Source: Zhongshania marina
Lineage (GTDB): Bacteria; Pseudomonadota; Gammaproteobacteria; Pseudomonadales; Spongiibacteraceae
Assembly: GCF_002915595.1 (NCBI RefSeq)
Contig: NZ_PQGG01000031.1
Coordinates: 186,001 to 250,000 of the forward strand
Direction: 5' to 3'
DNA length: 64,000 nt
Made by a program: the position numbers and the translations under genes. The notes below the pieces were generated by a model. The model made no database searches. It was not told the origin of the DNA and saw nothing but the letters and a program-made list of their open reading frames with translations. This document shows positions 1 through 64,000 of the stretch, one piece after another. How positions within the stretch are numbered: the first letter of the stretch is position 1; each line of letters opens with the position of its first letter.

Positions 1-321
1 CATATATTCTAGGCTGGGGCCGCAGGCAGGAACTTGATCTGGCGGCAGGCCTTGCAGCCAAACCTGACGGTAGGCCACGGAGCCACCGGCAATGGTGCTG
101 ACTAACATGAGGCCGCTGGCAATATAGCGGCCGGTTTGCTGGGGATTGACGATGAGCGCGATTAAGGCGGTGAGGGCGGTGAGCACAAAGAAGGCGCGTT
201 GGGTAATACAAAGCGGGCAGGGGTGCAGGCCCTCAAAGTATTGGGTGTAAAGTGCATAGCCCAAAAGGCCGCAACAGCAGGCAACAATAAAGGCGTAAAT
301 CCATCGGGGCGTCAGTGACAT
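1..321 (-). CDS. dsbB: Disulfide bond formation protein B (DsbB), 3' end cut by window
   Basis: Inner-membrane quinone reductase that reoxidises DsbA in the periplasm. The 107 codons seen begin with an ATG at 319-321 and show a first membrane segment (WIYAFIVACCCGLLGYALY), then the periplasmic motif PCPLC, which is the first redox pair next to the quinone site. Two further hydrophobic stretches follow. The sequence runs off the window shortly after VPACGPSLEY, the first cysteine of the second redox pair. The second cysteine and last helix are outside. It lies downstream of gshA-acpH on the same strand with a gap of about 100 bp in which I see no terminator. Confidence 0.93.
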   Translation of the reverse strand, partial: MSLTPRWIYAFIVACCCGLLGYALYTQYFEGLHPCPLCITQRAFFVLTALTALIALIVNPQQTGRYIASGLMLVSTIAGGSVAYRQVWLQGLPPDQVPACGPSLEYM

Positions 322-420
322 AGTGTTTTCTCTCTTCGTAAGCGCCATACAGTAGGGGATTGTGTAAATGCTGACAAGTACGACCTTAGTCGCTGCCGTT
401 GGTGCCCATTTCCATGAACT

Positions 421-1038
421 TTAGCTTGGGCCATTCCCATTAAATTCTGTGAATAGCTGTTCTTGCAATGCCGGATACAGGGCGAGGAACTGCTGTTCGA
501 TATAGGGTAGCTGTCGAGCGAGCTCCGGCCCGCAATAACTTAATGGGCTTTCTCTTGGTATGCGTTTGGCAATTCGCGCCAGCATACCTTCGATATTGTC
601 CCAGTCGCCCATCTTACTGAGCACATCGTAGTCCGCTAAAAAACCAATTTGCCGTGCGGCTGCGCGGGGGTATTGGTCTTTATTCGGTAGAACATGCTGA
701 TAGCAATCTTGGGTGAAGTGAGTCAAGGGGCTTGGATGGAGCTCATCCCAGCGTAGACTTAAACAGTGGTCAAAGCATACGTCTAACATAATGCCGCCGT
801 AGCGACGAAAGTTTGTGGGCAGCGCATCCAAGCATTCTGTGACACGGGGATGGCTGTCGGTGAGGGCATCGATTCGCCGATGAAGGCGAATGCCGACTTC
901 CCAAGCGGCGGGATAATCACCACGCAGCGGGCCCTTAACAAAGTCGCCAAGCAGCCCACCGATGAGTAAGCCCTGCCGATCTAAGCCACTGTGGCTTGCG
1001 AGCTGCTGGGCTAAATGAAAGTGGGCTAAATAGTTCAC
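421..1038 (-). CDS. acpH: ACP phosphodiesterase (DUF479 family)
   Basis: Predicted acyl-carrier-protein phosphodiesterase, which hydrolyses the 4'-phosphopantetheine arm from holo-ACP. The 205-residue length fits the family (E. coli AcpH is about 193). Family landmarks are the MNYLAHFHLA start, LIGGLLGDFVKG near residue 30, the HRRIDALTDSHP stretch and LDVCFDHCLS. The start is a GTG whose last two bases and following A form the TGA stop of gshA (GTGA, 4-nt overlap), so it is probably translationally coupled to gshA. Some members of this group are annotated only as DUF479, so the enzymatic assignment comes from the family, not from seen catalytic residues. Confidence 0.88.
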   Translation of the reverse strand: MNYLAHFHLAQQLASHSGLDRQGLLIGGLLGDFVKGPLRGDYPAAWEVGIRLHRRIDALTDSHPRVTECLDALPTNFRRYGGIMLDVCFDHCLSLRWDELHPSPLTHFTQDCYQHVLPNKDQYPRAAARQIGFLADYDVLSKMGDWDNIEGMLARIAKRIPRESPLSYCGPELARQLPYIEQQFLALYPALQEQLFTEFNGNGPS

Positions 1039-2603
1039 AGATCCTGATATTGCAAATAAAAGCGGTGGAGATAGTCCTCGAAGCTTTCATCTTGTTGCTC
1101 CGCCTCGACACTTGCTTGGGCAGCCACGGAGGCCTCGCGCATGGCGGTGAAGCGCTGGCTTTCGTCTGAACTAAGGCCGCGTTCACGGAAGGTTTCGGCG
1201 TGTTGCAGTGATTGCTTCATTGCATAGTGATAGTAGCCGTCGCCGCCTTGCTCTAGCGCCGCCACAATTTGTGCTGACGGCGTTAGGCTAATGTCGTGAA
1301 CCTTGGCAAGTTGTGCCTGGCAGCTTTGCTGGTAAGCCTCGCCGCCATGAGCCGTATCAAGCTGGTCAGCAATACGGCCAATGTCGCCGATTAATTCTTC
1401 GGCCCAGGCGGCCAGTTCCCGAGGGCTGCCGTCTTGCGTTAACTCAAGCTTAGGTTCGCGGCCTTTGTTTACAACACTTAGTAAATTACTGCTGATTTCG
1501 GCGTTATGGTCGTCGTCGCATGGCGGGCTGTCTTTGTAGAGGCAATACAACAAGAAAGCGTCTATAAAGCGAATTTGCTCAGCGTTGATGCCCAAGGGCA
1601 GCATGGGATTTACATCAATACAGCGCACTTCGATGTATTCCACACCGCCACGGCGCAGCGCACCCAAGGGAATTTCGCCACTTTCGGTGACGCGCTTGGG
1701 GCGAATGGGGCTGTAAAATTCGTTTTCTATTTGCAGCAGGCCAGACGACAGTTGTTCGCCAGCGGGGATTTTTTCGTAATCGCCATGAGAGGTGGTGATG
1801 GCGCCTTTTAAGGTTTCTACATAGAAGTCTAAATGGTTGTAGCAAATATGCAGGTTTTTCTGGGCGTCGCTTTGGTAGCCCAGATCGCCCATACGCAGAG
1901 AGGTCGCGTGCGGGCCGTAAAGTGTGTACTTACCAAGCGGCTGAAGCTGATGCGGTTTGCCGTTTAAAAAGCAGCGGGATACCGCGGGTGCCGCGCCAAA
2001 TAAATAAATAAGCAGCCATGCGTAGCGACGGAAGTTGCGAATCAAACCAAAGTAATTATTGGTGATGTAGGTTTTTAGCGGCAGCTCGCTATTTTCGGCG
2101 GCGTGAAGCTCTTCCCACACCGATTTTGGCAGCGAGAAATTGTAATGAATACCGGCAATGGTTTGCATTTTGCGGCCGTAGCGATGGCCTAGGCCTAGGC
2201 GGTAGCGGGTTTTCATGGTGGCGGTGTTGCTGCTGCCAAAGCGGGCGACGGGAATGGCGTCGTCGGTTTCGCCCAAGCGGCAGGGCATACTCGCATTCCA
2301 AATGGTTTCATCGCCCAGTTCACTCACCGCAAAACGGTGGATGGCGTCTAGCTCATTGAGGGTGTCGTCAATTGAGTCGCTGACTGGGGTAATGAACTCC
2401 AGCAGTGCTTCAGAGAAGTCGGTGGTGATCGAGGGATGGGTCAGCGCTGAGCCAAAGGCCTCGGGGTGGCCGGTTTGTGCAAGTATGCCCTCTTGGTCTG
2501 CTCTCAGGCTTTCTTTCTCAATACCGCGTTGGATCTGCCGTAGAAGATGTTGTCGTGGAGCAGCTGCAAAAAATGCCAGTCTTTGTTCTAGCGATGTGGC
2601 CAA
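1035..2603 (-). CDS. gshA: Glutamate-cysteine ligase
   Basis: First step of glutathione synthesis, the ATP-dependent joining of glutamate and cysteine in the cytoplasm. Recognisable stretches are RGIEKESLRA near the N-terminus, LTHPSITTDFSEALLEFIT, TIAGIHYNFSLP and YIEVRCIDVNP. These match the proteobacterial GshA (type 1) family. I place the start at a TTG (2601-2603) because GAGGAAG lies 5-7 bases upstream and the resulting 522 residues match the usual ~518. The frame stays open to 2996, but that extension has no family similarity and would run into the divergent peroxidase gene. It overlaps acpH by 4 bases. Confidence 0.93.
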   Translation of the reverse strand: MATSLEQRLAFFAAAPRQHLLRQIQRGIEKESLRADQEGILAQTGHPEAFGSALTHPSITTDFSEALLEFITPVSDSIDDTLNELDAIHRFAVSELGDETIWNASMPCRLGETDDAIPVARFGSSNTATMKTRYRLGLGHRYGRKMQTIAGIHYNFSLPKSVWEELHAAENSELPLKTYITNNYFGLIRNFRRYAWLLIYLFGAAPAVSRCFLNGKPHQLQPLGKYTLYGPHATSLRMGDLGYQSDAQKNLHICYNHLDFYVETLKGAITTSHGDYEKIPAGEQLSSGLLQIENEFYSPIRPKRVTESGEIPLGALRRGGVEYIEVRCIDVNPMLPLGINAEQIRFIDAFLLYCLYKDSPPCDDDHNAEISSNLLSVVNKGREPKLELTQDGSPRELAAWAEELIGDIGRIADQLDTAHGGEAYQQSCQAQLAKVHDISLTPSAQIVAALEQGGDGYYHYAMKQSLQHAETFRERGLSSDESQRFTAMREASVAAQASVEAEQQDESFEDYLHRFYLQYQDL

Positions 2604-2739
2604 AATGGCTTCCTCAGCGGAGCTTGAAAAGGCCGCTAAGTGTAAATCCGTGCTCGGTTGTGAACAAGCATTGTAGGTGACGGGATTGTCATGTTCATAA
2701 AGTGCTGATAAAACAATGCACTGGAAAAGGAGAATGATA

Positions 2740-3636
2740 ATGTCTGAACCACAGGCTGGTATTTTTGTTGAAGGTAGTACTTCCCATTTTTTTCTTGAAT
2801 ATAAATTGATTGAGGGCGTTAGTGCTGCGCAGTTAAAGGATGTGTTGGCGAAGGCCGTCGTATTAAGTGATGCAGGTGTTAATCGGGTGTGGAGTTTTGG
2901 CTCAGATTGTTGGCGCAGCATTGCGCCTGCGGCCTGTCCGGCAGATTTAAAGCCTTTTGCAGCGATTGGCGAAGGCAAGCGCGTTGCGCCAGCCACCCAA
3001 CAGGGTATTTTTCTGTGGTTGCACGGCGATAATCATAGCGCGAATTTTGACGCGGCCATGGCGGCGACCACGGCGCTGGCTTCAGTTGCCGTATTGCAGC
3101 TTGAGAAAATAGGCTTTTTGTACAAGGACTCGCGGGACTTGTCAGGATTCATCGACGGAACCGAAAACCCCAAAGGACGTGGCCAGCAGCTTGTGGCGCT
3201 GATTCCAGAAGGTGAGGCCGGTGCAGGTGGTAGCTATGTGATGAGTCAGCAGTGGGTGCACAATCTGGCTTCTTTTCACGCCTTGAGTCAGAGCGAGCAG
3301 GAGGGGGTTATCGGTCGCACAAAGCCAGATAGTATTGAGCTAGAAGATGAGCTAATGCCCGAAAATTCCCATGTTAGCCGCAGTGATGTGAAAATAGATG
3401 GGGTTGCGCAAAAATTATATCGACGCAGTGTTCCCTATGGCGGGGTGTTAGAACATGGCTTGTATTTTCTAGCATTTAGCTGCGATATTCGTCGATTTGA
3501 CCGTATTTTACAGAGCATGTTTGGGGTTAGTGGTGATGGGATTTACGACCATTTGACGGATTTTTCAACACCTGTGAGTGGAAATTACTGGTTTGCGCCA
3601 TCTGCAGCTGAACTTTCTGCAATAGGCTCCCTCTAA
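2740..3636 (+). CDS. Dyp-type heme peroxidase
   Basis: Dye-decolorising (Dyp) type heme peroxidase of the YfeX-like subgroup, 298 residues. The signature GFIDG followed by TENP lies at residues 136-143; the Asp is the distal catalytic residue of the family. H211 (in NSHVSRSD) is the likely proximal heme ligand and R229 (YRRSVPYG) the distal arginine. There is no signal peptide, so it is cytoplasmic or encapsulated, as in some relatives, although no encapsulin gene is nearby. The start at 2740 is chosen over the in-frame ATG at 2716 because AAGGAGA sits just upstream at correct spacing. It diverges from gshA and is closed by a strong terminator. Confidence 0.92.
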   Translation: MSEPQAGIFVEGSTSHFFLEYKLIEGVSAAQLKDVLAKAVVLSDAGVNRVWSFGSDCWRSIAPAACPADLKPFAAIGEGKRVAPATQQGIFLWLHGDNHSANFDAAMAATTALASVAVLQLEKIGFLYKDSRDLSGFIDGTENPKGRGQQLVALIPEGEAGAGGSYVMSQQWVHNLASFHALSQSEQEGVIGRTKPDSIELEDELMPENSHVSRSDVKIDGVAQKLYRRSVPYGGVLEHGLYFLAFSCDIRRFDRILQSMFGVSGDGIYDHLTDFSTPVSGNYWFAPSAAELSAIGSL

Positions 3637-3667
3637 TCATTTGAAGTCTCCTACTCTAGGTATATTT

Positions 3668-3694
3668 GAGCGCTCATATGAGCGCTCTTTTTTT
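3668..3694 (+). terminator. Rho-independent terminator after Dyp peroxidase
   Basis: GAGCGCTCATATGAGCGCTC forms a perfect palindromic stem (3668-3687) followed by seven T residues. It lies 31 bases after the peroxidase stop. Confidence 0.9.
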
Positions 3695-3838
3695 GCCTGC
3701 GATTTGTAAATCCCGCCGTAATAAACGAATTAAGCCCAATAGCAATCCGCTGAGCAAAACAGGAAAGGCTTTACTCCTGCAAATTTGCTTGGCATTGTTT
3801 GTTCGCTGAAAGTAATCACCTAATACATGGGGATAATA

Positions 3839-5950
3839 ATGAATAATAAGCGACAATTTGCCCTGCGGGCTGCTGGTTTGTTTTGTGCATCTCTGCTTTT
3901 AGTGGCGTGCGATAAGACACCCACTCCGTCTAAAGCCAGCGACGTCTCAGCGGACACGGCAACTCAGGAGTGGAGCAAGCACGGCGGCGGTGATGCGGAG
4001 CAGCGCTTTTCACCTTTAAGGCAAATTACCCCTGAAAACGTCGACAAATTGGGTTTGGCTTGGGCCTTTGATCTAGGTGTAAGTCGCGGCATAGAGGCAA
4101 CACCATTGGTGGTTGATGGTGTGATTTACGTGACCGCAACATGGAATAAGGTGTTTGCGCTGGATGCCAAAACCGGCGCACTGCGCTGGCAGTTTGATCC
4201 TCAAGTTGATCGTAGCAAGGGCGCGGATCTGTGCTGCGACGCCGTGAATCGCGGAGTGGCCTATTCTGACGGCAAAATTATTACCGGCACGATTGATGGT
4301 CGTTTAGTCGCCGTCGATGCTAAAACCGGCACTAAATTATGGGATGTAATCACCGTTGATCAGAGCAAGCCCTACACAATTACCGGTGCACCGCGGATTG
4401 TGAACGGCAAGGCGATTATCGGCAATGGCGGCGCGGAATACGGCGTGCGCGGTTATGTGTCGGCCTACGACATAAATAATGGCGAGATGCTGTGGCGTTT
4501 TTACACGGTGCCCGGCAATCCTGAGAATGGCTTTGAAAATGCGGCTATGGCCAAGGCCGCTGAAACCTGGAAGGGCGAATGGTGGAAATACGGCGGGGGT
4601 GGCACCGCTTGGGATTCCATGGCCTACGACCCCGAGCTAGATTTGCTCTACGTGGGTGTCGGCAATGGTTCACCGTGGAATCAAAGTATTCGCAGCCCCG
4701 GTGGCGGCGACAATCTCTACCTTTCTTCCATTGTCGCGCTGCGGCCAGATACCGGTGAATACGTTTGGCACTATCAAACCACACCCGGTGAAACTTGGGA
4801 CTATACCGCGACCCAGCACATGATTTTGGCTGAGCTTGATATCGACGGCGAGCCCCGCAAGGTCATTATGCAGGCACCTAAAAATGGCTTCTTCTATGTT
4901 ATAGATAGAGCGACCGGTGAATTGCTGTCAGCTAAAAATTACGTGCCGGTCAATTGGGCAAGCCATATAGATTCAGAAACCGGCAGACCGGTTGAAATAC
5001 CTGAAGCGCGCTGGGGTAGTAAGGCACCGTATTTGCAGTTGCCTGGTCCAATGGGTGGGCATAACTGGCATCCCATGTCATTCAACCCAGCGTCGGGCTT
5101 GGTTTACATTCCGGTGTTGGAAACCCCGTATATATACGCGAACGACGAAGAGTTCAGTTATAAAGAAGGCCGTTGGAATACAGGATCAGATAGCGCAATG
5201 GGATCTCTACCGAGTGACCTCGCGCAATTTAAAGCGGTAAAAGCCGCGGTTAAAGGTCGCTTATTAGCGTGGGACCCAGTGAGACAAGGCCCTGTTTGGC
5301 AGGTAGAGCATAATAGTCCTTGGAATGGCGGCGTACTTTCTACAGCCGGCGGCGTGGTATTCCAAGGCAATGCTGATGCCAAGCTGGTTGCCTACCGCGC
5401 GGATAATGGCGAGCGCTTGTGGGACTTTTTCGCTCAGACCGGCATTGTTGCACCACCTATTAGCTATGAATTAGACGGCGAGCAATATATTGCCGTGGCT
5501 TCTGGTTGGGGTGGTGTTTTTGCGTTGGTCTATGGCGGTTTAATGCCCGCCGCGAGCGATCCCGGTGTGGGTCGATTGATGGTGTTTAAGTTGGGTGGCA
5601 GCGCTAAATTGTCTGAGCTATCGAAAGCAAGTATCCAAAAACCTACACCACCGCCATCGACAGCAGACGCTATAACTGTAGCCGAGGGCAAGCAACTTTA
5701 CGATAGCAACTGCGTGGTGTGTCACGGCGATCATGTTATCTCTAGCGGACTTATACCCGACCTGCGCTGGTCTCCACTACTTGCAACGGCAGAGGCGATG
5801 CAGGCGGTCGTACTAGACGGTGCATTAAGCTCCCGAGGTATGCCCGCATTTAAAGCCTTGCTGAGTAAAGAGGATGTGGGGCTTTTGCGTGCCTATATTA
5901 TTTCCGCTGCGAATGATGGTTTGGAAGCAAAGTTAGAGATAGAAAAATAA
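3839..5950 (+). CDS. PQQ-dependent alcohol dehydrogenase with C-terminal cytochrome c (quinohemoprotein, lipoprotein)
   Basis: Periplasmic oxidation of alcohols with pyrroloquinoline quinone, electrons passing to a fused cytochrome c. The 703-residue protein has a lipoprotein signal (LLLVAC, Cys24), an eight-bladed propeller with repeated W-docking stretches, the vicinal disulfide pair C132-C133 that contacts PQQ, N277 (GVGNGS) and the catalytic WDYT motif with D322. The residue two after D322 is Thr, not the extra Asp seen in lanthanide enzymes (XoxF, PedH), so calcium is the likely cofactor metal. A CVVCH heme c site is at 625-629 and RGMPAF may supply the Met ligand. ATG 3839 is preferred over ATG 3827 because GGGGAT precedes it. 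No pqq synthesis genes are in the window. Confidence 0.93.
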   Translation: MNNKRQFALRAAGLFCASLLLVACDKTPTPSKASDVSADTATQEWSKHGGGDAEQRFSPLRQITPENVDKLGLAWAFDLGVSRGIEATPLVVDGVIYVTATWNKVFALDAKTGALRWQFDPQVDRSKGADLCCDAVNRGVAYSDGKIITGTIDGRLVAVDAKTGTKLWDVITVDQSKPYTITGAPRIVNGKAIIGNGGAEYGVRGYVSAYDINNGEMLWRFYTVPGNPENGFENAAMAKAAETWKGEWWKYGGGGTAWDSMAYDPELDLLYVGVGNGSPWNQSIRSPGGGDNLYLSSIVALRPDTGEYVWHYQTTPGETWDYTATQHMILAELDIDGEPRKVIMQAPKNGFFYVIDRATGELLSAKNYVPVNWASHIDSETGRPVEIPEARWGSKAPYLQLPGPMGGHNWHPMSFNPASGLVYIPVLETPYIYANDEEFSYKEGRWNTGSDSAMGSLPSDLAQFKAVKAAVKGRLLAWDPVRQGPVWQVEHNSPWNGGVLSTAGGVVFQGNADAKLVAYRADNGERLWDFFAQTGIVAPPISYELDGEQYIAVASGWGGVFALVYGGLMPAASDPGVGRLMVFKLGGSAKLSELSKASIQKPTPPPSTADAITVAEGKQLYDSNCVVCHGDHVISSGLIPDLRWSPLLATAEAMQAVVLDGALSSRGMPAFKALLSKEDVGLLRAYIISAANDGLEAKLEIEK

Positions 5951-6105
5951 ATTATTTTTTTGAATAGCATAAATAAGATAGGTCGATTTTCGCCGGAAAA
6001 CATCAGCATTTTCAAAAGTGTTGTTGCTAAAAACTTACTATTGAACTGTGTTGCTAAGGCAGAGTCTAAGCCGAGGTACATTCTCTGATACTTTATGGAT
6101 AAATT

Positions 6106-6312
6106 ATGAAACATACACTGATCGTAAGTTTATTACTCATTATGAGTGGCTTTTTGATAGCCTGCTCCGATGACAAAGCTGCTGCGCCAGCGCCAGAGAA
6201 GGGATCGACCGCGGTAAGTATCGATACCGGTGAAGGCTCATTCTCATTTAAAAGTGACGGTGAGGGTGAAAATACCTCGGTTTCTGTTGATGCCGATGGT
6301 GACAAAAAATAA
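6106..6312 (+). CDS. Small predicted lipoprotein, unknown function
   Basis: 68 codons. It has a lipoprotein signal peptide ending in FLIAC with the lipid-carrying Cys at 20, followed by SDDK, where the Asp at +3 rather than +2 leaves sorting uncertain. The mature part is short, acidic and built of alternating Ser/Val/Asp/Gly stretches (VSIDTGEGSFSF, SVSVDADGD), which could form a small beta hairpin. I recognise no family. Its own terminator follows. It is 155 bp downstream of the PQQ dehydrogenase, and a shared role is possible but unsupported. Confidence 0.75.
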   Translation: MKHTLIVSLLLIMSGFLIACSDDKAAAPAPEKGSTAVSIDTGEGSFSFKSDGEGENTSVSVDADGDKK

Positions 6313-6325
6313 TGTGATGAATAAT

Positions 6326-6363
6326 AAGCCGCCGTGAAATACAATTTTTGCGGCGGCTTTTTT
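6326..6363 (+). terminator. Rho-independent terminator after the small lipoprotein
   Basis: AAGCCGCCG (6326-6334) pairs with CGGCGGCTT (6351-6359), loop of 16 bases, followed by a run of T. Confidence 0.85.
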
Positions 6364-6492
6364 GCACTAAAAATATATCTGTAAAAATTCTCCCCCTCTT
6401 TGTATTCCACATCCAAATAAAAATTTTATTGGTTAAGCGCACATTGTGTTGTCATACTGCCTTGAGATTGTAGGAACACTTAGGAATGCCAA

Positions 6493-6768
6493 ATGGATAA
6501 GGACTCAGAAATAAGAGATATGCTTGCCCTAGAGCGTACACGTTTGGCGAATGAGCGAACCTTTCTTGCGTATATTCGAACGGGATTGTCTATGCTAGCG
6601 GGCGGCGCGGTATTGTTTCAGTTTTTTGCTTCAATAGATTCTTATGTTGCAGCTGGCTGGGTTTTAGTGGTTTGCGCGGTGTTGGTTTTACTATTTGGTA
6701 CTTATCGCTTTATGCAAGTTCGCGCGACCTTAAACAAGCGCCGACATCTTTCTCAAGACAGAAACTAA
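6493..6768 (+). CDS. DUF202 (YidH-like) inner-membrane protein
   Basis: 91 residues. The N-terminal MLALERTRLANERTFLAYIRTGLSML is the hallmark of the DUF202/YidH family (LAxERTxLAxERTxLAxxRT). Two predicted membrane helices follow (about residues 31-50 and 57-75), then a basic tail. Biochemical function of the family is unknown. It stands between a terminator and the convergent thioesterase gene with 15 bases between the two stop codons, so it is probably monocistronic. Confidence 0.88.
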   Translation: MDKDSEIRDMLALERTRLANERTFLAYIRTGLSMLAGGAVLFQFFASIDSYVAAGWVLVVCAVLVLLFGTYRFMQVRATLNKRRHLSQDRN

Positions 6769-6783
6769 TAAGCGCATATTGTC

Positions 6784-7647
6784 TTAACGCAATACCGCTT
6801 CCTGTGTAACAGACGCGATAAGCTGGCCAGTTTGGGAAAATATTTTTCCTGTAGCGAGTCCTCTGCCGTTCCCTGCCCAATGACTTTCGGTTCGGTATAG
6901 CAACCATTGATCAACCTTGACGGGCGCATGAATCCACAGTGAATGATTTAAGGACGCGAGTAATTTTACGCCGGCATTGCGGCCGTGGGGTATCGCTATT
7001 GTGCCAGGTAGCCAGTAATCCGATAGCAAAGCCAGCAGTGAATGATGATCGCGGGGATCATTAATATCTGCGGCAGACGGTATGCGAAGCCAATAGTCTC
7101 TAAATGCCATGTCCGGCGTTTCAAAATAGGTTTCCAGATCTAGCATGCGCAATTCAAAGATATAGGGTTTCGATAGCAGGGCGAAGATATTCTCAGGTAG
7201 GCGATGCTTATTTTCCTGAGCAAATACTTGTAGATCTATCAGTGACTCTGGTGTCGGCGGATTACCCAAGTCTGCAAATTGATGATGTACGCCGTCTTCG
7301 CCTTCATGGAATGAGCACAATAATTCAAATATAACTCGCCCGCCTTGAATGGCGCTAACTCGGCGAGTCGCAAAACGGCGGCTGTCGCTCAAGCGTTCAA
7401 CACGGTAATCGATGGCGTCGTCAATAATCCCGCCACGCATGAAAAAGCCACTGATACTGTGGCAATGCCAGTCATTTACAGTGAGTGTTGCGGCAGCCAA
7501 TGACTGGCCGAGGGCTTGCCCGCCAAAGGTAACGCCGGCCATATTGTCGAGATTGTGACGAGCACGAAACAAATCGTCTTCAATGACATCAAACTGAAGC
7601 ATTTCGGTGGCGTTGGGAATATATCGATTGCTTGCAGTGATATTCAC
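6784..7647 (-). CDS. TesB-like acyl-CoA thioesterase with altered active site
   Basis: Double-hotdog acyl-CoA thioesterase II family, 287 residues, both hotdog halves present. The N-terminal half has FRARHNLDNMAGVTFGGQALGQSLAAA and HSISGFFMRGG; the C-terminal half ends in VTQEAVLR. E. coli TesB uses Asp204, Thr228 and Gln278. Here the Asp position reads SLNHSLWIH (Asn in place of Asp, codon AAT checked) and the Thr position reads TESHWAG (His in place of Thr), while the Gln is kept. Activity may therefore be lost, changed or directed to another substrate. The start is GTG at 7645-7647 because the family N-terminus needs that length; no strong ribosome site is visible. Confidence 0.85.
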   Translation of the reverse strand: MNITASNRYIPNATEMLQFDVIEDDLFRARHNLDNMAGVTFGGQALGQSLAAATLTVNDWHCHSISGFFMRGGIIDDAIDYRVERLSDSRRFATRRVSAIQGGRVIFELLCSFHEGEDGVHHQFADLGNPPTPESLIDLQVFAQENKHRLPENIFALLSKPYIFELRMLDLETYFETPDMAFRDYWLRIPSAADINDPRDHHSLLALLSDYWLPGTIAIPHGRNAGVKLLASLNHSLWIHAPVKVDQWLLYRTESHWAGNGRGLATGKIFSQTGQLIASVTQEAVLR

Positions 7648-7819
7648 GCTAATTTTGCTCGCTATAATAGGTTTCGGGCGTAGAGCATAGGTAACATCAG
7701 TAGTCAGATCAACAGACGGTATTCATTTACAGAATGCATTTGAGTAATTTGGAAAATGCGATTATGTGCTACCTTATGGGTGGCATAACCAAATAAACAA
7801 ACAGAGCGAGAAAAGTACT

Positions 7820-7978
7820 ATGGATATTATTCGTATCATCTTCGCGATCTTACTACCGCCATTGGGTGTGTTTTTACAAGTAGGCCTAGGTAAGCATTTT
7901 TGGCTAAATATTATTTTGACCCTTTGCGGCTACTTGCCCGGCATTATTCATGCGGTCTATATCATCGCTAAAAAATGA
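7820..7978 (+). CDS. Pmp3/YqaE family small membrane protein
   Basis: 52 residues: two hydrophobic helices joined by a short loop, with the family pattern IFAILLPPLGVFLQVGLGKHFWLNIILTL and CGYLPGIIHAVYII. These proteins are linked to membrane potential and salt or cold stress in yeast and plants; the bacterial role is poorly known. The ATG at 7820 is chosen because GAGAAAA precedes it and the protein then has the exact family length; an in-frame ATG lies 54 bases upstream. Its TGA stop overlaps the ATG of the next gene (ATGA), indicating translational coupling. Confidence 0.9.
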   Translation: MDIIRIIFAILLPPLGVFLQVGLGKHFWLNIILTLCGYLPGIIHAVYIIAKK

Positions 7979-8319
7979 TATCGCAAGATGCAGATCAGCG
8001 GCTGAAACGCAGCCGCAAAATTGCTAATTTACTGGATGGCGCTTGGGGTATACCACATACCCCATGGCGCTTCGGGGTAGACGCTCTACTTGGCCTATTG
8101 CCAGTCGCCGGAGATTTAGTGAGCGCGCTGTTGGGTTTAAGTATCGTTTGGCAGGCTCATAAGCTTGGTGCACCGCGAACATTAAAATTGAGAATGCTAG
8201 CCAATATCGGCCTCGACTTCTTGCTAGGCAGCATCCCCATTATCGGCGACATCGCTGATGTTGCGTATCGGAAAAATATACGTAACACCGACCTGCTGGA
8301 GGCCTGGCTTAAAAAGTAA
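7975..8319 (+). CDS. DUF4112 membrane protein
   Basis: 114 residues. It matches DUF4112 by WRFGVDALLGLLPVAGDLVSALLGL and LDFLLGSIPIIGDIADVAYRKNIRN, two related hydrophobic stretches each with a Pro-Gly-Asp turn (GLLPVAGD, GSIPIIGD), giving an internal pseudo-repeat. The function is unknown. It overlaps the Pmp3-like gene by 4 bases (ATGA), so the two are probably made together, which makes a joint membrane role reasonable. Confidence 0.88.
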   Translation: MISQDADQRLKRSRKIANLLDGAWGIPHTPWRFGVDALLGLLPVAGDLVSALLGLSIVWQAHKLGAPRTLKLRMLANIGLDFLLGSIPIIGDIADVAYRKNIRNTDLLEAWLKK

Positions 8320-8370
8320 ATTTCTAGTTTTTATAAAACACCAAGATTTAAAACTCCTAGGAGCGCGACC

Positions 8371-9030
8371 TTGCTTAATTGTGAAATTATAGAACCAAAA
8401 GGCACCGCAGATGCTGCCGTTATTTGGCTGCACGGCCTTGGTGCCAGTGGCCACGACTTTGTTCCGGTTGTGCCGCATCTTGGTTTACCAGATGGCCACG
8501 GTATCCGTTTTGTCTTTCCCCATGCCCCAGAGATTCCTATTACCATCAACGGTGGCATGGTCATGCCGGCGTGGTACGACATACTTGCAATGTCGATAGA
8601 GCGCGAAATCGATCTAGTGCAGATTGAATCCTCTGCTGCTGCCGTACGGGAATTAATCCAGCGCGAATTAGATGCTGGAATAAGCAGTGAACGCATTGTG
8701 CTTGCTGGTTTCAGTCAAGGTGGCGCTGTGGTTTACCACGCAGCACTTTCTTTTACGAAGCCGCTGGCAGGCTTATTAACCATGTCCACCTACTTTGCCA
8801 CTGCTAAAGAAGTAAAGCTCAATGCGGCAAACAAATCCTTACCCATCCATATTTTCCATGGCAGCCAAGATCCCATGGTGCAAGAAAGCATGGGCCATAC
8901 CGCCAATCAAATTTTGCAGAGCATGGGCTTCAAGCCTCAATACCGCAGCTACCCAATGCAGCATGAAGTGTGTGCAGAAGAAATCAGCGATATTGGGAAT
9001 AGTTTGAAAGAGTGGTTAAAGCTAAATTAG
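8371..9030 (+). CDS. Alpha/beta-hydrolase, phospholipase/carboxylesterase family
   Basis: 219-residue cytoplasmic esterase of the family that includes Pseudomonas carboxylesterase II and acyl-protein thioesterases. Visible features are the oxyanion-hole motif IWLHGLGASGHDF, the nucleophile elbow GFSQGG (Ser about 115), the Asp loop GSQDPMV and the terminal His (MQHEVCAEE). The start is a TTG at 8371 with AGGAG seven bases upstream; the family N-terminus fits. The natural substrate cannot be told from sequence. Confidence 0.9.
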   Translation: MLNCEIIEPKGTADAAVIWLHGLGASGHDFVPVVPHLGLPDGHGIRFVFPHAPEIPITINGGMVMPAWYDILAMSIEREIDLVQIESSAAAVRELIQRELDAGISSERIVLAGFSQGGAVVYHAALSFTKPLAGLLTMSTYFATAKEVKLNAANKSLPIHIFHGSQDPMVQESMGHTANQILQSMGFKPQYRSYPMQHEVCAEEISDIGNSLKEWLKLN

Positions 9031-9059
9031 GCGCCAATCAACTAGGTAAAAAAATATTA

Positions 9060-9926
9060 ATGTCTAAGCACAATTTAGAAACCCCCGTATGGAGAGCCGG
9101 CGCTTCTAAAGCTGCGCCTATTGTTGAGGATTACTCTGATTTCGAGCCGGGAAATTATACTTTTAACGGTGTGTCTCGGCCTGTTTATAAATCTGGTACA
9201 GGCCCAGCAATAATTGTGATTCATGAAGTGCCGGGGATATACGACGAGGTGTGGAATTTTGCTCGCCGTTTAAACAAGGAGGGCTTCACGACGTATTTGC
9301 CGTCTTTGCTGGGTTCTCCGGGTATGCCTTACACGACAGGGAATCTGCTTAAGTCGATGACTAAGTTGTGTATCTCCAAGGAATTTAATCGCTTTGCATT
9401 TCGGGAAGAAGCGCCGATTGCTGAGTGGTTAAGAGCCCTAGCGCGTGATGCGCACCGCAGTTGTGGTGGGTCGGGTGTGGGCGCCATTGGTATGTGTTTT
9501 AGCGGTGGTTTTGCCTTGGCGATGATGGCGGATGAGTCGGTGATTGCGCCGGTCTTATCTCAGCCTTCTATGCCCTTAACCATCAGCAAAAAATTACGCC
9601 GTGATATTGATGTGAACGCCAGCGATATTCCTAAGATTAAAGCGCGTATGGAGCGGGATGATATTTGTCTTATTGGCCTTAGATTTAGCGACGATAAATT
9701 GGTGCCGGGAACGCGATTTAAATATTTAGCTGAGACCTTTGGCGATAAGTTTGTTGGTATAAGCATCGATTCCTCTAGCGGGAACCCACATAATATTAAG
9801 TCTACGGCGCACTCTGTTTTGACCCGCGATTACGTAGACGACAAGGATCATCCAACATATCAGGCATTTCAAAAAGTATTGGCCTTGTTTAAAAAACAGC
9901 TTTGCTCAGTGCCGGCTAGCAGTTGA
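9060..9926 (+). CDS. Dienelactone hydrolase family protein
   Basis: 288-residue alpha/beta-hydrolase. IIVIHEVPGIYDEVWNFARRLNKEGF is the dienelactone-hydrolase-like oxyanion and Glu region, and GAIGMCFSGGFALAMM carries the GxCxxGG nucleophile elbow with Cys rather than Ser. A likely acid residue lies in LRFSDDKLVPGTRF and the His in SGNPHNIKSTAHSV. Unlike classical ClcD (about 235 residues) it has additional segments, so the substrate is probably not dienelactone. ATG 9060 is preferred to an upstream ATG at 9012 that lies inside the preceding gene. Confidence 0.85.
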   Translation: MSKHNLETPVWRAGASKAAPIVEDYSDFEPGNYTFNGVSRPVYKSGTGPAIIVIHEVPGIYDEVWNFARRLNKEGFTTYLPSLLGSPGMPYTTGNLLKSMTKLCISKEFNRFAFREEAPIAEWLRALARDAHRSCGGSGVGAIGMCFSGGFALAMMADESVIAPVLSQPSMPLTISKKLRRDIDVNASDIPKIKARMERDDICLIGLRFSDDKLVPGTRFKYLAETFGDKFVGISIDSSSGNPHNIKSTAHSVLTRDYVDDKDHPTYQAFQKVLALFKKQLCSVPASS

Positions 9927-9945
9927 TCCTGTTGGCGGGTAAAAA

Positions 9946-11406
9946 TTAACTTTTCCAGTAGGTCGGTGTAAGCACCAAAATAACAGTCATAAATTCCAGT
10001 CGGCCTAATAGCATCCCTACACTCAAAATCCACTTGCTGCTGTCTGGCAGTGTTGAAAAATTGCCGGCGGGACCAATGGTGTCGCCAAGCCCTGGGCCCA
10101 CGTTCATGAGTGCGGTTGCTGCGCCGGTGAGGCTGGTGGTGAGGTCTAAGCCTGTAAATGCAAGCAGTAGGGTAATAATTACCAGTGATAGCAGCATAAT
10201 AAATACAAAGGTTACGGCAGATAAAACAATGCTGTCGTCTACTGCGCGGCCGTTGTAATAGCGCCGGATCATAGCGCGGGGGTGTACTGCGCGGACAATG
10301 CTTTCTTGCATCATCATAAATAATAATTGAAAACGAAATATTTTAATGCCGCCGCTGGTTGAACCTGAGCAGCCGCCAATAAACATGGCAAAGAAAAAGG
10401 CAGCTACTGCAAGATTGCCCCACTGCGAGTAATCGCCGCTGGCAAATCCGGTGGTGGTAATGACGGAAACTAAATTAAATGTGGCATAGGTAAATGCATG
10501 TAGTAAATCGATGCCGGCATCGGACATGAGGTGCAGGGTTACGATAATACTAATAATTAAAATAGTAAGTAAAAATCCGCGAATTTGTTGGTCGTTAAAC
10601 ACTCGCCAATTACGTTTAACTAGAAAGTGAACATAGATAGCAAAGGGCAGTGCGCCTAAGATCATAAAGGTGATGGCGACCCAGTGACTGCCTAGATCAG
10701 CGAATTGTGCGAAGGAACTGTCTGAGGTGGAATAGCCGCCGGTGGAAATGGTGGTCATGGCGTGATTAACCGCGTGAAAACTGTCCATGCCTGTGAACAT
10801 AAAGGCGAGTGTACAAAGGAAGGTGAGGATGATGTACACGTAGATAATCATCGTAACCATGGTGCGTGAGCGCGGCATGGCTTTGTCTGACCAGTCTGAG
10901 GATTCGGTTTGGAATAAGCGCATACCACCGACCTTTAAAAAGGGCAGAATCGCTACGGCCATACCGATAACGCCGAGTCCACCCACCCATTGCAAAATAG
11001 AGCGCCATACCAAAATGTCGTGGGCCATTGTGTCTAAGCCGGTGAGTACGGTTGAGCCCGTGGTGGTAAGCCCAGACACAGATTCAAAAACAGCGTCGCT
11101 AATATCGCAAAAGCCGGGAATTAATAAAAATGGCAGCGCGCCGGTGAGTGAGATTAATACCCACGACGTGGTGGTGATTAAAAACATTTGCCGTGGAGTA
11201 AGTAGATTGATGCGATGGGATCGTGATAACAACCAGCCTCCGGCGGCTAGCCCTACGGTTAAGGCGATAGCGTTGCTGAATGCGGCGGTATTCCCAGTGT
11301 GGTAAATAATCGCCATTAATAGCGGCACTGTCATCATTAGGCCAAAGACCAGCAGTATTAAACTGCAGACTTTTAGAACAGGTCTGATGAGAGTGAACTG
11401 GGTCAT
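9946..11406 (-). CDS. trkH: Trk-type potassium uptake protein, TrkH family
   Basis: Inner-membrane channel subunit for K+ uptake, 486 residues with about ten membrane helices in the four-fold M1-P-M2 plan. Selectivity-filter regions are visible as SGLTTTGSTVL, TISTGGYSTSD, SVITTTGFASGDY and MNVGPGLG, each centred on the filter glycine. GGCSGSTSGGIKIFR is the conserved SG-rich loop of the family. The cytosolic partner TrkA is not in the window. The gene follows the DUF502 gene on the same strand with a 49-bp gap. Confidence 0.94.
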   Translation of the reverse strand: MTQFTLIRPVLKVCSLILLVFGLMMTVPLLMAIIYHTGNTAAFSNAIALTVGLAAGGWLLSRSHRINLLTPRQMFLITTTSWVLISLTGALPFLLIPGFCDISDAVFESVSGLTTTGSTVLTGLDTMAHDILVWRSILQWVGGLGVIGMAVAILPFLKVGGMRLFQTESSDWSDKAMPRSRTMVTMIIYVYIILTFLCTLAFMFTGMDSFHAVNHAMTTISTGGYSTSDSSFAQFADLGSHWVAITFMILGALPFAIYVHFLVKRNWRVFNDQQIRGFLLTILIISIIVTLHLMSDAGIDLLHAFTYATFNLVSVITTTGFASGDYSQWGNLAVAAFFFAMFIGGCSGSTSGGIKIFRFQLLFMMMQESIVRAVHPRAMIRRYYNGRAVDDSIVLSAVTFVFIMLLSLVIITLLLAFTGLDLTTSLTGAATALMNVGPGLGDTIGPAGNFSTLPDSSKWILSVGMLLGRLEFMTVILVLTPTYWKS

Positions 11407-11455
11407 TGTTGCGCCGCTGTCATTGTCGTTTTATGCCCCTGCAGTAACTGAAAAA

Positions 11456-12079
11456 TTATTCGGCAGCTGATCGAATAATTTCGAGTTCTGACGAACCCGC
11501 CCCGCAGGAAATAATTGATTTAAATGCTGCGTCCAGTTTTATATCGGGTCTTGGCTCTACGCACTCTGGTGGCAGATGGTAGACAAAGCCAGAGGTTGGG
11601 TTAGGGCCGGTGGGCACAAATACCGTGTACCAGCCGTTGCTGTGGCGGCTGGTAATAATCGCGGTGGCCCGTGCGGGACTTTGAGTGCCGTACAGTTGCA
11701 CCACGGCGGCTTCGCCCTTGGTGAAGGGGGAATTGCTATTGGCGCCGAACATTTGCTGAATGATGTCGCGAATAAGGCGGTAGCCCGGAGCGAAGCGAGC
11801 TAAATGGGCGTCTATAAAATTTTGAATCCAGCGCCCAGCGCTGGTAGCTACGATGGTGCCAACAATAAAGCAGCTAAGCAAGATCAGTGCGACAACCAGT
11901 ATGTCTATCGCAAGCGGCGGTGCGCCGGTAAGGCGAACTAAAGGAGCCGTCATGGGCGCAATTAAAGATTGCACGCCATTAACCGCCCAACGCAGACCGA
12001 GCAGCAGAATAATGACGGGTGCGATAACTAAGACGCCACCGATAAATGACTGACTGATGAAATGTTTGATTCTATTCAT
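11456..12079 (-). CDS. DUF502 membrane protein
   Basis: 207 residues with two membrane helices near the N-terminus (about 14-33 and 58-83) and a soluble domain after them. Conserved DUF502 stretches are the FISGGVLVIAPV-like start (FIGGVLVIAPVIILLLGLRW), PGYRLIRDIIQQMFG and VFVPTGPNPTSGFVYHLP. The function is unknown; plant homologues (COV family) sit in the membrane. Upstream of trkH on the same strand and possibly co-transcribed with it. Confidence 0.88.
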   Translation of the reverse strand: MNRIKHFISQSFIGGVLVIAPVIILLLGLRWAVNGVQSLIAPMTAPLVRLTGAPPLAIDILVVALILLSCFIVGTIVATSAGRWIQNFIDAHLARFAPGYRLIRDIIQQMFGANSNSPFTKGEAAVVQLYGTQSPARATAIITSRHSNGWYTVFVPTGPNPTSGFVYHLPPECVEPRPDIKLDAAFKSIISCGAGSSELEIIRSAAE

Positions 12080-12170
12080 GATGGCCCGAGCTACGCGAGA
12101 TTTACCGCCATAGTAGCGATGTTGTGTGACAAGGATACCGCATTTGTGGTGAATGTAGTGCTACTGTTCA

Positions 12171-13547
12171 TTATCGTAGCAGGCTAAGTAATTGATCGAG
12201 CAGGCGCTCGAGTTTACGCAGCGAGCCGCATTCGGCAACGTAGTGACTTGCGCTTTGGTAGCGGCGTATTTCCGAGTCTCCGGTATTCCAGCTGTAATGT
12301 GATTCTGGGTTAAACCACAGCACCAATTTGGCTCGGTGATAAATACTGCGCAGTGCTTCTATGCCAGTGTCGCCGCCATTGCCACGTCCGTCACCAAGAA
12401 TGATCACACAGCTGCGTCGATTGAGTTTGTCTTCTATTTGATTCCAAAAACTATTCAGCGCCAAGCCGTAATCGCTCCCGCCTAGGCCGTGTCGCTGCTG
12501 AATTATTGCCATCGCCTCGTCGGCGGGATACTGCTTAAACAAGTCGGTAACTTCAATGCTTTGGCCGCAAAACACAAAGCTGCGGGTATTTGGCAGTACA
12601 TCACTTAACGCCTCGACAAAAAGCAGCAATACCCGCGACCACGCGCTGACTGAGCCGCTTATGTCGCAGAGCACAAAAATCTCGCTTTTGTCTTTGCGGG
12701 TGGTTTTCCAAAAACGGTGAAAGGGAATACCGCCGTAGGCCATATTGCGGCGCAGCGTTTTTCCTAAATCGAGTTTGCCGCGACGTGCGCGCTTGTGGCG
12801 TTGGCGGTGCCTTGACGCCATTTTTTTAGCGAGCTTGCGGATAAGTGGTGGCAGACGTTCGCGGTGATAGTGCTCCATTGCTGACAGCGAAGAGTCTTTT
12901 AATGTGGCGTCGCGAAGCTGTTTGCCGGCGGCATCGTTGTTTAATAATAGTTGCCGTTCAATGAGCTCTTTGACCGTTGCCAGTTGCTGCTGGCGAGCTT
13001 GCTCTAGCAAATGGGCTTGTTCGTCATCGCCGGCATCTAAGAGTTTTTGGATGTCACTTAGTGTTTGCTCGTCATTGAGGGCATTTAAAATTTTACGTCG
13101 ATAAACTCCCCGCTGGGTGCGATATTGAATGTTTTCTAGTTCTGCTTCCGCCGCCGCGCGGATGACTTCGTTTAGCGTCGCGCTGTCCCGCTGGCTGCTG
13201 CCGCTTCCACCAGAGCCTTGGCCATTTCCAGCACCTTCGCCTTCTCCACTGGCAGCGCCATCGCCTTGGTTTTCACTGCTCGGATTTTCATTTGTAGCAG
13301 CATCACTGCTGTGTTCATCTGTCTTGCTGCCAAGCTGCGACTGAAAAAACCGCGCAAAGCATTCCTCAAAATGGCTGTGATCTTCGACGGTTTTGGCTAG
13401 GCAGCTGGCGAGGCCGTCCCGCAGAAGTGAGGGGTCACTATAGCCAATAGTGGCCACTACACGCATTGCGTCTAGTGTTTCTGCGGTTGATATCGCCAAG
13501 CCGTGATGTCTCAGGTGGCGAATGAATTGCAGTAGGGTTTCGTCCAC
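12171..13547 (-). CDS. VWA-domain protein, CoxE-like family
   Basis: 458 residues. The N-terminal part is helical, followed by a low-complexity Gly/Ser/Asp/Asn linker around residues 75-120, a helical middle region and a C-terminal von Willebrand A domain. The MIDAS metal-site motif is present (DISGSVSAWS), as is LGDGRGNGGDTG later in the domain. Such proteins partner with the MoxR ATPase encoded just upstream and act as chaperones for metal-cofactor insertion or complex assembly. The start is GTG, five bases after the MoxR gene. No dehydrogenase structural genes that could be the client lie next to the pair. Confidence 0.88.
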   Translation of the reverse strand: MDETLLQFIRHLRHHGLAISTAETLDAMRVVATIGYSDPSLLRDGLASCLAKTVEDHSHFEECFARFFQSQLGSKTDEHSSDAATNENPSSENQGDGAASGEGEGAGNGQGSGGSGSSQRDSATLNEVIRAAAEAELENIQYRTQRGVYRRKILNALNDEQTLSDIQKLLDAGDDEQAHLLEQARQQQLATVKELIERQLLLNNDAAGKQLRDATLKDSSLSAMEHYHRERLPPLIRKLAKKMASRHRQRHKRARRGKLDLGKTLRRNMAYGGIPFHRFWKTTRKDKSEIFVLCDISGSVSAWSRVLLLFVEALSDVLPNTRSFVFCGQSIEVTDLFKQYPADEAMAIIQQRHGLGGSDYGLALNSFWNQIEDKLNRRSCVIILGDGRGNGGDTGIEALRSIYHRAKLVLWFNPESHYSWNTGDSEIRRYQSASHYVAECGSLRKLERLLDQLLSLLR

Positions 13548-13552
13548 GGTGT

Positions 13553-14485
13553 TTACAGATTGCTATCGGCGCGTTTGATCAGACCGTGTAATTCCGGACT
13601 GACCATATTGATATCTTCTTCGTATTTGAGCAGCACGTTAAGAGTATCTTCGACCAACTCCCGCGACAGGCTATTGCAATGGAGCAGTAATAGGCTGCGG
13701 GCCCAGTCGATGGTCTCGCTGATGGCGGGCTGCTTTTTTAAATCGAGCTTGCGAACGCCGTGAACAAAGTTGACCAATTGCCGACGTAACTCGTCTGGCA
13801 CAGCGGGAACGCGACTTTGCACAATGCGGCTTTCCAGTTTTGCCTCTGGAAAGGGGATGTATAAATGCAGGCAGCGACGTTTGAGGGCATCGCTGAGATC
13901 GCGGGTGTTGTTACTGGTTAGAATAACCAGCGGTTTATGTTTGGCTTTTAGGGTGCCAATCTCTGGCAGCGTCACACTAAAGTCAGCGAGAATTTCTAGC
14001 AGCAGAGACTCAAATTCGTAATCGGCCTTGTCGATTTCGTCGATGAGCAATACCGCTCCGTCGTCACTCTGTAGCGACTTGAGTAAAGGCCGCGGTTCTA
14101 AAAAGCGCTCGGAATAAAAGATATCGTCAAAATTATGCAGACGCTCAACCGCATTCGCTAAGTTATCGGTTCCGTCGAGAATATCGTGGAGTTGTTCCTT
14201 CAGCACCTGCACGTACAGAAGTTGCTTGCTGTATTTCCAGTCGTAGAGCGCTTTGCTTTCGTCTAGGCCCTCGTAACACTGCAGCCGGAATAAAGGCTTG
14301 GCCAGCATGGCGGCGGTGGCATTGGCGAGCTCGGTTTTCCCCACCCCCGGTGGCCCCTCAATAAGAATGGGGCGTTCTAGCTGCTGTGCAAGATAAAGCG
14401 TGGTCGCAATAGCAGAGCTGGCGATATAGCCTTGTTTGGCGAGATTGGCGATGAGCTGGTCTATATCTTTGCGGGCGTCGGTCAT
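13553..14485 (-). CDS. MoxR-family AAA+ ATPase
   Basis: 310 residues. Walker A is GPPGVGKTEL (about 41-50), Walker B VLLIDEIDKAD, sensor 1 LVILTSNNTRDLSDALKRRCLHLYI, which also contains the arginine finger region. The gene overlaps nothing but is only five bases from its VWA partner, the typical MoxR-VWA pair. MoxR proteins drive maturation of enzyme complexes; the client here is unknown. Confidence 0.92.
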   Translation of the reverse strand: MTDARKDIDQLIANLAKQGYIASSAIATTLYLAQQLERPILIEGPPGVGKTELANATAAMLAKPLFRLQCYEGLDESKALYDWKYSKQLLYVQVLKEQLHDILDGTDNLANAVERLHNFDDIFYSERFLEPRPLLKSLQSDDGAVLLIDEIDKADYEFESLLLEILADFSVTLPEIGTLKAKHKPLVILTSNNTRDLSDALKRRCLHLYIPFPEAKLESRIVQSRVPAVPDELRRQLVNFVHGVRKLDLKKQPAISETIDWARSLLLLHCNSLSRELVEDTLNVLLKYEEDINMVSPELHGLIKRADSNL

Positions 14486-14501
14486 AAGGTGTTCCGATAT
14501 A

Positions 14502-14990
14502 TTATTTAATTTGGCGAGAGACGAGCGGCATCAGGGCCGGCCAATGTTGGGGAAAATCCCGCTGAATTTGTTCGGCAGTGGCGAGTTCGTGATCGCCAAA
14601 ATCAAAGCCGGGGCATACGGCCTCGGATATTAAACCATGCTCGCCACAGCGCAGCTCGGAGGCCTTCCAAAATCCGCCGGGCACCAGCATTTGCAATTGC
14701 TGACCGGCCGCTAAATCTGGCCCCATTACAACTTCGCTCATATTGCCGTCTGGCGCGATTAAGGTGTAATGAATGGGGCTGCCCTGTTGCCAAAAATGCA
14801 GTATGTCAGATCGGTTGCGGTGTAAGTGGCCGATGGGGCTGGCATTGCTTAGCAGGTAGTAAATCGACGACAGCGCTGCACGGCCATTTACGGTATGGCT
14901 GGAGGTAAAGGTGCGGCAGAAGTAACCGCCCTCAAGGTGGGGCTCTAAATTAAGGTGTTTTATCAGCTCGCTGCTGGTGCTTGAAGTCAT
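14502..14990 (-). CDS. DUF985 cupin (Cupin_5) protein
   Basis: 162 residues of a single beta-barrel. Family features are LEPHLEGGYFCRTFTSS, SSIYYLLSNASPIGHLHRNRSDILHFWQQGSPI and the C-terminal PGFDFGDHELA. The function is unknown; some members resemble sugar-binding or isomerase cupins. It is 11 bases upstream of nothing conserved but is bracketed by moaA (11-bp gap) and the MoxR ATPase (16-bp gap), so this block is probably one transcript. Confidence 0.85.
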   Translation of the reverse strand: MTSSTSSELIKHLNLEPHLEGGYFCRTFTSSHTVNGRAALSSIYYLLSNASPIGHLHRNRSDILHFWQQGSPIHYTLIAPDGNMSEVVMGPDLAAGQQLQMLVPGGFWKASELRCGEHGLISEAVCPGFDFGDHELATAEQIQRDFPQHWPALMPLVSRQIK

Positions 14991-15001
14991 AGCTTGCTGG
15001 C

Positions 15002-16006
15002 TTAGCCGCCGGTGGTGTTCATAAACCGAACAATTTGGGGTTCGTCATCGTCTAGTGAAAAGTGATGGCGCTCGGGTTTGAGATCCATTGCGCTAATGAT
15101 GGCCTCGCGTAGTTTTTCATGGTCGCCTGGGTGCTCGTCGACAATTTCTTTAAGGCTGACTGAGTGTTCATTGCCAAGGCACAGCAGTAGGCGGCCTTCT
15201 ACGGTGAGCCTTACGCGGTTACATAAATGACAGAAATTGTGGCTATGGGGAGAGATAAAGCCAATCCGAGAGCGACTGTCTGCCATGCGGTAATAGCGTG
15301 ATGGCCCGCCGGTATTTTCGGTGGTGGGGGTGAGGCCGTAGCGGGTTTCTATGGTGCTGCGAATTTGCTCGCTACTGATAAAGCTAAGGGCGCGATCGTG
15401 TTCGCTAATATTGCCCAGCGGCATTTCTTCTATAAAGCTAATATCTACGTGTTTGTCGCGGGCGAAGTCGACCAAATCTAGAATTTCGTCGTCGTTGCGG
15501 CCCTTGAGAATCACTGCATTTAATTTAAGGCGCTGAAAACCCGCGTCGCGGGCTGCGTCTATGCCGTTCAGCACTTTTTTGAGTTCGCCGAAACGGGTTA
15601 ACTCCTTAAAACGGTCGGCTCGCAAGCTGTCTATGCTGATATTAATCCCAGTTAGCCCTGCGGCTTTTAGGGGGGCGGCGAATTTGTCGAGCTGGGCACC
15701 GTTGGTGGTGAGGTGTAGCTGTTCTAGTTGCTCTAACCGCCCAAGGCGTTCAACCAGCGACATTACGTTGTTACGGACTAAAGGCTCGCCACCGGTTAGG
15801 CGTATTTTTTTAACTCCAAGCTGCACAAAGCTGCTGGCGATATCGTATAGCTGCTCCAAACTAAGAATTTGCTTGCGGGGCAAAAAGGTCATATCTTCCG
15901 ACATGCAATAAACGCAACGGAAATCGCAGCGATCGGTGACCGATAGGCGCAGGTATTCAACTCCGCGGCCAAAGCGATCTTGTAGTGGGGTATTCGCGTT
16001 CATCAT
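15002..16006 (-). CDS. moaA: GTP 3',8-cyclase, molybdopterin biosynthesis
   Basis: Radical SAM enzyme making the precursor of cyclic pyranopterin from GTP with MoaC. The N-terminal cluster motif CDFRCVYC (C-x3-C-x2-C) and the C-terminal second cluster [20 protein letters not shown] are both present, and the protein ends in TTGG; the terminal double glycine is needed for activity in the family. I place the start at ATG 16006, next to a second ATG at 16003. An in-frame ATG further upstream (16051) would add 15 unlike residues. No other moa/moe gene is in the window. Confidence 0.93.
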
Positions 16007-16125
16007 GGCTTGGATGTTAGCACATGTGATGAATGCTGACTGCGTTGCCAATATAGGCCGTTCGGTAATTTATTGGCGCTTAATATAGCGATAAGGGATA
16101 TTTGAATTTAAATCAGGGGCAATAC

Positions 16126-16776
16126 ATGAAAGTTTTCAATACATTAGCGTTAATTTCAGTTTGTGCAGCACTGCCTGCATATGCCGCGGGGAGCGCAGCT
16201 AACGCCAGTAATTCGGGGGCTGCACCGGCTCAGCAAAGTTCAGCTGCGCAGACTGAGGCTAGTGCAAACGCAAACGCAAACGTGCAGAGCGGTGCGATAT
16301 ATAACCGTCATGGCCAGCCCGTAACCGCAATGCAGGTGGGTAAGGCGCGGGCCGCTGAGGCTGCGGTGAAAAAGGCGGGCGTGGCGCCAGACTCCACTGA
16401 GGCAGCGATGATTCGCATTGGTGCGGGGCAATCACCAGAAACCGCTTATGAACCATTTGATGGTATTTACGACGCCCAAGGTAATCGTATTAGCAGCAAG
16501 CAGGCGGCTGAAGAGCTGGCCATTGAAGAGGTGATTCGTCGCAGTGGTGCCGAGCCCGGTTCTGAGCGCGAGGCAATTATTCGCGCTGCCGCCGGTGGGG
16601 AAGATGAAACCGCAGAGGGTGACGAAGTAGACGGCGAAACAATGGAAGAAGTCGCGAAAGAAATTGCGGTTCAACAGGCTATTTTGCGCACCGGTGTGCA
16701 GCCTGGTTCAGCGAATGAATCTCTGATTCGCATGGGTGCGGATGTGATGATGGAGCGCTACAAAAACTGGAAGTAA
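16126..16776 (+). CDS. Secreted protein with three internal repeats, unknown function
   Basis: 216 residues. A Sec signal peptide (MKVFNTLALISVCAALPAYA) is followed by an Ala/Ser/Asn-rich linker (about 22-55), then three related units. Units one and two open with I-Y-(N/D)-x-x-G and all three contain an Ala-rich helix followed by G-(V/A)-x-P-(G/D)-S and then (I/L)-I-R-x-(G/A)-A, seen as GVAPDSTEAAMIRIGA, GAEPGSEREAIIRAAA and GVQPGSANESLIRMGA. An acidic spacer lies before unit three. I do not recognise the family. ATG 16126 is preferred over 16102 because AGGGG lies just upstream and the signal peptide then starts correctly. Confidence 0.8.
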   Translation: MKVFNTLALISVCAALPAYAAGSAANASNSGAAPAQQSSAAQTEASANANANVQSGAIYNRHGQPVTAMQVGKARAAEAAVKKAGVAPDSTEAAMIRIGAGQSPETAYEPFDGIYDAQGNRISSKQAAEELAIEEVIRRSGAEPGSEREAIIRAAAGGEDETAEGDEVDGETMEEVAKEIAVQQAILRTGVQPGSANESLIRMGADVMMERYKNWK

Positions 16777-16921
16777 TCCATAAAGGGCGGCGATCATCGC
16801 GATGGCCGCCTACATATAATAAAACGAGCTCTTCCCTCGCAAATGGCGTTTTTTGCCAGTTCCATGTCTCATTTTGTCATTGTCTCTCCGGCTTCAAAGA
16901 GTAAAGTGTGGGGCAATTGTG

Positions 16922-16940
16922 GGGTTCTATACGTGAACCC
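16922..16940. promoter_or_regulatory. Inverted repeat upstream of the Rieske oxygenase gene
   Basis: GGGTTC, seven bases, GAACCC, located about 66 bases before the start codon in a 229-bp gap. It could be a regulator site. No matching regulator gene is adjacent, so this is only a candidate. Confidence 0.3.
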
Positions 16941-17005
16941 GCTACACACCGTACTGAGCTCAGATCGCGCAGCGGCGCGGGGCCGATTCAGCTGAGGATA
17001 AGAAT

Positions 17006-18013
17006 ATGAGTACCGACACCATTAAACGCTATCCCATGCCAATGCCATTTGGCTGGTTTGCGGTTTCCTATTCTGACGAATTAGCGCCGAGCGAGTCCCG
17101 CGCGGTGCATTATTTTGGTCAAGAGCTGGTGTTGTTTCGCACTGAGGCCGGCAAAGCGGTGTTGATGGAGGCCTACTGCCCGCATTTGGGCGCGCATTTG
17201 GGCCACGGCATTCACGAGCGTTCAGGAACCGGTGGTGGCCGTATTGAGGGGAATAATATTGTTTGCCCCTTCCATTCATGGAAATTTAACCCTGAAGGCG
17301 AATGTGTAGAAGTGCCCTACGCGAAAAATATGCCGCCCAAGGTTGCCGGTAAAAAATGCCTTAAAAGCTTTCCGATTCGCGAAACCAATCAGGTTATTTG
17401 GGCGTGGTATCACCCCGATGGCGTTGCGCCCTTGTGGGAGGTGATCAGCCATGATGAAGCCAATAGCGATGATTGGTCGCCGCAGGATCGTTACGAGTGG
17501 ATTATTCATACCCATCCGCAGGAAATGGCAGAGAACGCCGCTGACCCAGCGCATTTTAAATATGTGCATGGCACCGCGTCTTTTCCCGAGTGGGAAACGA
17601 CCTATGACGGCTATTTTGTGCGCGGTTTGCAAGTAGCAAATATGCCAACCCCCCGTGGCGAAGTGAAGGGCTCTATTCGCACCGGCAGCGCAGGTCCTGG
17701 TCAGGGGTTTACCAAGTTTGAAGGAATTGCCGATACCTTTTTACTTGGTTTAACCACGCCAATTGATGAACACAAGGTGCAGGTGCGCTTTGCGTTTATT
17801 CAGCCGAAGATAAATGGCGAAGTGAAAAAAGGCGGTGTTAACGCCGCAATCATCGCCAATATTGTTGGGCAGTTAGAAGAAGACAAGCCAATTTGGGAGC
17901 ATAAAATTTATCGCCCGCTGCCGATTCTTTGCGATGGCGATGGCCCGATTGCTAAATTCCGCAAATGGTATAGTCAGTTTTATGCTGAAGGGTTTGATCC
18001 GCGAGCCTTATAA
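17006..18013 (+). CDS. Rieske non-heme iron oxygenase, KshA-like
   Basis: 335 residues. Rieske 2Fe-2S ligands are CPH (about residue 53-55) and CPFH near 82-85. The catalytic-domain motif ENAADPAHFKYVHG supplies two His and an Asp for mononuclear iron. Overall it resembles the oxygenase component of 3-ketosteroid 9-alpha-hydroxylase (KshA) and related sterol-nucleus oxygenases. The space between the two Rieske ligand pairs is 26 residues, longer than usual, because of an inserted SGTGGG-containing loop. The reductase partner is not adjacent. GAGGATAAG precedes the ATG. The steroid substrate is a family-based guess. Confidence 0.82.
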   Translation: MSTDTIKRYPMPMPFGWFAVSYSDELAPSESRAVHYFGQELVLFRTEAGKAVLMEAYCPHLGAHLGHGIHERSGTGGGRIEGNNIVCPFHSWKFNPEGECVEVPYAKNMPPKVAGKKCLKSFPIRETNQVIWAWYHPDGVAPLWEVISHDEANSDDWSPQDRYEWIIHTHPQEMAENAADPAHFKYVHGTASFPEWETTYDGYFVRGLQVANMPTPRGEVKGSIRTGSAGPGQGFTKFEGIADTFLLGLTTPIDEHKVQVRFAFIQPKINGEVKKGGVNAAIIANIVGQLEEDKPIWEHKIYRPLPILCDGDGPIAKFRKWYSQFYAEGFDPRAL

Positions 18014-18059
18014 GCGGCTTAATTCTTTGATTATTTTTTAATTCTGTTTTCGTGTTGTG

Positions 18060-18089
18060 ATCCGGTTGGGCTGTGTCCTGCCGGATTTT
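18060..18089 (+). terminator. Possible terminator after the Rieske oxygenase gene
   Basis: ATCCGG (18060-18065) can pair with CCGGAT (18081-18086), followed by a short TTTT. The stem is short and the loop long. Confidence 0.4.
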
Positions 18090-18129
18090 CTGTATACTCT
18101 GGCAAACAGTAAAATCGCCGGATAGTGTA

Positions 18130-18468
18130 ATGCGTATTTTTAGAAGCAGTTTTATTTTGTTAGCGCTGTGTGCACCTCTTGTGCAGGCTGCCTGTGTTCT
18201 GCCGCAGCCACCACAACATATACCTGATGGCGCAAGCGCCGACGCGGAAGCAATGAAGTTTGCCAAGCGCCGAGTAGAGCGCTATCTCGAAGATAGTCGG
18301 CGCTTTGTAAAATGTTTAGATACCATGGATAAAACAGCGGTAGGTACGGGGCGCGATAATGAAGAGCGTCGCAGGGCAAGAATAAATAACTATAACCTCG
18401 CTATGGAGAATGCGGCGACGGTGATTAGTGAGTATGAAGAAAATGTTCGGCAGTTTAATAATCGATAA
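18130..18468 (+). CDS. Small secreted protein, unknown function
   Basis: 112 residues with a Sec signal peptide (MRIFRSSFILLALCAPLVQA) and a mature helical, charged domain carrying two cysteines (just after the cleavage site and in VKCLDTMDK), which could form a disulfide. The C-terminal half is rich in Arg/Asn/Glu and probably coiled coil. No family recognised. The ATG at 18130 gives a proper signal peptide; an ATG at 18073 would add 19 residues before it. The last 14 bases overlap the 3' end of the convergent murI gene. Confidence 0.75.
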   Translation: MRIFRSSFILLALCAPLVQAACVLPQPPQHIPDGASADAEAMKFAKRRVERYLEDSRRFVKCLDTMDKTAVGTGRDNEERRRARINNYNLAMENAATVISEYEENVRQFNNR

Positions 18469-19267
18469 GGCTTAGCCCCATATTTTCTAAGCCTTGTATT
18501 AATATCGGTGTTGCCGGTTCCTCCCCCAGAATTACCACTTCTCGTTTAGCGGTGCTGCCATTTAGATTTAACGGCAAATTTAATTCATTTAAAACGTGCA
18601 GCACTCGGCGCGCAATTGCTTCGCCAGAATCTATCCATTCTAAGTTTGGCATTAAGTCTGCCAGCGGCTTTTGTAGCAATGGGAAGTGGGTGCAGGCCAA
18701 TACCACGGTATCCATTTCTGCGGCGCGGGGATGGCTGTAGAGTTCGGCCTTAATTTGTTCCAATACGGCGTCTATCGGGTTTTCTTGCCAAAATAGTGAC
18801 TCAATCGCGGGTGCGAGAACACGGCTGCCGACGGGGATGATGCAGCAGTCGGAGGCGAAGTCATTGATTAATTGGGCGGTATAGGCGCGGGCAATGGTGC
18901 CGGGGGTGGCAAGTAAGCCGATCACTTTGCTGTGGCTGCGCTGTGCGGCGGGTTTTATTGCCGGCACTACACCGACCACCGGTATGCTTAATGAATTTCG
19001 CAGTGCGGGTAATACCGCGGTGCTGGCTGAATTGCAGGCCATCACCAGAATGTCGGCGCTGTGCCTTTGCAGCAGGGCGCTCACAGCCTGACAAATGTGC
19101 TCAACTAGCGCGCTTTCCTGCCATTCTCCATAGGGAAAGCCGCCGTGGTCCATTGCGTAAAGCAGGTTTGCTTGGGGAATGAGCTGATGAATTGCGGCGC
19201 CGATGCTCAGAGAGCCGACGCCGGAGTCAAAAATGAGCACGCGTGGCGCGTGCACCTTGGGGATCAC
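18455..19267 (-). CDS. murI: Glutamate racemase
   Basis: Makes D-glutamate for peptidoglycan. The 270-residue protein has FDSGVGSLSI at the N-terminus, catalytic cysteines in MACNSAST and LACTHFP, and YAMDHGGFPYGEW. The start is a GTG (19265-19267) forming GTGA with the TGA stop of the upstream peroxiredoxin gene, a typical coupled overlap. The frame is open further upstream, but that stretch is antisense-like sequence within the peroxiredoxin gene. Its 3' end overlaps the convergent small secreted protein gene by 14 bases. Confidence 0.93.
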   Translation of the reverse strand: MIPKVHAPRVLIFDSGVGSLSIGAAIHQLIPQANLLYAMDHGGFPYGEWQESALVEHICQAVSALLQRHSADILVMACNSASTAVLPALRNSLSIPVVGVVPAIKPAAQRSHSKVIGLLATPGTIARAYTAQLINDFASDCCIIPVGSRVLAPAIESLFWQENPIDAVLEQIKAELYSHPRAAEMDTVVLACTHFPLLQKPLADLMPNLEWIDSGEAIARRVLHVLNELNLPLNLNGSTAKREVVILGEEPATPILIQGLENMGLSLIDY

Positions 19268-19743
19268 AGCAGGGCGAGGATTTTTTCTGCCGCACTCACA
19301 TCCACTGCGCCAGTGGGCTCTAGCGCTAAATGACTCACTGTGCCGTCCTCTACGATCATGGCGTAGCGACGTGAGCGATTGCCAAGGCCAAAGCCTGAGC
19401 CGTCCATGACTAAGCCTAGGGCCTCGGTAAACGTGCCATTGCCATCTGCTAGCATCAGCAATTCTTCGGCGTTTTGGCTTTTGCCCCAAGCGTCCATAAC
19501 AAAGGCATCGTTAACAGAAATACAGGCGATGGTGTCTACGCCCTTGGCTTTGATTTTGTCGGCATTCACGATATAGCCAGGTAAATGCGTCATGGTGCAA
19601 CCTGGCGTAAAGGCGCCGGGAACGGCGAACAATACCACTTTTTTGCCAGCAAATATTTCTTCGCTCGTAATGTCCTGTGGGCCTTTTTCACCCATAACCT
19701 TGAGTGTAACTGCGGGGATTTTGTCGCCGGTCTGAATACTCAT
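19264..19743 (-). CDS. Peroxiredoxin, Prx5 (redoxin) family
   Basis: 159 residues. VVLFAVPGAFTPGCTMTHLPGY carries the peroxidatic Cys in PGCT; ISVNDAFVMDAWGKSQ and NRSRRYAMIVEDG are typical of the Prx5 group. It reduces hydrogen and alkyl peroxides with glutathione/glutaredoxin or thioredoxin. No fused glutaredoxin domain is present. It is co-transcribed with murI by the 4-base overlap of stop and start. Confidence 0.92.
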   Translation of the reverse strand: MSIQTGDKIPAVTLKVMGEKGPQDITSEEIFAGKKVVLFAVPGAFTPGCTMTHLPGYIVNADKIKAKGVDTIACISVNDAFVMDAWGKSQNAEELLMLADGNGTFTEALGLVMDGSGFGLGNRSRRYAMIVEDGTVSHLALEPTGAVDVSAAEKILALL

Positions 19744-19916
19744 AATGGAACCCTTTTATGTTTAGCGAATGTGGAAGCTGCTAAGTTTAGCAGAGCTGCG
19801 GGCTTGTGGTAACGCGCTAAAACGCCAGCACATGAATACCGCAGCCTGTTAGACGACTTAGCGTACAATGGTTCGCTATTTATAGATAAAGTTTCTGGTC
19901 AAAGCGGAGTTTGTCG

Positions 19917-20681
19917 GTGCTATCACGTCAATATTTACAGCGAGAATGGCAGGTGTTTCTACTGGCGGTGGGCTTTTTAACCCGCATCCCGATTCCTGCT
20001 GACCCAGACTTTAGCGAAGAAAAATTAAATGGCGCATCGCGCTATTTTCCGGCGGTAGGGCTTTTGGTGGCCTGTGTAGCGGCGCTGGTATTTGTTGCGG
20101 CGGTCGCGATATTTAATAACTCTCTTATTGCTGTGTTGCTCTCTATGACGTCGTCGATATTGCTGACCGGCGCGTTTCATGAAGACGGCTTTGCCGATAG
20201 CTGCGACGGTTTTGGCGGCGGCTGGCGAGCAGAAGATGTGCTGCGGATTATGAAAGATTCGCGCATCGGTAGCTATGGCACAGTGGCCCTGGTCTTGGTG
20301 CTGGGCTTAAAGGCGGCGGCCTTGTCTGCGATGCCGTCGACGGGACTTGTGGTAAGTGCCTTACTTTGGGCGCATATTGTGAGTCGTTGGTTGGCGACAT
20401 CTTATTTGCTGGACTTGAACTATGTGCGCGGCGAAGGCAAGTCTAAGCCGCTGGCAACGACTATGCCCTTATCGCATTGGCTGTGGTCGGGTCTGCCGGT
20501 ATTGATCTTGTTTATATTTACCGATGTGCCGGCGTTGCTGCCTTTGTGCCTTGTTTTACTGGCGTTTCGCTTTGCGTTTGCAGCTTATTTACGTCGTCGC
20601 ATCGGTGGTTATACCGGCGATGCGCTGGGTGCGGCGCAGCAAGTTGTTGAAATTATTATATATTTGTCATTTTTGGCCTGA
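19917..20681 (+). CDS. cobS: Adenosylcobinamide-GDP ribazoletransferase
   Basis: Last step of the cobalamin lower-ligand assembly, in the inner membrane. The 254-residue protein has LLAVGFLTRIPIP, the metal-binding AFHEDGFADSCDGFGGG, the KDSRIGSYGT motif and several membrane helices. GTG 19917 is chosen because GGAG lies eight bases upstream; the TTG two codons earlier is too close to that site. No other cobalamin gene and no recognisable cobalamin riboswitch are visible near it, so it stands alone in this window. Confidence 0.9.
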   Translation: MLSRQYLQREWQVFLLAVGFLTRIPIPADPDFSEEKLNGASRYFPAVGLLVACVAALVFVAAVAIFNNSLIAVLLSMTSSILLTGAFHEDGFADSCDGFGGGWRAEDVLRIMKDSRIGSYGTVALVLVLGLKAAALSAMPSTGLVVSALLWAHIVSRWLATSYLLDLNYVRGEGKSKPLATTMPLSHWLWSGLPVLILFIFTDVPALLPLCLVLLAFRFAFAAYLRRRIGGYTGDALGAAQQVVEIIIYLSFLA

Positions 20682-20808
20682 TTTCATCACTCTAGAGTGT
20701 GAATACTTCACTACTTTTCTTAGGAGATCATCGGCACTCTGCTGAATAGCATAGGTCATAGTGTTACAACGAAATAAAGTCTGAGACACAGGAATTGAGG
20801 ATACAGAC

Positions 20809-21363
20809 ATGAATACGAATTTATTGATTGGCGGGATTTTTGGCGCGGTTGCTGTAACAGCGGCGGGCAGCTATGCGGGTTACAACAGCTATGTAGAAAC
20901 AAAAAAGCCGACTTTTGCTGAGGTTGTTGAGTCTAAAGCGGTGACTGAGACGTATTACACCAATCGCGAAGAGTGTTACGACGAGGTTGTTCAGCACCAA
21001 GCTGAAGTGAAAGACCAGAATAAAGTGGCCGGTACCATCATTGGCGCGGTGATTGGCGGTGTCATAGGTAAGCAAGTTGGTGGTGGCAATGGCAAGAAAC
21101 TTGCGACTGTAGCAGGGGCTGCAGCCGGCGGTTACGCGGGTAATAAAGTGCAGGGCAATATGCAGCAGAAAGACGTTTACACCACCACCGAGCGCCGCTG
21201 TAACACTGTTCAAGACCCACAGCAGCGCGTGACTGGCTACAGCGTAACCTACACATTAAATGGTGAAACCGGCACCGTGATGATGGATCACGAGCCAGGA
21301 AATACCATCCCAGTTCAGGATGGTCAGTTGGTGTTGAATAAGCCACAGACACAAGAGTTATAA
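20809..21363 (+). CDS. Glycine-zipper 2TM domain envelope protein
   Basis: 184 residues. An N-terminal hydrophobic segment is followed by a short periplasmic region, then GTIIGAVIGGVIGKQVGGGNGKK and AGAAAGGYAGNKV, the glycine-zipper (17-kDa antigen-like) double helix. The C-terminal part (RRCNTVQDPQQRVTGYSVTYTLNGETGTVMMDHEPG) resembles the tail of the Rickettsia 17-kDa/YmgG-type proteins. Two cysteines (EECYDEV, RRCNTV) may pair. It is probably outer-membrane or periplasm associated, with structural function unknown. Confidence 0.85.
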   Translation: MNTNLLIGGIFGAVAVTAAGSYAGYNSYVETKKPTFAEVVESKAVTETYYTNREECYDEVVQHQAEVKDQNKVAGTIIGAVIGGVIGKQVGGGNGKKLATVAGAAAGGYAGNKVQGNMQQKDVYTTTERRCNTVQDPQQRVTGYSVTYTLNGETGTVMMDHEPGNTIPVQDGQLVLNKPQTQEL

Positions 21364-21443
21364 GTTTAACGAGTACGCGAAAAATCGTATGGCTGGCAGG
21401 CGCTGGCCATACAATTAACCACTGCGGAAAAAGGAAGTAAATT

Positions 21444-21845
21444 ATGGCTAAGACAACATTCAAACGCAGCGCCACGGCAGTTGTGATGAGCGGATTCATG
21501 GTTTGGACAGGGGTAATGGCGACCACCGCATCGGCTGGCGTTATTAGCACTGACCGTATGGTCGCGGAGTACGCCATTGATGAAAACCGTGCGGAGATGA
21601 AAGCTGCGCTATCACAAGACAATGTCCGTGATCGCCTAATTGAATTGGGTGTGTCACCCGCCGACGTTGAGGCGCGTATCGATGCGCTAACGCCAACAGA
21701 ATTGGCGATGTTGCAGGAAAAAATGGATCAATTGCCCGCCGGTGCTGGCGCCGTTGGCCTGCTAGCCCTAGTAGTATTGATCTTCTTCATTACTGATATT
21801 TTGGGTATTACCGATATATTCCCCTTTGTGAATGCGGCTAACTAG
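21444..21845 (+). CDS. PA2779-like small membrane protein
   Basis: 133 residues. The N-terminal segment (about 10-35) is hydrophobic, followed by a helical acidic domain (STDRMVAEYAIDENRAEMKAALSQD, RLIELGVSPADVEARIDALTPTELAMLQEKMDQLP), then AGAGAVG and a C-terminal membrane helix ending in ITDILGITDIFPFV. This is the PA2779 family of Pseudomonas. The LTPTELAML...PAGAG stretch resembles the leader type processed by C39 peptidases, and a C39-like protein is encoded next, overlapping by 14 bases. AAGGAAG precedes the ATG. Confidence 0.85.
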   Translation: MAKTTFKRSATAVVMSGFMVWTGVMATTASAGVISTDRMVAEYAIDENRAEMKAALSQDNVRDRLIELGVSPADVEARIDALTPTELAMLQEKMDQLPAGAGAVGLLALVVLIFFITDILGITDIFPFVNAAN

Positions 21846-22785
21846 CGTTCTTTTCGCATGCCTGTTGCTACAGGCATGCGCATCCATTCCCCTAAATGAT
21901 GCCGCTCATTCATTGCCCCCACAGCGGCAATTAGACGTCCCTTTTATTGCGCAGCAAGAATATTATTGCGGCCCTGCAGCACTCGCAGAAATAGCCCAGT
22001 TTTGGGGTTTGACGGTTGATCAGCAATCCTTGGCTAAGCAACTCTTTATTCCCGGAAAAAAGGGCTCTTTAGCGATTGAGATGCAAGCAGCGGGGCGTCA
22101 GCTTGGCCTATTGCCTTATCCACTTTCTAAAAATTTGTCTGCGATACTTAGTGAGGTCAATGCTGGCAACCCAGTGTTGGTGTTTCAAAACCTCGGCTTT
22201 TCTTGGTGGCCACAATGGCATTACGCGGTAGTGGTGGGTTACGACCTGAGTGAAGAAGTGCTAATTTTGCACTCTGGAAGCCGCCAAGATTATCAGCTCC
22301 CGTTTAGAACATTTATGGCGACATGGGGGCGAACAAATTACTGGGCGAGGGTGTTAACAGATAGTAGTCGTCTGCCAGATACCGCTAAACCTGCCCAATA
22401 CATTGCTAGCGCTAACGAATTTGAACAGCTAGGCGACCTAGATCGTGCGATGTCGTTCTATACCTTGGCCGCTGAGCAGTGGCCCAATTCGAAGCCGGTG
22501 CTAACGGCATTGGCGAACGCGGCTTTAACGCAGGGCGATGCCAGATTAGCGGTAGAGCTGTTTGAAAAAATACTGCAGAGCCACCCAGATGATCCCGCGC
22601 TGTGGAATAACTACGCCTTCGCGCTGTTAAATGAAAGCTGCCACGACAAGGCCTTGGCTGCAATCACCAAGGCGGTGAGTTTGGCAGAGAACAAAACGCC
22701 GTATCAGCAAAGCCGAGAGGAAATCCTCGCTAGCGAGCCCCGTCAAGATCAGAAGTGTACGGTTGTAGTAAAGCCGCGTGAATGA
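21832..22785 (+). CDS. PA2778-like C39-family peptidase lipoprotein with TPR repeats
   Basis: 317 residues. A lipoprotein signal ends in LLQAC (Cys16). A C39-like papain-fold domain follows with QQEYYCGPAALAEIAQFWG (Cys nucleophile), WHYAVVVGYD (His) and LHSGSRQDYQLPF. From about residue 190 there are tetratricopeptide-like helices (ANEFEQLGDLDRAMSFYTLAAEQWP, DARLAVELFEKILQSHPDDPALWNNYAFALL). It starts inside the end of the PA2779-like gene in another frame, a strong sign of translational coupling. The family's substrate is not known; its partner is the obvious candidate. Confidence 0.87.
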   Translation: MRLTSVLFACLLLQACASIPLNDAAHSLPPQRQLDVPFIAQQEYYCGPAALAEIAQFWGLTVDQQSLAKQLFIPGKKGSLAIEMQAAGRQLGLLPYPLSKNLSAILSEVNAGNPVLVFQNLGFSWWPQWHYAVVVGYDLSEEVLILHSGSRQDYQLPFRTFMATWGRTNYWARVLTDSSRLPDTAKPAQYIASANEFEQLGDLDRAMSFYTLAAEQWPNSKPVLTALANAALTQGDARLAVELFEKILQSHPDDPALWNNYAFALLNESCHDKALAAITKAVSLAENKTPYQQSREEILASEPRQDQKCTVVVKPRE

Positions 22786-22828
22786 CGGAAATGCACAAAA
22801 CGAGAGAGCACTTTCGAGAATTGAGTAA

Positions 22829-22873
22829 TCACCGCCACAAGCATTGTCTATGCATACTTATGGCGGTGAGTTT
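22829..22873 (+). terminator. Likely terminator of the PA2779/PA2778 pair
   Basis: TCACCGCCA (22829-22837) pairs with TGGCGGTGA (22861-22869) and is followed by GTTTTG. The loop is long (23 bases) and contains a smaller ATGCAT palindrome. Confidence 0.5.
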
Positions 22874-22877
22874 TGCT

Positions 22878-25193
22878 TTATAAACGCCCGCTTTTGTTTT
22901 GCTTAGCTTGAGCAAATAGCGCGGCCATGGTCGAGTTGGGGTCTTTTTGTGGTGTTTGTTTGGGCATGGCTGATGCTTTTCGGCTGCCGCGACGATCACC
23001 GCCGTTATTGCTAGATTCCTGCTCGCTGGCTTTGTCATCTAGGCGCATAGACAGTGCAATGCGCTTGCGCTGGGCATCCACTTCCATGACTTTTACTTTA
23101 ACGATGTCGCCAGCTTTGACGACGGTGCGAGGATCTTTAACGAATTGGTTTGCCAGCGCGGAGATATGTACCAATCCGTCTTGGTGAACACCGATATCCA
23201 CAAAAGCGCCAAAGTTGGTGACGTTGGTGACTACGCCCTCCAAGATCATGTCGGGTTCGAGGTCTGAAATCTTTTCGATGCCGTCTTTGAAGCTCGCGGT
23301 TTTAAAATCGGGGCGCGGATCGCGGCCTGGTTTGTCGAGTTCGGCGACGATGTCGGTAATGGTGGGAATACCAAAACGCTCATCGGCGTATTCGCTAGGT
23401 TTGATGGTTTTGAGGAAGCTGCTGTCGCCAATAACATCGTTCACGGCGCGGCCGCAGCGCTTCACTATTTTTTCTACCACGCTATAGGATTCTGGATGCA
23501 CGGCTGAGCCGTCAAGCGGGTTGTCGCCGCCCATCACGCGCAAAAAGCCTGCAGCTTGCTCAAATGTTTTGGCGCCAAAGCGGCTGACTTCCATTAATTG
23601 CGCACGGTTTTTAAAGGCGCCGTGTTGATCGCGGTATTCAACAATATTGGCTGAAATACTTTGGTTTAAACCGGAAACCCGCGCGAGCAAGGCGGGTGAG
23701 GCGGTGTTCACATCGACACCTACGGCGTTTACACAGTCTTCAACGACGGTTTCTAGGGTGCGTGATAATGCTGTTTGAGAAACGTCGTGTTGGTACTGAC
23801 CCACACCGATGGATTTGGGGTCGATTTTCACCAGTTCCGCCAGCGGGTCTTGCAGGCGGCGGGCGATTGAGATGGCGCCGCGAATGGTTACGTCGAGGTT
23901 TGGAAACTCCCGCGCAGCGTATTCGGAGGCCGAGTAAATAGAGGCGCCAGATTCGTTGACCATCACACTGGTGCAGCCAAGTTCGGGGTGCGCTGATAGC
24001 AGATCTTTTACAAAGCGCTCTGTTTCACGGCTGGCGGTGCCGTTGCCAATCGCGATCAGCTCGACGTTGTGCTTTTTGATCATTGCCAGCAGTATCGCCG
24101 CCGACTCCGCAATTTTGTTTTGAGGCGGGGTTGGATAAATAGCGCAGTGATCCAGCACCTTGCCGGTGGCGTCAATGGCGGCGACTTTGACACCGGTGCG
24201 CATGCCCGGGTCTAGGCCAATAGTCGCGCGCTGGCCGGCGGGGGCGGCCAAGAGCAAATCCTTTAGGTTTTGGGCGAACACGTCTATCGCGGCGGTATCC
24301 GCAAGTTCCCGCAGCTGCCCTAGTAAATCAGTTTCTAGGTGGGTGTATAACTTAATACGCCACGTCCAGCGAATAACTTCTTTGAGCCAGTTATCCGCGG
24401 GACGGCCTTCATCCGCGACATTCCAGTGTTTGGCCACCATGATTTCGCAGGGATGAACACTGCCTTCTTCTTCGCTAAATTTTATGGCGAGGCTCAGAAT
24501 ACCTTCGTTTCGACCACGGAACATGGCAAGTGCGCGATGCGACGGTGTGGTTTTTAAGGCTTCGCTGTGGGCAAAGTAGTCACGGAATTTCTCGCCCTCA
24601 GTTTCTTTGCCGCTCATAACGGTGCTGCTCAGGAGGCCTTCATTCCAAAGGAAATTACGCAGTTGGGCGAGTAGGTCGGCGTTTTCGCTCAGACGCTCCA
24701 TAAGGATGTATTTGGCACCGTCGAGGGCGGCTTTTACGTCGGCGACGCCAAGCTCGGCGTTGATGTACTCAAGGGCTAATACCGCTGGGTCTTGGTTTGG
24801 ATCATCAAACAAGGTATCTGCCAGCGGCAAGAGTCCCGCTTCGATTGCAATTTGTCCCTTGGTACGGCGCTTGGGCTTGTAAGGAAGGTAAAGGTCTTCA
24901 AGCCGGTTTTTGGTGTCGGCGGCGAGAATATCTCGTTCTAATTCGGGGGTGAGCTTTTCTTGCTCTTTTATGCTGTTAAGAATGCTTGTACGACGGTCTT
25001 CCAGTTCCCGCAGATAAGCTAGTCGGGTTTCTAAATCCCGCATCTGGGTGTCATCGAGACCCCCAGTGACTTCTTTCCGGTAACGAGAAATAAAGGGGAC
25101 GGTGGCGCCCTCATCGAGTAGTGCTACGGCGGCGCTTACTTGAGCTTCATTTACACCTAATTCTTGGGCGATACGGCTGGGAATGGAATTCAT
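22878..25193 (-). CDS. tex: Transcription accessory protein Tex
   Basis: 771-residue RNA-binding protein that associates with the transcription machinery. Domain order: helical N-terminus ([38 protein letters not shown]), the RNase H-like YqgF domain starting at [18 protein letters not shown] (about 330), helix-hairpin-helix units ([31 protein letters not shown]) and a C-terminal S1 domain ([26 protein letters not shown]). Length is normal. A basic low-complexity tail follows. It lies downstream of the PhaD-type regulator on the same strand. Confidence 0.95.
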
Positions 25194-25277
25194 AAGTCTT
25201 TCTTGTCCGGTTTACGTAGCCGGACATTATGCAAAATCTATGGGGCGGGTGCGAGCCTTGACAGCTTTGATTTCGGT

Positions 25278-25916
25278 CTATTCTGAAATCGCTAAGGCTT
25301 CAAACAGGGCGCAGCATTCGTCGTAAAAATAGCGATACTCGGGGCGAAGGTGTTGCGACACCAATGACATGACTTGAAAAACACCTTGGTGAATCATAAT
25401 TTCATTGCTGGTATTGCGTTCGCGGAGCTGGTTGTAATTGAGCCAGAAGGTGAGTGACATTGCGACGTTGTCGCAAAGGCGTTCAAGCAGGGCATCGTCT
25501 AGATCAATAAAGTTTTGGGCGCGTAACTCTAGGGCGACGGCGCGAACCGCCTGCACTTTTAATTCTAATAATTTTGAAAATCGCTTAGCAATTTGCGGAT
25601 AGCGCTGCAGTATGTCGTTGAGATTGCGATACAAGTAGCGGTGATTAAATATGTGTTCAAACACAATATATAAATAAAACCACGCATCTTTGGCGCCGAG
25701 GGTTTTTTCTATTGGCGCGCTTAAAATATCGTTGAGTTCTACCTCGAAGGCGGCAAACAGTTCTTGAATAATTTCTTCTTTGCCGTGGAAATGGTAGTAC
25801 AAATTTCCAGGGCTGATGTTCAGCTCATTTGCAACGTCAACGGTTGTCACATTGGGCTCACCTTCTGCATTGAATAAGCTGAGGCTGGTTAATAGTATTT
25901 TGTCGCGGGTCTTCAT
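25278..25916 (-). CDS. phaD: TetR-type regulator, PhaD-like
   Basis: 212 residues with an N-terminal TetR DNA-binding domain (TRDKILLTSLSLFNAEGEPNVTTVDVANELNISPGNLYYHFHGKEEIIQELF). This stretch is very close in memory to Pseudomonas PhaD, which activates the phasin genes. The C-terminal ligand domain contains FWLNYNQLRERNTSNEIMIHQGVFQVMSLV. ATG 25916 is preferred to an upstream ATG at 26030 because it places the HTH at the usual distance and the upstream part lies across a terminator. Two phasin genes follow directly upstream, supporting a PHA role. Confidence 0.85.
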   Translation of the reverse strand: MKTRDKILLTSLSLFNAEGEPNVTTVDVANELNISPGNLYYHFHGKEEIIQELFAAFEVELNDILSAPIEKTLGAKDAWFYLYIVFEHIFNHRYLYRNLNDILQRYPQIAKRFSKLLELKVQAVRAVALELRAQNFIDLDDALLERLCDNVAMSLTFWLNYNQLRERNTSNEIMIHQGVFQVMSLVSQHLRPEYRYFYDECCALFEALAISE

Positions 25917-26030
25917 CCGTGTAGCAGAACTCTCGTAAACGAGGCCACAAGGTGCCATGAAGAGAAGATGCTGTCTAGGTTTGAGCTGCCAATGCTTGGC
26001 TTTTAGAGCAGAATTATAATTCCAGAACAA

Positions 26031-26071
26031 AAATAGCCCCTTACCTAGTGAAATAGGTAAGGGGCTATTTT
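26031..26071 (-). terminator. Rho-independent terminator of the first phasin gene
   Basis: Perfect inverted repeat TAGCCCCTTACCTA / TAGGTAAGGGGCTA around a short loop, with A-rich sequence on one side and T-rich on the other, so it can work in both directions. It lies between the phasin stop (26101) and the PhaD-like gene start. Confidence 0.88.
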
Positions 26072-26100
26072 AAGTTCGGGCAGAAATGACTGCGCCGGCC

Positions 26101-26583
26101 TTACTCTGCTTTAGCCGCTGCTTTTTTTGCAGGTGCTTTGCGAGGGGCTTTCGCTTTAGGTGCAGCGGCTTTAGCGGCCGCAGGTGCTGCGGGCTTGCTT
26201 GCTTTAGCTAATGCATCAACTTTCTTACTTAAAGCGTCGAGCTTTTTTTCTAAACGCTGTAAGTCATCTGCGCTAGCTGTGTGGCCAAAGCCGAGGCTGG
26301 CACGCATTTTACTGATGCGTTCTTCAATCGACACGGTTTTGCCAATGCTGGTTACTTCGCCTAGCTTCTCGCGCGCTTGGCTTTCAAGGCGGCTGCCTTT
26401 GTCTACCAAGTCGGTGAACAAGCGTGGTGTTTCTTTGCTGGCTTTCTCATAGCGGTCGTGAGCTTCATCGTAGGCTCTGCCGTAGGCGCCAAGACCGGCA
26501 AGCCAAATGCTTTTTGCCAGTTCACTTGCCTGATTGGTTACATCTTTAAGATCTTGCAGGCTTTTTTTGCTGTCTTTGCTCAT
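26101..26583 (-). CDS. Phasin (PHA granule-associated protein) with histone-like tail
   Basis: 160 residues. The first 110 are the phasin domain (LKDVTNQASELAKSIWLAGLGAYGRAYDEAHDRYEKASKE...), which coats polyhydroxyalkanoate granules. A heptad-like stretch (LQRLEKKLDALSKKVDALAKA) follows, and a C-terminal Ala/Lys/Pro-rich tail (KAAAPKAKAPRKAPAKKAAAK), as in PhaF, which binds DNA and partitions granules. ATG 26583 has GGAG at good spacing; an in-frame ATG four codons upstream does not. Confidence 0.9.
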   Translation of the reverse strand: MSKDSKKSLQDLKDVTNQASELAKSIWLAGLGAYGRAYDEAHDRYEKASKETPRLFTDLVDKGSRLESQAREKLGEVTSIGKTVSIEERISKMRASLGFGHTASADDLQRLEKKLDALSKKVDALAKASKPAAPAAAKAAAPKAKAPRKAPAKKAAAKAE

Positions 26584-26672
26584 GGTTTTCTCCATTGCAA
26601 ATGGGTCACTGAATAGAGCGGTAGTTAATCGTTGTTAGCTACCAATCTGAAACTGTTCTGCGCTCGAGTATG

Positions 26673-26705
26673 AAAAAAGCACGATGGCCAATCGGCGCAT
26701 CGTGC
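26673..26705 (-). terminator. Rho-independent terminator of the second phasin gene
   Basis: On the minus strand GCACGATG pairs with CATCGTGC across an 11-base loop (26679-26705) and is followed by six T (26673-26678). It separates the two phasin genes. Confidence 0.87.
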
Positions 26706-26763
26706 AAAAGCATAGGTGAGATACAGACCTAGGATTGGGTGCCTTAAGGCAGGCACCGAATGC

Positions 26764-27231
26764 TTACGATGCGCTAGCTTCTGCTACAGCTTCATCGGCA
26801 GTGCGAGAAACTTTGCTTTTTACTTTCTCAAAGCCTTCGCGGAGTGTTTTGATTTGACCCTCAACAGCGGCATTGCTTTCGCTTTTCAGTTCTTCAAACT
26901 TAGCAATGGCCTGTGCTTTAGTGTCTTTAAACTTGCTGACGACCTGTGATTTGCCGTCTTCAATTTTGCTAGTCAGCTGAATTTTGCTTTCTTCAAATTT
27001 AGAAAGCGTGTCGCTTTGTACTTTCTCGCCGCGAACTACCAAGCTGTCGAAAAATTCGTTGCGCTTGCTGTAAGCGTCTTTGCATTTGCTTTCAGTTTCT
27101 TTAAGCTTGGCTTCAGTTTGCTTTAGCAGATCTTGGCTTTGTTCAAAAACTTTGCCCGCCAAACCAAGGTTCGCTAGAAATACTTCTTTTGCTAGCGCAT
27201 TGGCTTTTTCGATTTTGCTTGCTTCGGTCAT
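26764..27231 (-). CDS. Second phasin-family protein
   Basis: 155 residues, nearly all helical and rich in Lys/Glu/Ala/Ser. The N-terminal ANALAKEVFLANLGLAGKVFEQSQDLLKQTE matches the phasin start seen in the neighbouring gene, and a long coiled coil (residues 30-140) follows. It lacks the Lys-Ala-Pro tail, resembling PhaI more than PhaF. GAGGACATC precedes the ATG. It has its own terminator, so the two phasins are separate transcripts. Confidence 0.85.
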   Translation of the reverse strand: MTEASKIEKANALAKEVFLANLGLAGKVFEQSQDLLKQTEAKLKETESKCKDAYSKRNEFFDSLVVRGEKVQSDTLSKFEESKIQLTSKIEDGKSQVVSKFKDTKAQAIAKFEELKSESNAAVEGQIKTLREGFEKVKSKVSRTADEAVAEASAS

Positions 27232-27540
27232 ACTGATGTCCTCGTTAAAAATTAGGGGTTTATGAAAAATCCAATTCAGCTAGGACTACATAAACTCGCT
27301 GATTGAAGACAAGGTTACGGATAAAAATTAGAAACCGCATACTAAAAATCAATTTTGCTCCGTGAATCTCCTTATTCCCTTCATTGTTTACTCTTCGTTA
27401 CTGTCATTACTCGATAAATCCAGATTGCACCGCTGCCCATATTGCGGTTATATAGTTGTTACTTTCCGTGGACCTTGTTGATTGAGGTTTACCCCAGCTG
27501 TATTAAGCGCGCCGCCGCTTCGATCGTTTGAGGGGATAAA
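27232..27540. promoter_or_regulatory. Divergent promoter region, phasin and hydrolase
   Basis: This 309-bp AT-rich gap lies between divergent genes. Its position next to a PhaD-type regulator makes it the obvious place for PHA-linked control. I see no coding potential and no clear palindrome or consensus promoter. Confidence 0.4.
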
Positions 27541-28347
27541 ATGAATAATAAGAACAACTTTGAAGGTGTGACTAGCGTCAGTGCGCCGAGCATATTAAAT
27601 ACCGCCAAAGAATTGCGGGTTATTTTTGAGATGTTGGCTATGGCCTCATTTCGGTCGCGTTTGAACAGTATTAAGTGTGGTGACGGGCACCCTGTTGTTG
27701 TCGCGCCCTCGTTTATGACCGGCGACGGCGGAACCGCCGCGCTGCGTACCTATCTGCGGCGCGCCGGATTTGCAGCTTATGGTTGGGAGCAGGGTCGAAA
27801 TACGGGTTTGCGTGAGCAGGTATACCTCAACTTTGAGCGCCACATCAAAGATTTGGCTGCGCGCTACGGTAAAAAAGTAAGCGTAGTAGGTTGGAGTTTG
27901 GGCGGGGTTTATGCCCGAACGGTGGCAAATAAAAATCCAGATTATATTCGTCAAATCATTACCCTCGGTTCGCCGATCCATATTCCCGATATGAGCGGTG
28001 TGACCGGCCCAGTACTGAAGCTGTATGAAATGCTAAACCCCGGCGCGATGACGGACCCAATGTTGGAATGGGGGGATTGCTGGCGCGATACCCCTAAGGT
28101 TCCATCAACGGCGATCTACAGTGAGGGTGACGGTATTGTCGATTGGAATCTGTGTGTTGATAAGGACTTGGCGGCCCATACCGAAAACCTGCGAGTGCCG
28201 GGCAGTCACGTCGGCCTAACCCACAATTTGGCGGTAATGTACGCGGTTGCGGAGCGTTTGGCTCAGCGTGAAGGGCATTGGCGCCCCTTTGATTTAAGTG
28301 GAATAAGAGGCCGCGTTTACGGCCGTACCCCTGCCGCACTAGCTTAG
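27541..28347 (+). CDS. Alpha/beta-hydrolase (lipase-like), possible PHA or lipid hydrolase
   Basis: 268 residues, no signal peptide. The hydrolase core has VVVAPSFMTGDGG (oxyanion region), WEQGRN and the nucleophile elbow GWSLGG (Ser about 121). The acid residue is in YSEGDGIVDW and the His in GSHVGLTHN. Divergent from the phasin gene and close to PhaD, so PHA or lipid ester substrates are a reasonable guess; it does not look like the PhaZ depolymerase family. GAGGGG precedes the ATG. Confidence 0.82.
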   Translation: MNNKNNFEGVTSVSAPSILNTAKELRVIFEMLAMASFRSRLNSIKCGDGHPVVVAPSFMTGDGGTAALRTYLRRAGFAAYGWEQGRNTGLREQVYLNFERHIKDLAARYGKKVSVVGWSLGGVYARTVANKNPDYIRQIITLGSPIHIPDMSGVTGPVLKLYEMLNPGAMTDPMLEWGDCWRDTPKVPSTAIYSEGDGIVDWNLCVDKDLAAHTENLRVPGSHVGLTHNLAVMYAVAERLAQREGHWRPFDLSGIRGRVYGRTPAALA

Positions 28348-28364
28348 TGTTATAAGCCTAAAAT

Positions 28365-29567
28365 CTAGGGCGCTTGCAGTAGCTGTTCTAGGCAGTGCTC
28401 TTGTATACCGTAAAAGCGTTTTAATTCTGCGATTTGCGTTAGTACCCCGCTGTTATCGCGGGGCTGCTGGCGCTTTTGGGCCAAAATCATCTTGTTTTTG
28501 TTGGTATGTTCCAGCGAGATAAACTCAAAAACCTGAGTGTCGTAACCGTTGGCCTCTAGCAATAGGGCGCGCAAGCCGTCGGTGAGCATCTCTGCTTCTT
28601 GCCCTAGATGAATGCCGTGCTGCAGTAAGGGAGCAAGAATTGAGGGGCTTTTTAGCTGGGGGCGAATTTGTTTGTGGCAGCAGGGCGAGCACATGATGAT
28701 GTCGGCATCGCTGCGAATTCCCATATTAATCGCGTAGTCGGTGGCGGTGTCACAGGCGTGCAGGGCGATCATAATATTGATGTTTTGCGCCGCGAAATGC
28801 TGCACATCACCCTGTTCAAATTTAATACCTTCCAGTTCTAAATTAGCTGCGGTTTGATTGCATAAATCGACAAGGCCCTGTCGCAGTTCTACGCCAGTGA
28901 CCTGTGGTTTGATGGCAAGCTTGTTGTGTAAATAGTCGTGAACAGCGAAGGTCAGGTAGGCTTTGCCTGAACCGAAATCGGCGATATGGACTTCCTGCTG
29001 GTCCGCTAGGCCGGTGCTTTCAATAGCGCCAGATAGGATCTCAATAAATTTATTAATCTGTTTCCACTTGCGGGACATGGCGGGAATAATTTGACCCCTG
29101 CCGTCGGTGACACCCAGTGCGGCTAAATAGGGACGATCCTGTTGAACAAAGCGATTTTTTTCTCGGTTGTGGCTTAAGTTTGTCGTGGCATCCGAGGATG
29201 TTTTAGTCGCAGTTGAGCGATGTTCACTGAGTAGCGCTTTGCCTTTTTTACTGAAACGCAATTGAATTTCCGCAGATTCGCTGACGAGGTGGGCATTTTT
29301 AAAATCGCTGCCTAGGCTTTTCGCGAGTATGTTTAGCGATTCGTTGAGGCCAATGTTTTTGGTGATGTGATTGGTTTGGTATTCGTATAAAAAAGACAAT
29401 TGGAGCTGATTTTTAATCAGCACTGGCCGCACGCTGATGCGTTTTAAATCGGCTTCATCGCCTTGGTATTTTGAAAGCACTAGGCGCTGCAAAAGCGAGC
29501 TATTGAATGCCTGTCGGTATTGATCAAGAAAATATTGGACCTCTTCAGAGGTATGAGTAACCGGCAT
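28365..29567 (-). CDS. SAM-dependent methyltransferase (Methyltransf_32-like)
   Basis: 400 residues. The N-terminal third has no clear domain. The methyltransferase core begins with SRKWKQINKFIEIL and the SAM motif ADFGSGKAYLTFAVHDYL (about 195-215), then CSPCCHKQIRPQLKSP, which is typical of the METTL25-like/Methyltransf_32 group. Several cysteines in CSPCCHK may bind metal. Substrate unknown; eukaryotic relatives modify ribosomal protein. It ends convergent with the hydrolase gene with 17 bases between. Confidence 0.82.
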   Translation of the reverse strand: MPVTHTSEEVQYFLDQYRQAFNSSLLQRLVLSKYQGDEADLKRISVRPVLIKNQLQLSFLYEYQTNHITKNIGLNESLNILAKSLGSDFKNAHLVSESAEIQLRFSKKGKALLSEHRSTATKTSSDATTNLSHNREKNRFVQQDRPYLAALGVTDGRGQIIPAMSRKWKQINKFIEILSGAIESTGLADQQEVHIADFGSGKAYLTFAVHDYLHNKLAIKPQVTGVELRQGLVDLCNQTAANLELEGIKFEQGDVQHFAAQNINIMIALHACDTATDYAINMGIRSDADIIMCSPCCHKQIRPQLKSPSILAPLLQHGIHLGQEAEMLTDGLRALLLEANGYDTQVFEFISLEHTNKNKMILAQKRQQPRDNSGVLTQIAELKRFYGIQEHCLEQLLQAP

Positions 29568-29640
29568 GTGCTTCCCAAAGATGTTTTGCTATAGGGCTTA
29601 GAGCCACGATTCAACAGTATAGTGTGCTTTTGTTCAGACG

Positions 29641-29668
29641 AAAAAAAGGGCAGTCGAGCTGCCCTTTT
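29641..29668 (-). terminator. Rho-independent terminator of pckA
   Basis: On the minus strand AAGGGCAG and CTGCCCTT form an 8-bp stem with loop CTCGA, followed by a run of T. It is 17 bases after the pckA stop. Confidence 0.9.
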
Positions 29669-29684
29669 AGTGTCGCTGCGTTGC

Positions 29685-31235
29685 TTAGGCTTTTGGGCCA
29701 GCCGCGATAATCGCCTCAGAAACATCAAACTTCTTGATGTTCTCTTGGAACAACCTAGCAAGTTTGCTTGCCTCTGCATCGTAAGCGTCAGCATCGCCCC
29801 AGGCTTTACGTGGGTTGATGTATTTGTCGTCGACACCAGGAATAGACTTAGGAATCGTCAGGTTTAGCGCTTCTAAAGTCTCGGTTTCTGCACCAATTAA
29901 TACGCCGTTTTGTGCAGCGGCAACCACCGCGCGGGTAACGGGAATTGGGAAGCGCGAACCGGTGCCGCCTGCGGCGCCAGAACCACCAGTCCAACCGGTG
30001 TTAATTAGGTAAACTTGTGAGTCGAAGTCTTCGATGCGCTTCATTAACAACTCAGCGTATTCGCCAGCTGGGCGAGGCATGAAGGGCGCGCCAAAACAGG
30101 TAGAGAATGTTGGGTGAATACCTGCTTCTGCACCAAGCTCGGTAGAGCCAACCCGTGCGGTGTAACCACTTAGGAAGTGGAATGCAGCGGCTTCTTTAGA
30201 CAGAATAGAAATTGGCGGGATAACGCCAGATACGTCGCAGGTAAGGAAGATAACGGTCTTTGGCTCGCCAGCGGCATTTTCAATAACGCGCTTTTCAACA
30301 TTTTCTAGAGGATAGCAGCAGCGGCCGTTTTCGGTCAGGCTGGTATCGTCGTAGTCTGCGTGGCGGGTGTTTTCACCAATCACGACGTTCTCTACGATTG
30401 AGCCAAAGCGGATGGCATCCCAAATAATAGGCTCATTCTTTTGGCTAAGATTGATGGTTTTTGCGTAGCAGCCGCCTTCAATATTGAAAACAGAGCCCTT
30501 CGCCCAGCCGTGCTCGTCGTCGCCAATCAAATAGCAGCTTGGGTCCGCAGACAAGGTGGTTTTACCGGTGCCAGAAAGACCGAAGAACAGGGTGGTATTG
30601 CCAGCTTCGTCAACATTCGCCGAGCAGTGCATTGGCATAACGTCTTTTTCTGGCAGCAGGAAGTTCTGCACAGAGAACATCGCTTTTTTCATTTCACCAG
30701 CGTAACGCATGCCGGCTAGGAGCACTTTGCGCTGTGCGAAATTGATGATGACACAACCGTCAGAGTTGGTGCCGTCACGCTCTGGCTCGCAAACAAAACC
30801 CGCGCAGTTGAGGATTGTCCACTCTTCTTTGCCTTTGGGGTTGTACTTGCTCGGGCGCACAAACATATTGCGGCCAAACAGGCCTTGCCATGCAGTTTGA
30901 GTGTTAACAACAACGGGAATGTAGTGATCTTCGTGGGCGCCAACGTGAAGGTTGGAAACAAAGCTGTCGTGATCTGCAAGGTAGTCTTCTACGCGATCCC
31001 ATAAGGCATCAAATTTAGCGGCGTCGAAGGGGCGGTTTACGCTGGTCCAGTCGATAGAGTCAGAAGTAGATGGCTCTTGGACGATGTAACGGTCGCCAGG
31101 TGAACGGCCGGTGCGCTTGCCGGTGGTTACCACTAAAGCGCCGGTGTCTGCGAGTTGACCTTCGCCACGACTTAGGGCTTGTTCAATCAGTTGGGCGGGG
31201 GTTAAATCTTTGTAAATCGTTGTTTCAGCACTCAT
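29685..31235 (-). CDS. pckA: Phosphoenolpyruvate carboxykinase (ATP)
   Basis: Gluconeogenic conversion of oxaloacetate to phosphoenolpyruvate. The 516-residue protein has the ATP-binding [14 protein letters not shown] (kinase-1 motif), the substrate stretch [12 protein letters not shown] and the metal site around [15 protein letters not shown] 31235 is preferred because the upstream frame (to 31337) lacks family similarity and AGGAAAA precedes this ATG. It lies next to hslO, as in E. coli, an old conserved neighbourhood. Confidence 0.95.
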
Positions 31236-31406
31236 TCTCTGTTTTCCTGTCACGTAATCCTGAGAGCAGCCTAGGTCTAGCAGCGGGGTCGGAGAGCAAG
31301 GAGAACCCCCATGATGGCTGGTAATTTGGGGCGCCATTATTACAAAAAACCCATAGCAGCGCTAACCTTTGCTGAGATAAATCTTCGTTTGGGTAATTTT
31401 GCGGTA

Positions 31407-32258
31407 TTAATGGCGAACGATGTCGGTGTTTTCGTTAAACATTGCCGCGATATCAGCGGCGCTAAATTGATATAGGCGGTTGCAGAATTCACAGTTGGTT
31501 TCTACTAAACCCTGCTCAAGAACGATGTCGTTTAGTTCACTCTGCCCAATGGACAACAGCGCCTTTTCTACCCGCTCGCGATTACATTGGCAGCGCGCAA
31601 TAAGGGGCTTGGCTTCAAATAAACGCACTGCGTCTTGGTGATATAGCCTGTATAAAAGGGCATCTGCATCTAGCGAAAGGAGTTCTTCGCTTTTGATGGT
31701 GTCGGCGATGGTGGTGAGGTGTTGCCAGCGGTCTTTGTCTGGGGTTTTGCTGGGTAGTTCTTGCAGCATTAGCCCAGAGGCGCATTTGCCATCAGCGTCG
31801 AGCCATATACGAGTAGATAGTTGCTCGCTCTGTTCAAAGTAGCTTTCTAGGCAATGTGCCAAACTTTCGCCATCTAGGCTGACGATGCCCTGATAGCGCT
31901 TACCGTGTTTGGGGTCTATCGTCATGGCGAGCTGACCATTGCCGATTAGGGTTTTAAAGTCGAGGCTCATGGCTTGGTTTGCATCGCGGGCAATGGCGCG
32001 CAGCTCACGCTCAGAATTTGCCTCGGCCATGATAAGCGGCACTTCGCCGTCGCCACGCACCTGCAATATCAAGGCCCCTTCAAATTTTATGGTTGCGCTG
32101 AGCAGGCTGGCGGCGGCCAGAAACTCGCCTAGCAAATTCGCCACACCGGGCGGGTAGTGGTGAATATTGAGGATGTCCTGATAGCTTTTTTCTAGGCGGA
32201 CGTGTTCACCGCGAACGTCGGTTTTATCAAAAATAAAGCGGCTGATCGTGTCGCTCAT
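31407..32258 (-). CDS. hslO: Redox-regulated chaperone Hsp33
   Basis: 283 residues. The N-terminal domain starts FIFDKTDVRGEHVRLEKSYQDIL. The redox switch is C-terminal: CQC (C-x-C) followed after about 30 residues by CEFC (C-x2-C), which bind zinc when reduced. The chaperone holds unfolded proteins under oxidative stress. The ATG at 32258 gives the family start MSDTISRF; an upstream ATG at 32294 does not. Confidence 0.94.
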   Translation of the reverse strand: MSDTISRFIFDKTDVRGEHVRLEKSYQDILNIHHYPPGVANLLGEFLAAASLLSATIKFEGALILQVRGDGEVPLIMAEANSERELRAIARDANQAMSLDFKTLIGNGQLAMTIDPKHGKRYQGIVSLDGESLAHCLESYFEQSEQLSTRIWLDADGKCASGLMLQELPSKTPDKDRWQHLTTIADTIKSEELLSLDADALLYRLYHQDAVRLFEAKPLIARCQCNRERVEKALLSIGQSELNDIVLEQGLVETNCEFCNRLYQFSAADIAAMFNENTDIVRH

Positions 32259-32314
32259 GGGCGTTTGGAATTCCGTAACTGAATGGGCGCGCAATTATAC
32301 CGTTTTCGCCCCGA

Positions 32315-32722
32315 TTAGTCTGTGTCGGCTACTATTCGTTGAAAGCGGTGAATCTGCCGGCGCTGCTTTTTGTTTGGTCGCTCGGGGTGAGCGAATGCAG
32401 AGCCCAGAGCTTTGCGCTCTGCGGCTTGCTGAGCTCTTTGCTCAATACTTTCTGGGGTTTCTTCATAGAGCAGTGCCGCCTCCGGTGCGCCGCGCCGCTG
32501 GTCGGACAGCGCAATGATCGTAACGACCTTGGTATCGAAGCCGACTTTAAGGCTTAATTCGGCGCCGATTTGCACTTCTTTGCTGACTTTGCAGCGGTCG
32601 CCATTGTATTGAACCTTGCCACCTTCGATGGCTTGTTTGGCTAGGCTGCGGGTTTTGTAGAAACGTGCGGCCCATAGCCATTTGTCGAGACGGATACCGC
32701 TTGTTGAAGGTGTTTGTGCCAT
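32315..32722 (-). CDS. hslR: Heat shock protein 15, S4 RNA-binding domain
   Basis: 135 residues. The S4 motif runs IRLDKWLWAARFYKTRSLAKQAIEGGKVQYNGDRCK. The tail is basic (HPERPNKKQRRQIHRFQ). In E. coli it recycles free 50S subunits carrying nascent chains after heat shock. Order HAD nucleotidase - hslR - hslO - pckA on one strand is the same as in E. coli (yrfG-hslR-hslO-pckA). Confidence 0.94.
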   Translation of the reverse strand: MAQTPSTSGIRLDKWLWAARFYKTRSLAKQAIEGGKVQYNGDRCKVSKEVQIGAELSLKVGFDTKVVTIIALSDQRRGAPEAALLYEETPESIEQRAQQAAERKALGSAFAHPERPNKKQRRQIHRFQRIVADTD

Positions 32723-32736
32723 ATCAATTTTATGCG

Positions 32737-33405
32737 TTAGGGAGTTCGAGGTGGGATTGGTAACACTTCTGCGAAACTTAGTACTGCAGGATAGTCCAAG
32801 GCATCGCGCACGGCTTGCCGGCTGTCGGGTTGGCGCAGTGTAAGCAAATGTTGGATACCAAAATTGGCCGCCGCATCTAATACTGTGGCGGTGTCGTCGA
32901 CCAACAGCGTGCGCGCGGGATCAAAATGCCAATGTTGCTGTAGCTGGCGCCAAAAATCTGGGTCTTCTTTAGGTTTGCCAAACTCGTGAGAAGTAATGAT
33001 TTTGCTAATGTGCTGGCGGAGGTCGGTGTGTTCGAGCTTGAGATTTAGACTGCCTTGATGAGCATTGGTGACCAGCCATGTTTCACAGTGACTGGTGTTG
33101 AGAGCATTCAGAAAATCTTTGGTGCTGGGGTGCGGGGCGATTAGATGGGCTACCTCGCGCTTAAGTGCAACAATATCGACCTTAAGTTGCGTTGACCAAT
33201 AGTCTAAGCAGTACCAGTTTAGCGAGCCCTTTTCCGCCATAATTTGCTTCATTAGCTGTTCGCTAACGGTTTCTGGATTGCCGCCATGTATTTGCGCATA
33301 GCGGAGCGGAAGGTGTTGGGTCCAAAAGTAGTTGTCGTAGTGCAGGTCTAGTAGCGTGCCATCCATATCGAGGAGGACGGTGTCTATCGCTTGCCAGTTA
33401 ATCAT
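32737..33405 (-). CDS. yrfG: HAD-family nucleotidase, YrfG-like
   Basis: 222 residues. HAD motif I is LLDMDGTLLDL (nucleophile and second Asp), motif II WLVTNAHQG, motif III Lys in EFGKPKEDPDFW and motif IV LLVDDTATVLDAA. The E. coli protein prefers purine mononucleotides (GMP/IMP). It precedes hslR with 14 bases between, conserved operon order. Confidence 0.92.
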   Translation of the reverse strand: MINWQAIDTVLLDMDGTLLDLHYDNYFWTQHLPLRYAQIHGGNPETVSEQLMKQIMAEKGSLNWYCLDYWSTQLKVDIVALKREVAHLIAPHPSTKDFLNALNTSHCETWLVTNAHQGSLNLKLEHTDLRQHISKIITSHEFGKPKEDPDFWRQLQQHWHFDPARTLLVDDTATVLDAAANFGIQHLLTLRQPDSRQAVRDALDYPAVLSFAEVLPIPPRTP

Positions 33406-33431
33406 AAGGTGCCATAGTGTATGGCACTGGC

Positions 33432-33611
33432 TTAATTAGAGACCCGTGCCGGATTCAATTTCATGCTGACGGCATCGCGCATATCGATAACTTCAGCGTA
33501 GTTTACGTTTAACCACCACTCGGCGCGTTTGCTGCCGAACTGGCTTATCGCGTTTAGGTTGCGACGTATTTCTTGGAATATTACGCTGTCTTGCTTGCCT
33601 GAACCATTCAT
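33432..33611 (-). CDS. Small protein, 59 residues, unrecognised
   Basis: An ATG (33609-33611) is preceded by GAGGGT at seven bases, a better ribosome site than many genes here. The product is helical and polar (MNGSGKQDSVIFQEIRRNLN, then FGSKRAEWWLNVNYAEVIDM), with a Trp pair and no signal peptide or membrane segment. It ends 26 bases before the YrfG-like gene and is probably the first gene of that operon. I do not recognise a family. It sits where the E. coli locus has igaA, but it is not related to that large membrane protein. Confidence 0.65.
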   Translation of the reverse strand: MNGSGKQDSVIFQEIRRNLNAISQFGSKRAEWWLNVNYAEVIDMRDAVSMKLNPARVSN

Positions 33612-33762
33612 TGTTAAAACCCTCGTGCTCCAATGACCCGGTAGAATTTGCTTACTGAGTGGTCAAAGTACTGAGAGGGCGGTGTTTGAAGTATAGGGAA
33701 AACCACCTATTGGGTGAACCTGCGTGTTAAAACTGTGAACAGGGTTTGATTTTAGTGTGTCA

Positions 33763-33809
33763 CAGCGACAGCCAATGTTATTCCTCGCGGGCAAAATCGG
33801 CTGTCGCTG
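33763..33809 (-). terminator. Inverted repeat downstream of acyl-CoA dehydrogenase gene
   Basis: CAGCGACAGCC and GGCTGTCGCTG form a perfect 11-bp stem with a 25-base loop just after the acyl-CoA dehydrogenase stop. There is no T run on either side, so a Rho-independent terminator is unproven. Confidence 0.45.
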
Positions 33810-33816
33810 GTCGGTA

Positions 33817-35043
33817 TTACCTGCTTTGGTTGCCGCTTGGAATTTCGTTAAACGCCAGACCTTTGTCTGCTCGTGGTTCTTGGGGTAGGCCGAGAACCTG
33901 CTCTGCAATCACATTGCGCATGACCTCGTCGGTGCCGCCAGCCAGTCGTATACCGGGCGAAAACAATACGGTTTTTTGAAAGTGTGCCTGTTGCTCAGCA
34001 AAGGCGGGGTCGCAAATTGCAGCGGCATCACCCATTAGCTGAATGGCGTAGTTGGCGATGTCTTGGTTCATGACCGCGCCAACTAATTTACCCAGGGCGG
34101 CTTCGGCGCCGGGCATCCCCCCTTTGGCGACTGCGGTGAGCATACGGTTGGTCGAGGCCTTTATGCCCGCATGTTTGTAATACCACTCGGCTAAATGCTC
34201 TCGTACAGCGGGGTTGGCGCTTATTGGCTCGCCGTCGATATGCAGGGTTTTGACGAGCTTTAGAAACTCCGGAAAGCCGTCAGGTTGAACGCCGGCAATT
34301 GCCAAGCGTTCATTCATCAATACCAGCAGTGCGGCGCCCCAACCGCCTCCTACCTCGCCTAGGCGGTAGGCGTCGGGAATGACTGCATTATTGAAAAATA
34401 CCTCGTTAAAATGAGCGCCGCCATCCATTTGTTTAATGGGTTTTACTTCCACACCAGCCTGATTCATGTCGATAAAGAACATGGTCATACCACGGTATTT
34501 AGAAATAGTGGGGTCGGTGCGGCACAGTATTACGCCGTAGTCGGAATGCTGGGCGCCGGAGGTCCAGATTTTTTGGCCATTGATAATCCAGTTGTCGCCA
34601 TCTGCTACCGCACTGGTGCGCAGGCCGGCTACGTCTGAGCCCGCGCTGGGTTCAGAGAACATTTGGCACCACACGGTTTCTGCGCTTGCCATCGGCGGTA
34701 ATAAGGTTTTCTTTTGTTCTTCGGTGGCGAAATGCATGATGGCTGGGCCGCAATTGCCAATGCCAATCACAAAGTAGCCATCGGGCTCGGCGTAGTTTGC
34801 GACCTCCTGCGACCAGATAACCTTGTGTATATCACTGAGTCCGGCGCCGCCGTATTGTTTGGGCCAGTTCAAGCAGGCGTAGCCGGCGTCGGCTACTTTT
34901 TTGTACCAAATTTTGGCGTCTTGATAGGCTTCAGATTGATCTTTGCGGCCGCCGGCTGCTGACTTTGGTGTCGCGTTTTTGCTTAGCCAGTCGCGTATTT
35001 CGGCGCGAAAAGCGGACTGTTCTGCTGAGTCTTTAAAGTCCAT
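33817..35043 (-). CDS. Acyl-CoA dehydrogenase family protein (larger subunit type)
   Basis: 408 residues, FAD-dependent alpha,beta-desaturation of an acyl-CoA. Visible elements are the FAD-binding WCQMFSEPSAGSDVAGL, NGQKIWTSGAQHSDYG and the C-terminal GIRLAGGTDEVMRNVIAEQVLGLP. ATG 35043 with AAGGAATC upstream is preferred over 35112, which lies inside the next gene. It is 29 bases downstream of a second, shorter acyl-CoA dehydrogenase gene. Such pairs form heteromeric enzymes in steroid and terpenoid side-chain oxidation, so a bulky substrate is possible. Confidence 0.88.
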   Translation of the reverse strand: MDFKDSAEQSAFRAEIRDWLSKNATPKSAAGGRKDQSEAYQDAKIWYKKVADAGYACLNWPKQYGGAGLSDIHKVIWSQEVANYAEPDGYFVIGIGNCGPAIMHFATEEQKKTLLPPMASAETVWCQMFSEPSAGSDVAGLRTSAVADGDNWIINGQKIWTSGAQHSDYGVILCRTDPTISKYRGMTMFFIDMNQAGVEVKPIKQMDGGAHFNEVFFNNAVIPDAYRLGEVGGGWGAALLVLMNERLAIAGVQPDGFPEFLKLVKTLHIDGEPISANPAVREHLAEWYYKHAGIKASTNRMLTAVAKGGMPGAEAALGKLVGAVMNQDIANYAIQLMGDAAAICDPAFAEQQAHFQKTVLFSPGIRLAGGTDEVMRNVIAEQVLGLPQEPRADKGLAFNEIPSGNQSR

Positions 35044-35072
35044 AACGATTCCTTGGCAAATTGGTGTGCTAA

Positions 35073-36167
35073 TTACGCGGCGAGTAGGCGGTCGACTAAA
35101 AGACCCTTCCAATAGGGATTGCCGCCTAGCAAGGTCGATAAATTCTGTGCGCGCCGATAGTAAAGGTGGCAGTCAAATTCCCATGTGAAACCCATGCCAC
35201 CGTGGGCCTGAATATTTTCTTTGCTGCATAGATAGTAGGCATCAATGGCGCTGACACGGGCGGTGGCGGCGGCGAGGGGTAGTTCTGGCGCGTCGGCGGC
35301 AAGAGCCCAGGCACCGTAATAGGCATTGGATTTTGCGAGTTCCTTGGCGACAAACATATCCGCCAATTTATGCTTAATGGCTTGGAATGAGGCAACCTGC
35401 CGACCAAATGCATAGCGATCAGTGGTGTAGGCCTTGGCCATGTCGATAACTGCTTCGCAGCCGCCGACCTGCTCAAACGCTAGCAATACCGCAGCGCGGT
35501 CGAACAGGGTGTGAAGTGCAGAAGCGGCTGGAGTTTGGCCTGCTAATTGAATTACCGGCGTTTTATCAAAAATCAGTTCAGCGCGGGGTAAGCTGGGGTC
35601 AAGACTGTCTTGCGGCGCACGGCTAACACTACTATCGCTCAGCTCAGCAAAGTAGAGCCCGAGTTCACCGTTCTCATTTTTGGCGGATACAATCGCTGTG
35701 TTGGCGATCATGCCATGTAACACAGCGGATTTACGGCCACTGAGTTGGTTGTCACTGACAAGGCAATCGACGTGATTGGTCTTGCCTTCGCTGATGGCAA
35801 CGGTGCTAATAATGTCGCCGCTAGCAAGGGCTGGCAGCCACTCCTGTTGCTGCGCTGGCGAGGCTGCGGCTTTGATTAATTCGGTGCCAAGATATACCGA
35901 TGCAATAAACGGAATGGGAGCCAGTGAGCGACCGAGTTCGGTGGCGATAACGCAGAGCTCTAAATAGCTTAATCCTAGACCGCCGTGTTTCTCGGCGATG
36001 GTGATGGCGGGCCAGCCCAGAGCAACAACCTGCTGCCACAGCGCGGCGTCAAAATACTGGTCACCGTCGATAATGTGGCGAACGCTGGCGCTGCTGCATT
36101 CTTTGGCTAGCATTGAACGCGCTTGTTCTTGGATGTTTTTTTGGTCTTCAGAAAAGTCGAAATTCAT
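35073..36167 (-). CDS. Acyl-CoA dehydrogenase family protein (smaller subunit type)
   Basis: 364 residues. The N-terminal domain starts MNFDFSEDQKNIQEQARSMLAKE; the C-terminal domain has TDRYAFGRQVASFQAIKHKLADMFV and ENIQAHGGMGFTWEFDCHLYYRRA, the FAD-contacting HGGxGFT-type motif. It is shorter than classical members and the middle beta domain is poorly conserved, common in one partner of a heteromeric pair. TTAGGAG precedes the ATG. Confidence 0.88.
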   Translation of the reverse strand: MNFDFSEDQKNIQEQARSMLAKECSSASVRHIIDGDQYFDAALWQQVVALGWPAITIAEKHGGLGLSYLELCVIATELGRSLAPIPFIASVYLGTELIKAAASPAQQQEWLPALASGDIISTVAISEGKTNHVDCLVSDNQLSGRKSAVLHGMIANTAIVSAKNENGELGLYFAELSDSSVSRAPQDSLDPSLPRAELIFDKTPVIQLAGQTPAASALHTLFDRAAVLLAFEQVGGCEAVIDMAKAYTTDRYAFGRQVASFQAIKHKLADMFVAKELAKSNAYYGAWALAADAPELPLAAATARVSAIDAYYLCSKENIQAHGGMGFTWEFDCHLYYRRAQNLSTLLGGNPYWKGLLVDRLLAA

Positions 36168-36307
36168 TTTTTGCTCCTAAGCATCTCACCGCGATGTGGC
36201 GCGGAATGACGATGCTTTGAAGCTTAGGCGGGTGCTAGGTGCGGCACAATGGCAAAACTGACCAAGCGAATACCGGATGGGGCCAGCGGGCGAACGGCCC
36301 GCCTGGC

Positions 36308-36886
36308 TTATAGCGCCAGCGCTTTTAGGCTGGCTTTGAACTGCTCTTTGGTGGCGGGCAATTGCCGGTAGGACAGTACCAAGCGACCCACTATTTTGAT
36401 GAGATCATCTAGATTGACCTTGCGATTATTGCGCTCGTTATAGGCGCTTAGGGGCTCTTCTAAAAGCTCTCGCCAGTGCTCGTCTGATTCGTCGTTGTCG
36501 ATATGCGGGGCCGCCTCAGAGGCGTTCGCGCCAGACACAAGATCGAGTTTTCCAGCCTCGGGTGGCTTATAGCTCGCGGCAAACCAAATGCATTCTTCGA
36601 GCATCAAGGGGAAATTATTGTCGTAAAGCTTGGCAATCTCATGAACCTTCATGAACATGCGATCGCGCTCTATATCTATTAGCGCGGCAATAATGTCAGA
36701 CTTGCCGTTAAAGTAGCGATACACCGTGCGCCGAGTGACGTTGGCGACCTTGGCGACATCTTCGATGGTGGTGGATTTGATGCCTTTAGTGATGAAGCAA
36801 TCTACGGCTGATTTGAGGAGAATTTTTTTCCCCGTATCGAGGTCGTCAACTCTGGCTCCGTTTCCCCAGCGTTTATTTGTTTTCAT
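36308..36886 (-). CDS. TetR/AcrR-family transcriptional regulator
   Basis: 192 residues. The DNA-binding domain is GKKILLKSAVDCFITKGIKSTTIEDVAKVANVTRRTVYRYFNGKSDIIAALI (about 18-68). The C-terminal ligand domain is not assigned. It precedes the acyl-CoA dehydrogenase pair on the same strand and diverges from fabH; the 200-bp gap to fabH contains TGTCACC (36913) and GGTGACA (37026), which could be regulator half sites, so it may control one or both sides in response to an acyl-CoA. Confidence 0.87.
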   Translation of the reverse strand: MKTNKRWGNGARVDDLDTGKKILLKSAVDCFITKGIKSTTIEDVAKVANVTRRTVYRYFNGKSDIIAALIDIERDRMFMKVHEIAKLYDNNFPLMLEECIWFAASYKPPEAGKLDLVSGANASEAAPHIDNDESDEHWRELLEEPLSAYNERNNRKVNLDDLIKIVGRLVLSYRQLPATKEQFKASLKALAL

Positions 36887-37086
36887 ACTAGTGCACCTTG
36901 CTAAATTTGCATTGTCACCATCTTAGCATGTTGTAATCTTGTGTTTACGTCTCAAAACGGCTTATTTCATAGGGGATTGTACGTACTTTGCCTGTGAATT
37001 TTGCTCGTATCTAAGCGGCTACATTGGTGACAGTGCTAACATTGCTCGGCATAATGTTGGCCAATAACAGCGATATCGAGCTTGTC

Positions 37087-38178
37087 ATGCAATACGCAAA
37101 TATTACTGGTTGGGGAAAATGCTTGCCGCCCGCAGTGCTTAGCAACGAGGATTTGGCGACATTTTTAGACACCTCCGATGAATGGATTTCTACCCGCACG
37201 GGAATTAAAGAACGACGGATTTCCCATGTATCCACCGCCACACTTGCCAGCTTAGCCGCCAAGCGTGCCTTGGCTGCTGCTGGTTTAGATGCGGCAGAAT
37301 TAGATATGGTGATTTTAGGCACTGCCTGCCCAGATACCCTCATACCTAATTCTGCTTCTCTTGTGCAGGCAAATATTGGTGCGGTAAATGCGGCAGTGTT
37401 TGACCTTAACGCGGCGTGTACTGGTTTTGTTTACGGCCTAAGTATTGGCACCGGCATGATACGCAGCGGCGCCATGAAAAAAGTATTGGTGATTGGCGCA
37501 GACCGTATTCCCTACTTCCTAGACTATAGCCAACGGGATGTTTCTGTATTATTTGGCGACGGTGCAGGGGCTGTTGTGTTAGAAGCCTGTGATGAAGAGT
37601 GCGGCTTAATAGCGGAGAGGTTGGGCTGTGACGGCGAAGCGCGGGATATTTTGGCCGCCCGAGATTCCGGTACGGCGCGGGAGCGCTTCGCAGCTGTGGA
37701 TGGCTATTTTGATGTGAATTTTGAAGGCCAAGAAATCTTCAAGCGCGCTGTTCGCGGTATGGGCCAGGCAATAACGGGTGTGCTCGAAAAGTTAGAATTA
37801 GAGCCCGAGCAAATCGATCTTTTAATACCCCATCAGGCCAATGTCAGAATTATCGACACTTTGGCAAAGCGTATGAAAGCGCCGCCCGAAAAAGTCGTTG
37901 TGAATATAGAAAAATACGGCAATACCTCCGCCGCCACAGTGCCGATTGCATTGTGTGAGGCTTTAGAAGAAGGCCGCATTAAGGCCGGCGATAAAATTTT
38001 AACCGCCGCCTTTGGCGCTGGACTAACTTGGGGCGCTGCAGTGATTAAGTGGGGGCCGCGGACTACGCCTGTGGGGGAGTGCACAGAAGAGCTGCCGAAA
38101 AGTGATAAAACCGCTCTAGATATATTGATGCCGTGGGTTAAAGGCTGCCAAGAAGCGGCAGCTAAAAAAGCCGAATAA
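37087..38178 (+). CDS. fabH: 3-oxoacyl-ACP synthase III
   Basis: 363 residues. Condenses an acyl-CoA primer with malonyl-ACP to start fatty acid synthesis. The catalytic Cys lies in NAACTGFVYGLSIG, the His in LIPHQANVRII and the Asn in KYGNTSAAT; the DTSDEWISTRTGIKERRI stretch is typical of FabH. It is longer than E. coli FabH (317) owing to an extension and a C-terminal tail of about 35 residues. ATG 37087 gives the family start MQYANITGWG; an upstream ATG at 37024 adds 21 unlike residues. Confidence 0.9.
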   Translation: MQYANITGWGKCLPPAVLSNEDLATFLDTSDEWISTRTGIKERRISHVSTATLASLAAKRALAAAGLDAAELDMVILGTACPDTLIPNSASLVQANIGAVNAAVFDLNAACTGFVYGLSIGTGMIRSGAMKKVLVIGADRIPYFLDYSQRDVSVLFGDGAGAVVLEACDEECGLIAERLGCDGEARDILAARDSGTARERFAAVDGYFDVNFEGQEIFKRAVRGMGQAITGVLEKLELEPEQIDLLIPHQANVRIIDTLAKRMKAPPEKVVVNIEKYGNTSAATVPIALCEALEEGRIKAGDKILTAAFGAGLTWGAAVIKWGPRTTPVGECTEELPKSDKTALDILMPWVKGCQEAAAKKAE

Positions 38179-38194
38179 ATTGAATATTGGATTG

Positions 38195-38221
38195 AAAAGG
38201 GTCGCGCAATGCGACCCTTTT
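38195..38221. terminator. Bidirectional Rho-independent terminator, fabH and cfa
   Basis: AAAAGGGTCGC and GCGACCCTTTT form an 11-bp stem with loop GCAAT, between two convergent genes; A and T flanks let it act both ways. Confidence 0.9.
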
Positions 38222-38238
38222 ATATGGCGTAGCTAACT

Positions 38239-39483
38239 TTATTGCGCAGTGGGTTTTTCCAACACAAATTGATAAACGTCGATGGAATTGCCGCGAAAGC
38301 CACCCTCGCAGTAGGTTAAATAATAGTGCCACATTCTTTGAAAGCGTTTATCAAATCCTAGCGGCGCGATATCTTCCCAGCGTTGATGAAATTTACTTCC
38401 CCATTCGCGTAGTGTGCGGGCATAGCCTAGGCCAAAGGCCTCTTCGTCGCTTACGGTTAGGCCGGCGCCTACGGCTTGTTCTTTAAATTTATCTGGGGTG
38501 GGCAGCATGCCACCGGGGAAAATATAGGTCTGAATAAAGTCAGGATTGCTGCGGTATTGCTCAAAGCGTTTGTCTTCAATGGTAATGATTTGAATCGCGG
38601 CGCGGCCACCGGGTTTGAGGCGTTTTTGAACGGTTTCAAAATAGGTCGGCCAGTATTTTTCACCGACTGCCTCAAGCATTTCTATCGACACAATATGGTC
38701 GTATTGGCCAACAGTGTCGCGGTAATCGGTGAGGCTGAATTCTGCGTCGCCTAAGGTTTCGGCCTTGGCTAAACGCTGTTGGGCAAATTCAAGCTGACGT
38801 TCAGACAGGGTAATGCCGTGCAATTTAACCTTTTTCTGACTGCATAGCTGTTCAGCAAAGCCACCCCAGCCACAGCCGATTTCTAAAATGGTATCGCCGT
38901 CTTTAATGTCGAGAAGATCAATAATACGTTGGTACTTCGCGTATTGTGCTTCCGCCAGCGTTTGATGCTCGCTGCTGTAGTAGGCGGCGGAGTAAGTCAT
39001 GCTGGGGTCTAACCACTGCTGGTAAAACTCATTGCCAAGGTCGTAGTGGTAGGAGATATTGCGGCGGCTGCCGCGTTTGCTATTGGCATTGCGCTGATGG
39101 CGCCATTTTTGAAATGCGCCTTCGATTTTGCCGCTGTCTAACATGCCGCCAAAATGTTCTTCGTTGATGACGATCCATTCGACTAGCATGGCGAGGTCGG
39201 GGCTGTCCCAATCGCCGTCCATATAGGCTTCGCTCCAACCTACTGAACCACCGGTAAAGGCTTTGCGCACGGCCTTCCAGTTGTGGAGCACAATCACTGG
39301 ATTGAAGTGTTCGCAGGGGTGATCGCCAAATTCGATGCTATTGCCATTGGGCAGGGTAAGCCGCAGAACTCCCCGCGCCGCATTGGATAATGGCGCCAGA
39401 ACTTTTGCGACCATCTGTTGTTGGCGCTTAGCCCACCAGCCAGAACCTATATTATTTTCGAGAGTAGCAGTGGCTGTCTTCAT
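38239..39483 (-). CDS. cfa: Cyclopropane-fatty-acyl-phospholipid synthase family protein
   Basis: 414 residues. SAM-dependent methylation of unsaturated lipid chains. Family features are YHYDLGNEFYQQWLDPSMTYSAAYY, the SAM loop ILEIGCGWGGFAEQL, GITLSERQLEFAQ, the IVSIEMLEAVG segment and YIFPGGMLPT. It opens a minus-strand set with DUF1365 and an FAD oxidoreductase, a well-known lipid-modification cluster found with furan fatty acid and light- or stress-induced genes. AAGGGT precedes the ATG. Confidence 0.92.
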   Translation of the reverse strand: MKTATATLENNIGSGWWAKRQQQMVAKVLAPLSNAARGVLRLTLPNGNSIEFGDHPCEHFNPVIVLHNWKAVRKAFTGGSVGWSEAYMDGDWDSPDLAMLVEWIVINEEHFGGMLDSGKIEGAFQKWRHQRNANSKRGSRRNISYHYDLGNEFYQQWLDPSMTYSAAYYSSEHQTLAEAQYAKYQRIIDLLDIKDGDTILEIGCGWGGFAEQLCSQKKVKLHGITLSERQLEFAQQRLAKAETLGDAEFSLTDYRDTVGQYDHIVSIEMLEAVGEKYWPTYFETVQKRLKPGGRAAIQIITIEDKRFEQYRSNPDFIQTYIFPGGMLPTPDKFKEQAVGAGLTVSDEEAFGLGYARTLREWGSKFHQRWEDIAPLGFDKRFQRMWHYYLTYCEGGFRGNSIDVYQFVLEKPTAQ

Positions 39484-39511
39484 AGTTGACCCTTAAGTAT
39501 TTGTCACACAG

Positions 39512-40300
39512 TTACTGGTCAATACGTGAGATTGCAGATTTTGGTTCAGCGGGGCGGGGTACAATTTTTACGCCCTTGATAAAAAGCTTCAACGCTTCCC
39601 AGTGTATACCTAGTACAGCCTTGATCGTCATAAATGGCAAGCTGATAAGGTTTTTGAGAAGTTCGGTGTCGCTAAATGGCCGGTGTTCGCCGCGAAATAC
39701 CGCATGGAGTAGGGCTTTGCCGTTTTCGGTTTCGCGAATAGCTAGGCCAATACGCTGTTTGGGAAGGTGCATACGGAAATGGTAGCGTGCATCCATAGGG
39801 ATAAACGGCGACACATAAAAATTTTTATCGCACTGCTGGCGAATAATACCCTTGTCTTGATCGCTGGCCGACACCGGAATCAAATAACTGTGTCGCTGCT
39901 TAAAGGTATTGCTGACTTCGTAGAGAATGGCAAAGAGTTGTTTATTATCCTTGTAGCAGTAGTAAACGCTCAGCGGATTAAAGGTGTAACCGAGAATACG
40001 TGGATAGCACAGTAGGCTGGCGGAGCTGAGGTGCTCATGCACACCGTGTTCCTGCAGGATGCGCTCCAAATATTGGCGGGGCGCTTCGCCGCTGCCGTCG
40101 CCGATGTCGCGATGATAAAAGCTAAAAATATTGAATTTATTAACTGAAAACAGCTTGCAGCGCTGCGCGGTGTCGTTGAGTTTGTCTAGATCAAATAAAA
40201 AGCTGCTCATGCGATAAACAAAGCGATGTTTGCGGGGGTAAAAGCGGTGATGCATTACCTCGCCGCAGTAAATTGCTGTGTCATCGCCATTATTTGTCAT
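39512..40300 (-). CDS. DUF1365 family protein
   Basis: 262 residues. The start YCGEVMHHRFYPRKHRFVYRMSSFLFDLDKL and the NPLSVYYCYKDN stretch identify DUF1365, a family always found with Cfa-like and FAD-dependent genes. Biochemical role unknown. Its ATG overlaps the stop of the FAD oxidoreductase gene by four bases (ATGA). Confidence 0.9.
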   Translation of the reverse strand: MTNNGDDTAIYCGEVMHHRFYPRKHRFVYRMSSFLFDLDKLNDTAQRCKLFSVNKFNIFSFYHRDIGDGSGEAPRQYLERILQEHGVHEHLSSASLLCYPRILGYTFNPLSVYYCYKDNKQLFAILYEVSNTFKQRHSYLIPVSASDQDKGIIRQQCDKNFYVSPFIPMDARYHFRMHLPKQRIGLAIRETENGKALLHAVFRGEHRPFSDTELLKNLISLPFMTIKAVLGIHWEALKLFIKGVKIVPRPAEPKSAISRIDQ

Positions 40301-41646
40301 GCGGCTGCGTCAAGACTCTTGCTTAGGCTTAGGTAAATGCGATCGCTAGCTTTGTCGCTAGTCCACGGCCGCGTGCTACCACCGAGCTGCTCGGCAACCG
40401 CCAAACCAGACTGAATACCGTCTTCGTGGAAACCGTAGCCAAAATAGCTACCGCAGAACCATGTGCGTTGCTTGCCCTGCAGGCTCCACAGCTGCTTTTG
40501 CGCGTTTAGCGCGGCGTCGTCAAAGACCGGATGTTGATAGCTAAATTGCTGGTAGACCAAATCTTTGCGTGGCGCGCGCAGCGGGTTAAGGGTGACGATA
40601 ATCTGCTCTGAGCAGGGCAGGTGCTGGAGTGAATTCATCCAGTAACTTACCGAGACCTTGCCATCTTGCTGTTTGCTGTCGGAGAGGTAGTTCCAGCTCG
40701 ACCACACCTGTCCTAAAACCGGCATCAGCTTTTCATCTCGATGAAGCACTGCTTCATTTTTTTCGTAGGCAAATGCACCGAGCAAGCGTTTTTCTTCGGC
40801 ATTGGCATCGTCGAGCATGGCAAGGCTTTGGTCCGCATGGCTGGCCATGACGACGTGATCAAAGCGATGATTTTCACCTTGGTGGTCGGTGATCATAACG
40901 TGATCTGCGAAGCGGTGAACCTTGCTGACTCCGCAGTTTAGACGGATATCGCCGTCGAAAGTGTGGGTAATTTGCTTTATATACTCCCGCGCCCCCCCGA
41001 CCACCGTTTGCCACTGGGGACGCTCATTAACCTGCAGTAAGCCGTGATTGTCGCAAAAGCGCAGAAAGGTTTTGGCGGGGTAGGCCATAAACTTCTCTAC
41101 CGGTGTTGACCAAATTGCGGCCCCCATAGGTAGCAGGTGATCTTCGCGAAAGCCCGCGCCGAAGTTCTCGCGGCTCAGTAATTCGCCCAATGACATATCG
41201 TCAGGCAGGGTCTGCAGCCAGCCTGCACTTTGTTTATAAAAGCGCAGCAGGTCGCGGATCATGCCCCAAAAACGCGGTCGGAGCAGGTTGCGCTTCTGGG
41301 CAAATAGGGTAGATATGGAATCTGAGCCGCTGTATTCCAAGCGGCCTTCGTCTAATGAGACACCGAAGGACATATCCGTGCCTTGGTAGGCCACCCCAAG
41401 CTCTTTAAACAGGCCGACCAAATTGGGATAACAGCGTTCATTAAAGACAATAAACCCCGTGTCGACGGCAATGGTACCGGCGCTGGTTTTAATGTCGACC
41501 GTGTTAGTGTGGCCACCCAAGCGCGAGTCTTGCTCGAACAGGGTGACCTTGTGATGTTTATTTAGCAGCCATGCGCTGCTAAGGCCGGAAATCCCCGAGC
41601 CGATGACAGCGATATTGAGCGCATTAGTTTTCGATGTATTTTGCAT
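40297..41646 (-). CDS. FAD-dependent oxidoreductase (NAD/FAD-binding amine oxidase-like)
   Basis: 449 residues. The N-terminal dinucleotide fold is IAVIGSGISGLSSAWLLNKHHKVTLFEQDSRLGGHTNTV. VDTGFIVFNERCYPNLVGLF and the C-terminal FCGSYFGYGFHEDGIQSGLAVAEQLGG follow. It belongs to the family of desaturase-like oxidoreductases that accompany DUF1365 and Cfa; exact reaction on lipids is not established from sequence. Overlaps DUF1365 by four bases; the MFS gene diverges upstream. Confidence 0.9.
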   Translation of the reverse strand: MQNTSKTNALNIAVIGSGISGLSSAWLLNKHHKVTLFEQDSRLGGHTNTVDIKTSAGTIAVDTGFIVFNERCYPNLVGLFKELGVAYQGTDMSFGVSLDEGRLEYSGSDSISTLFAQKRNLLRPRFWGMIRDLLRFYKQSAGWLQTLPDDMSLGELLSRENFGAGFREDHLLPMGAAIWSTPVEKFMAYPAKTFLRFCDNHGLLQVNERPQWQTVVGGAREYIKQITHTFDGDIRLNCGVSKVHRFADHVMITDHQGENHRFDHVVMASHADQSLAMLDDANAEEKRLLGAFAYEKNEAVLHRDEKLMPVLGQVWSSWNYLSDSKQQDGKVSVSYWMNSLQHLPCSEQIIVTLNPLRAPRKDLVYQQFSYQHPVFDDAALNAQKQLWSLQGKQRTWFCGSYFGYGFHEDGIQSGLAVAEQLGGSTRPWTSDKASDRIYLSLSKSLDAAA

Positions 41647-41750
41647 AGAATTATCAGTGATCTCACAGTCTTGTTATTACGTACAGCATTATTATTCAGA
41701 TCACAGTCGGTGGGGCTGTATTGCCTATCCATGACTGTAAGGGAGTTAGA

Positions 41751-42986
41751 ATGCGGAGCTCATCTCAGTATTGGCGTTATTTTCGTTATGCCTTGCCCGG
41801 TCTACCTCTTGCCGCATTGGGTCTTCCTTTTTATATTTACGCGCCGCTGTGGCTGGCCGAACAGGGTGGTTACGGCTACACCTTAGTTGGCGCCATTTTT
41901 TTCTTAGCGCGTATCAGCGATGTTGCTAGCGATTTACCCGTTGGTGCATGGGTAGACAATCGCGGTAGTCATCGCATGCTGTGGCTAGGTTCATGGTTAT
42001 TGATCGCCGCCAGCGCGGTGGCATTGATCGCACTGCCACACCCTTGGCCCGCTGCGGCACTGGCTTTGGCTATTGTGCTGCTTATGTTGGGCTGGACTGG
42101 CCTAACTGTACCTTGGTTAGCCTTGCCTGTGAACTTGTCGCGCAACAATATTGATCGATTACGTTATAACAGCAGTCGCGAGGGGATGTTGTTATTCGGC
42201 ACGCTTTTAGCCATGTTGGCGCCGGCGATTTTGGCACCCGCGATGCTGCCTTCGGCGCTGCTGGTTTTGCTATTGCTGCTATTTATTGCGGTTGTTTTAC
42301 AGGGTGGTCAGGCCGCAGCGCCGGCCAGTCAGAGCCTGAGTTTTAAAGTGCTATTAGGCGATGCGCGGGTGAGGCGATTGGCCCTGCCGTGGTTTGTGAA
42401 CATGCTGGCCAATGCGATTCCCGGCACGGTGTTGCTGCTCTTTATGCGAGAGGTATTGAATGCGGAAGACGCCGTGCCGCTCGCTTTACTGAGCTATTTT
42501 TTAGCGGGCTTAATCGGTGTGCCATTTTGGTATTTCTTAGCGAAGAAGCTTGGCGATGTGCGCTCTTGGCGAATAGGGCTGTGTAGCTCGGCTATTTTAT
42601 TCAGTTTTGCGGCCTTGCTCGGTGAAGGCGACGTGATGTGGTTTATCGCGATTAGTGTCGGTACGGGTTTGGCGCTGGGAGCTGACCAAGCACTGCCATC
42701 GGCCATGCAAACAGGTCTCGCCCAAGAATTGTCTAAAGAACACAACGGCGCGGCCATTGGTGCGCGTATGTTTGCCCTGTGGAGTATGCTGAGTAAGGCG
42801 GCAATGGGCTTGGCGGTGGGGGTGTCGTTTTTGTGGTTGGGCAGTCAGGCAGAAATGAGCGTGCCGCCAGTATGGGCCATCACCGCCGTTTATGTTGTAG
42901 CGCCCGTGGTGTTGAAATTGTTGGTGTTTTTTATGCTGGGGCGATCACCACTAGCCTACCAAGGAGAAAAGCCCGTTTATGAATAA
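41751..42986 (+). CDS. MFS transporter, GPH-like, in lipid-modification cluster
   Basis: 411 residues with about twelve membrane helices. VGAIFFLARISDVASDLPVGAWVDNRGSHRMLWLGSW contains the characteristic R-x-S-D-x-x-x-D...G loop of the MFS_2 (GPH cation symporter) group. Substrate unknown. Divergent from the FAD oxidoreductase and coupled to the next gene by an 8-base overlap. GGGAG precedes the ATG at 41751, which is preferred over 41721. Confidence 0.87.
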   Translation: MRSSSQYWRYFRYALPGLPLAALGLPFYIYAPLWLAEQGGYGYTLVGAIFFLARISDVASDLPVGAWVDNRGSHRMLWLGSWLLIAASAVALIALPHPWPAAALALAIVLLMLGWTGLTVPWLALPVNLSRNNIDRLRYNSSREGMLLFGTLLAMLAPAILAPAMLPSALLVLLLLLFIAVVLQGGQAAAPASQSLSFKVLLGDARVRRLALPWFVNMLANAIPGTVLLLFMREVLNAEDAVPLALLSYFLAGLIGVPFWYFLAKKLGDVRSWRIGLCSSAILFSFAALLGEGDVMWFIAISVGTGLALGADQALPSAMQTGLAQELSKEHNGAAIGARMFALWSMLSKAAMGLAVGVSFLWLGSQAEMSVPPVWAITAVYVVAPVVLKLLVFFMLGRSPLAYQGEKPVYE

Positions 42987-43527
42987 GCGCATAACAGTTC
43001 TTGTGACGGCGGCCTTGCTGCTTGGCCAATCCTTGGTGTTTGCCGCAGATTGGCGCACGGTGAGCAGCGAGACTTATACCCTGTTGTGGAAAGATCTGAC
43101 CTACACACAGCTCAAGGTTGATCCCAAGCAAACATTGCCCCAAAGCGGCGACATATTAGATCCGACTTACGCCAAGCAGATCCTGATTGAATACAAGGTT
43201 GGGGTGTCGGCGGAGCGCTTTCGTAAAATGACCAATAAAGCACTGGAGGATGCCTTCAGCGCTGAAGAGTTAGCTGCGGCGGCGGAGGATATTGCTAGGT
43301 TTTGCACCTGGTATATTGCCGTTGAAAAGGGCGACCGCTACCAATTAACGTGGTTGCCGAAAGAGGGCCTTACGTTGGCGATGAACGATGCTGAACTCGG
43401 CACAATTAGCTCGTCAGAGTCGGCCGCCTTAATTTTGAGCGTATGGCTGGGGCGGGCGGCGGTTAGCGAAGGTCAGCGAGACACAATGCTTGCTGCTTGG
43501 CGAAAAGCATTGGCAAATAACAAGTGA
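42979..43527 (+). CDS. Chalcone-isomerase-like secreted protein
   Basis: 182 residues with a Sec signal (MNKRITVLVTAALLLGQSLVFA). The mature part resembles the Chalcone_3 family (LLWKDLTYTQLKV, ILIEYKVGVSAERFRKMTNKAL, LTWLPKEGLTLAMNDAELGTIS, LSVWLGRAAVSEGQRD). Bacterial members sit in clusters with Cfa/DUF1365/MFS genes; fold may bind fatty acids. AAGGAG precedes the ATG, which lies inside the end of the MFS gene. Confidence 0.85.
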   Translation: MNKRITVLVTAALLLGQSLVFAADWRTVSSETYTLLWKDLTYTQLKVDPKQTLPQSGDILDPTYAKQILIEYKVGVSAERFRKMTNKALEDAFSAEELAAAAEDIARFCTWYIAVEKGDRYQLTWLPKEGLTLAMNDAELGTISSSESAALILSVWLGRAAVSEGQRDTMLAAWRKALANNK

Positions 43528-43552
43528 TAACCGTGCTTGAGATGTGCGGCGG

Positions 43553-43576
43553 ATGACCCTCCCTTCGGAGGGTCAT
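43553..43576. terminator. Hairpin between convergent genes
   Basis: ATGACCCTCC and GGAGGGTCAT form a perfect 10-bp stem with loop CTTC. No clear T run, so termination strength is uncertain. Confidence 0.6.
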
Positions 43577-43584
43577 GAAAATGG

Positions 43585-44709
43585 CTAGCGCTTTTTAAGT
43601 ATCAGACTGCCGATCGAGTAACCGGCCCCAAACGAACAAATCACGCCGATATCGCCGCTGGCTAAATCCTCATGGTATTTAGCAAAGGCAATAATTGAAC
43701 CCGCTGAAGCAGTATTGGCGTATTCGTCGAGCACAATTGGTGCTTCTTCCAGCGTCGCGTCGCGGCCTAATAATCGTTTACTGATTAAAAGATTCATATT
43801 GATGTTGGCCTGATGCAGCCACCAGCGTTTTAAATCAGCGACCTCAATCCCTTCGCTGCGCAAATGGCTTTCAATGTGCTCGGCTGCCATAGGGCAAACT
43901 TCTTTAAATACCTTGCGACCATTTTGGTGAAAGAGCTTATCTGCGGAATAAGGGTCTTCGTCGGTTGTCCGCGTGGTGTAGCCAAAATTCGAACGAATAT
44001 TATTGGAGTAGGAGGTCACGCATTTTGTGCTTAAAACATCAAATGCGTGGGCAGATTGGCAAGTGTCTCCGCTCTCGACGACGACCGCTGTGGCAACATC
44101 ACCAAAGATAAAGTGTGAATCTCTATCCGTGTAATTTACCTGCGGTGAGGTAAGCTCAGGGTTAATGACTAATACACCTTTGGAGGTGCCGCACTTAACT
44201 GCATCAACTGCCCGCTCTAAGCCAAAGGTGGCGGCGGAGCAGGCAACAAGCATATCAAAACCAAATCCGTTGATGCCTAAGGCCATTTGCACTTCAATCG
44301 CAATGGCGGGGTAAGCGCGCTGAGTATAGGCGCAGGACACAATCACCATATCAATATCAGCGGCGGTTTTATTGGCAGCACTCAGAGCTTTTTTGGCGGC
44401 GGCAATGGCCATTTCTGCCTGATGTGAAACCTGCTCGTCATCGCGGATGTCAAGCAGGGGGCGCATGCGATGAATATCTAAAACACCCTCCTTTGAATAG
44501 GCGTAGCGATTTTTAATGCCAGATGCCTTTTCAATAAACTCAGGGCTCGATAGTGGCTTTGCCTCCAGCTCTCCGGCCTCAATAGCCGCGTGGTTTTGCT
44601 GGTTAAAATGTTCAGCCCAAGCATTGTAGCTTGTGACGAGTTCTTCGTTGCTAATGCTATTTTCTGGAGTCCATAGGCCCACCCCGCTAATAACGACTGA
44701 GGAGTTCAT
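43585..44709 (-). CDS. 3-oxoacyl-ACP synthase III-like protein (FabH2 type)
   Basis: 374 residues. Thiolase-fold condensing enzyme: catalytic Cys in MLVACSAATFGLERA, His in WWLHQANINMN, Asn in DEYANTASAG, and an N-terminal insertion (HFNQQNHAAIEAGELEAKPLSSPEFIEKASGI) that lengthens it relative to classic FabH. This matches the Pseudomonas FabH2-like subgroup that primes or elongates from medium acyl chains. It diverges from fadE across a 531-bp gap holding the palindromic element, so acyl-CoA-derived priming beside beta-oxidation is plausible. Confidence 0.86.
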   Translation of the reverse strand: MNSSVVISGVGLWTPENSISNEELVTSYNAWAEHFNQQNHAAIEAGELEAKPLSSPEFIEKASGIKNRYAYSKEGVLDIHRMRPLLDIRDDEQVSHQAEMAIAAAKKALSAANKTAADIDMVIVSCAYTQRAYPAIAIEVQMALGINGFGFDMLVACSAATFGLERAVDAVKCGTSKGVLVINPELTSPQVNYTDRDSHFIFGDVATAVVVESGDTCQSAHAFDVLSTKCVTSYSNNIRSNFGYTTRTTDEDPYSADKLFHQNGRKVFKEVCPMAAEHIESHLRSEGIEVADLKRWWLHQANINMNLLISKRLLGRDATLEEAPIVLDEYANTASAGSIIAFAKYHEDLASGDIGVICSFGAGYSIGSLILKKR

Positions 44710-44845
44710 GTCAGTAATCCCGATATTATTTCAAATTAGATATAAACAGAGAGTGTGGCCGACATCGCCCATTCAGTCCACATATTGAAATAACAAAAGC
44801 AAAATTGAAGATTATCGCCAGTGGCGGTGTCCATGTAAGAACGTT

Positions 44846-45120
44846 CTTAAGGAGCCTCAGCACAACCGGGTAATATCTCAGCGGAGTCTTTGTGGCGTAC
44901 TGGCAAGGCGACGCGCGAGGATCAAGGCTGGTTGTCCTTGATGAGTGCGGCAACGCCGTCCAGTGCGCCACAAAGGCCTGCCCTCTGGGGCTTTGCCTTA
45001 AAGCGCTCAGCTGCGTTGACGTTACTTGAAAGGCAACCAGCCTTCCTGCATAACGCCGCCTTGCTGAGCGCTTTAAGTCAAAGCCTGAGGTATCAACCGG
45101 TTGTGCAGAGGCTCCTTAAG
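44846..45120. mobile_element. 275-bp MITE-like palindromic element with two internal hairpins
   Basis: Ends are 24-bp inverted repeats (44846-44869 and 45097-45120, one mismatch) beginning CTTAAGGAGCCTC. Inside are two long hairpins (44889-44974 and 44997-45077), the second with a 15-bp perfect stem. The two tip loops are complementary over seven bases (CTGGTTG at 44928 and CAACCAG at 45034). The whole element is roughly symmetrical. Both ends carry TTAA, so a 4-bp target duplication is possible but cannot be told from the inverted repeat. No transposase inside. It has no protein-coding look. Confidence 0.78.
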
Positions 45121-45202
45121 TATTTTGCTTGGCTACTTAGATACGGTAATGCAATCGTCGCAGCTAGGGCGTAGCATGATGAGCCACATTCACTGATCTA
45201 GT

Positions 45203-45217
45203 GTTTGCCTCGCAAAC
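45203..45217. promoter_or_regulatory. Palindrome just upstream of fadE
   Basis: GTTTGC, CTC, GCAAAC: perfect 6-bp arms, 24 bases before the fadE start. It may be an operator for a fatty-acid regulator. It is not the arm order described for Pseudomonas PsrA (CAAAC...GTTTG), so the binder is unknown. Confidence 0.4.
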
Positions 45218-45240
45218 GACAACAGCTCAGAGAGGGTACT

Positions 45241-47682
45241 ATGATTGGCCTACTAGCATTTCTTGCAATAATTATTGTCACCGCGTTTATCTTTTATTTT
45301 CATTTGTCTCGTCGTAGCGGCTGTGCGGTGTTTGTTGCTGCGTGGTTACTAGCCGGAACCTGTAGCGAATTTTTTGTTCACCCCCTCGCGCTGCTAGTGG
45401 TGCTGGCGGTATTGGCGGTGATTCTTGTCGATAGTCTGCGTATTAAGTTTGTTAGCGCACCGGCAAGAAATGCGCTGAAAAAGATGATGCCAGCGATGAG
45501 CAGCACCGAGCGCGAAGCCTTAGACGCGGGCACAACTTGGTGGGAAAAGGATGTGTTTTCGGGGCAGCCGGACTGGGCTAAGTTTGAGCGAATTCAGTTG
45601 TCTAGCCTCAGTGATGCCGAGCAAGCTTTTCTCGACAATGAAACCGCCGAGCTGTGCGGAATGCTCGACGAATGGCAAATTCATCACCACGACAAAGATC
45701 TCTCGCCCCCTGTTTGGCAGTTTATCAAGGAAAAGGGCTTTCTAGGCCTAATCATTCCCCGCGAATACGGCGGCCTTGAATTTACTCCCTACGCACAAAG
45801 CCGTGTGGTCAGTAAAATTGCGAGTCGTTCAACGGTTGCGGCGGTGAGCGTCATGGTGCCCAACTCCTTGGGCCCCGGCGAATTGCTGATGAAATACGGC
45901 ACCGCAGAGCAAAAGGATTTTTGGCTTGCGCGCTTGGCTAAGGGCGAAGAAATACCGTGTTTTGGTTTGACCAGTCCGGAGGCGGGCTCAGATGCTGGCG
46001 CTATCCCAGATACCGGCGTTGTCTGCGAACAAGAATATAAAGGCGAGAAAGTCTTGGGCGTAAAGCTCAATTTTTCAAAACGTTGGATTACCCTTGCGCC
46101 GATTGCCACGGTGGTTGGTTTGGCATTTAGATTGAGCGATCCAGATGGCTTAATTGGCGATGAAGTTGAGCGCGGCATTAGCTGTGCACTTGTGCCAGCG
46201 GATTTGGCGGGGGTGGAAATTGGTCGCCGTCACTATCCTGGCTCGGCATTTATGAATGGCCCGATTACCGGGGTAGATGTATTCATTCCCATGTCGATGT
46301 TGATTGGCGGGCAGGAATATATAGGCCAAGGCTGGATGATGCTGGTGGAGTGCTTGGGCGCGGGCCGTGGTATTTCACTACCTGCTCTGTCTACCGCCGG
46401 CGGCGAGATGAGTTATTTGATGGTGGGTGCTTTCGCGCGGATTCGCCGTCAGTTTGGTATTCCCGTTGGTAAGTTTGAAGGGGTGCAGGAGGCCAGTGCT
46501 GATATAGCAGCCGGCGCCTATATGCTTGAAGCCTATCGCGCTTTAGTAACTCGTGCACTCGCCGATGGGGCGCCGTCGGTGTTAACCGCGATGGCGAAAT
46601 ACCACGCGACGGAAACCATGCGCGGTCTGATAAATCACAGCATGGATATTCTAGGCGGGCGGGCTATTCAAATGGGGCCGCGAAACTTTATGGCGCTGGT
46701 ATACCAGACTATTCCCATCGCGATTACGGTAGAGGGTGCCAATATTCTCACCCGCTCTATGATTATTTTTGGGCAGGGTGCCATGCGCTGCCACCCGTAT
46801 TTGGCCGACGAGCTAGAGGCACTTAGCGACGAAACCGACGGTGCCATTGCGCGCTTTGATAAATTGCTGAGCGCGCATTTAGCCCATACGGCTGGGGTGT
46901 TTAGTCGCGGATTCATCGCGGGATTAAGCGCCGGTAAATTATCCAAACCAGACTGCGGAAACAGTGCGCTTGCCGAGCGCTGGTATCCTCGTATTGATAG
47001 ATACAGTGCGGTATTTGCAGCAACAGCAGACTTTGCCTTGCTATTACTGGGCGGTGATCTAAAGCGCCGTGAATTGCTGTCGGCGCGCTTGGGCGATGTT
47101 CATAGCCAGCTCGTGATCGCCTGCGCCATCCTCAAATATCACGACTCGCAAACCGCGAGCGAGGCCAACACCGCCCACGCCGAATTTGCATTAAAACGCA
47201 GCTTTGCGGCGATAAATAAGGCCTTGCTGGGTTTTTACCAAAATATGCCCCAGCGCTGGATGGGCTGTGTATTAAAAGTGGTTTTCTTTCCCTGGGGCGT
47301 ACCGAACTTCGATGTGTCGGACAATGAAATTCGAAGCTTGGGCGACATGATCATGACCCCCAATCCAGTGCGGGCGCAATTAGCGGCGGCGGTGCACATC
47401 AGCGACGATGATCAAGACGCGCAGGGGCGTATTCACCGCGCCTTCGATTTATTGACAGAGATCGAAAGCGAATACGATGTGTTTCTAGAAAATGATCAGC
47501 GCGGTCGTTTGGACGGTGAAGACTTTGCAGAAAAACTAAACTCCGCGGTCAGCAAAGGCTTGGTGAGCGAAGCCTTTGCTGCGCGTATTGCGGAATACGA
47601 TGAGCGCCGTTATGACTGCTTACTCACAGATGCCTTTGACGCCAATTTACACGACGTCGATGTACGTCCAGTCCGGCCATAG
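45241..47682 (+). CDS. fadE: Acyl-CoA dehydrogenase FadE
   Basis: First step of beta-oxidation in gammaproteobacteria, 813 residues (E. coli FadE 814). The N-terminus has two membrane helices (FLAIIIVTAFIFYFHLS and SEFFVHPLALLVVLAVLAVILVD), then the dehydrogenase domain with IIPREYGGLEFTPYAQS, GLTSPEAGSDAGAIPD and VEGANILTRSMIIFGQGA, then a C-terminal helical domain typical of FadE. ATG 45241 is chosen because GAGAGGG precedes it. The palindromic element lies 120 bases upstream, so this gene's promoter must lie in or after it. Confidence 0.95.
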   Translation: MIGLLAFLAIIIVTAFIFYFHLSRRSGCAVFVAAWLLAGTCSEFFVHPLALLVVLAVLAVILVDSLRIKFVSAPARNALKKMMPAMSSTEREALDAGTTWWEKDVFSGQPDWAKFERIQLSSLSDAEQAFLDNETAELCGMLDEWQIHHHDKDLSPPVWQFIKEKGFLGLIIPREYGGLEFTPYAQSRVVSKIASRSTVAAVSVMVPNSLGPGELLMKYGTAEQKDFWLARLAKGEEIPCFGLTSPEAGSDAGAIPDTGVVCEQEYKGEKVLGVKLNFSKRWITLAPIATVVGLAFRLSDPDGLIGDEVERGISCALVPADLAGVEIGRRHYPGSAFMNGPITGVDVFIPMSMLIGGQEYIGQGWMMLVECLGAGRGISLPALSTAGGEMSYLMVGAFARIRRQFGIPVGKFEGVQEASADIAAGAYMLEAYRALVTRALADGAPSVLTAMAKYHATETMRGLINHSMDILGGRAIQMGPRNFMALVYQTIPIAITVEGANILTRSMIIFGQGAMRCHPYLADELEALSDETDGAIARFDKLLSAHLAHTAGVFSRGFIAGLSAGKLSKPDCGNSALAERWYPRIDRYSAVFAATADFALLLLGGDLKRRELLSARLGDVHSQLVIACAILKYHDSQTASEANTAHAEFALKRSFAAINKALLGFYQNMPQRWMGCVLKVVFFPWGVPNFDVSDNEIRSLGDMIMTPNPVRAQLAAAVHISDDDQDAQGRIHRAFDLLTEIESEYDVFLENDQRGRLDGEDFAEKLNSAVSKGLVSEAFAARIAEYDERRYDCLLTDAFDANLHDVDVRPVRP

Positions 47683-47697
47683 CGAACGGAGTGGTGG

Positions 47698-47997
47698 GTG
47701 GAAAAAATATTTACCGATCAGAATTTAATGTTGGTTGTGAATGTACAAAATCTGCTTGCGGCTGAAGGCATACTTGGCGAACTTCGCAATACCTACGCAA
47801 GTGGCGCCTCTGGCAGCTTGGCGTTCACTGAAGTATGGCCAGAGTTATGGATTGCAAAGCGGGATGTGGCGCGGGCAAGCGCCGTATTGTCAGCGCTGAG
47901 TCAGCAGCCTGAGCAAGCTTGGATTTGTGCAAGCTGTGTGGAGGAAAACCCCAGCAGTTTCGATTTTTGCTGGCAGTGTGGCGAGCCGTCACCTTGA
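47698..47997 (+). CDS. DUF2007 protein with C-terminal zinc-ribbon-like CxxC pairs
   Basis: 99 residues. The DUF2007 (putative signal transducing) domain covers about 1-70 (LMLVVNVQNLLAAEGILGELRN...WPELWIAKRDVARASAVL). The C-terminus has WICASCVEENPSSFDFCWQCGEPSP, two C-x2-C pairs that should bind zinc. The start is a GTG 15 bases after fadE, probably co-transcribed. Role unknown. Confidence 0.8.
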   Translation: MEKIFTDQNLMLVVNVQNLLAAEGILGELRNTYASGASGSLAFTEVWPELWIAKRDVARASAVLSALSQQPEQAWICASCVEENPSSFDFCWQCGEPSP

Positions 47998-48060
47998 GTT
48001 TTTGAGACCCAAATACCATTATAAACATTAAGGGTAATTGCCTATCTACGCAAAGCTGAG

Positions 48061-48183
48061 ATTGGACTATATTGTTACTACAGATCTTTTTGTTTAGAGC
48101 GCAAAAAGATTGTTGGGACAGGTACCGTCTTCTGTTGCGTGAAGACTATGCCAAAGTTGAAGGGGCCTTGCGGCCCCTTTTTT
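48061..48183 (+). ncRNA. Candidate small RNA or structured 3' end with three hairpins
   Basis: Three hairpins stand in a row: ATCTTTTTG/CAAAAAGAT (48084-48110), GTCTTC/GAAGAC (48127-48146) and a GC-rich terminator (48160-48183). A possible -10 box TATATT lies at 48068-48073, but no good -35 is seen at normal spacing. It could be an independent sRNA or the processed 3' end of the fadE-DUF2007 transcript. Confidence 0.35.
48160..48183 (+). terminator. Rho-independent terminator
   Basis: AAGGGGCC, loop TTGC, GGCCCCTT, then six T. It ends the plus-strand transcript before the convergent ilvD gene. Confidence 0.92.
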
Positions 48184-48200
48184 GTGTCTAAACCAGTCGA

Positions 48201-50042
48201 TTAGAGCTGGCTTATATCTCGCACCGCGCCGGTGTCGGCACTGGTAACCATTTTGGCATAGGCTTTTAGAGCCGCAGATACTTTCCGCGGACGTTCTTTC
48301 TCCGGCTTCCAGCCGTCGGCGCCCTTGGCATCCATCACTTTACGGCGTTTATTCAGTTCGCCCTCGTCAACCAGTACATTAATACTGCGGTTGGGGATAT
48401 CGATGCGGATAATGTCGCCCTGCTCTACCAAACCAATTGCGCCACCGGCAGCAGCTTCTGGCGAGGCGTGGCCAATAGATAAACCTGATGTGCCGCCAGA
48501 GAAGCGGCCATCAGTGAGCAGCGCACAGGCTTTGCCCAAGCCTTTGGATTTGATATAGCTGGTTGGGTAAAGCATCTCTTGCATGCCCGGGCCACCTTTG
48601 GGGCCTTCGTAACGTACAATAACGACGTCGCCAGCCTTAACGCGGTCGTTGAGAATATCGTCTACTGCGCCTTCTTGACTCTCGCAAATATACGCTGGGC
48701 CTTCAAACACCAGAATGCTCTCGTCTACGCCGGAGGTTTTTACCACGCAGCCGTCTTCCGCGATATTGCCGTAGAGAACCGCAAGGCCACCTTCCAAAGA
48801 AAAGGCGTGCTCTATATTGCGGATACAGCCATTTTCGCGATCGGCGTCGAGTGAGCCCCAACGGGTGTCTTGGCTAAAGGCCGTTTGGGTTGGAATACCG
48901 GCGGGGCCAGCTTTGAAGAAATTCTTCACCGCGTCGTTATCGGTGTTCATGATGTCCCACTGGGCAACTGCTGCGCCCATCGTGCTGGCATGTACTGTAG
49001 GGATGTCGGTTTCAAGCAAGCCGGCGCGATCGAGTTCGCCGAGAATGGCAAAAACACCACCGGCGCGATGCACGTCTTCCATATGGTAGAGCGGCGTGTT
49101 CGGGGCTACTTTGCACAGCTGGGGTATTTCACGAGACAGCTTGTCGATATCTTTCAGGGTAAAATTTAGCTCCGCTTCTTGGGCGGCGGCCAATAAATGC
49201 AAAATGGTATTGGTTGACCCGCCCATCGCGATATCCAGAGCCATTGCGTTTTTAAAGGCGCTATACGAGGCGATATTCCGTGGCAGCACGCTGGCGTCGT
49301 CTTCTTCGTAGTAGCGTTTGGCGAGCTCAACTATGCGGCGACCCGCTTCTAAGAACAGCTTTTTGCGGTCAGCGTGGGTCGCTAACATCGAGCCGTTGCC
49401 TGGCAGTGACAGGCCGAGGGCTTCGGTTAGGCAGTTCATGGAGTTGGCGGTGAACATGCCTGAACAAGAACCACAGGTTGGGCAGGCAGAGCGCTCGTAT
49501 TCTGCGACTTTTTCGTCTGATGCGGCGTCGTCTACGGCGATTACCATCGCATCTACTAAGTCGAGCTTGTGCTCAGACAGCTTGGTTTTACCGGCCTCCA
49601 TTGGCCCGCCAGATACAAATACCACGGGGATATTAAGGCGGAGCGCCGCCATCAACATACCTGGGGTGATTTTGTCGCAGTTAGAGATACACACCATCGC
49701 GTCGGCGCAGTGGGCGTTGACCATGTATTCCACAGAGTCGGCGATGATGTCGCGGCTCGGCAGGCTGTAAAGCATACCGTCGTGGCCCATGGCGATACCG
49801 TCGTCGACCGCAATGGTATTGAATTCTTTGGCGACGCCGCCGGCTTCTTCGATTTCGCGGGCGACTAATTGGCCCATGTCTTTAAGGTGGACGTGGCCGG
49901 GAACGAATTGGGTAAAGGAGTTAACCACCGCCACAATCGGCTTTTCAAAGTCACCGTCTTTCATGCCTGTGGCGCGCCACAGAGCGCGGGCGCCCGCCAT
50001 ATTACGGCCAGCAGTGGTGGTTTTAGAACGATAAACAGGCAT
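48201..50042 (-). CDS. ilvD: Dihydroxy-acid dehydratase
   Basis: Third common step of valine and isoleucine synthesis, 613 residues. Iron-sulfur cluster cysteines are in SNCDKITPG and [20 protein letters not shown], with [14 protein letters not shown] typical of the long (4Fe-4S) IlvD/Edd group. ATG 50042 with GAGGATT upstream is preferred; an in-frame ATG at 50108 adds 22 unrelated residues. Confidence 0.95.
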
Positions 50043-50269
50043 AAATAATCCTCGTAGGCAGTCGCCAAGCCTAGTCTTGCTATGGTGTAAAGTGCGCCAG
50101 TTTAACACAGCGTGCGGTAGGCCCGCATGATGTAAAACGCGGGGAATTTACGTCGCTAATGCGCTAATCTGCGTATAGTAAGTAAATGATCTACCTTGTT
50201 TGAACAGGGGTCAATTCTGCGAGTGATCGCAGGCATTACATAAAGCCAGATTAGCTGTGGAGTTTAATA

Positions 50270-51385
50270 ATGGATGAAGCCTTGGGCGCGGTGAATAGCG
50301 TCGCACCGGACTGGTTAGGTGAATGGGGGCCGTTTGCGGTACTCATGGTGATTTTATTCGGTGTTTGGATGTTCACCCGAAAAATTTTCGCCGTCCAAAA
50401 AGACCACGGCACCGATATTCGCTACCGGGAACAGGGCACTAAACTGGCATTTCGACTCAGCGGATTATTGCTGGGTATCACCACTTTCCCGATGGACAGC
50501 GAGCTGCGCGGCCAATTATTGAGCTTGGTTGGCTTATTACTCAGTGCGGCGATTGCACTGTCGTCTACTTCGGTAATGGGTAATTTAATGGCGGGCTTTA
50601 TGCTGCGCACGGTAAATAGTTTTCGTGCCGGTGACTATATTGAGTTTCGCAATGAGTTGGGCCGCGTGTCGCAGCGTGGCTTATTACATGTCGAGTTTCA
50701 AAATGAAACTAGCGAGCTGGTGACGGTTCCCAATTTACTGTTAGTGCAAGAGCCTTATAACGTGGTGCGGTCATCCGGCACGGTGGTGTCGGCGGAGGTG
50801 TCCTTGGGCTATGACGTCGATCGCCGCGATATTGAAACCGCGCTACTTAAAGCGATTGAGGGGGCGGAGTTGGGTGACGGCTTTGTGCAAATTCGCAATT
50901 TGGGTGATTTCTCGGTTAATTACCGCGCCAGCGGTTGGTTAAAGGAGGCGGGGCTATTAGTGAGTGCGCGCTCGCGTTTACGGGGCAAGATGTTAGATGC
51001 ACTGCATGATGCCGGAATTGAGATTGTGTCGCCGTCGTTTATGAATCAGCGACCTTTGCCGCCGGAGCAGAAGTTTATCCCCGAACGTAAAAAAATAATG
51101 CGGGCGGAAGAGGATAAAAACGGACATGCCGAAGAGATTTTGTTCAGCAAGGCTGAAGTCGCCAGTGCGGTAGAGAATCTCGAAGGCAAGATTAAGAAAT
51201 TAAAAGAAAAATTAAAACTTGAGCCTGAAGAGGGCGCTGAGGATATAGACCGCGATGCTATAAAAGAAGAGTTAAGTGCCTTAACGGAAGAGCTTGAACA
51301 AGCCAGAGAAAATGCCAAAGAAGAGGCGGCTAGAGATCGTCATGGCAAGGATGATGAGGCAGAAGAGACGGATCAAGAAAAATAA
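50270..51385 (+). CDS. Mechanosensitive ion channel, MscS family
   Basis: 371 residues. An N-terminal helix (FAVLMVILFGVWMFTR), then a second and a third hydrophobic stretch (LLLGITTFPM; LLSLVGLLLSAAIALSSTSVMGNLMAGFML), the latter acting as the pore-lining helix with small residues, then the MscS beta domain (FRAGDYIEFRNELGRVSQRGLLHVEF...LVTVPNLLLV). The last 100 residues are a charged coiled coil (ENLEGKIKKLKEKLK..., ELSALTEELEQARENAKEE), unusual in E. coli MscS. Probably a tension-gated or osmotic safety channel. Confidence 0.87.
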   Translation: MDEALGAVNSVAPDWLGEWGPFAVLMVILFGVWMFTRKIFAVQKDHGTDIRYREQGTKLAFRLSGLLLGITTFPMDSELRGQLLSLVGLLLSAAIALSSTSVMGNLMAGFMLRTVNSFRAGDYIEFRNELGRVSQRGLLHVEFQNETSELVTVPNLLLVQEPYNVVRSSGTVVSAEVSLGYDVDRRDIETALLKAIEGAELGDGFVQIRNLGDFSVNYRASGWLKEAGLLVSARSRLRGKMLDALHDAGIEIVSPSFMNQRPLPPEQKFIPERKKIMRAEEDKNGHAEEILFSKAEVASAVENLEGKIKKLKEKLKLEPEEGAEDIDRDAIKEELSALTEELEQARENAKEEAARDRHGKDDEAEETDQEK

Positions 51386-51403
51386 ATTCCGCCCATATAT
51401 TTT

Positions 51404-51432
51404 GCCAAGTGGCTATATGGCGGCCACTTGGC
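51404..51432. terminator. Hairpin between convergent channel and NUDIX genes
   Basis: GCCAAGTGGC and GCCACTTGGC form a perfect 10-bp stem (9-base loop). No T run on either strand. Confidence 0.5.
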
Positions 51433-51444
51433 GAAGCCATTTGA

Positions 51445-51924
51445 TTAGCCTAATTTTGTTTTAATCCAATCTGTTAGTGCCAGCCCAGTGCCCATTGGCC
51501 AAGGTTTAATTTCTTCGGGGGGAACAATTTTATAGTCGTCTAATTCGTGATTGAGTTTTACTTCGCCCGCCGCTTTTACATGGTAGGCAATGATGACTTG
51601 ATTTTGTTGGGCAAAGGGGTAAACGCCAACCAAAGTGGTTTCAAGTGCGTGGAGATTGAGTTCTTCCATTGTTTCTCGGCGTGCACATTCTTCAGGGTCT
51701 TCGCCGGCTTCTAAAAAGCCAGTAATAATGGAATAGAAGCTTTTTGGCCAGCTTACGTTGTGGGCCATTACTACGCCGTCCTCGACCTCAACAATCATGG
51801 CAACCACTGGCACAGGGTTATTCCAAAGTACAAATCCGCAGGCAGTGTCTGGGCAGCCTTTGCGAATTTCGCCATCTATTAATATTTCGGCGATTGGGCT
51901 GGCGCATTGCGGACAAAAATTCAT
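51445..51924 (-). CDS. NUDIX hydrolase with N-terminal zinc ribbon
   Basis: 159 residues. The N-terminus has FCPQCASPI and GCPDTACG, a zinc-ribbon as in NudC-type pyrophosphatases. The NUDIX box runs from GFLEAGEDPEECARRETMEEL (Glu-rich RE..EE core). Likely cleaves a nucleoside-diphosphate-linked compound, perhaps NADH, but it is shorter than NudC. Confidence 0.87.
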   Translation of the reverse strand: MNFCPQCASPIAEILIDGEIRKGCPDTACGFVLWNNPVPVVAMIVEVEDGVVMAHNVSWPKSFYSIITGFLEAGEDPEECARRETMEELNLHALETTLVGVYPFAQQNQVIIAYHVKAAGEVKLNHELDDYKIVPPEEIKPWPMGTGLALTDWIKTKLG

Positions 51925-52059
51925 GGTTGGGCCTCGTGGTTATTATTGCGTGATGGTTGCGTAAAATAGCTAATCTTGGGATTTTGCCACAGATAGCCGG
52001 TGTGCGACCATGTTTACAACGAAGCTAATTTATATAACAAGTAGAACGAGTGTCTTGCT

Positions 52060-52848
52060 ATGGATTTGAAACTGCAAAATAAGACGGCCTTGGTGACGGG
52101 AAGTCATCGCGGTACCGGTGAACTTATCGCCAAGACTCTGGCGAGGGAGGGCGCTATTGTCGTTTTTCATAGCAATGAAGAGGGCGCAGCGGTGGAGCTA
52201 GCTGCCAGCACAGAGTCCGCACACGCGGTGTGGGGTGATATTGCGACTGACGCAGGTTGTGAACAGGTTCTTGCACAAACTAAAAATGCGGTGGGCGATG
52301 TCGATATTTTGGTAAACAATTATGGCACCGCAACGGCAGGTAAGTGGGGCACGAGCGCTAGCGATGACTGGCTGGATATGTATCAGAAAAATGTGTTGTC
52401 TGCGGCGCGTTTAATTCAAGGTGTGGCACCGGCCATGAAGGCACGGGCTTGGGGGCGTATTGTGCAACTTGGCACTATTGGCAGTCATCAACCCAATAAT
52501 ATTATGCCCCATTACTACGCCTCTAAAGGGGCCTTGGCGACCATGAGTGTGAGTTTAGCGAAGGAGCTTTCTCACTCCGGCATTACTGTGAATACTATCT
52601 CGCCTGGATATATTCGAACCGCAGAGCTAGAGGCGAGTTTTCGTCGTCGCGCTGAGAAAAAAGGGTGGGGCGATGACTGGAATGAGATAGTGAAAAAAAT
52701 CGTCGAAACGGAATACCCCAATCCTAGCGGGCGTATAGCCGAGCGGCAGGAAGTGGCAGATTTGGTCGCGTTTATATGCAGTGACCTAGCTGGATTTATA
52801 AATGGTCAAAATATTCGCATCGACGGCGGTGCTGTTTGCTATGTCTAA
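52060..52848 (+). CDS. Short-chain dehydrogenase/reductase
   Basis: 262 residues. Cofactor motif TGSHRGTGELIAKTLA (T-G-x3-G-x-G), NNYG after the fourth strand, and catalytic Tyr-Lys in HYYASKGAL with Ser upstream (LGTIGSHQ). The C-terminal FICSDLAGFINGQNIRIDGGAV is standard for classical SDRs. Substrate unknown. It ends 9 bases before the convergent hemW stop. Confidence 0.9.
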   Translation: MDLKLQNKTALVTGSHRGTGELIAKTLAREGAIVVFHSNEEGAAVELAASTESAHAVWGDIATDAGCEQVLAQTKNAVGDVDILVNNYGTATAGKWGTSASDDWLDMYQKNVLSAARLIQGVAPAMKARAWGRIVQLGTIGSHQPNNIMPHYYASKGALATMSVSLAKELSHSGITVNTISPGYIRTAELEASFRRRAEKKGWGDDWNEIVKKIVETEYPNPSGRIAERQEVADLVAFICSDLAGFINGQNIRIDGGAVCYV

Positions 52849-52857
52849 GGTGAAGAT

Positions 52858-54006
52858 TTAGTCGGGTAAAAACTCTGCCAACACGCTGTCTAGCATGTCG
52901 TAGCCGCGCTCGGTGGGTGAGTAGGCTGCTTGCTGTTTTTGTAGCAGCCCATCGCTGATTAAATCTTCTATGCGCGGCGCAATACTTGACCATGCCAGCC
53001 CCGTGCGGGCTTCAAATAGTGCGCTGGAAAATCCCTGCCGTAGGCGCAGTGCATTCATTAAAAATTCTAAGGGTAAATCGCTAAGGGTAATGTCTTCAGA
53101 TTTACTCGTACGCGATGGTGCACGGCTTAAATAATCCTCTGGCTTGCGGGTTTTTTGGTAGCGAATAATCCCGCCGTCGGCTTGGGTAATTTTGCCGTGA
53201 GCACCTGCGCCAATAGCGAGGTAGTCGCCGAATTGCCAGTAATTAAGATTATGCCGCGATTGATGATTGGGCTTGGCAAAAGCGGATACCTCATAGCGCG
53301 AAAAATTGGCGGCGCTGAGGGTTTCAAAGCCCGCACTTTGAATACGGTGCATTTCGGTTTCTATGGGCAGAGTTGGCGGGCGTTTAAAAAATTCGGTATT
53401 GGGTTCTATGGTGAGTTGATACCAGCTTATATGAGGCGCGCCTGCATCTATGGCAATCTCTAAATCACGTAATGCATCTTCTTTGCTTTGATCGTTTAGC
53501 CCATGCATTAGATCAACATTAAAATTATCGAAGCCTGCATTTTGCGCACAGGCGATGGCGCGCAAGGCGTCGTCACTATTGTGTATTCTACCGAGCTTTT
53601 TAAGCTGCGCGGGATCAAAACTCTGCACACCAATAGAAAGCCGGTTTATACCCACCTGCCGATATGCGTTAAAGCGAGCTTGCTCAACAGTGCCGGGGTT
53701 GGCTTCTAAGGTAATCTCTATATCGTCAGCGAATTTAAGTCGCTTACGCAATTCGGCAAACAATGTTTGGTAGGCGCTCGGAGAAAATAAACTTGGTGTG
53801 CCGCCGCCGATAAAAATACTTTGTAATTCTCGGTTTTGAATAAACCCCACATCCTGATCGAGATCCTCTAGCATCGCCGCGATATAAGCTTGCTCAGGTA
53901 ATTCGCTCTTCTGCTCATGGGAATTAAAGTCGCAGTAAGGGCATTTTCGCACGCACCAAGGAATATGGACGTAAAGCGATAAGGGCAGCTGGGTGGAGTC
54001 AGTCAT
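52858..54006 (-). CDS. hemW: Radical SAM heme chaperone HemW
   Basis: 382 residues. CVRKCPYC gives the C-x3-C-x2-C radical SAM cluster followed by DFNSHE, IFIGGGTPSLFS and LSIGVQSFDP. These mark the HemN-like HemW group, a heme-trafficking protein rather than an active coproporphyrinogen oxidase. The start is ATG 54006; a TTG two codons earlier is possible. No ribosome site is visible in front of it because an inverted-repeat element begins nine bases upstream. Confidence 0.92.
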   Translation of the reverse strand: MTDSTQLPLSLYVHIPWCVRKCPYCDFNSHEQKSELPEQAYIAAMLEDLDQDVGFIQNRELQSIFIGGGTPSLFSPSAYQTLFAELRKRLKFADDIEITLEANPGTVEQARFNAYRQVGINRLSIGVQSFDPAQLKKLGRIHNSDDALRAIACAQNAGFDNFNVDLMHGLNDQSKEDALRDLEIAIDAGAPHISWYQLTIEPNTEFFKRPPTLPIETEMHRIQSAGFETLSAANFSRYEVSAFAKPNHQSRHNLNYWQFGDYLAIGAGAHGKITQADGGIIRYQKTRKPEDYLSRAPSRTSKSEDITLSDLPLEFLMNALRLRQGFSSALFEARTGLAWSSIAPRIEDLISDGLLQKQQAAYSPTERGYDMLDSVLAEFLPD

Positions 54007-54014
54007 AAGCAAAA

Positions 54015-54126
54015 TTTGGGGTCAGTGTAAAAACTATGGATTATAGGACGCATAGGAGCTCAAGGTATTCTATAAGTTGACGTTTTCGCTGCGCCTAGGT
54101 GAAGAGTTTTTACACTGACCCTAAAT
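54015..54126. mobile_element. MITE-like inverted-repeat element, copy 1
   Basis: About 112 bp bounded by inverted ends that start TTTGGGGTCAGTGTAAAAAC (54015-54034) and end with its near-complement at 54106-54126. No coding potential inside. A second copy lies 550 bp away at 54677. The ends resemble those of repeats moved by REP-associated or IS200-like tyrosine transposases, an inference. Confidence 0.7.
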
Positions 54127-54132
54127 ATCTAC

Positions 54133-54594
54133 CTATTCAATGAGTTCGATATCAACCTTGATCAAACCGGAAGAGATATCGCCAATTGCAGCAAAGGCCG
54201 CCTTAGATAGGTCGATTACACGGCCCCGAATAAATGGTCCACGGTCATTGATTGTAACCACCACACTAGCACCGGTTTTCTTATTCCTTACTTTAACACG
54301 ACTGCCAAAGGCTAGGGTTCTGTGGGCGGCTGTGTATAGATCGTGTCGATAGCGCTCACCGCTGGCGGTCTTTCGATTGTGGTATTTATCATCGTAGAAG
54401 GAGGCTAGTCCAGACTCCATGATTTCAACGGGGGCCTCTGCGGTGACTGGGGCCGGCGCTTCTTCAATCGTGTTTTCATTTATCTGTTGCACAGACGAAC
54501 AGCCTGTCAGCGAGAACAGTATGGCGATGGTAATTAAAGCGATGCAGCTATTCGCGGCGCGCCGGCGAAAGCGGAAAGTTAATATTTTTGACAA
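54133..54594 (-). CDS. RlpA-like double-psi beta-barrel lipoprotein
   Basis: 153 residues. A lipoprotein signal (IALITIAILFSLTGC, lipid Cys near 32) precedes a short Pro/Ala/Glu-rich linker and the RlpA double-psi barrel: SGLASFYDDKYHNRKTASGERY, AAHRTLAFGSRVKVRN, VVVTINDRGPFIRGRVIDLS. RlpA proteins act on denuded peptidoglycan at the septum, or just bind it. No SPOR domain is present. I place the start at TTG 54594 because GGGGG lies six bases upstream; a TTG at 54606 is also possible. Confidence 0.87.
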   Translation of the reverse strand: MSKILTFRFRRRAANSCIALITIAILFSLTGCSSVQQINENTIEEAPAPVTAEAPVEIMESGLASFYDDKYHNRKTASGERYRHDLYTAAHRTLAFGSRVKVRNKKTGASVVVTINDRGPFIRGRVIDLSKAAFAAIGDISSGLIKVDIELIE

Positions 54595-54676
54595 GAACAC
54601 CCCCAAAAGGCATTTAGTGTGAATACACGCGCTCTAATCGATCTCGGCAATGAGAAATAGTTCCGATGTAGGTATA

Positions 54677-54783
54677 TTTGGGGTCAGTGTAAAAACTAGG
54701 AATCTGGGGTGCTCAGCCTTGTAGTGTAGACGGTGTGCGGATGTTGCGCTGTAATAATACTGAGTTATTACACTGACCCCAAA
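54677..54783. mobile_element. MITE-like inverted-repeat element, copy 2
   Basis: 107 bp with the same ends as copy 1 (TTTGGGGTCAGTGTAAAAAC at 54677 and its complement with one mismatch at 54764-54783). The interior differs from copy 1. Its right end provides the last codons and stop of the PepSY-family gene. Confidence 0.7.
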
Positions 54784-55901
54784 TTTTTTTCCGCATTGCG
54801 GCGTTGATTATTGATTCGGCGTTGGCGCTTTTTCCACCAAAGATAGAAGCCGCTGCCAAATAGGATAGCGGGGCTAAGACCTGAGAATACTAACAGCCAG
54901 CGTCCGCCAAGACCTAAAGCGTCGCCGCTGTGGAGGGGGAATTGCCAAATCAGAAAGCTATTGCCGCTGGGTGCGGTTAATGGGTTCCAGCTTGCTAGTA
55001 TTTCGCCACTATATTGATCGACCCAAACTTTGCTGGCGCCATAATTTGTCCAAGCCTCGCCAGCTTGGGCAAAGAGCAATTGGTAGCTGGCGGTGGCACT
55101 GGTGGGTAGATATATTCTTTTTAATACCGCATCGGGGAAAACAGACTTCGCGTTTTTGACAGCGGTATCCGCACTAATTACTGGTGATTCGGCGGTATTT
55201 TTGAAAGTAGATTCGGGCGACGGCAATTCGATTACGGGGCTAATAAAATTCACTGCCGCTTTCATTGGGCCGTGAAAAATTAGACTGATACCGGTAAATG
55301 CAGACATGCCAAGTAATATTGAGAATACGATGCCAATGAATTTGTGAAGGTCGTAGTTTAGTCGGATTGGTCCTTGATGACGGTTTACACGCAAGGCATT
55401 GCGCCATTGCCCGCGGCGGGGCCACCAAATAACAATCCCGCTAAGGCTAAAGAAAAGTAGTGCAATACCCATGGCTCCCACAATGTATTTACCCGTTTGG
55501 CCAGCGGTAAGATCGTGGTGAAAACTGTAGAGCCAAGTCATGGGGTACTCGCCCCAAACACGCACCGCGACTGCCTCCGCAGTATCTGGCGAGATGCTAA
55601 CCTCTACGGTTTTGCCATCGCCCGCTGCGTTGGGAAATCTTGCCGTGTGAGGACTGCCCGGTGCGCGGGATATATAAAGTCGGTTGATGGTGGCATCGCT
55701 GGGGGCGGCGGCCTTCGCTGCAGCAATGACCGCATCGAAGCTGGCAAGTTTTGCGTTTGGATCACTGCGTAGAGCAGGTGTTAGTGTTTCATCAATAGCG
55801 TGATCGAAAACGAGCAAGCTGCCGCTAATACCAATAAGGCTGAGCAGCAGGCCAAATGTTAGGCCTGCGTACTTATGCAGCTTTAGCAGGACTCTGCGCA
55901 T
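54768..55901 (-). CDS. PepSY-associated transmembrane protein (siderophore-uptake associated)
   Basis: 377 residues with about four membrane helices. KLHKYAGLTFGLLLSLIGISGSLLVFDHAIDETL begins the PepSY_TM domain; WLYSFHHDLTAGQTGKYIVGAMGIALLFFSLSGIVIWWPRRGQWRNALR and DLHKFIGIVFSILLGMSAFTGISLIF follow. Such PiuB-like proteins reduce or help use ferric siderophores at the inner membrane. It lies 18 bases after the TonB receptor in the same operon, under the Fur box. ATG 55901 is used; a TTG right after the receptor stop is an alternative. Its final five residues and stop come from a repeat. Confidence 0.87.
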   Translation of the reverse strand: MRRVLLKLHKYAGLTFGLLLSLIGISGSLLVFDHAIDETLTPALRSDPNAKLASFDAVIAAAKAAAPSDATINRLYISRAPGSPHTARFPNAAGDGKTVEVSISPDTAEAVAVRVWGEYPMTWLYSFHHDLTAGQTGKYIVGAMGIALLFFSLSGIVIWWPRRGQWRNALRVNRHQGPIRLNYDLHKFIGIVFSILLGMSAFTGISLIFHGPMKAAVNFISPVIELPSPESTFKNTAESPVISADTAVKNAKSVFPDAVLKRIYLPTSATASYQLLFAQAGEAWTNYGASKVWVDQYSGEILASWNPLTAPSGNSFLIWQFPLHSGDALGLGGRWLLVFSGLSPAILFGSGFYLWWKKRQRRINNQRRNAEKNLGSV

Positions 55902-55919
55902 TAGCGACGCTGGCGACAA

Positions 55920-58019
55920 TTAAAATTGTTTTGCAAAGGACACGCTAACATTGCGTCCTATACCTTTAAAGTTGCGAGCATCTGAACCTGTGGTTTGCGA
56001 ATAGTAAGTGAAATAGTCTTCGTTGCTAAGGTTTTGCACGCCTAGGCTGATTGTGCCAAAGCTGGCGGCGTAATCGATATTGGTGTCTATGGTGGTATAG
56101 CCTTTGAATTTAGTTGTCGTCTGGCCGCTGCTATTTTTAAAATTGCGGTCTTGAACATGGCTAAGTTGCAGGCGAGAGTTGAGTTTGTCGGTCCATTCAC
56201 GATCCCAGCTCAGATTGATTCTGTTGGGGCCGATATTGGCGCCCGCCATATCGGTGTCTACTTTACCGTCGGCGTCTGAATCGTATTCACCCTCTTGTCG
56301 AGCAACGCGAAGGTTTAAGGTGTCTACCTCACTGGCAAACCAAGTGCTTCGGAATTCAATGCCGCTGATTTCTGTTTTTTCACGCTTAACAGTATAAATT
56401 CCATCGGCGTTGGCTTCTAAGCGCTGCCCAAAATCTGAATCTGACTGGTAATAGCTTAGTTGCACTTGAAAGTTGCGATTGGTGTATTCCGCGCCAATTT
56501 CTGTGTTGTCAGTAATGATAGGTTCTAGGTCTAGGAATGTTTCGACACTTTGATTTGCTGTGTTTATTCCCCGCAGCACTCGGCCGACATCGGCCATTGA
56601 AAAGCCCTCGGAGGCATTACCAAATAAACGCCAATTATCGGTGATTTTGTAGGTGGCGCCGACATTGAATAGGGTGTCGTCAAATTCAGGTTTGCCGCCC
56701 TTTACAAATTGGCCGCCGTTATACGACGCTAGGGTGGTGAAATCGCCGACTGCTAATTCTGAGTTTTCTTGGCGAACACCGGCGGTGAGTGTGAGGTCTT
56801 GGACGCCGACATATTCTACTTGTAAGTAGGGCGCGTAATTTTCGTATTCGGTTTTTGGCACCCAGTAGCGGCCAGTGGTAATTAATTTTTGATAAGTAGT
56901 GTCAGTGAAAATATCTATACCATAAACTAAGTTCACGGGCAGGCCAGCGACCTCATCTTTGATCAAGGTAATTTTAATGCCTTGTTTTTCGGAGTTATTT
57001 TGCGATTGATCAAATACCGACGCGCCAAGCGCAGGGTCCTGAAAAGTAGCTGCAGTGCTGCCGCCATAGGTTGCGGCAAACTCTTGGGTGAAGGCGTGGG
57101 CGCGGAGCTTGTGGCCAAAAAATTCTTCGTTGCTATAGCTAAAGCTAAATAGCGTGACTTCATTGCTAACTGGGTCGCCCTGCACATTGCCTTTTTCTGC
57201 GGTGGTAGGCACGCCGGCATCGATGTCGCCGTCGACCCCAACCCAATCATTGTTTCCTGAAATATCGTAGTGATTCACAGTCATCTCAAGACGCTGCTCG
57301 GCCCAGTTGTAACCCAGCTTTAAAAAGACATTGGCCATCTCAGAGTCTAGCGTGTCGCCCTGCGCATTATCAAAACCGATGATGTCGCCATTGGCGTCAT
57401 AGCCTATGCCGCTCTCACGGTAACCAATACTTGCCAAACCATCAAAATTATCCCAGCTACCTGATGCGCTGTAATTTACACCGTAGCCCAAGCTTTCACC
57501 GAAATCTTCTTCTTGGAAGAAGGACTCTATGCGAATGCTTTGCTCTGTGGTGTCGCTGGGGCGCTTGGTGATCAGATTGATAATCCCGCCCGACGCCCCC
57601 AAGCCGTGAATCGCATTGGCGCCGTGTATAACTTCAACTCGTTCAAGCATTAGCGGGTCGATGGTGTGAGCATCGCGACCGCCGTCCCGCAAAGGATTGG
57701 ATTGTGGTACGCCGTCGACTAGATATAAAGGCTTACGGCCGCGCAGACTTTCGCCGGAATTGGTCATTTTTTGGCGGCTTGGTGCAAAGCTGGGAATCAG
57801 ATTACCAAGGATGGTAGACATGTCACTGGTAACGCCCATTTGCTTGATTAGCTCTTGTTCGTTAATAACCGTGACGGTATTGGCAATAGTGCTGAGTGGG
57901 CGCTCTGAGCGGCTGGCAGTAACAACCATTTCCTCGGTGAACTCTTTGGCGGTAGCGCTGCCGCTAGCGGCGATTAGCGCCAGTGTCGTCAAAGATAATG
58001 ATTGCTTGAAATTGCTCAT
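55920..58019 (-). CDS. TonB-dependent siderophore receptor
   Basis: 699 residues. Sec signal peptide MSNFKQSLSLTTLALIAASGSATAKE, TonB box EEMVVTASR, plug domain with VYLVDGVP-type stretch (KPLYLVDGVPQSNP) and VEVIHGANAIHGLGASGGIINLITKRP, then a 22-strand barrel ending in aromatic Phe (SVSFAKQF). The terminal F and the LSNEDYFTYYSQTTG motif are usual. The ligand is probably a catechol or hydroxamate siderophore, unresolved. A strong Fur box lies upstream. ATG 58019 has GAGGCTT before it. Confidence 0.93.
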   Translation of the reverse strand: MSNFKQSLSLTTLALIAASGSATAKEFTEEMVVTASRSERPLSTIANTVTVINEQELIKQMGVTSDMSTILGNLIPSFAPSRQKMTNSGESLRGRKPLYLVDGVPQSNPLRDGGRDAHTIDPLMLERVEVIHGANAIHGLGASGGIINLITKRPSDTTEQSIRIESFFQEEDFGESLGYGVNYSASGSWDNFDGLASIGYRESGIGYDANGDIIGFDNAQGDTLDSEMANVFLKLGYNWAEQRLEMTVNHYDISGNNDWVGVDGDIDAGVPTTAEKGNVQGDPVSNEVTLFSFSYSNEEFFGHKLRAHAFTQEFAATYGGSTAATFQDPALGASVFDQSQNNSEKQGIKITLIKDEVAGLPVNLVYGIDIFTDTTYQKLITTGRYWVPKTEYENYAPYLQVEYVGVQDLTLTAGVRQENSELAVGDFTTLASYNGGQFVKGGKPEFDDTLFNVGATYKITDNWRLFGNASEGFSMADVGRVLRGINTANQSVETFLDLEPIITDNTEIGAEYTNRNFQVQLSYYQSDSDFGQRLEANADGIYTVKREKTEISGIEFRSTWFASEVDTLNLRVARQEGEYDSDADGKVDTDMAGANIGPNRINLSWDREWTDKLNSRLQLSHVQDRNFKNSSGQTTTKFKGYTTIDTNIDYAASFGTISLGVQNLSNEDYFTYYSQTTGSDARNFKGIGRNVSVSFAKQF

Positions 58020-58083
58020 AGAAGCCTCATGCACGGCGTTGCCGCGTTGTGGGTATTTTGAAAGTCGTGAATTGTATGGCTTA

Positions 58084-58098
58084 TGAGAATCATTATCA
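58084..58098 (-). promoter_or_regulatory. Fur box upstream of TonB receptor
   Basis: On the minus strand TGATAATGATTCTCA matches the 7-1-7 Fur consensus TGATAATnATTATCA with a single mismatch. It lies 65 bases upstream of the receptor start, so iron-repressed expression of the receptor-PepSY pair is expected. Confidence 0.85.
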
Positions 58099-58099
58099 A

Positions 58100-59180
58100 T
58101 ATTGGGGGCTTATGAGCACTACGGCGCTTCTTGTGGATTTCGTCATATTCACGAAGCAGGGATATGTGAGCGCTGGGTTGAGGCACGTAGTGCCGAATAA
58201 CTAAGTCGCCCAGCGAGGGTGAAACAAGGATTCGCAGCACGCCGCGATAATAATTTTCAAGCTTGGTATTTTTTTAACTTCTAATGCCAAAGGCATTACT
58301 CAATTTTGGTGTTTAACTGATAGCAATTTTTTCGTCCTTCTGGACGACTTACTTTCTTTTTGCATGCCCAAAAAGAAAGTAAGCAAAGAAAAAAGGCACC
58401 CTGCATCACCGTCGATGGCGAAAAGCGCCATCGATCCCTTCCGCGCTTCGCAAGTAACGGCGCGGGAAAAACTCGCCTTCGGCTCAAACAGTTTCCCGCT
58501 TAACCCGTTACTTGCTGCAGTGCTCAGCGGTGCTGAAGGGCTGGTGGTCGCTGGTAGCCTTTGCTAAAAACTATCTCATCCGTAAGATGAAAATTTTTAT
58601 TTGTCATGCTCTACTCGGATTGGGGCTTCAGGTGAGCGGTAGTGAATGCTTTTAAGCGTCAGTCGTTAGACATCCGACATGGTATTTAACCCCGCTTTTG
58701 AACTCACCGAGCATTGCAGAAATTCAATGGGATGCTTTTAGCGAGGACTGTCTGAGCCGAAGGCGAGTTCCGCAGCGATCCCATTGGATTTTTGTAAGCG
58801 CAGGGTACCCGTAGGGTGAGTGATAGCGGGCGAATTTCTTGCTTACTTCTTTTTTCATAAAAAGAAGTAAGTCGCTCGGCGAGGGCGAAATAATAACTCA
58901 CAGATAGCTGTGACACCGCTATACGGGAAGGTTTTCAAGTATGAATTTATTATTCTACTTTTAAAATCAAAGAATTAACTTCGTAACTATTTTCTGCATA
59001 ACCCCATCATTTATGGATTCACGCTAGTTGATCTAGCGCATAAACTCATGTCGGCTCAAATAGCCGAGCAATGCGGCGGCCACGCGGACTTGTCTAAGTC
59101 GTAATTCGCTAGAAATAACTTCACAAGCCATTCCACGGAAAATGAATGCGGGGCTATGAGGCGAAGGCTAAACGCCGAGC
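58100..59180. repeat. Gene-free 1.1-kb region packed with hairpin repeats
   Basis: No gene here is convincing. Two sub-blocks carry long hairpins. Block one (58333-58564) contains a 5-bp, a 15-bp (58348-58383), an 8-bp and a nested 11+8-bp stem (58450-58515), closed by GCAAAG/CTTTGC. Block two (58725-58871) has a 9-bp stem and a 13-bp stem (58842-58871). The direct repeat GTCGCYCRGCGAGGGYGAAA lies at 58205-58224 and 58871-58890. The pieces resemble intergenic repeats I have seen in gammaproteobacteria, but I cannot name the family. Confidence 0.65.
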
Positions 59181-60644
59181 TTAGCCCAGCCCCAACTCGT
59201 TCCAGATATCATCTATTTTCTGAATAACAGCAGGATCCTTCACTATGGGTCTACCCCATTCACGGGTGGTTTCACCGCCCATTTTATTAGTGGCGTCCAT
59301 TCCCATTTTGGAGCCGAGGCCTGAAACCGGTGAGGCGAAGTCTAGGTAGTCGATGGGGGTGTTTTCAACTAGAACGGTGTCGCGGGCTGGGTCCATGCGG
59401 GTGGTGATGGCCCAGATGACGTCGTTCCAGTCGCGGGCGTTGACGTCGTCGTCGCACACAATAACAAACTTGGTGTACATAAACTGACGCAGAAACGACC
59501 ACACGCCAAACATGACACGCTTGGCGTGACCGGGATATTGCTTCTTAATGGTGACGACCGCCATGCGGTAGGAACAACCTTCCGGTGGTAGATAAAAATC
59601 TACAATTTCCGGAAATTGTCTTTGCAGTAATGGCACCAAAACTTCGTTCAGCGCTACGCCTAATACAGCGGGTTCATCCGGCGGCCGGCCGGTATAGGTG
59701 CTGTGATAAATGGGCTTTTTGCGATGGCTGATGTGGGTGACGGTGAAAACCGGAAAGCTATCTACTTCATTGTAGTAACCGGTGTGATCGCCGTAGGGGC
59801 CTTCGTCAGCCATTTCTTCTGGGTCGATATAGCCTTCTAAAATAAATTCGGCACTGGCGGGTACTTGTAGATCATTGCTAAGGCTGGTGGTGAGTTCGGT
59901 TTTGCTGCCTCGCAATAGACCGGCGAAGGCGTATTCGCTTAGAGAATCAGGAACTGGCGTTACCGCGCCGAGGGTAGTAGCAGGGTCTGCGCCAAGCGCA
60001 ACGGATACGGGAAATTTCTCGCCGGGATTGTTGGCTTTAAATTCTTGGAAGTCTAGTGCACCACCACGATGGGACAGCCAGCGCATAATCAGCTTGTTTT
60101 TGCCGATTAATTGCATGCGGTAAATGCCGAGGTTTTGCCGTTCTTTATTGGGTCCGCGAGTAATAACCAGCGGCCAGGTGATGAGCGGCGCGGCGTCGTC
60201 GGGCCAGCAGGTTTGAATGGGCAATGTGTTTAAATCTACCGCGTCGCCTTGAATAACGCACTCCTGGCAGGGCGCGTTGTTCACCATTTTAGGCCCCATA
60301 TTCAAGACTTGTTTGAATACTGGCAATTTGCTCCACGCGTCGCGCAGGCCTTTAGGTGGATCGGGTTGGCGTAGAAATGCGAGCAGTTCACCGACATCGT
60401 GCAGCGCTTTTATGTCGTCTTTGCCCATACCCATAGCGACACGCTTTTCGGTACCGAATAAATTCGCCAAAACCGGAATGTCGTAGCCAATAGGGTTTTC
60501 AAATAACAGGGCGGGGCCGCCCGCGCGCAAAACACGGTCGCAGATCTCGGTCATTTCCAGATTGGGATCAACTGGGTGGCTAATACGTTTTAGCTCGCCT
60601 AGTTTTTCTAAGTGCCGGATGAATTCTCTGAGGTCTTTATACAT
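59181..60644 (-). CDS. ubiD: 4-hydroxy-3-polyprenylbenzoate decarboxylase
   Basis: Ubiquinone synthesis, 487 residues. It uses prenylated FMN supplied by UbiX. Landmarks are [46 protein letters not shown] (cofactor-binding region), the acidic [23 protein letters not shown] and [13 protein letters not shown]. Length is typical of E. coli UbiD (497). It lies downstream of rho on the same strand but separated by the GACGTC repeat. Confidence 0.95.
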
Positions 60645-60649
60645 AAAAG

Positions 60650-60776
60650 AGGGTCTGACGTCGGGAGTCGGAAGTCTGAGGCTACAAGGTGCGGCCTCAG
60701 ATTCATACTATCAAACTTAAATTGCGGTTTAGCTTCAGGGCTTTTATGTCTGACGTCAGGCCTCCGACGTCAGACT
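60650..60776. repeat. GACGTC-rich inverted repeat between rho and ubiD
   Basis: The right part forms a perfect 10-bp stem (GTCTGACGTC / GACGTCAGAC, 60748-60775) directly after the rho stop. The left part (60652-60680) carries GTCTGACGTCGG in inverted orientation relative to the far end, and CTGAGGC/GCCTCAG (60676-60700) makes a further hairpin. Probably a small mobile repeat; it may also end rho transcription though no T run is seen. Confidence 0.55.
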
Positions 60777-62044
60777 CACTTCCTTTTCATTGAGTCAAAG
60801 AAGTCCGCATTGGTTTTGGTGTCTTTGAGTTTGTCGATTAAGAATTCGATAGCTGCGGTGTCTTCCATGCCGTGAAGTAATTTACGCAGTATCCACATTC
60901 TGGCCAGTTCTTCTTCACCGGTCAGCAGCTCTTCGCGGCGGGTGCCGGAGCGACGAATATTGATGGCGGGGTAAACACGTTTCTCGGCAATTTTGCGGTC
61001 GAGGTGTAGTTCGTTGTTGCCAGTACCTTTGAATTCTTCGTAGATAACTTCGTCCATTTTCGAGCCGGTATCAATCAATGCCGTTGCGATAATGGATAAG
61101 CTGCCGCCTTCTTCTATATTACGCGCCGCGCCAAAGAAGCGCTTTGGTCGCTCTAGGGCGTGGGCGTCTACACCACCAGTTAATACTTTGCCGGAGCTAG
61201 GGATGATGGTGTTGTAAGCGCGGGCTAGACGGGTAATAGAGTCGAGTAGGATAACGACGTCGCGCTTATGCTCAACTAGGCGTTTGGCTTTTTCGATAAC
61301 CATTTCTGCCACTTGGACGTGACGCGCCGGTGGCTCGTCGAAGGTCGAGGCCACAACTTCTGCGCCGCGTACACCTACCGAGCGCTGCATTTCGGTTACT
61401 TCTTCTGGGCGCTCGTCGATCAATAATACGATGACGTAACATTCTGGGTTGTTGCGAATGATGCTCGAGGCAATATTCTGCAACATTAAGGTTTTACCCG
61501 CTTTCGGCGGTGCGACGATCAAGCCGCGCTGGCCTTTACCGATTGGCGCCGCCAAGTCGATGATACGACCGGTTAAATCTTCGGTGGAGCCGGTTCCCAT
61601 TTCAAGCGTCAGGCGCTCATTAGGAAACAGGGGGGTAAGGTTTTCGAACAGAACTTTGTTCTTGGATTGTTCGGGGCGGGTAAAGTTAACTTCATCGACT
61701 TTTAGCAGGGCAAAATAGCGTTCGCCCTCTTTGGGCGGTCGAATCTTACCGGCAATGCTGTCACCAGTGCGCAGGTTAAAGCGTCTGATCTGGCTTGGAG
61801 ATACGTAGATGTCGTCGGGGCCGGCGAGGTATGAACAATCAGCCGAGCGCAAGAAGCCAAAGCCGTCTTGCAGTATTTCTAATACGCCGTCGCCGTGAAT
61901 GTCTTCACCGCTTTTGGCGTGGCGCTTAAGTATGGAGAAGATTATGTCTTGTTTACGAGAGCGGGCGATGTTGTCTAGGCCGCCTTCTTTGGCAATGTCG
62001 AGTAATTCTTGAGCTGATTTTGTTTTTAGATCGGTAAGATTCAT
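60776..62044 (-). CDS. rho: Transcription termination factor Rho
   Basis: 422 residues. N-terminal RHO_N helices ([20 protein letters not shown]), the RNA-binding cold-shock-like domain ([36 protein letters not shown]), Walker A ([12 protein letters not shown]), Q-loop and R-loop regions and Walker B in [15 protein letters not shown]. Normal length. The 224-bp leader upstream, before trxA's terminator region, is AT-rich and may be where Rho autoregulates, as known in E. coli. Confidence 0.97.
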
Positions 62045-62268
62045 AGGTATATGGGTTTAGTGGTATCAATTAGACAGGATATAAGCGAGACGTGGGATCG
62101 GCAGAAATAGGGAAGCCGGAACGAACTCGACGAGTTAAGCTGAAGCGAATATAAGGTTAATTATTGGGTGTTCTTTGAAGGATCTTGCGCACTCTATCAT
62201 CGAAAGGCTAGGGCGTCTAGCTTTTCGAGCGAGCCCGTGCAGTAAAATTCTGAACGGGCTACTAAGGC

Positions 62269-62595
62269 TTACAGTGCTGAATTTACGAAATCTAGCAGCT
62301 GAGTTTTAGACAATGCGCCAACTTTAGTGGCCTCTGCATTACCGCCTTTGAAAATCATCAGCGTTGGAATGCCGCGAACGCTAAATTTTGCAGGCGTGTC
62401 GCTGTTGGCATCAACGTCGATTTTGCAGATCTTCACTTTGCCGGCAAATTCGCTAGAAATTTCGTCAAGAATAGGGGCAATCATTTTACATGGGCCACAC
62501 CACTCAGCCCAGAAATCAACCAGCACAGGCAAGTCAGACTTCAGCACGTCTTCTTCAAAGCTGCTGTCGGTGACGTGAACGATGTTGTCGCTCAT
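62269..62595 (-). CDS. trxA: Thioredoxin
   Basis: 108 residues, active site WCGPC, PTLMIF with cis-Pro. ATG 62595 with GGAGAAC upstream is correct; the longer in-frame start would add 17 residues. trxA-rho neighbourhood is the same as in E. coli. Confidence 0.96.
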
Positions 62596-62679
62596 GTTAG
62601 TTCTCCGAATAAACATCACAAAATTAAGGATGTGCGATGATAGCACAGGAATTATGACGATGTGAAAAGAGGTAACAGT

Positions 62680-63645
62680 GTGAATTTAACCGTTGGTGCA
62701 TATTTAGCGGCTATCGATATGGGGTCTAACAGCTTTCATTTGCTTATTGCCCAGGTGCACTCCCAGGCTTGGCGGGCCATTTATACCGATGAGCGCAAGG
62801 TGCAGTTGGCGGCAGGTAGCGAAGCTGGCGTTTTGCAGAGCGATGCGCAGCAGCGTGCCCTAGCGTGTTTGGCGGATTTTAAGAAGGAGTTAGCGAAGTA
62901 CCACATTACTGAACTACACGTCGTGGCCACGGCGTCGCTGCGGGGTGTTAAGAATGCCGCTCCTTTTTTATCTGCGGTGGAAGATTTACTCGGTGTGCGG
63001 CCTGAGATTATCAGCGGTGAGTGTGAAGCGGAGTTGGTATATCTCGGCGTTTGTGCCGGATTGCCGGACGAGAATGCTGGGCGATCTTGCTTGGTGGTTG
63101 ATATTGGCGGCGGTAGCACTGAACTTGCCTGGGGTTGCGATGCTCATATGAAGGTGGGTGTGAGTACCGAGGTCGGGTGCCTACGCTATTTACGTTACTT
63201 TCCAGAGGGTGAGTTGCGCCAAGAATATTTTAAGGCAGCGGTAGGGGCGGCAAAGGCGATGTTTACGCAGGCGCTGGATGGATTTCCCCAGTCTTTTTGG
63301 GAATCACCCCCGTCTGTTATTGGGTGCTCGGGTACTTTGTTGGCAGTAGAGCAAGTGCTGTTGGCAAAATCTGGGCGGACAGATGGCGGAATTAAATTGA
63401 ATGAGCTGCGGAGCTTGGCTGAGAATCTCGCCTTATTTAGCTCCGTGGGTGAAGTGCGCTATCAGGGCTTGGCAGAAGATAGGCGGTCAATTTTCGCATC
63501 GGGCGTCGCGATCGCTTTGGCGCTGTTTGACGTATTGAATATTGATACTATGCAGCTTTCGCCGCGCGGACTACGTGAAGGTATTATCGAAAATCGGCTC
63601 GCGCATGGCGAGCTGGCATTCCAGCAAGGAGGACAGCAACAATGA
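62680..63645 (+). CDS. ppx: Exopolyphosphatase / pppGpp phosphohydrolase family, short form
   Basis: 321 residues. The ASKHA fold starts [16 protein letters not shown] and has the second phosphate loop [15 protein letters not shown]. Length equals the N-terminal actin-like half only; E. coli Ppx (513) and GppA (494) have a further HD-like C-terminal domain, absent here. Start is GTG 62680 with AGAGG seven bases upstream. The stop overlaps the next ATG (ATGA). Whether it is Ppx or GppA cannot be decided. Confidence 0.85.
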
Positions 63646-64000
63646 AAAAAGTCGCACTGATATTATCCGGTTGTGGTGTTTATGACGGTTCCGAAATATA
63701 TGAATCGGTACTGACCATGTTGTCATTAGAAAATCATGGCGCGAGCTACCAGTGTTTTGCCCCCAATATTGAGCAACTCCATGTTATTAACCATTTGGCC
63801 GGCGAAGTGGCAGAGGGTGAAAGCCGCAATGTGTTGGTTGAATCGGCGCGCTTAGCCCGTGGTGAGGTGAAGGATTTGGCCCAAGCGCAGGCAGCGGATT
63901 TTGACGCGGTGATTGTGCCCGGTGGTTTTGGCGCAGCTAAGAATTTGTCTGACTTCGCAGTAAACGGTGCGCAGATGAGTGTGCAAAAAGACGTGCTGCA
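63642..64000 (+). CDS. elbB: Isoprenoid-biosynthesis glyoxalase ElbB, cut by window end
   Basis: The first 119 codons are visible. [21 protein letters not shown] is diagnostic for ElbB (glyoxalase III, DJ-1/PfpI superfamily); VIVPGGFGAAKNLSDFA also fits. Removes methylglyoxal-type compounds and is linked to early isoprenoid synthesis. AAGGAGG precedes the ATG, which overlaps the ppx stop by four bases. Confidence 0.92.
   Translation, partial: MKKVALILSGCGVYDGSEIYESVLTMLSLENHGASYQCFAPNIEQLHVINHLAGEVAEGESRNVLVESARLARGEVKDLAQAQAADFDAVIVPGGFGAAKNLSDFAVNGAQMSVQKDVL

Follow-up and report, generated by a model that had tools for sequence, protein, structure and literature searches.

The window, a 64,000-nucleotide stretch of the Zhongshania marina genome, contains at positions 44851-45115 a genuine gene-less IS5-type MITE of 265 bp with A-type terminal repeats. 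It lies between a fabH2-type gene (start at 44709) and fadE (ATG at 45241), at distances of 137 and 121 bp, respectively, in agreement with the 136 and 120 bp given by an earlier sequence-only reading of this locus. Among the listed ORFs of 80 residues or more, two (81 and 94 aa) overlap the element, and both extend into a flank. The left terminal inverted repeat (GGAGCCTCAGCACAACCGG, 44851..44869, + strand) is comparable to the ends of IS5-family elements (GGAACCTCTGCACAACC), and the right one (45097..45115, - strand) is delimited by the repeat search and by the aligned copies. Each end is bordered by a TTAA, the left (44847..44850) and right (45116..45119) target-site duplications being identical, as expected from the IS5-kind mobile element with a 4-bp duplication that had been proposed from the TTAA at both ends. 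The repeat search extends the inverted ends, also recognized previously, to 36 nt (44846-44881 and 45085-45120, 89% complementary).

The interior is made up of two hairpins, delimited by RNAalifold analysis of 16 copies, each comprising a basal stem and a module that we refer to as X. Hairpin 1 (44882..44980, + strand) is joined to hairpin 2 (44990..45084, - strand) by a short linker (44981..44989, as defined by the copy alignment and RNAalifold). The repeat search reports arms at 44888-44903 and 44960-44975 for the former, and at 44989-45011 and 45063-45085 for the latter. Both internal hairpins of the sequence-only reading are therefore present, the second being longer (97 nt in total) than the 81 bases it was credited with. 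The complementarity of the tips CTGGTTG and CAACCAG is found as claimed at the sequence level, inside a 16-nt match of 88%, and arises because hairpin 2 approximates the reverse complement of hairpin 1. The element folds far more stably than its shuffled versions, both as DNA (z = -11.7) and as RNA (z = -13.5), none of 200 shuffles equalling it in either case.

Copies, insertion sites and the probable IS5-family source

Counting that of the window, the host genome holds four copies at 95-100% identity, and also a fifth copy at 74% over the core and a decayed 3' end. Within the family, matches were found in 11 of 21 genomes, its own counted, so that further copies exist in the genome as well as in relatives. 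Of the full copies, 26 were aligned, and the 16 devoid of a long insert were used for length, site and fold statistics: 14 measure 265 bp, one 264 and one 266. The flanking 4-mers of these 16 copies are identical in 11 cases (TTAA, CTAG or CTAA) and differ by one base in the other five. In the relatives G006 and G016, the sequences flanking the element are continuous, with just a single TTAC between them; the empty sites have the same boundary, though TTAC replaces the TTAA of the window. This shows that the element inserted at a TTAA/TTAC site, duplicating 4 bp. Target duplication with an empty site and multiple copies thus accompany the other MITE attributes of this element, namely its short length, its terminal inverted repeats and its lack of a transposase gene.

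Several copies depart from this layout. A 51-bp derivative (L074, G000:C11:161736-161789), flanked by TTAA on both sides, retains little beyond the terminal repeats, and its join looks as though the DNA between short GGTTGT matches in a hairpin tip and in the right end had been lost. Copies L056, L059-L064 (G015) and L052 (G009) have ~47 additional nt inserted in hairpin 1, including a CTGCATGGATGCAG-like palindrome; Rfam returned no match within this insert at the four loci searched. In L004, L033, L034 and L037, changes in one terminal repeat are matched by those in the other repeat of the same copy, a pattern resembling conversion of one end by the other.

Two end types, A (GGAGCCTCTGCACAACC) and B (GGCACCTCTGATTAATTC), are associated with one common core, and both have counterparts in IS5-family elements of the genus. 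Genome G015 possesses six transposase copies with an A-like end ~200 bp from the match. Two complete A-like IS copies were inspected at both ends: L136 has TTAG on either side, and L135 has no duplication. In genome G014, an IS flanked by CTAG on either side has B-like ends. The two examined transposases (G015 and G014) are 45% identical, and both match the NCBIfam IS5 family NF033581 (IS5_4) with 346.8 and 336.4 bits, far above the cut-off of 140. The host genome shows only fragments of both IS kinds, located on small contigs. Of note, in one of its transposase regions (L139, G000:C36:1-980) an A-like-end and a B-like-end IS5-family element abut, and this junction may be nested or chimeric, or may stem from misassembly of repeats, the contig being small. 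Elements of the IS5 group duplicate a 4-bp YTAR target. Since the ends match those of IS5-family elements and the 4-bp duplications are of the YTAR type, we infer that a transposase of the NF033581 (IS5_4) kind mobilizes the gene-less element in trans.

The X module and the elements that carry it

For the 16 copies, RNAalifold predicts 96 base pairs, and in 34 of these both sides show changes; within the terminal repeats, two-sided changes would be expected on other grounds and do not prove a structure. In more distant relatives, both the ends and the basal stems differ, yet the apical part is the same. When hairpin 2 is reverse-complemented, it aligns with hairpin 1 as a single module, X (21 pieces), consisting of a basal stem, an invariant internal loop, a 7-bp inner stem and a tip. 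The internal loop is made up of invariant A.GGC and AACG positions (one of them nearly invariant), and the inner stem covaries, its sequence changing with pairing kept. The window hairpins are hence two X in inverted orientation, the first with its sense on the + strand (44899..44963, 64.5 bits with R1, the covariance model of X) and the second on the - strand (45006..45068, 70.9 bits), these scores not being independent as both hairpins belonged to the R1 training set. In the host genome, R1 (E ≤ 0.1, 150 of 1468 candidates scored) identifies 10 hairpins, which are those of the five copies, several being from the training set.

X is distributed far beyond the genus. Across the class, R1 matches occur in at least 76 of 369 genomes and at least 61 of 272 genera (E ≤ 1e-5), these counts being lower bounds with 14 candidates scored per genome. 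An exact X pattern that leaves the inner stem free returns at least 119 stretches in genome contigs, from Gamma-, Beta- and Alphaproteobacteria, Campylobacterota, delta lineages, Clostridia, Paenibacillaceae and others. R1 applied to 58 of these at least 119 pattern loci reports 65 matches (E ≤ 0.01) and none in at least L303, L330 and L341; L330 (Flavobacteriales) does not resemble X and is probably a chance match. The pattern is also present in five viral contigs, in which the reversed pattern has no occurrence; the window element itself gave no blastn match with plasmids and phages.

X is often enclosed by inverted repeats. With a first set of margins (11 loci being too near an edge), such repeats were found around 36 of 39 double and 18 of 50 single X, and at none of 139 random places. 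With wider margins, an enclosing inverted repeat of at least 14 nt was found at 144 of the 190 testable X contexts and not at the other 46, as compared with 0 of 122 random places (220 X matches in total, 22 too near an edge and 8 repeats dropped). The element lengths over these 144 contexts cluster at 160-179 bp (41) and 260-279 bp (76, 27 having other lengths), double elements entering these counts twice, once per X. Among 42 doubles, the X starts are spaced by 101-107 nt in 39 and by 119-123 nt in three, and 44 of 48 neighbouring X pairs are in +,- order. Single-X elements, which display X on one strand only, exist as well. Locus L383 has three X in a row (+,-,-), and L395 is a 333-bp element with the order -,+. 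The enclosing ends are highly diverse in sequence. The core of the window's element is two inverted copies of X, a module shown to recur in elements with unrelated ends in several phyla. X was also searched for in 23 transposase-bearing loci, without any match; X is therefore not needed for IS5 transposition as such, and the idea that it forms part of the parent IS elements was rejected.

MITEs are usually viewed as insertion sequences devoid of their middle. In X elements, it is the middle that is conserved and the ends that vary. X may be a pan-bacterial structured RNA or single-stranded DNA (ssDNA) motif carried in MITEs, the ends of which would be swapped to suit the available IS5-like transposase, a proposal to which we give slightly less than an even chance. 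If true, one would be dealing with a lineage of structured hitchhikers rather than with decayed insertion sequences.

Strand preference of the hairpins

If a hairpin is selected in its folded single-stranded form, the strand that folds should tolerate G.T more than A.C, the two being one mismatch read from opposite strands. In the alignment of the basal stems all mismatches cost the same, and the inner stem was read at a fixed distance from the loop. In 180 distinct hairpins (from 220 matches, 40 being skipped) taken in X orientation, G.T pairs outnumber A.C pairs in the basal stems (297 vs 55) and in the inner stems (72 vs 7); 142 hairpins have more G.T, 10 more A.C, and 28 are tied. Excluding the stem part near the model and counting by locus, 64 loci have more G.T, 8 more A.C and 23 are tied (95 loci; 18 of 145 hairpins were skipped, including poorly paired stems). 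In the R1-found hairpins, the model itself prefers G-U over A-C in the inner stem, and the ratio is weaker, 45:13, in the pattern-found set, whose inner stem is free of model bias (110 distinct matches from the at least 119 loci). The 660 inner-stem pairs of this set comprise 527 Watson-Crick, 45 G.T, 13 A.C and 75 other pairs, the means after shuffling being 196.7, 86.7, 64.2 and 312.4, respectively. The basal stems of well-paired pattern matches, drawn from 80 of the at least 119 loci, yield G.T:A.C ratios of 29:3, 85:11 and 88:28 at arm lengths of 12, 18 and 24. Many hairpins are related, and sign tests or formal p-values overstate the certainty of these counts.

In doubles (35 usable of 42 for each hairpin), each of the two hairpins is biased on its own strand, with G.T:A.C ratios of 20:2 and 19:3 in the inner stem and of 48:7 and 46:8 in the basal stem. 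The closing stem of 39 doubles, a control without orientation, is even (36 G.T, 38 A.C). The excess of G.T over A.C on each X strand suggests that selection targets each X separately, on the strand to which it belongs and in the form of a single-stranded hairpin. This bias, along with the evenness of the closing stem, would have no explanation if the element were an ordinary IS5 MITE, whose hairpins persist through template-switch self-correction of palindromes with X itself unselected. Strong stem-loops are attributed to bacterial MITEs in the available parts of two reports (PMC10969869, PMC2229807), and paired changes at both ends affect the terminal repeats too, both in line with self-correction, which nevertheless accounts neither for the clustered element sizes nor for the conservation of the internal loop in different phyla and between unrelated ends; we consider it improbable.

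Separate selection of each X on its own strand would also disfavour the cruciform, the whole-element RNA and the kissing loops between tips that the sequence-only reading had put forward. The very stable fold of the whole element could point to one folded unit, a cruciform or kissing-loop RNA, regulating an adjacent gene such as fadE. However, hairpins 1 and 2 are biased to G.T on opposite strands, and when the whole + strand is pooled over the 16 copies, the bias cancels (85 vs 88), on which grounds a single whole-strand RNA was rejected. Likewise, six or seven of the seven Watson-Crick loop pairs are kept in nine of the 16 aligned copies and only two to five in the other seven, a loss that led to the rejection of loop kissing. 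As X is also without clear orientation bias relative to genes, regulation by the folded whole appears very improbable.

Affinities and possible role of X elements

REPIN and BIME consist of hairpins that bear a GTAG tag and are mobilized by a REP-associated tyrosine transposase. Such transposases are described for REP doublets in the accessible part of PMC2817692, and there, as in the window element, two inverted hairpins form the mobile unit (PMC2817692, PMC3189936, both available in part). In contrast, the window element has DDE-kind inverted ends and target duplications, features that argue against its being a REPIN or BIME. It resembles MITEPsy1 of Pseudomonas syringae, an IS5-related, non-autonomous element with IS5-like inverted ends and a 4-bp CTAG/YTAA target duplication, the transposition of which has been observed; MITEPsy1 is, however, 100 bp long as against 265 bp here, and paired hairpins are absent from the accessible portion of its description (PMC3189936). 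The CIR elements of Caulobacter and related alphaproteobacteria share with the window element two hairpin arms joined by a linker and a structure conserved between species, but they are ~110 bp long with GANTC at a loop, this comparison being between descriptions alone (PMC2229807, in part). Finally, Correia/NEMIS, QMITE2 and other stem-loop MITEs are likewise small, with inverted ends and, in their case, structured transcripts (partial texts of PMC2229807 and PMC10969869). They form one stem-loop by end-to-end pairing (PMC2229807, same portion), and their descriptions there mention no module common to unrelated ends (PMC2229807, PMC10969869). IS5-end MITEs and two-armed repeats are thus already known, and the new part is the conserved core X, of which the portions of the open-licence literature at hand hold no recognizable description. 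At gathering score, Rfam reports no match at any element in the window region and 27 loci. Below the cut-offs, it reports mir-883 in the window (21.3 for 85), MIR398 in L343 (34.9 for 55) and, inside elements and possibly by chance, M23 (cut-off 41.2) at L221:1430-1477 (28.8 bits) and L212:1481-1528 (27.9 bits).

Regarding the role of X, its orientation was compared with the surroundings in 77 contexts where just one X was detected, some of these being doubles with the second X missed. X is sense to the neighbouring genes in 39 and antisense in 32, and its distribution relative to GC skew is 39:38, hence without clear bias toward genes or replication strand. For this reason, X more likely serves the element itself than the flanking genes. 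The account we hold to be rather probable is that of an IS5-type MITE moved in trans, whose X is a selected single-stranded hairpin, likely of RNA, aiding the element itself. The two inverted X would let either strand display one such hairpin. We would guess that the invariant internal loop of the RNA hairpin is recognized by a widely conserved partner, and that X serves the element's own spread, aiding its persistence or transposition and not a neighbouring gene.

The main alternative, which we regard as possible but clearly less likely, is that X has no RNA role and is an ssDNA hairpin, exposed when the lagging strand is synthesized, when DNA is taken up or on transposition, and recognized by a protein of the host or of the transposition machinery. 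ssDNA also tolerates G.T, so that the strand bias fits both forms equally well, and double elements display one X per strand (44 of 48 pairs in +,- order). Less easily accommodated are the balance relative to GC skew, which gives no preferred replication strand, and the single-X elements with X on one strand only. Should the selection on X be true, in either form, these elements would harbour a component active in single-stranded form in widely differing bacteria; this would suggest a conserved cellular partner and make it possible to test directly why they spread. X would also allow a uniform annotation of a large repeat class, for which no name was found. In genomes G675, G458 and G763, many X matches are located within ~130 bases of contig ends, suggesting that X elements probably break short-read assemblies.
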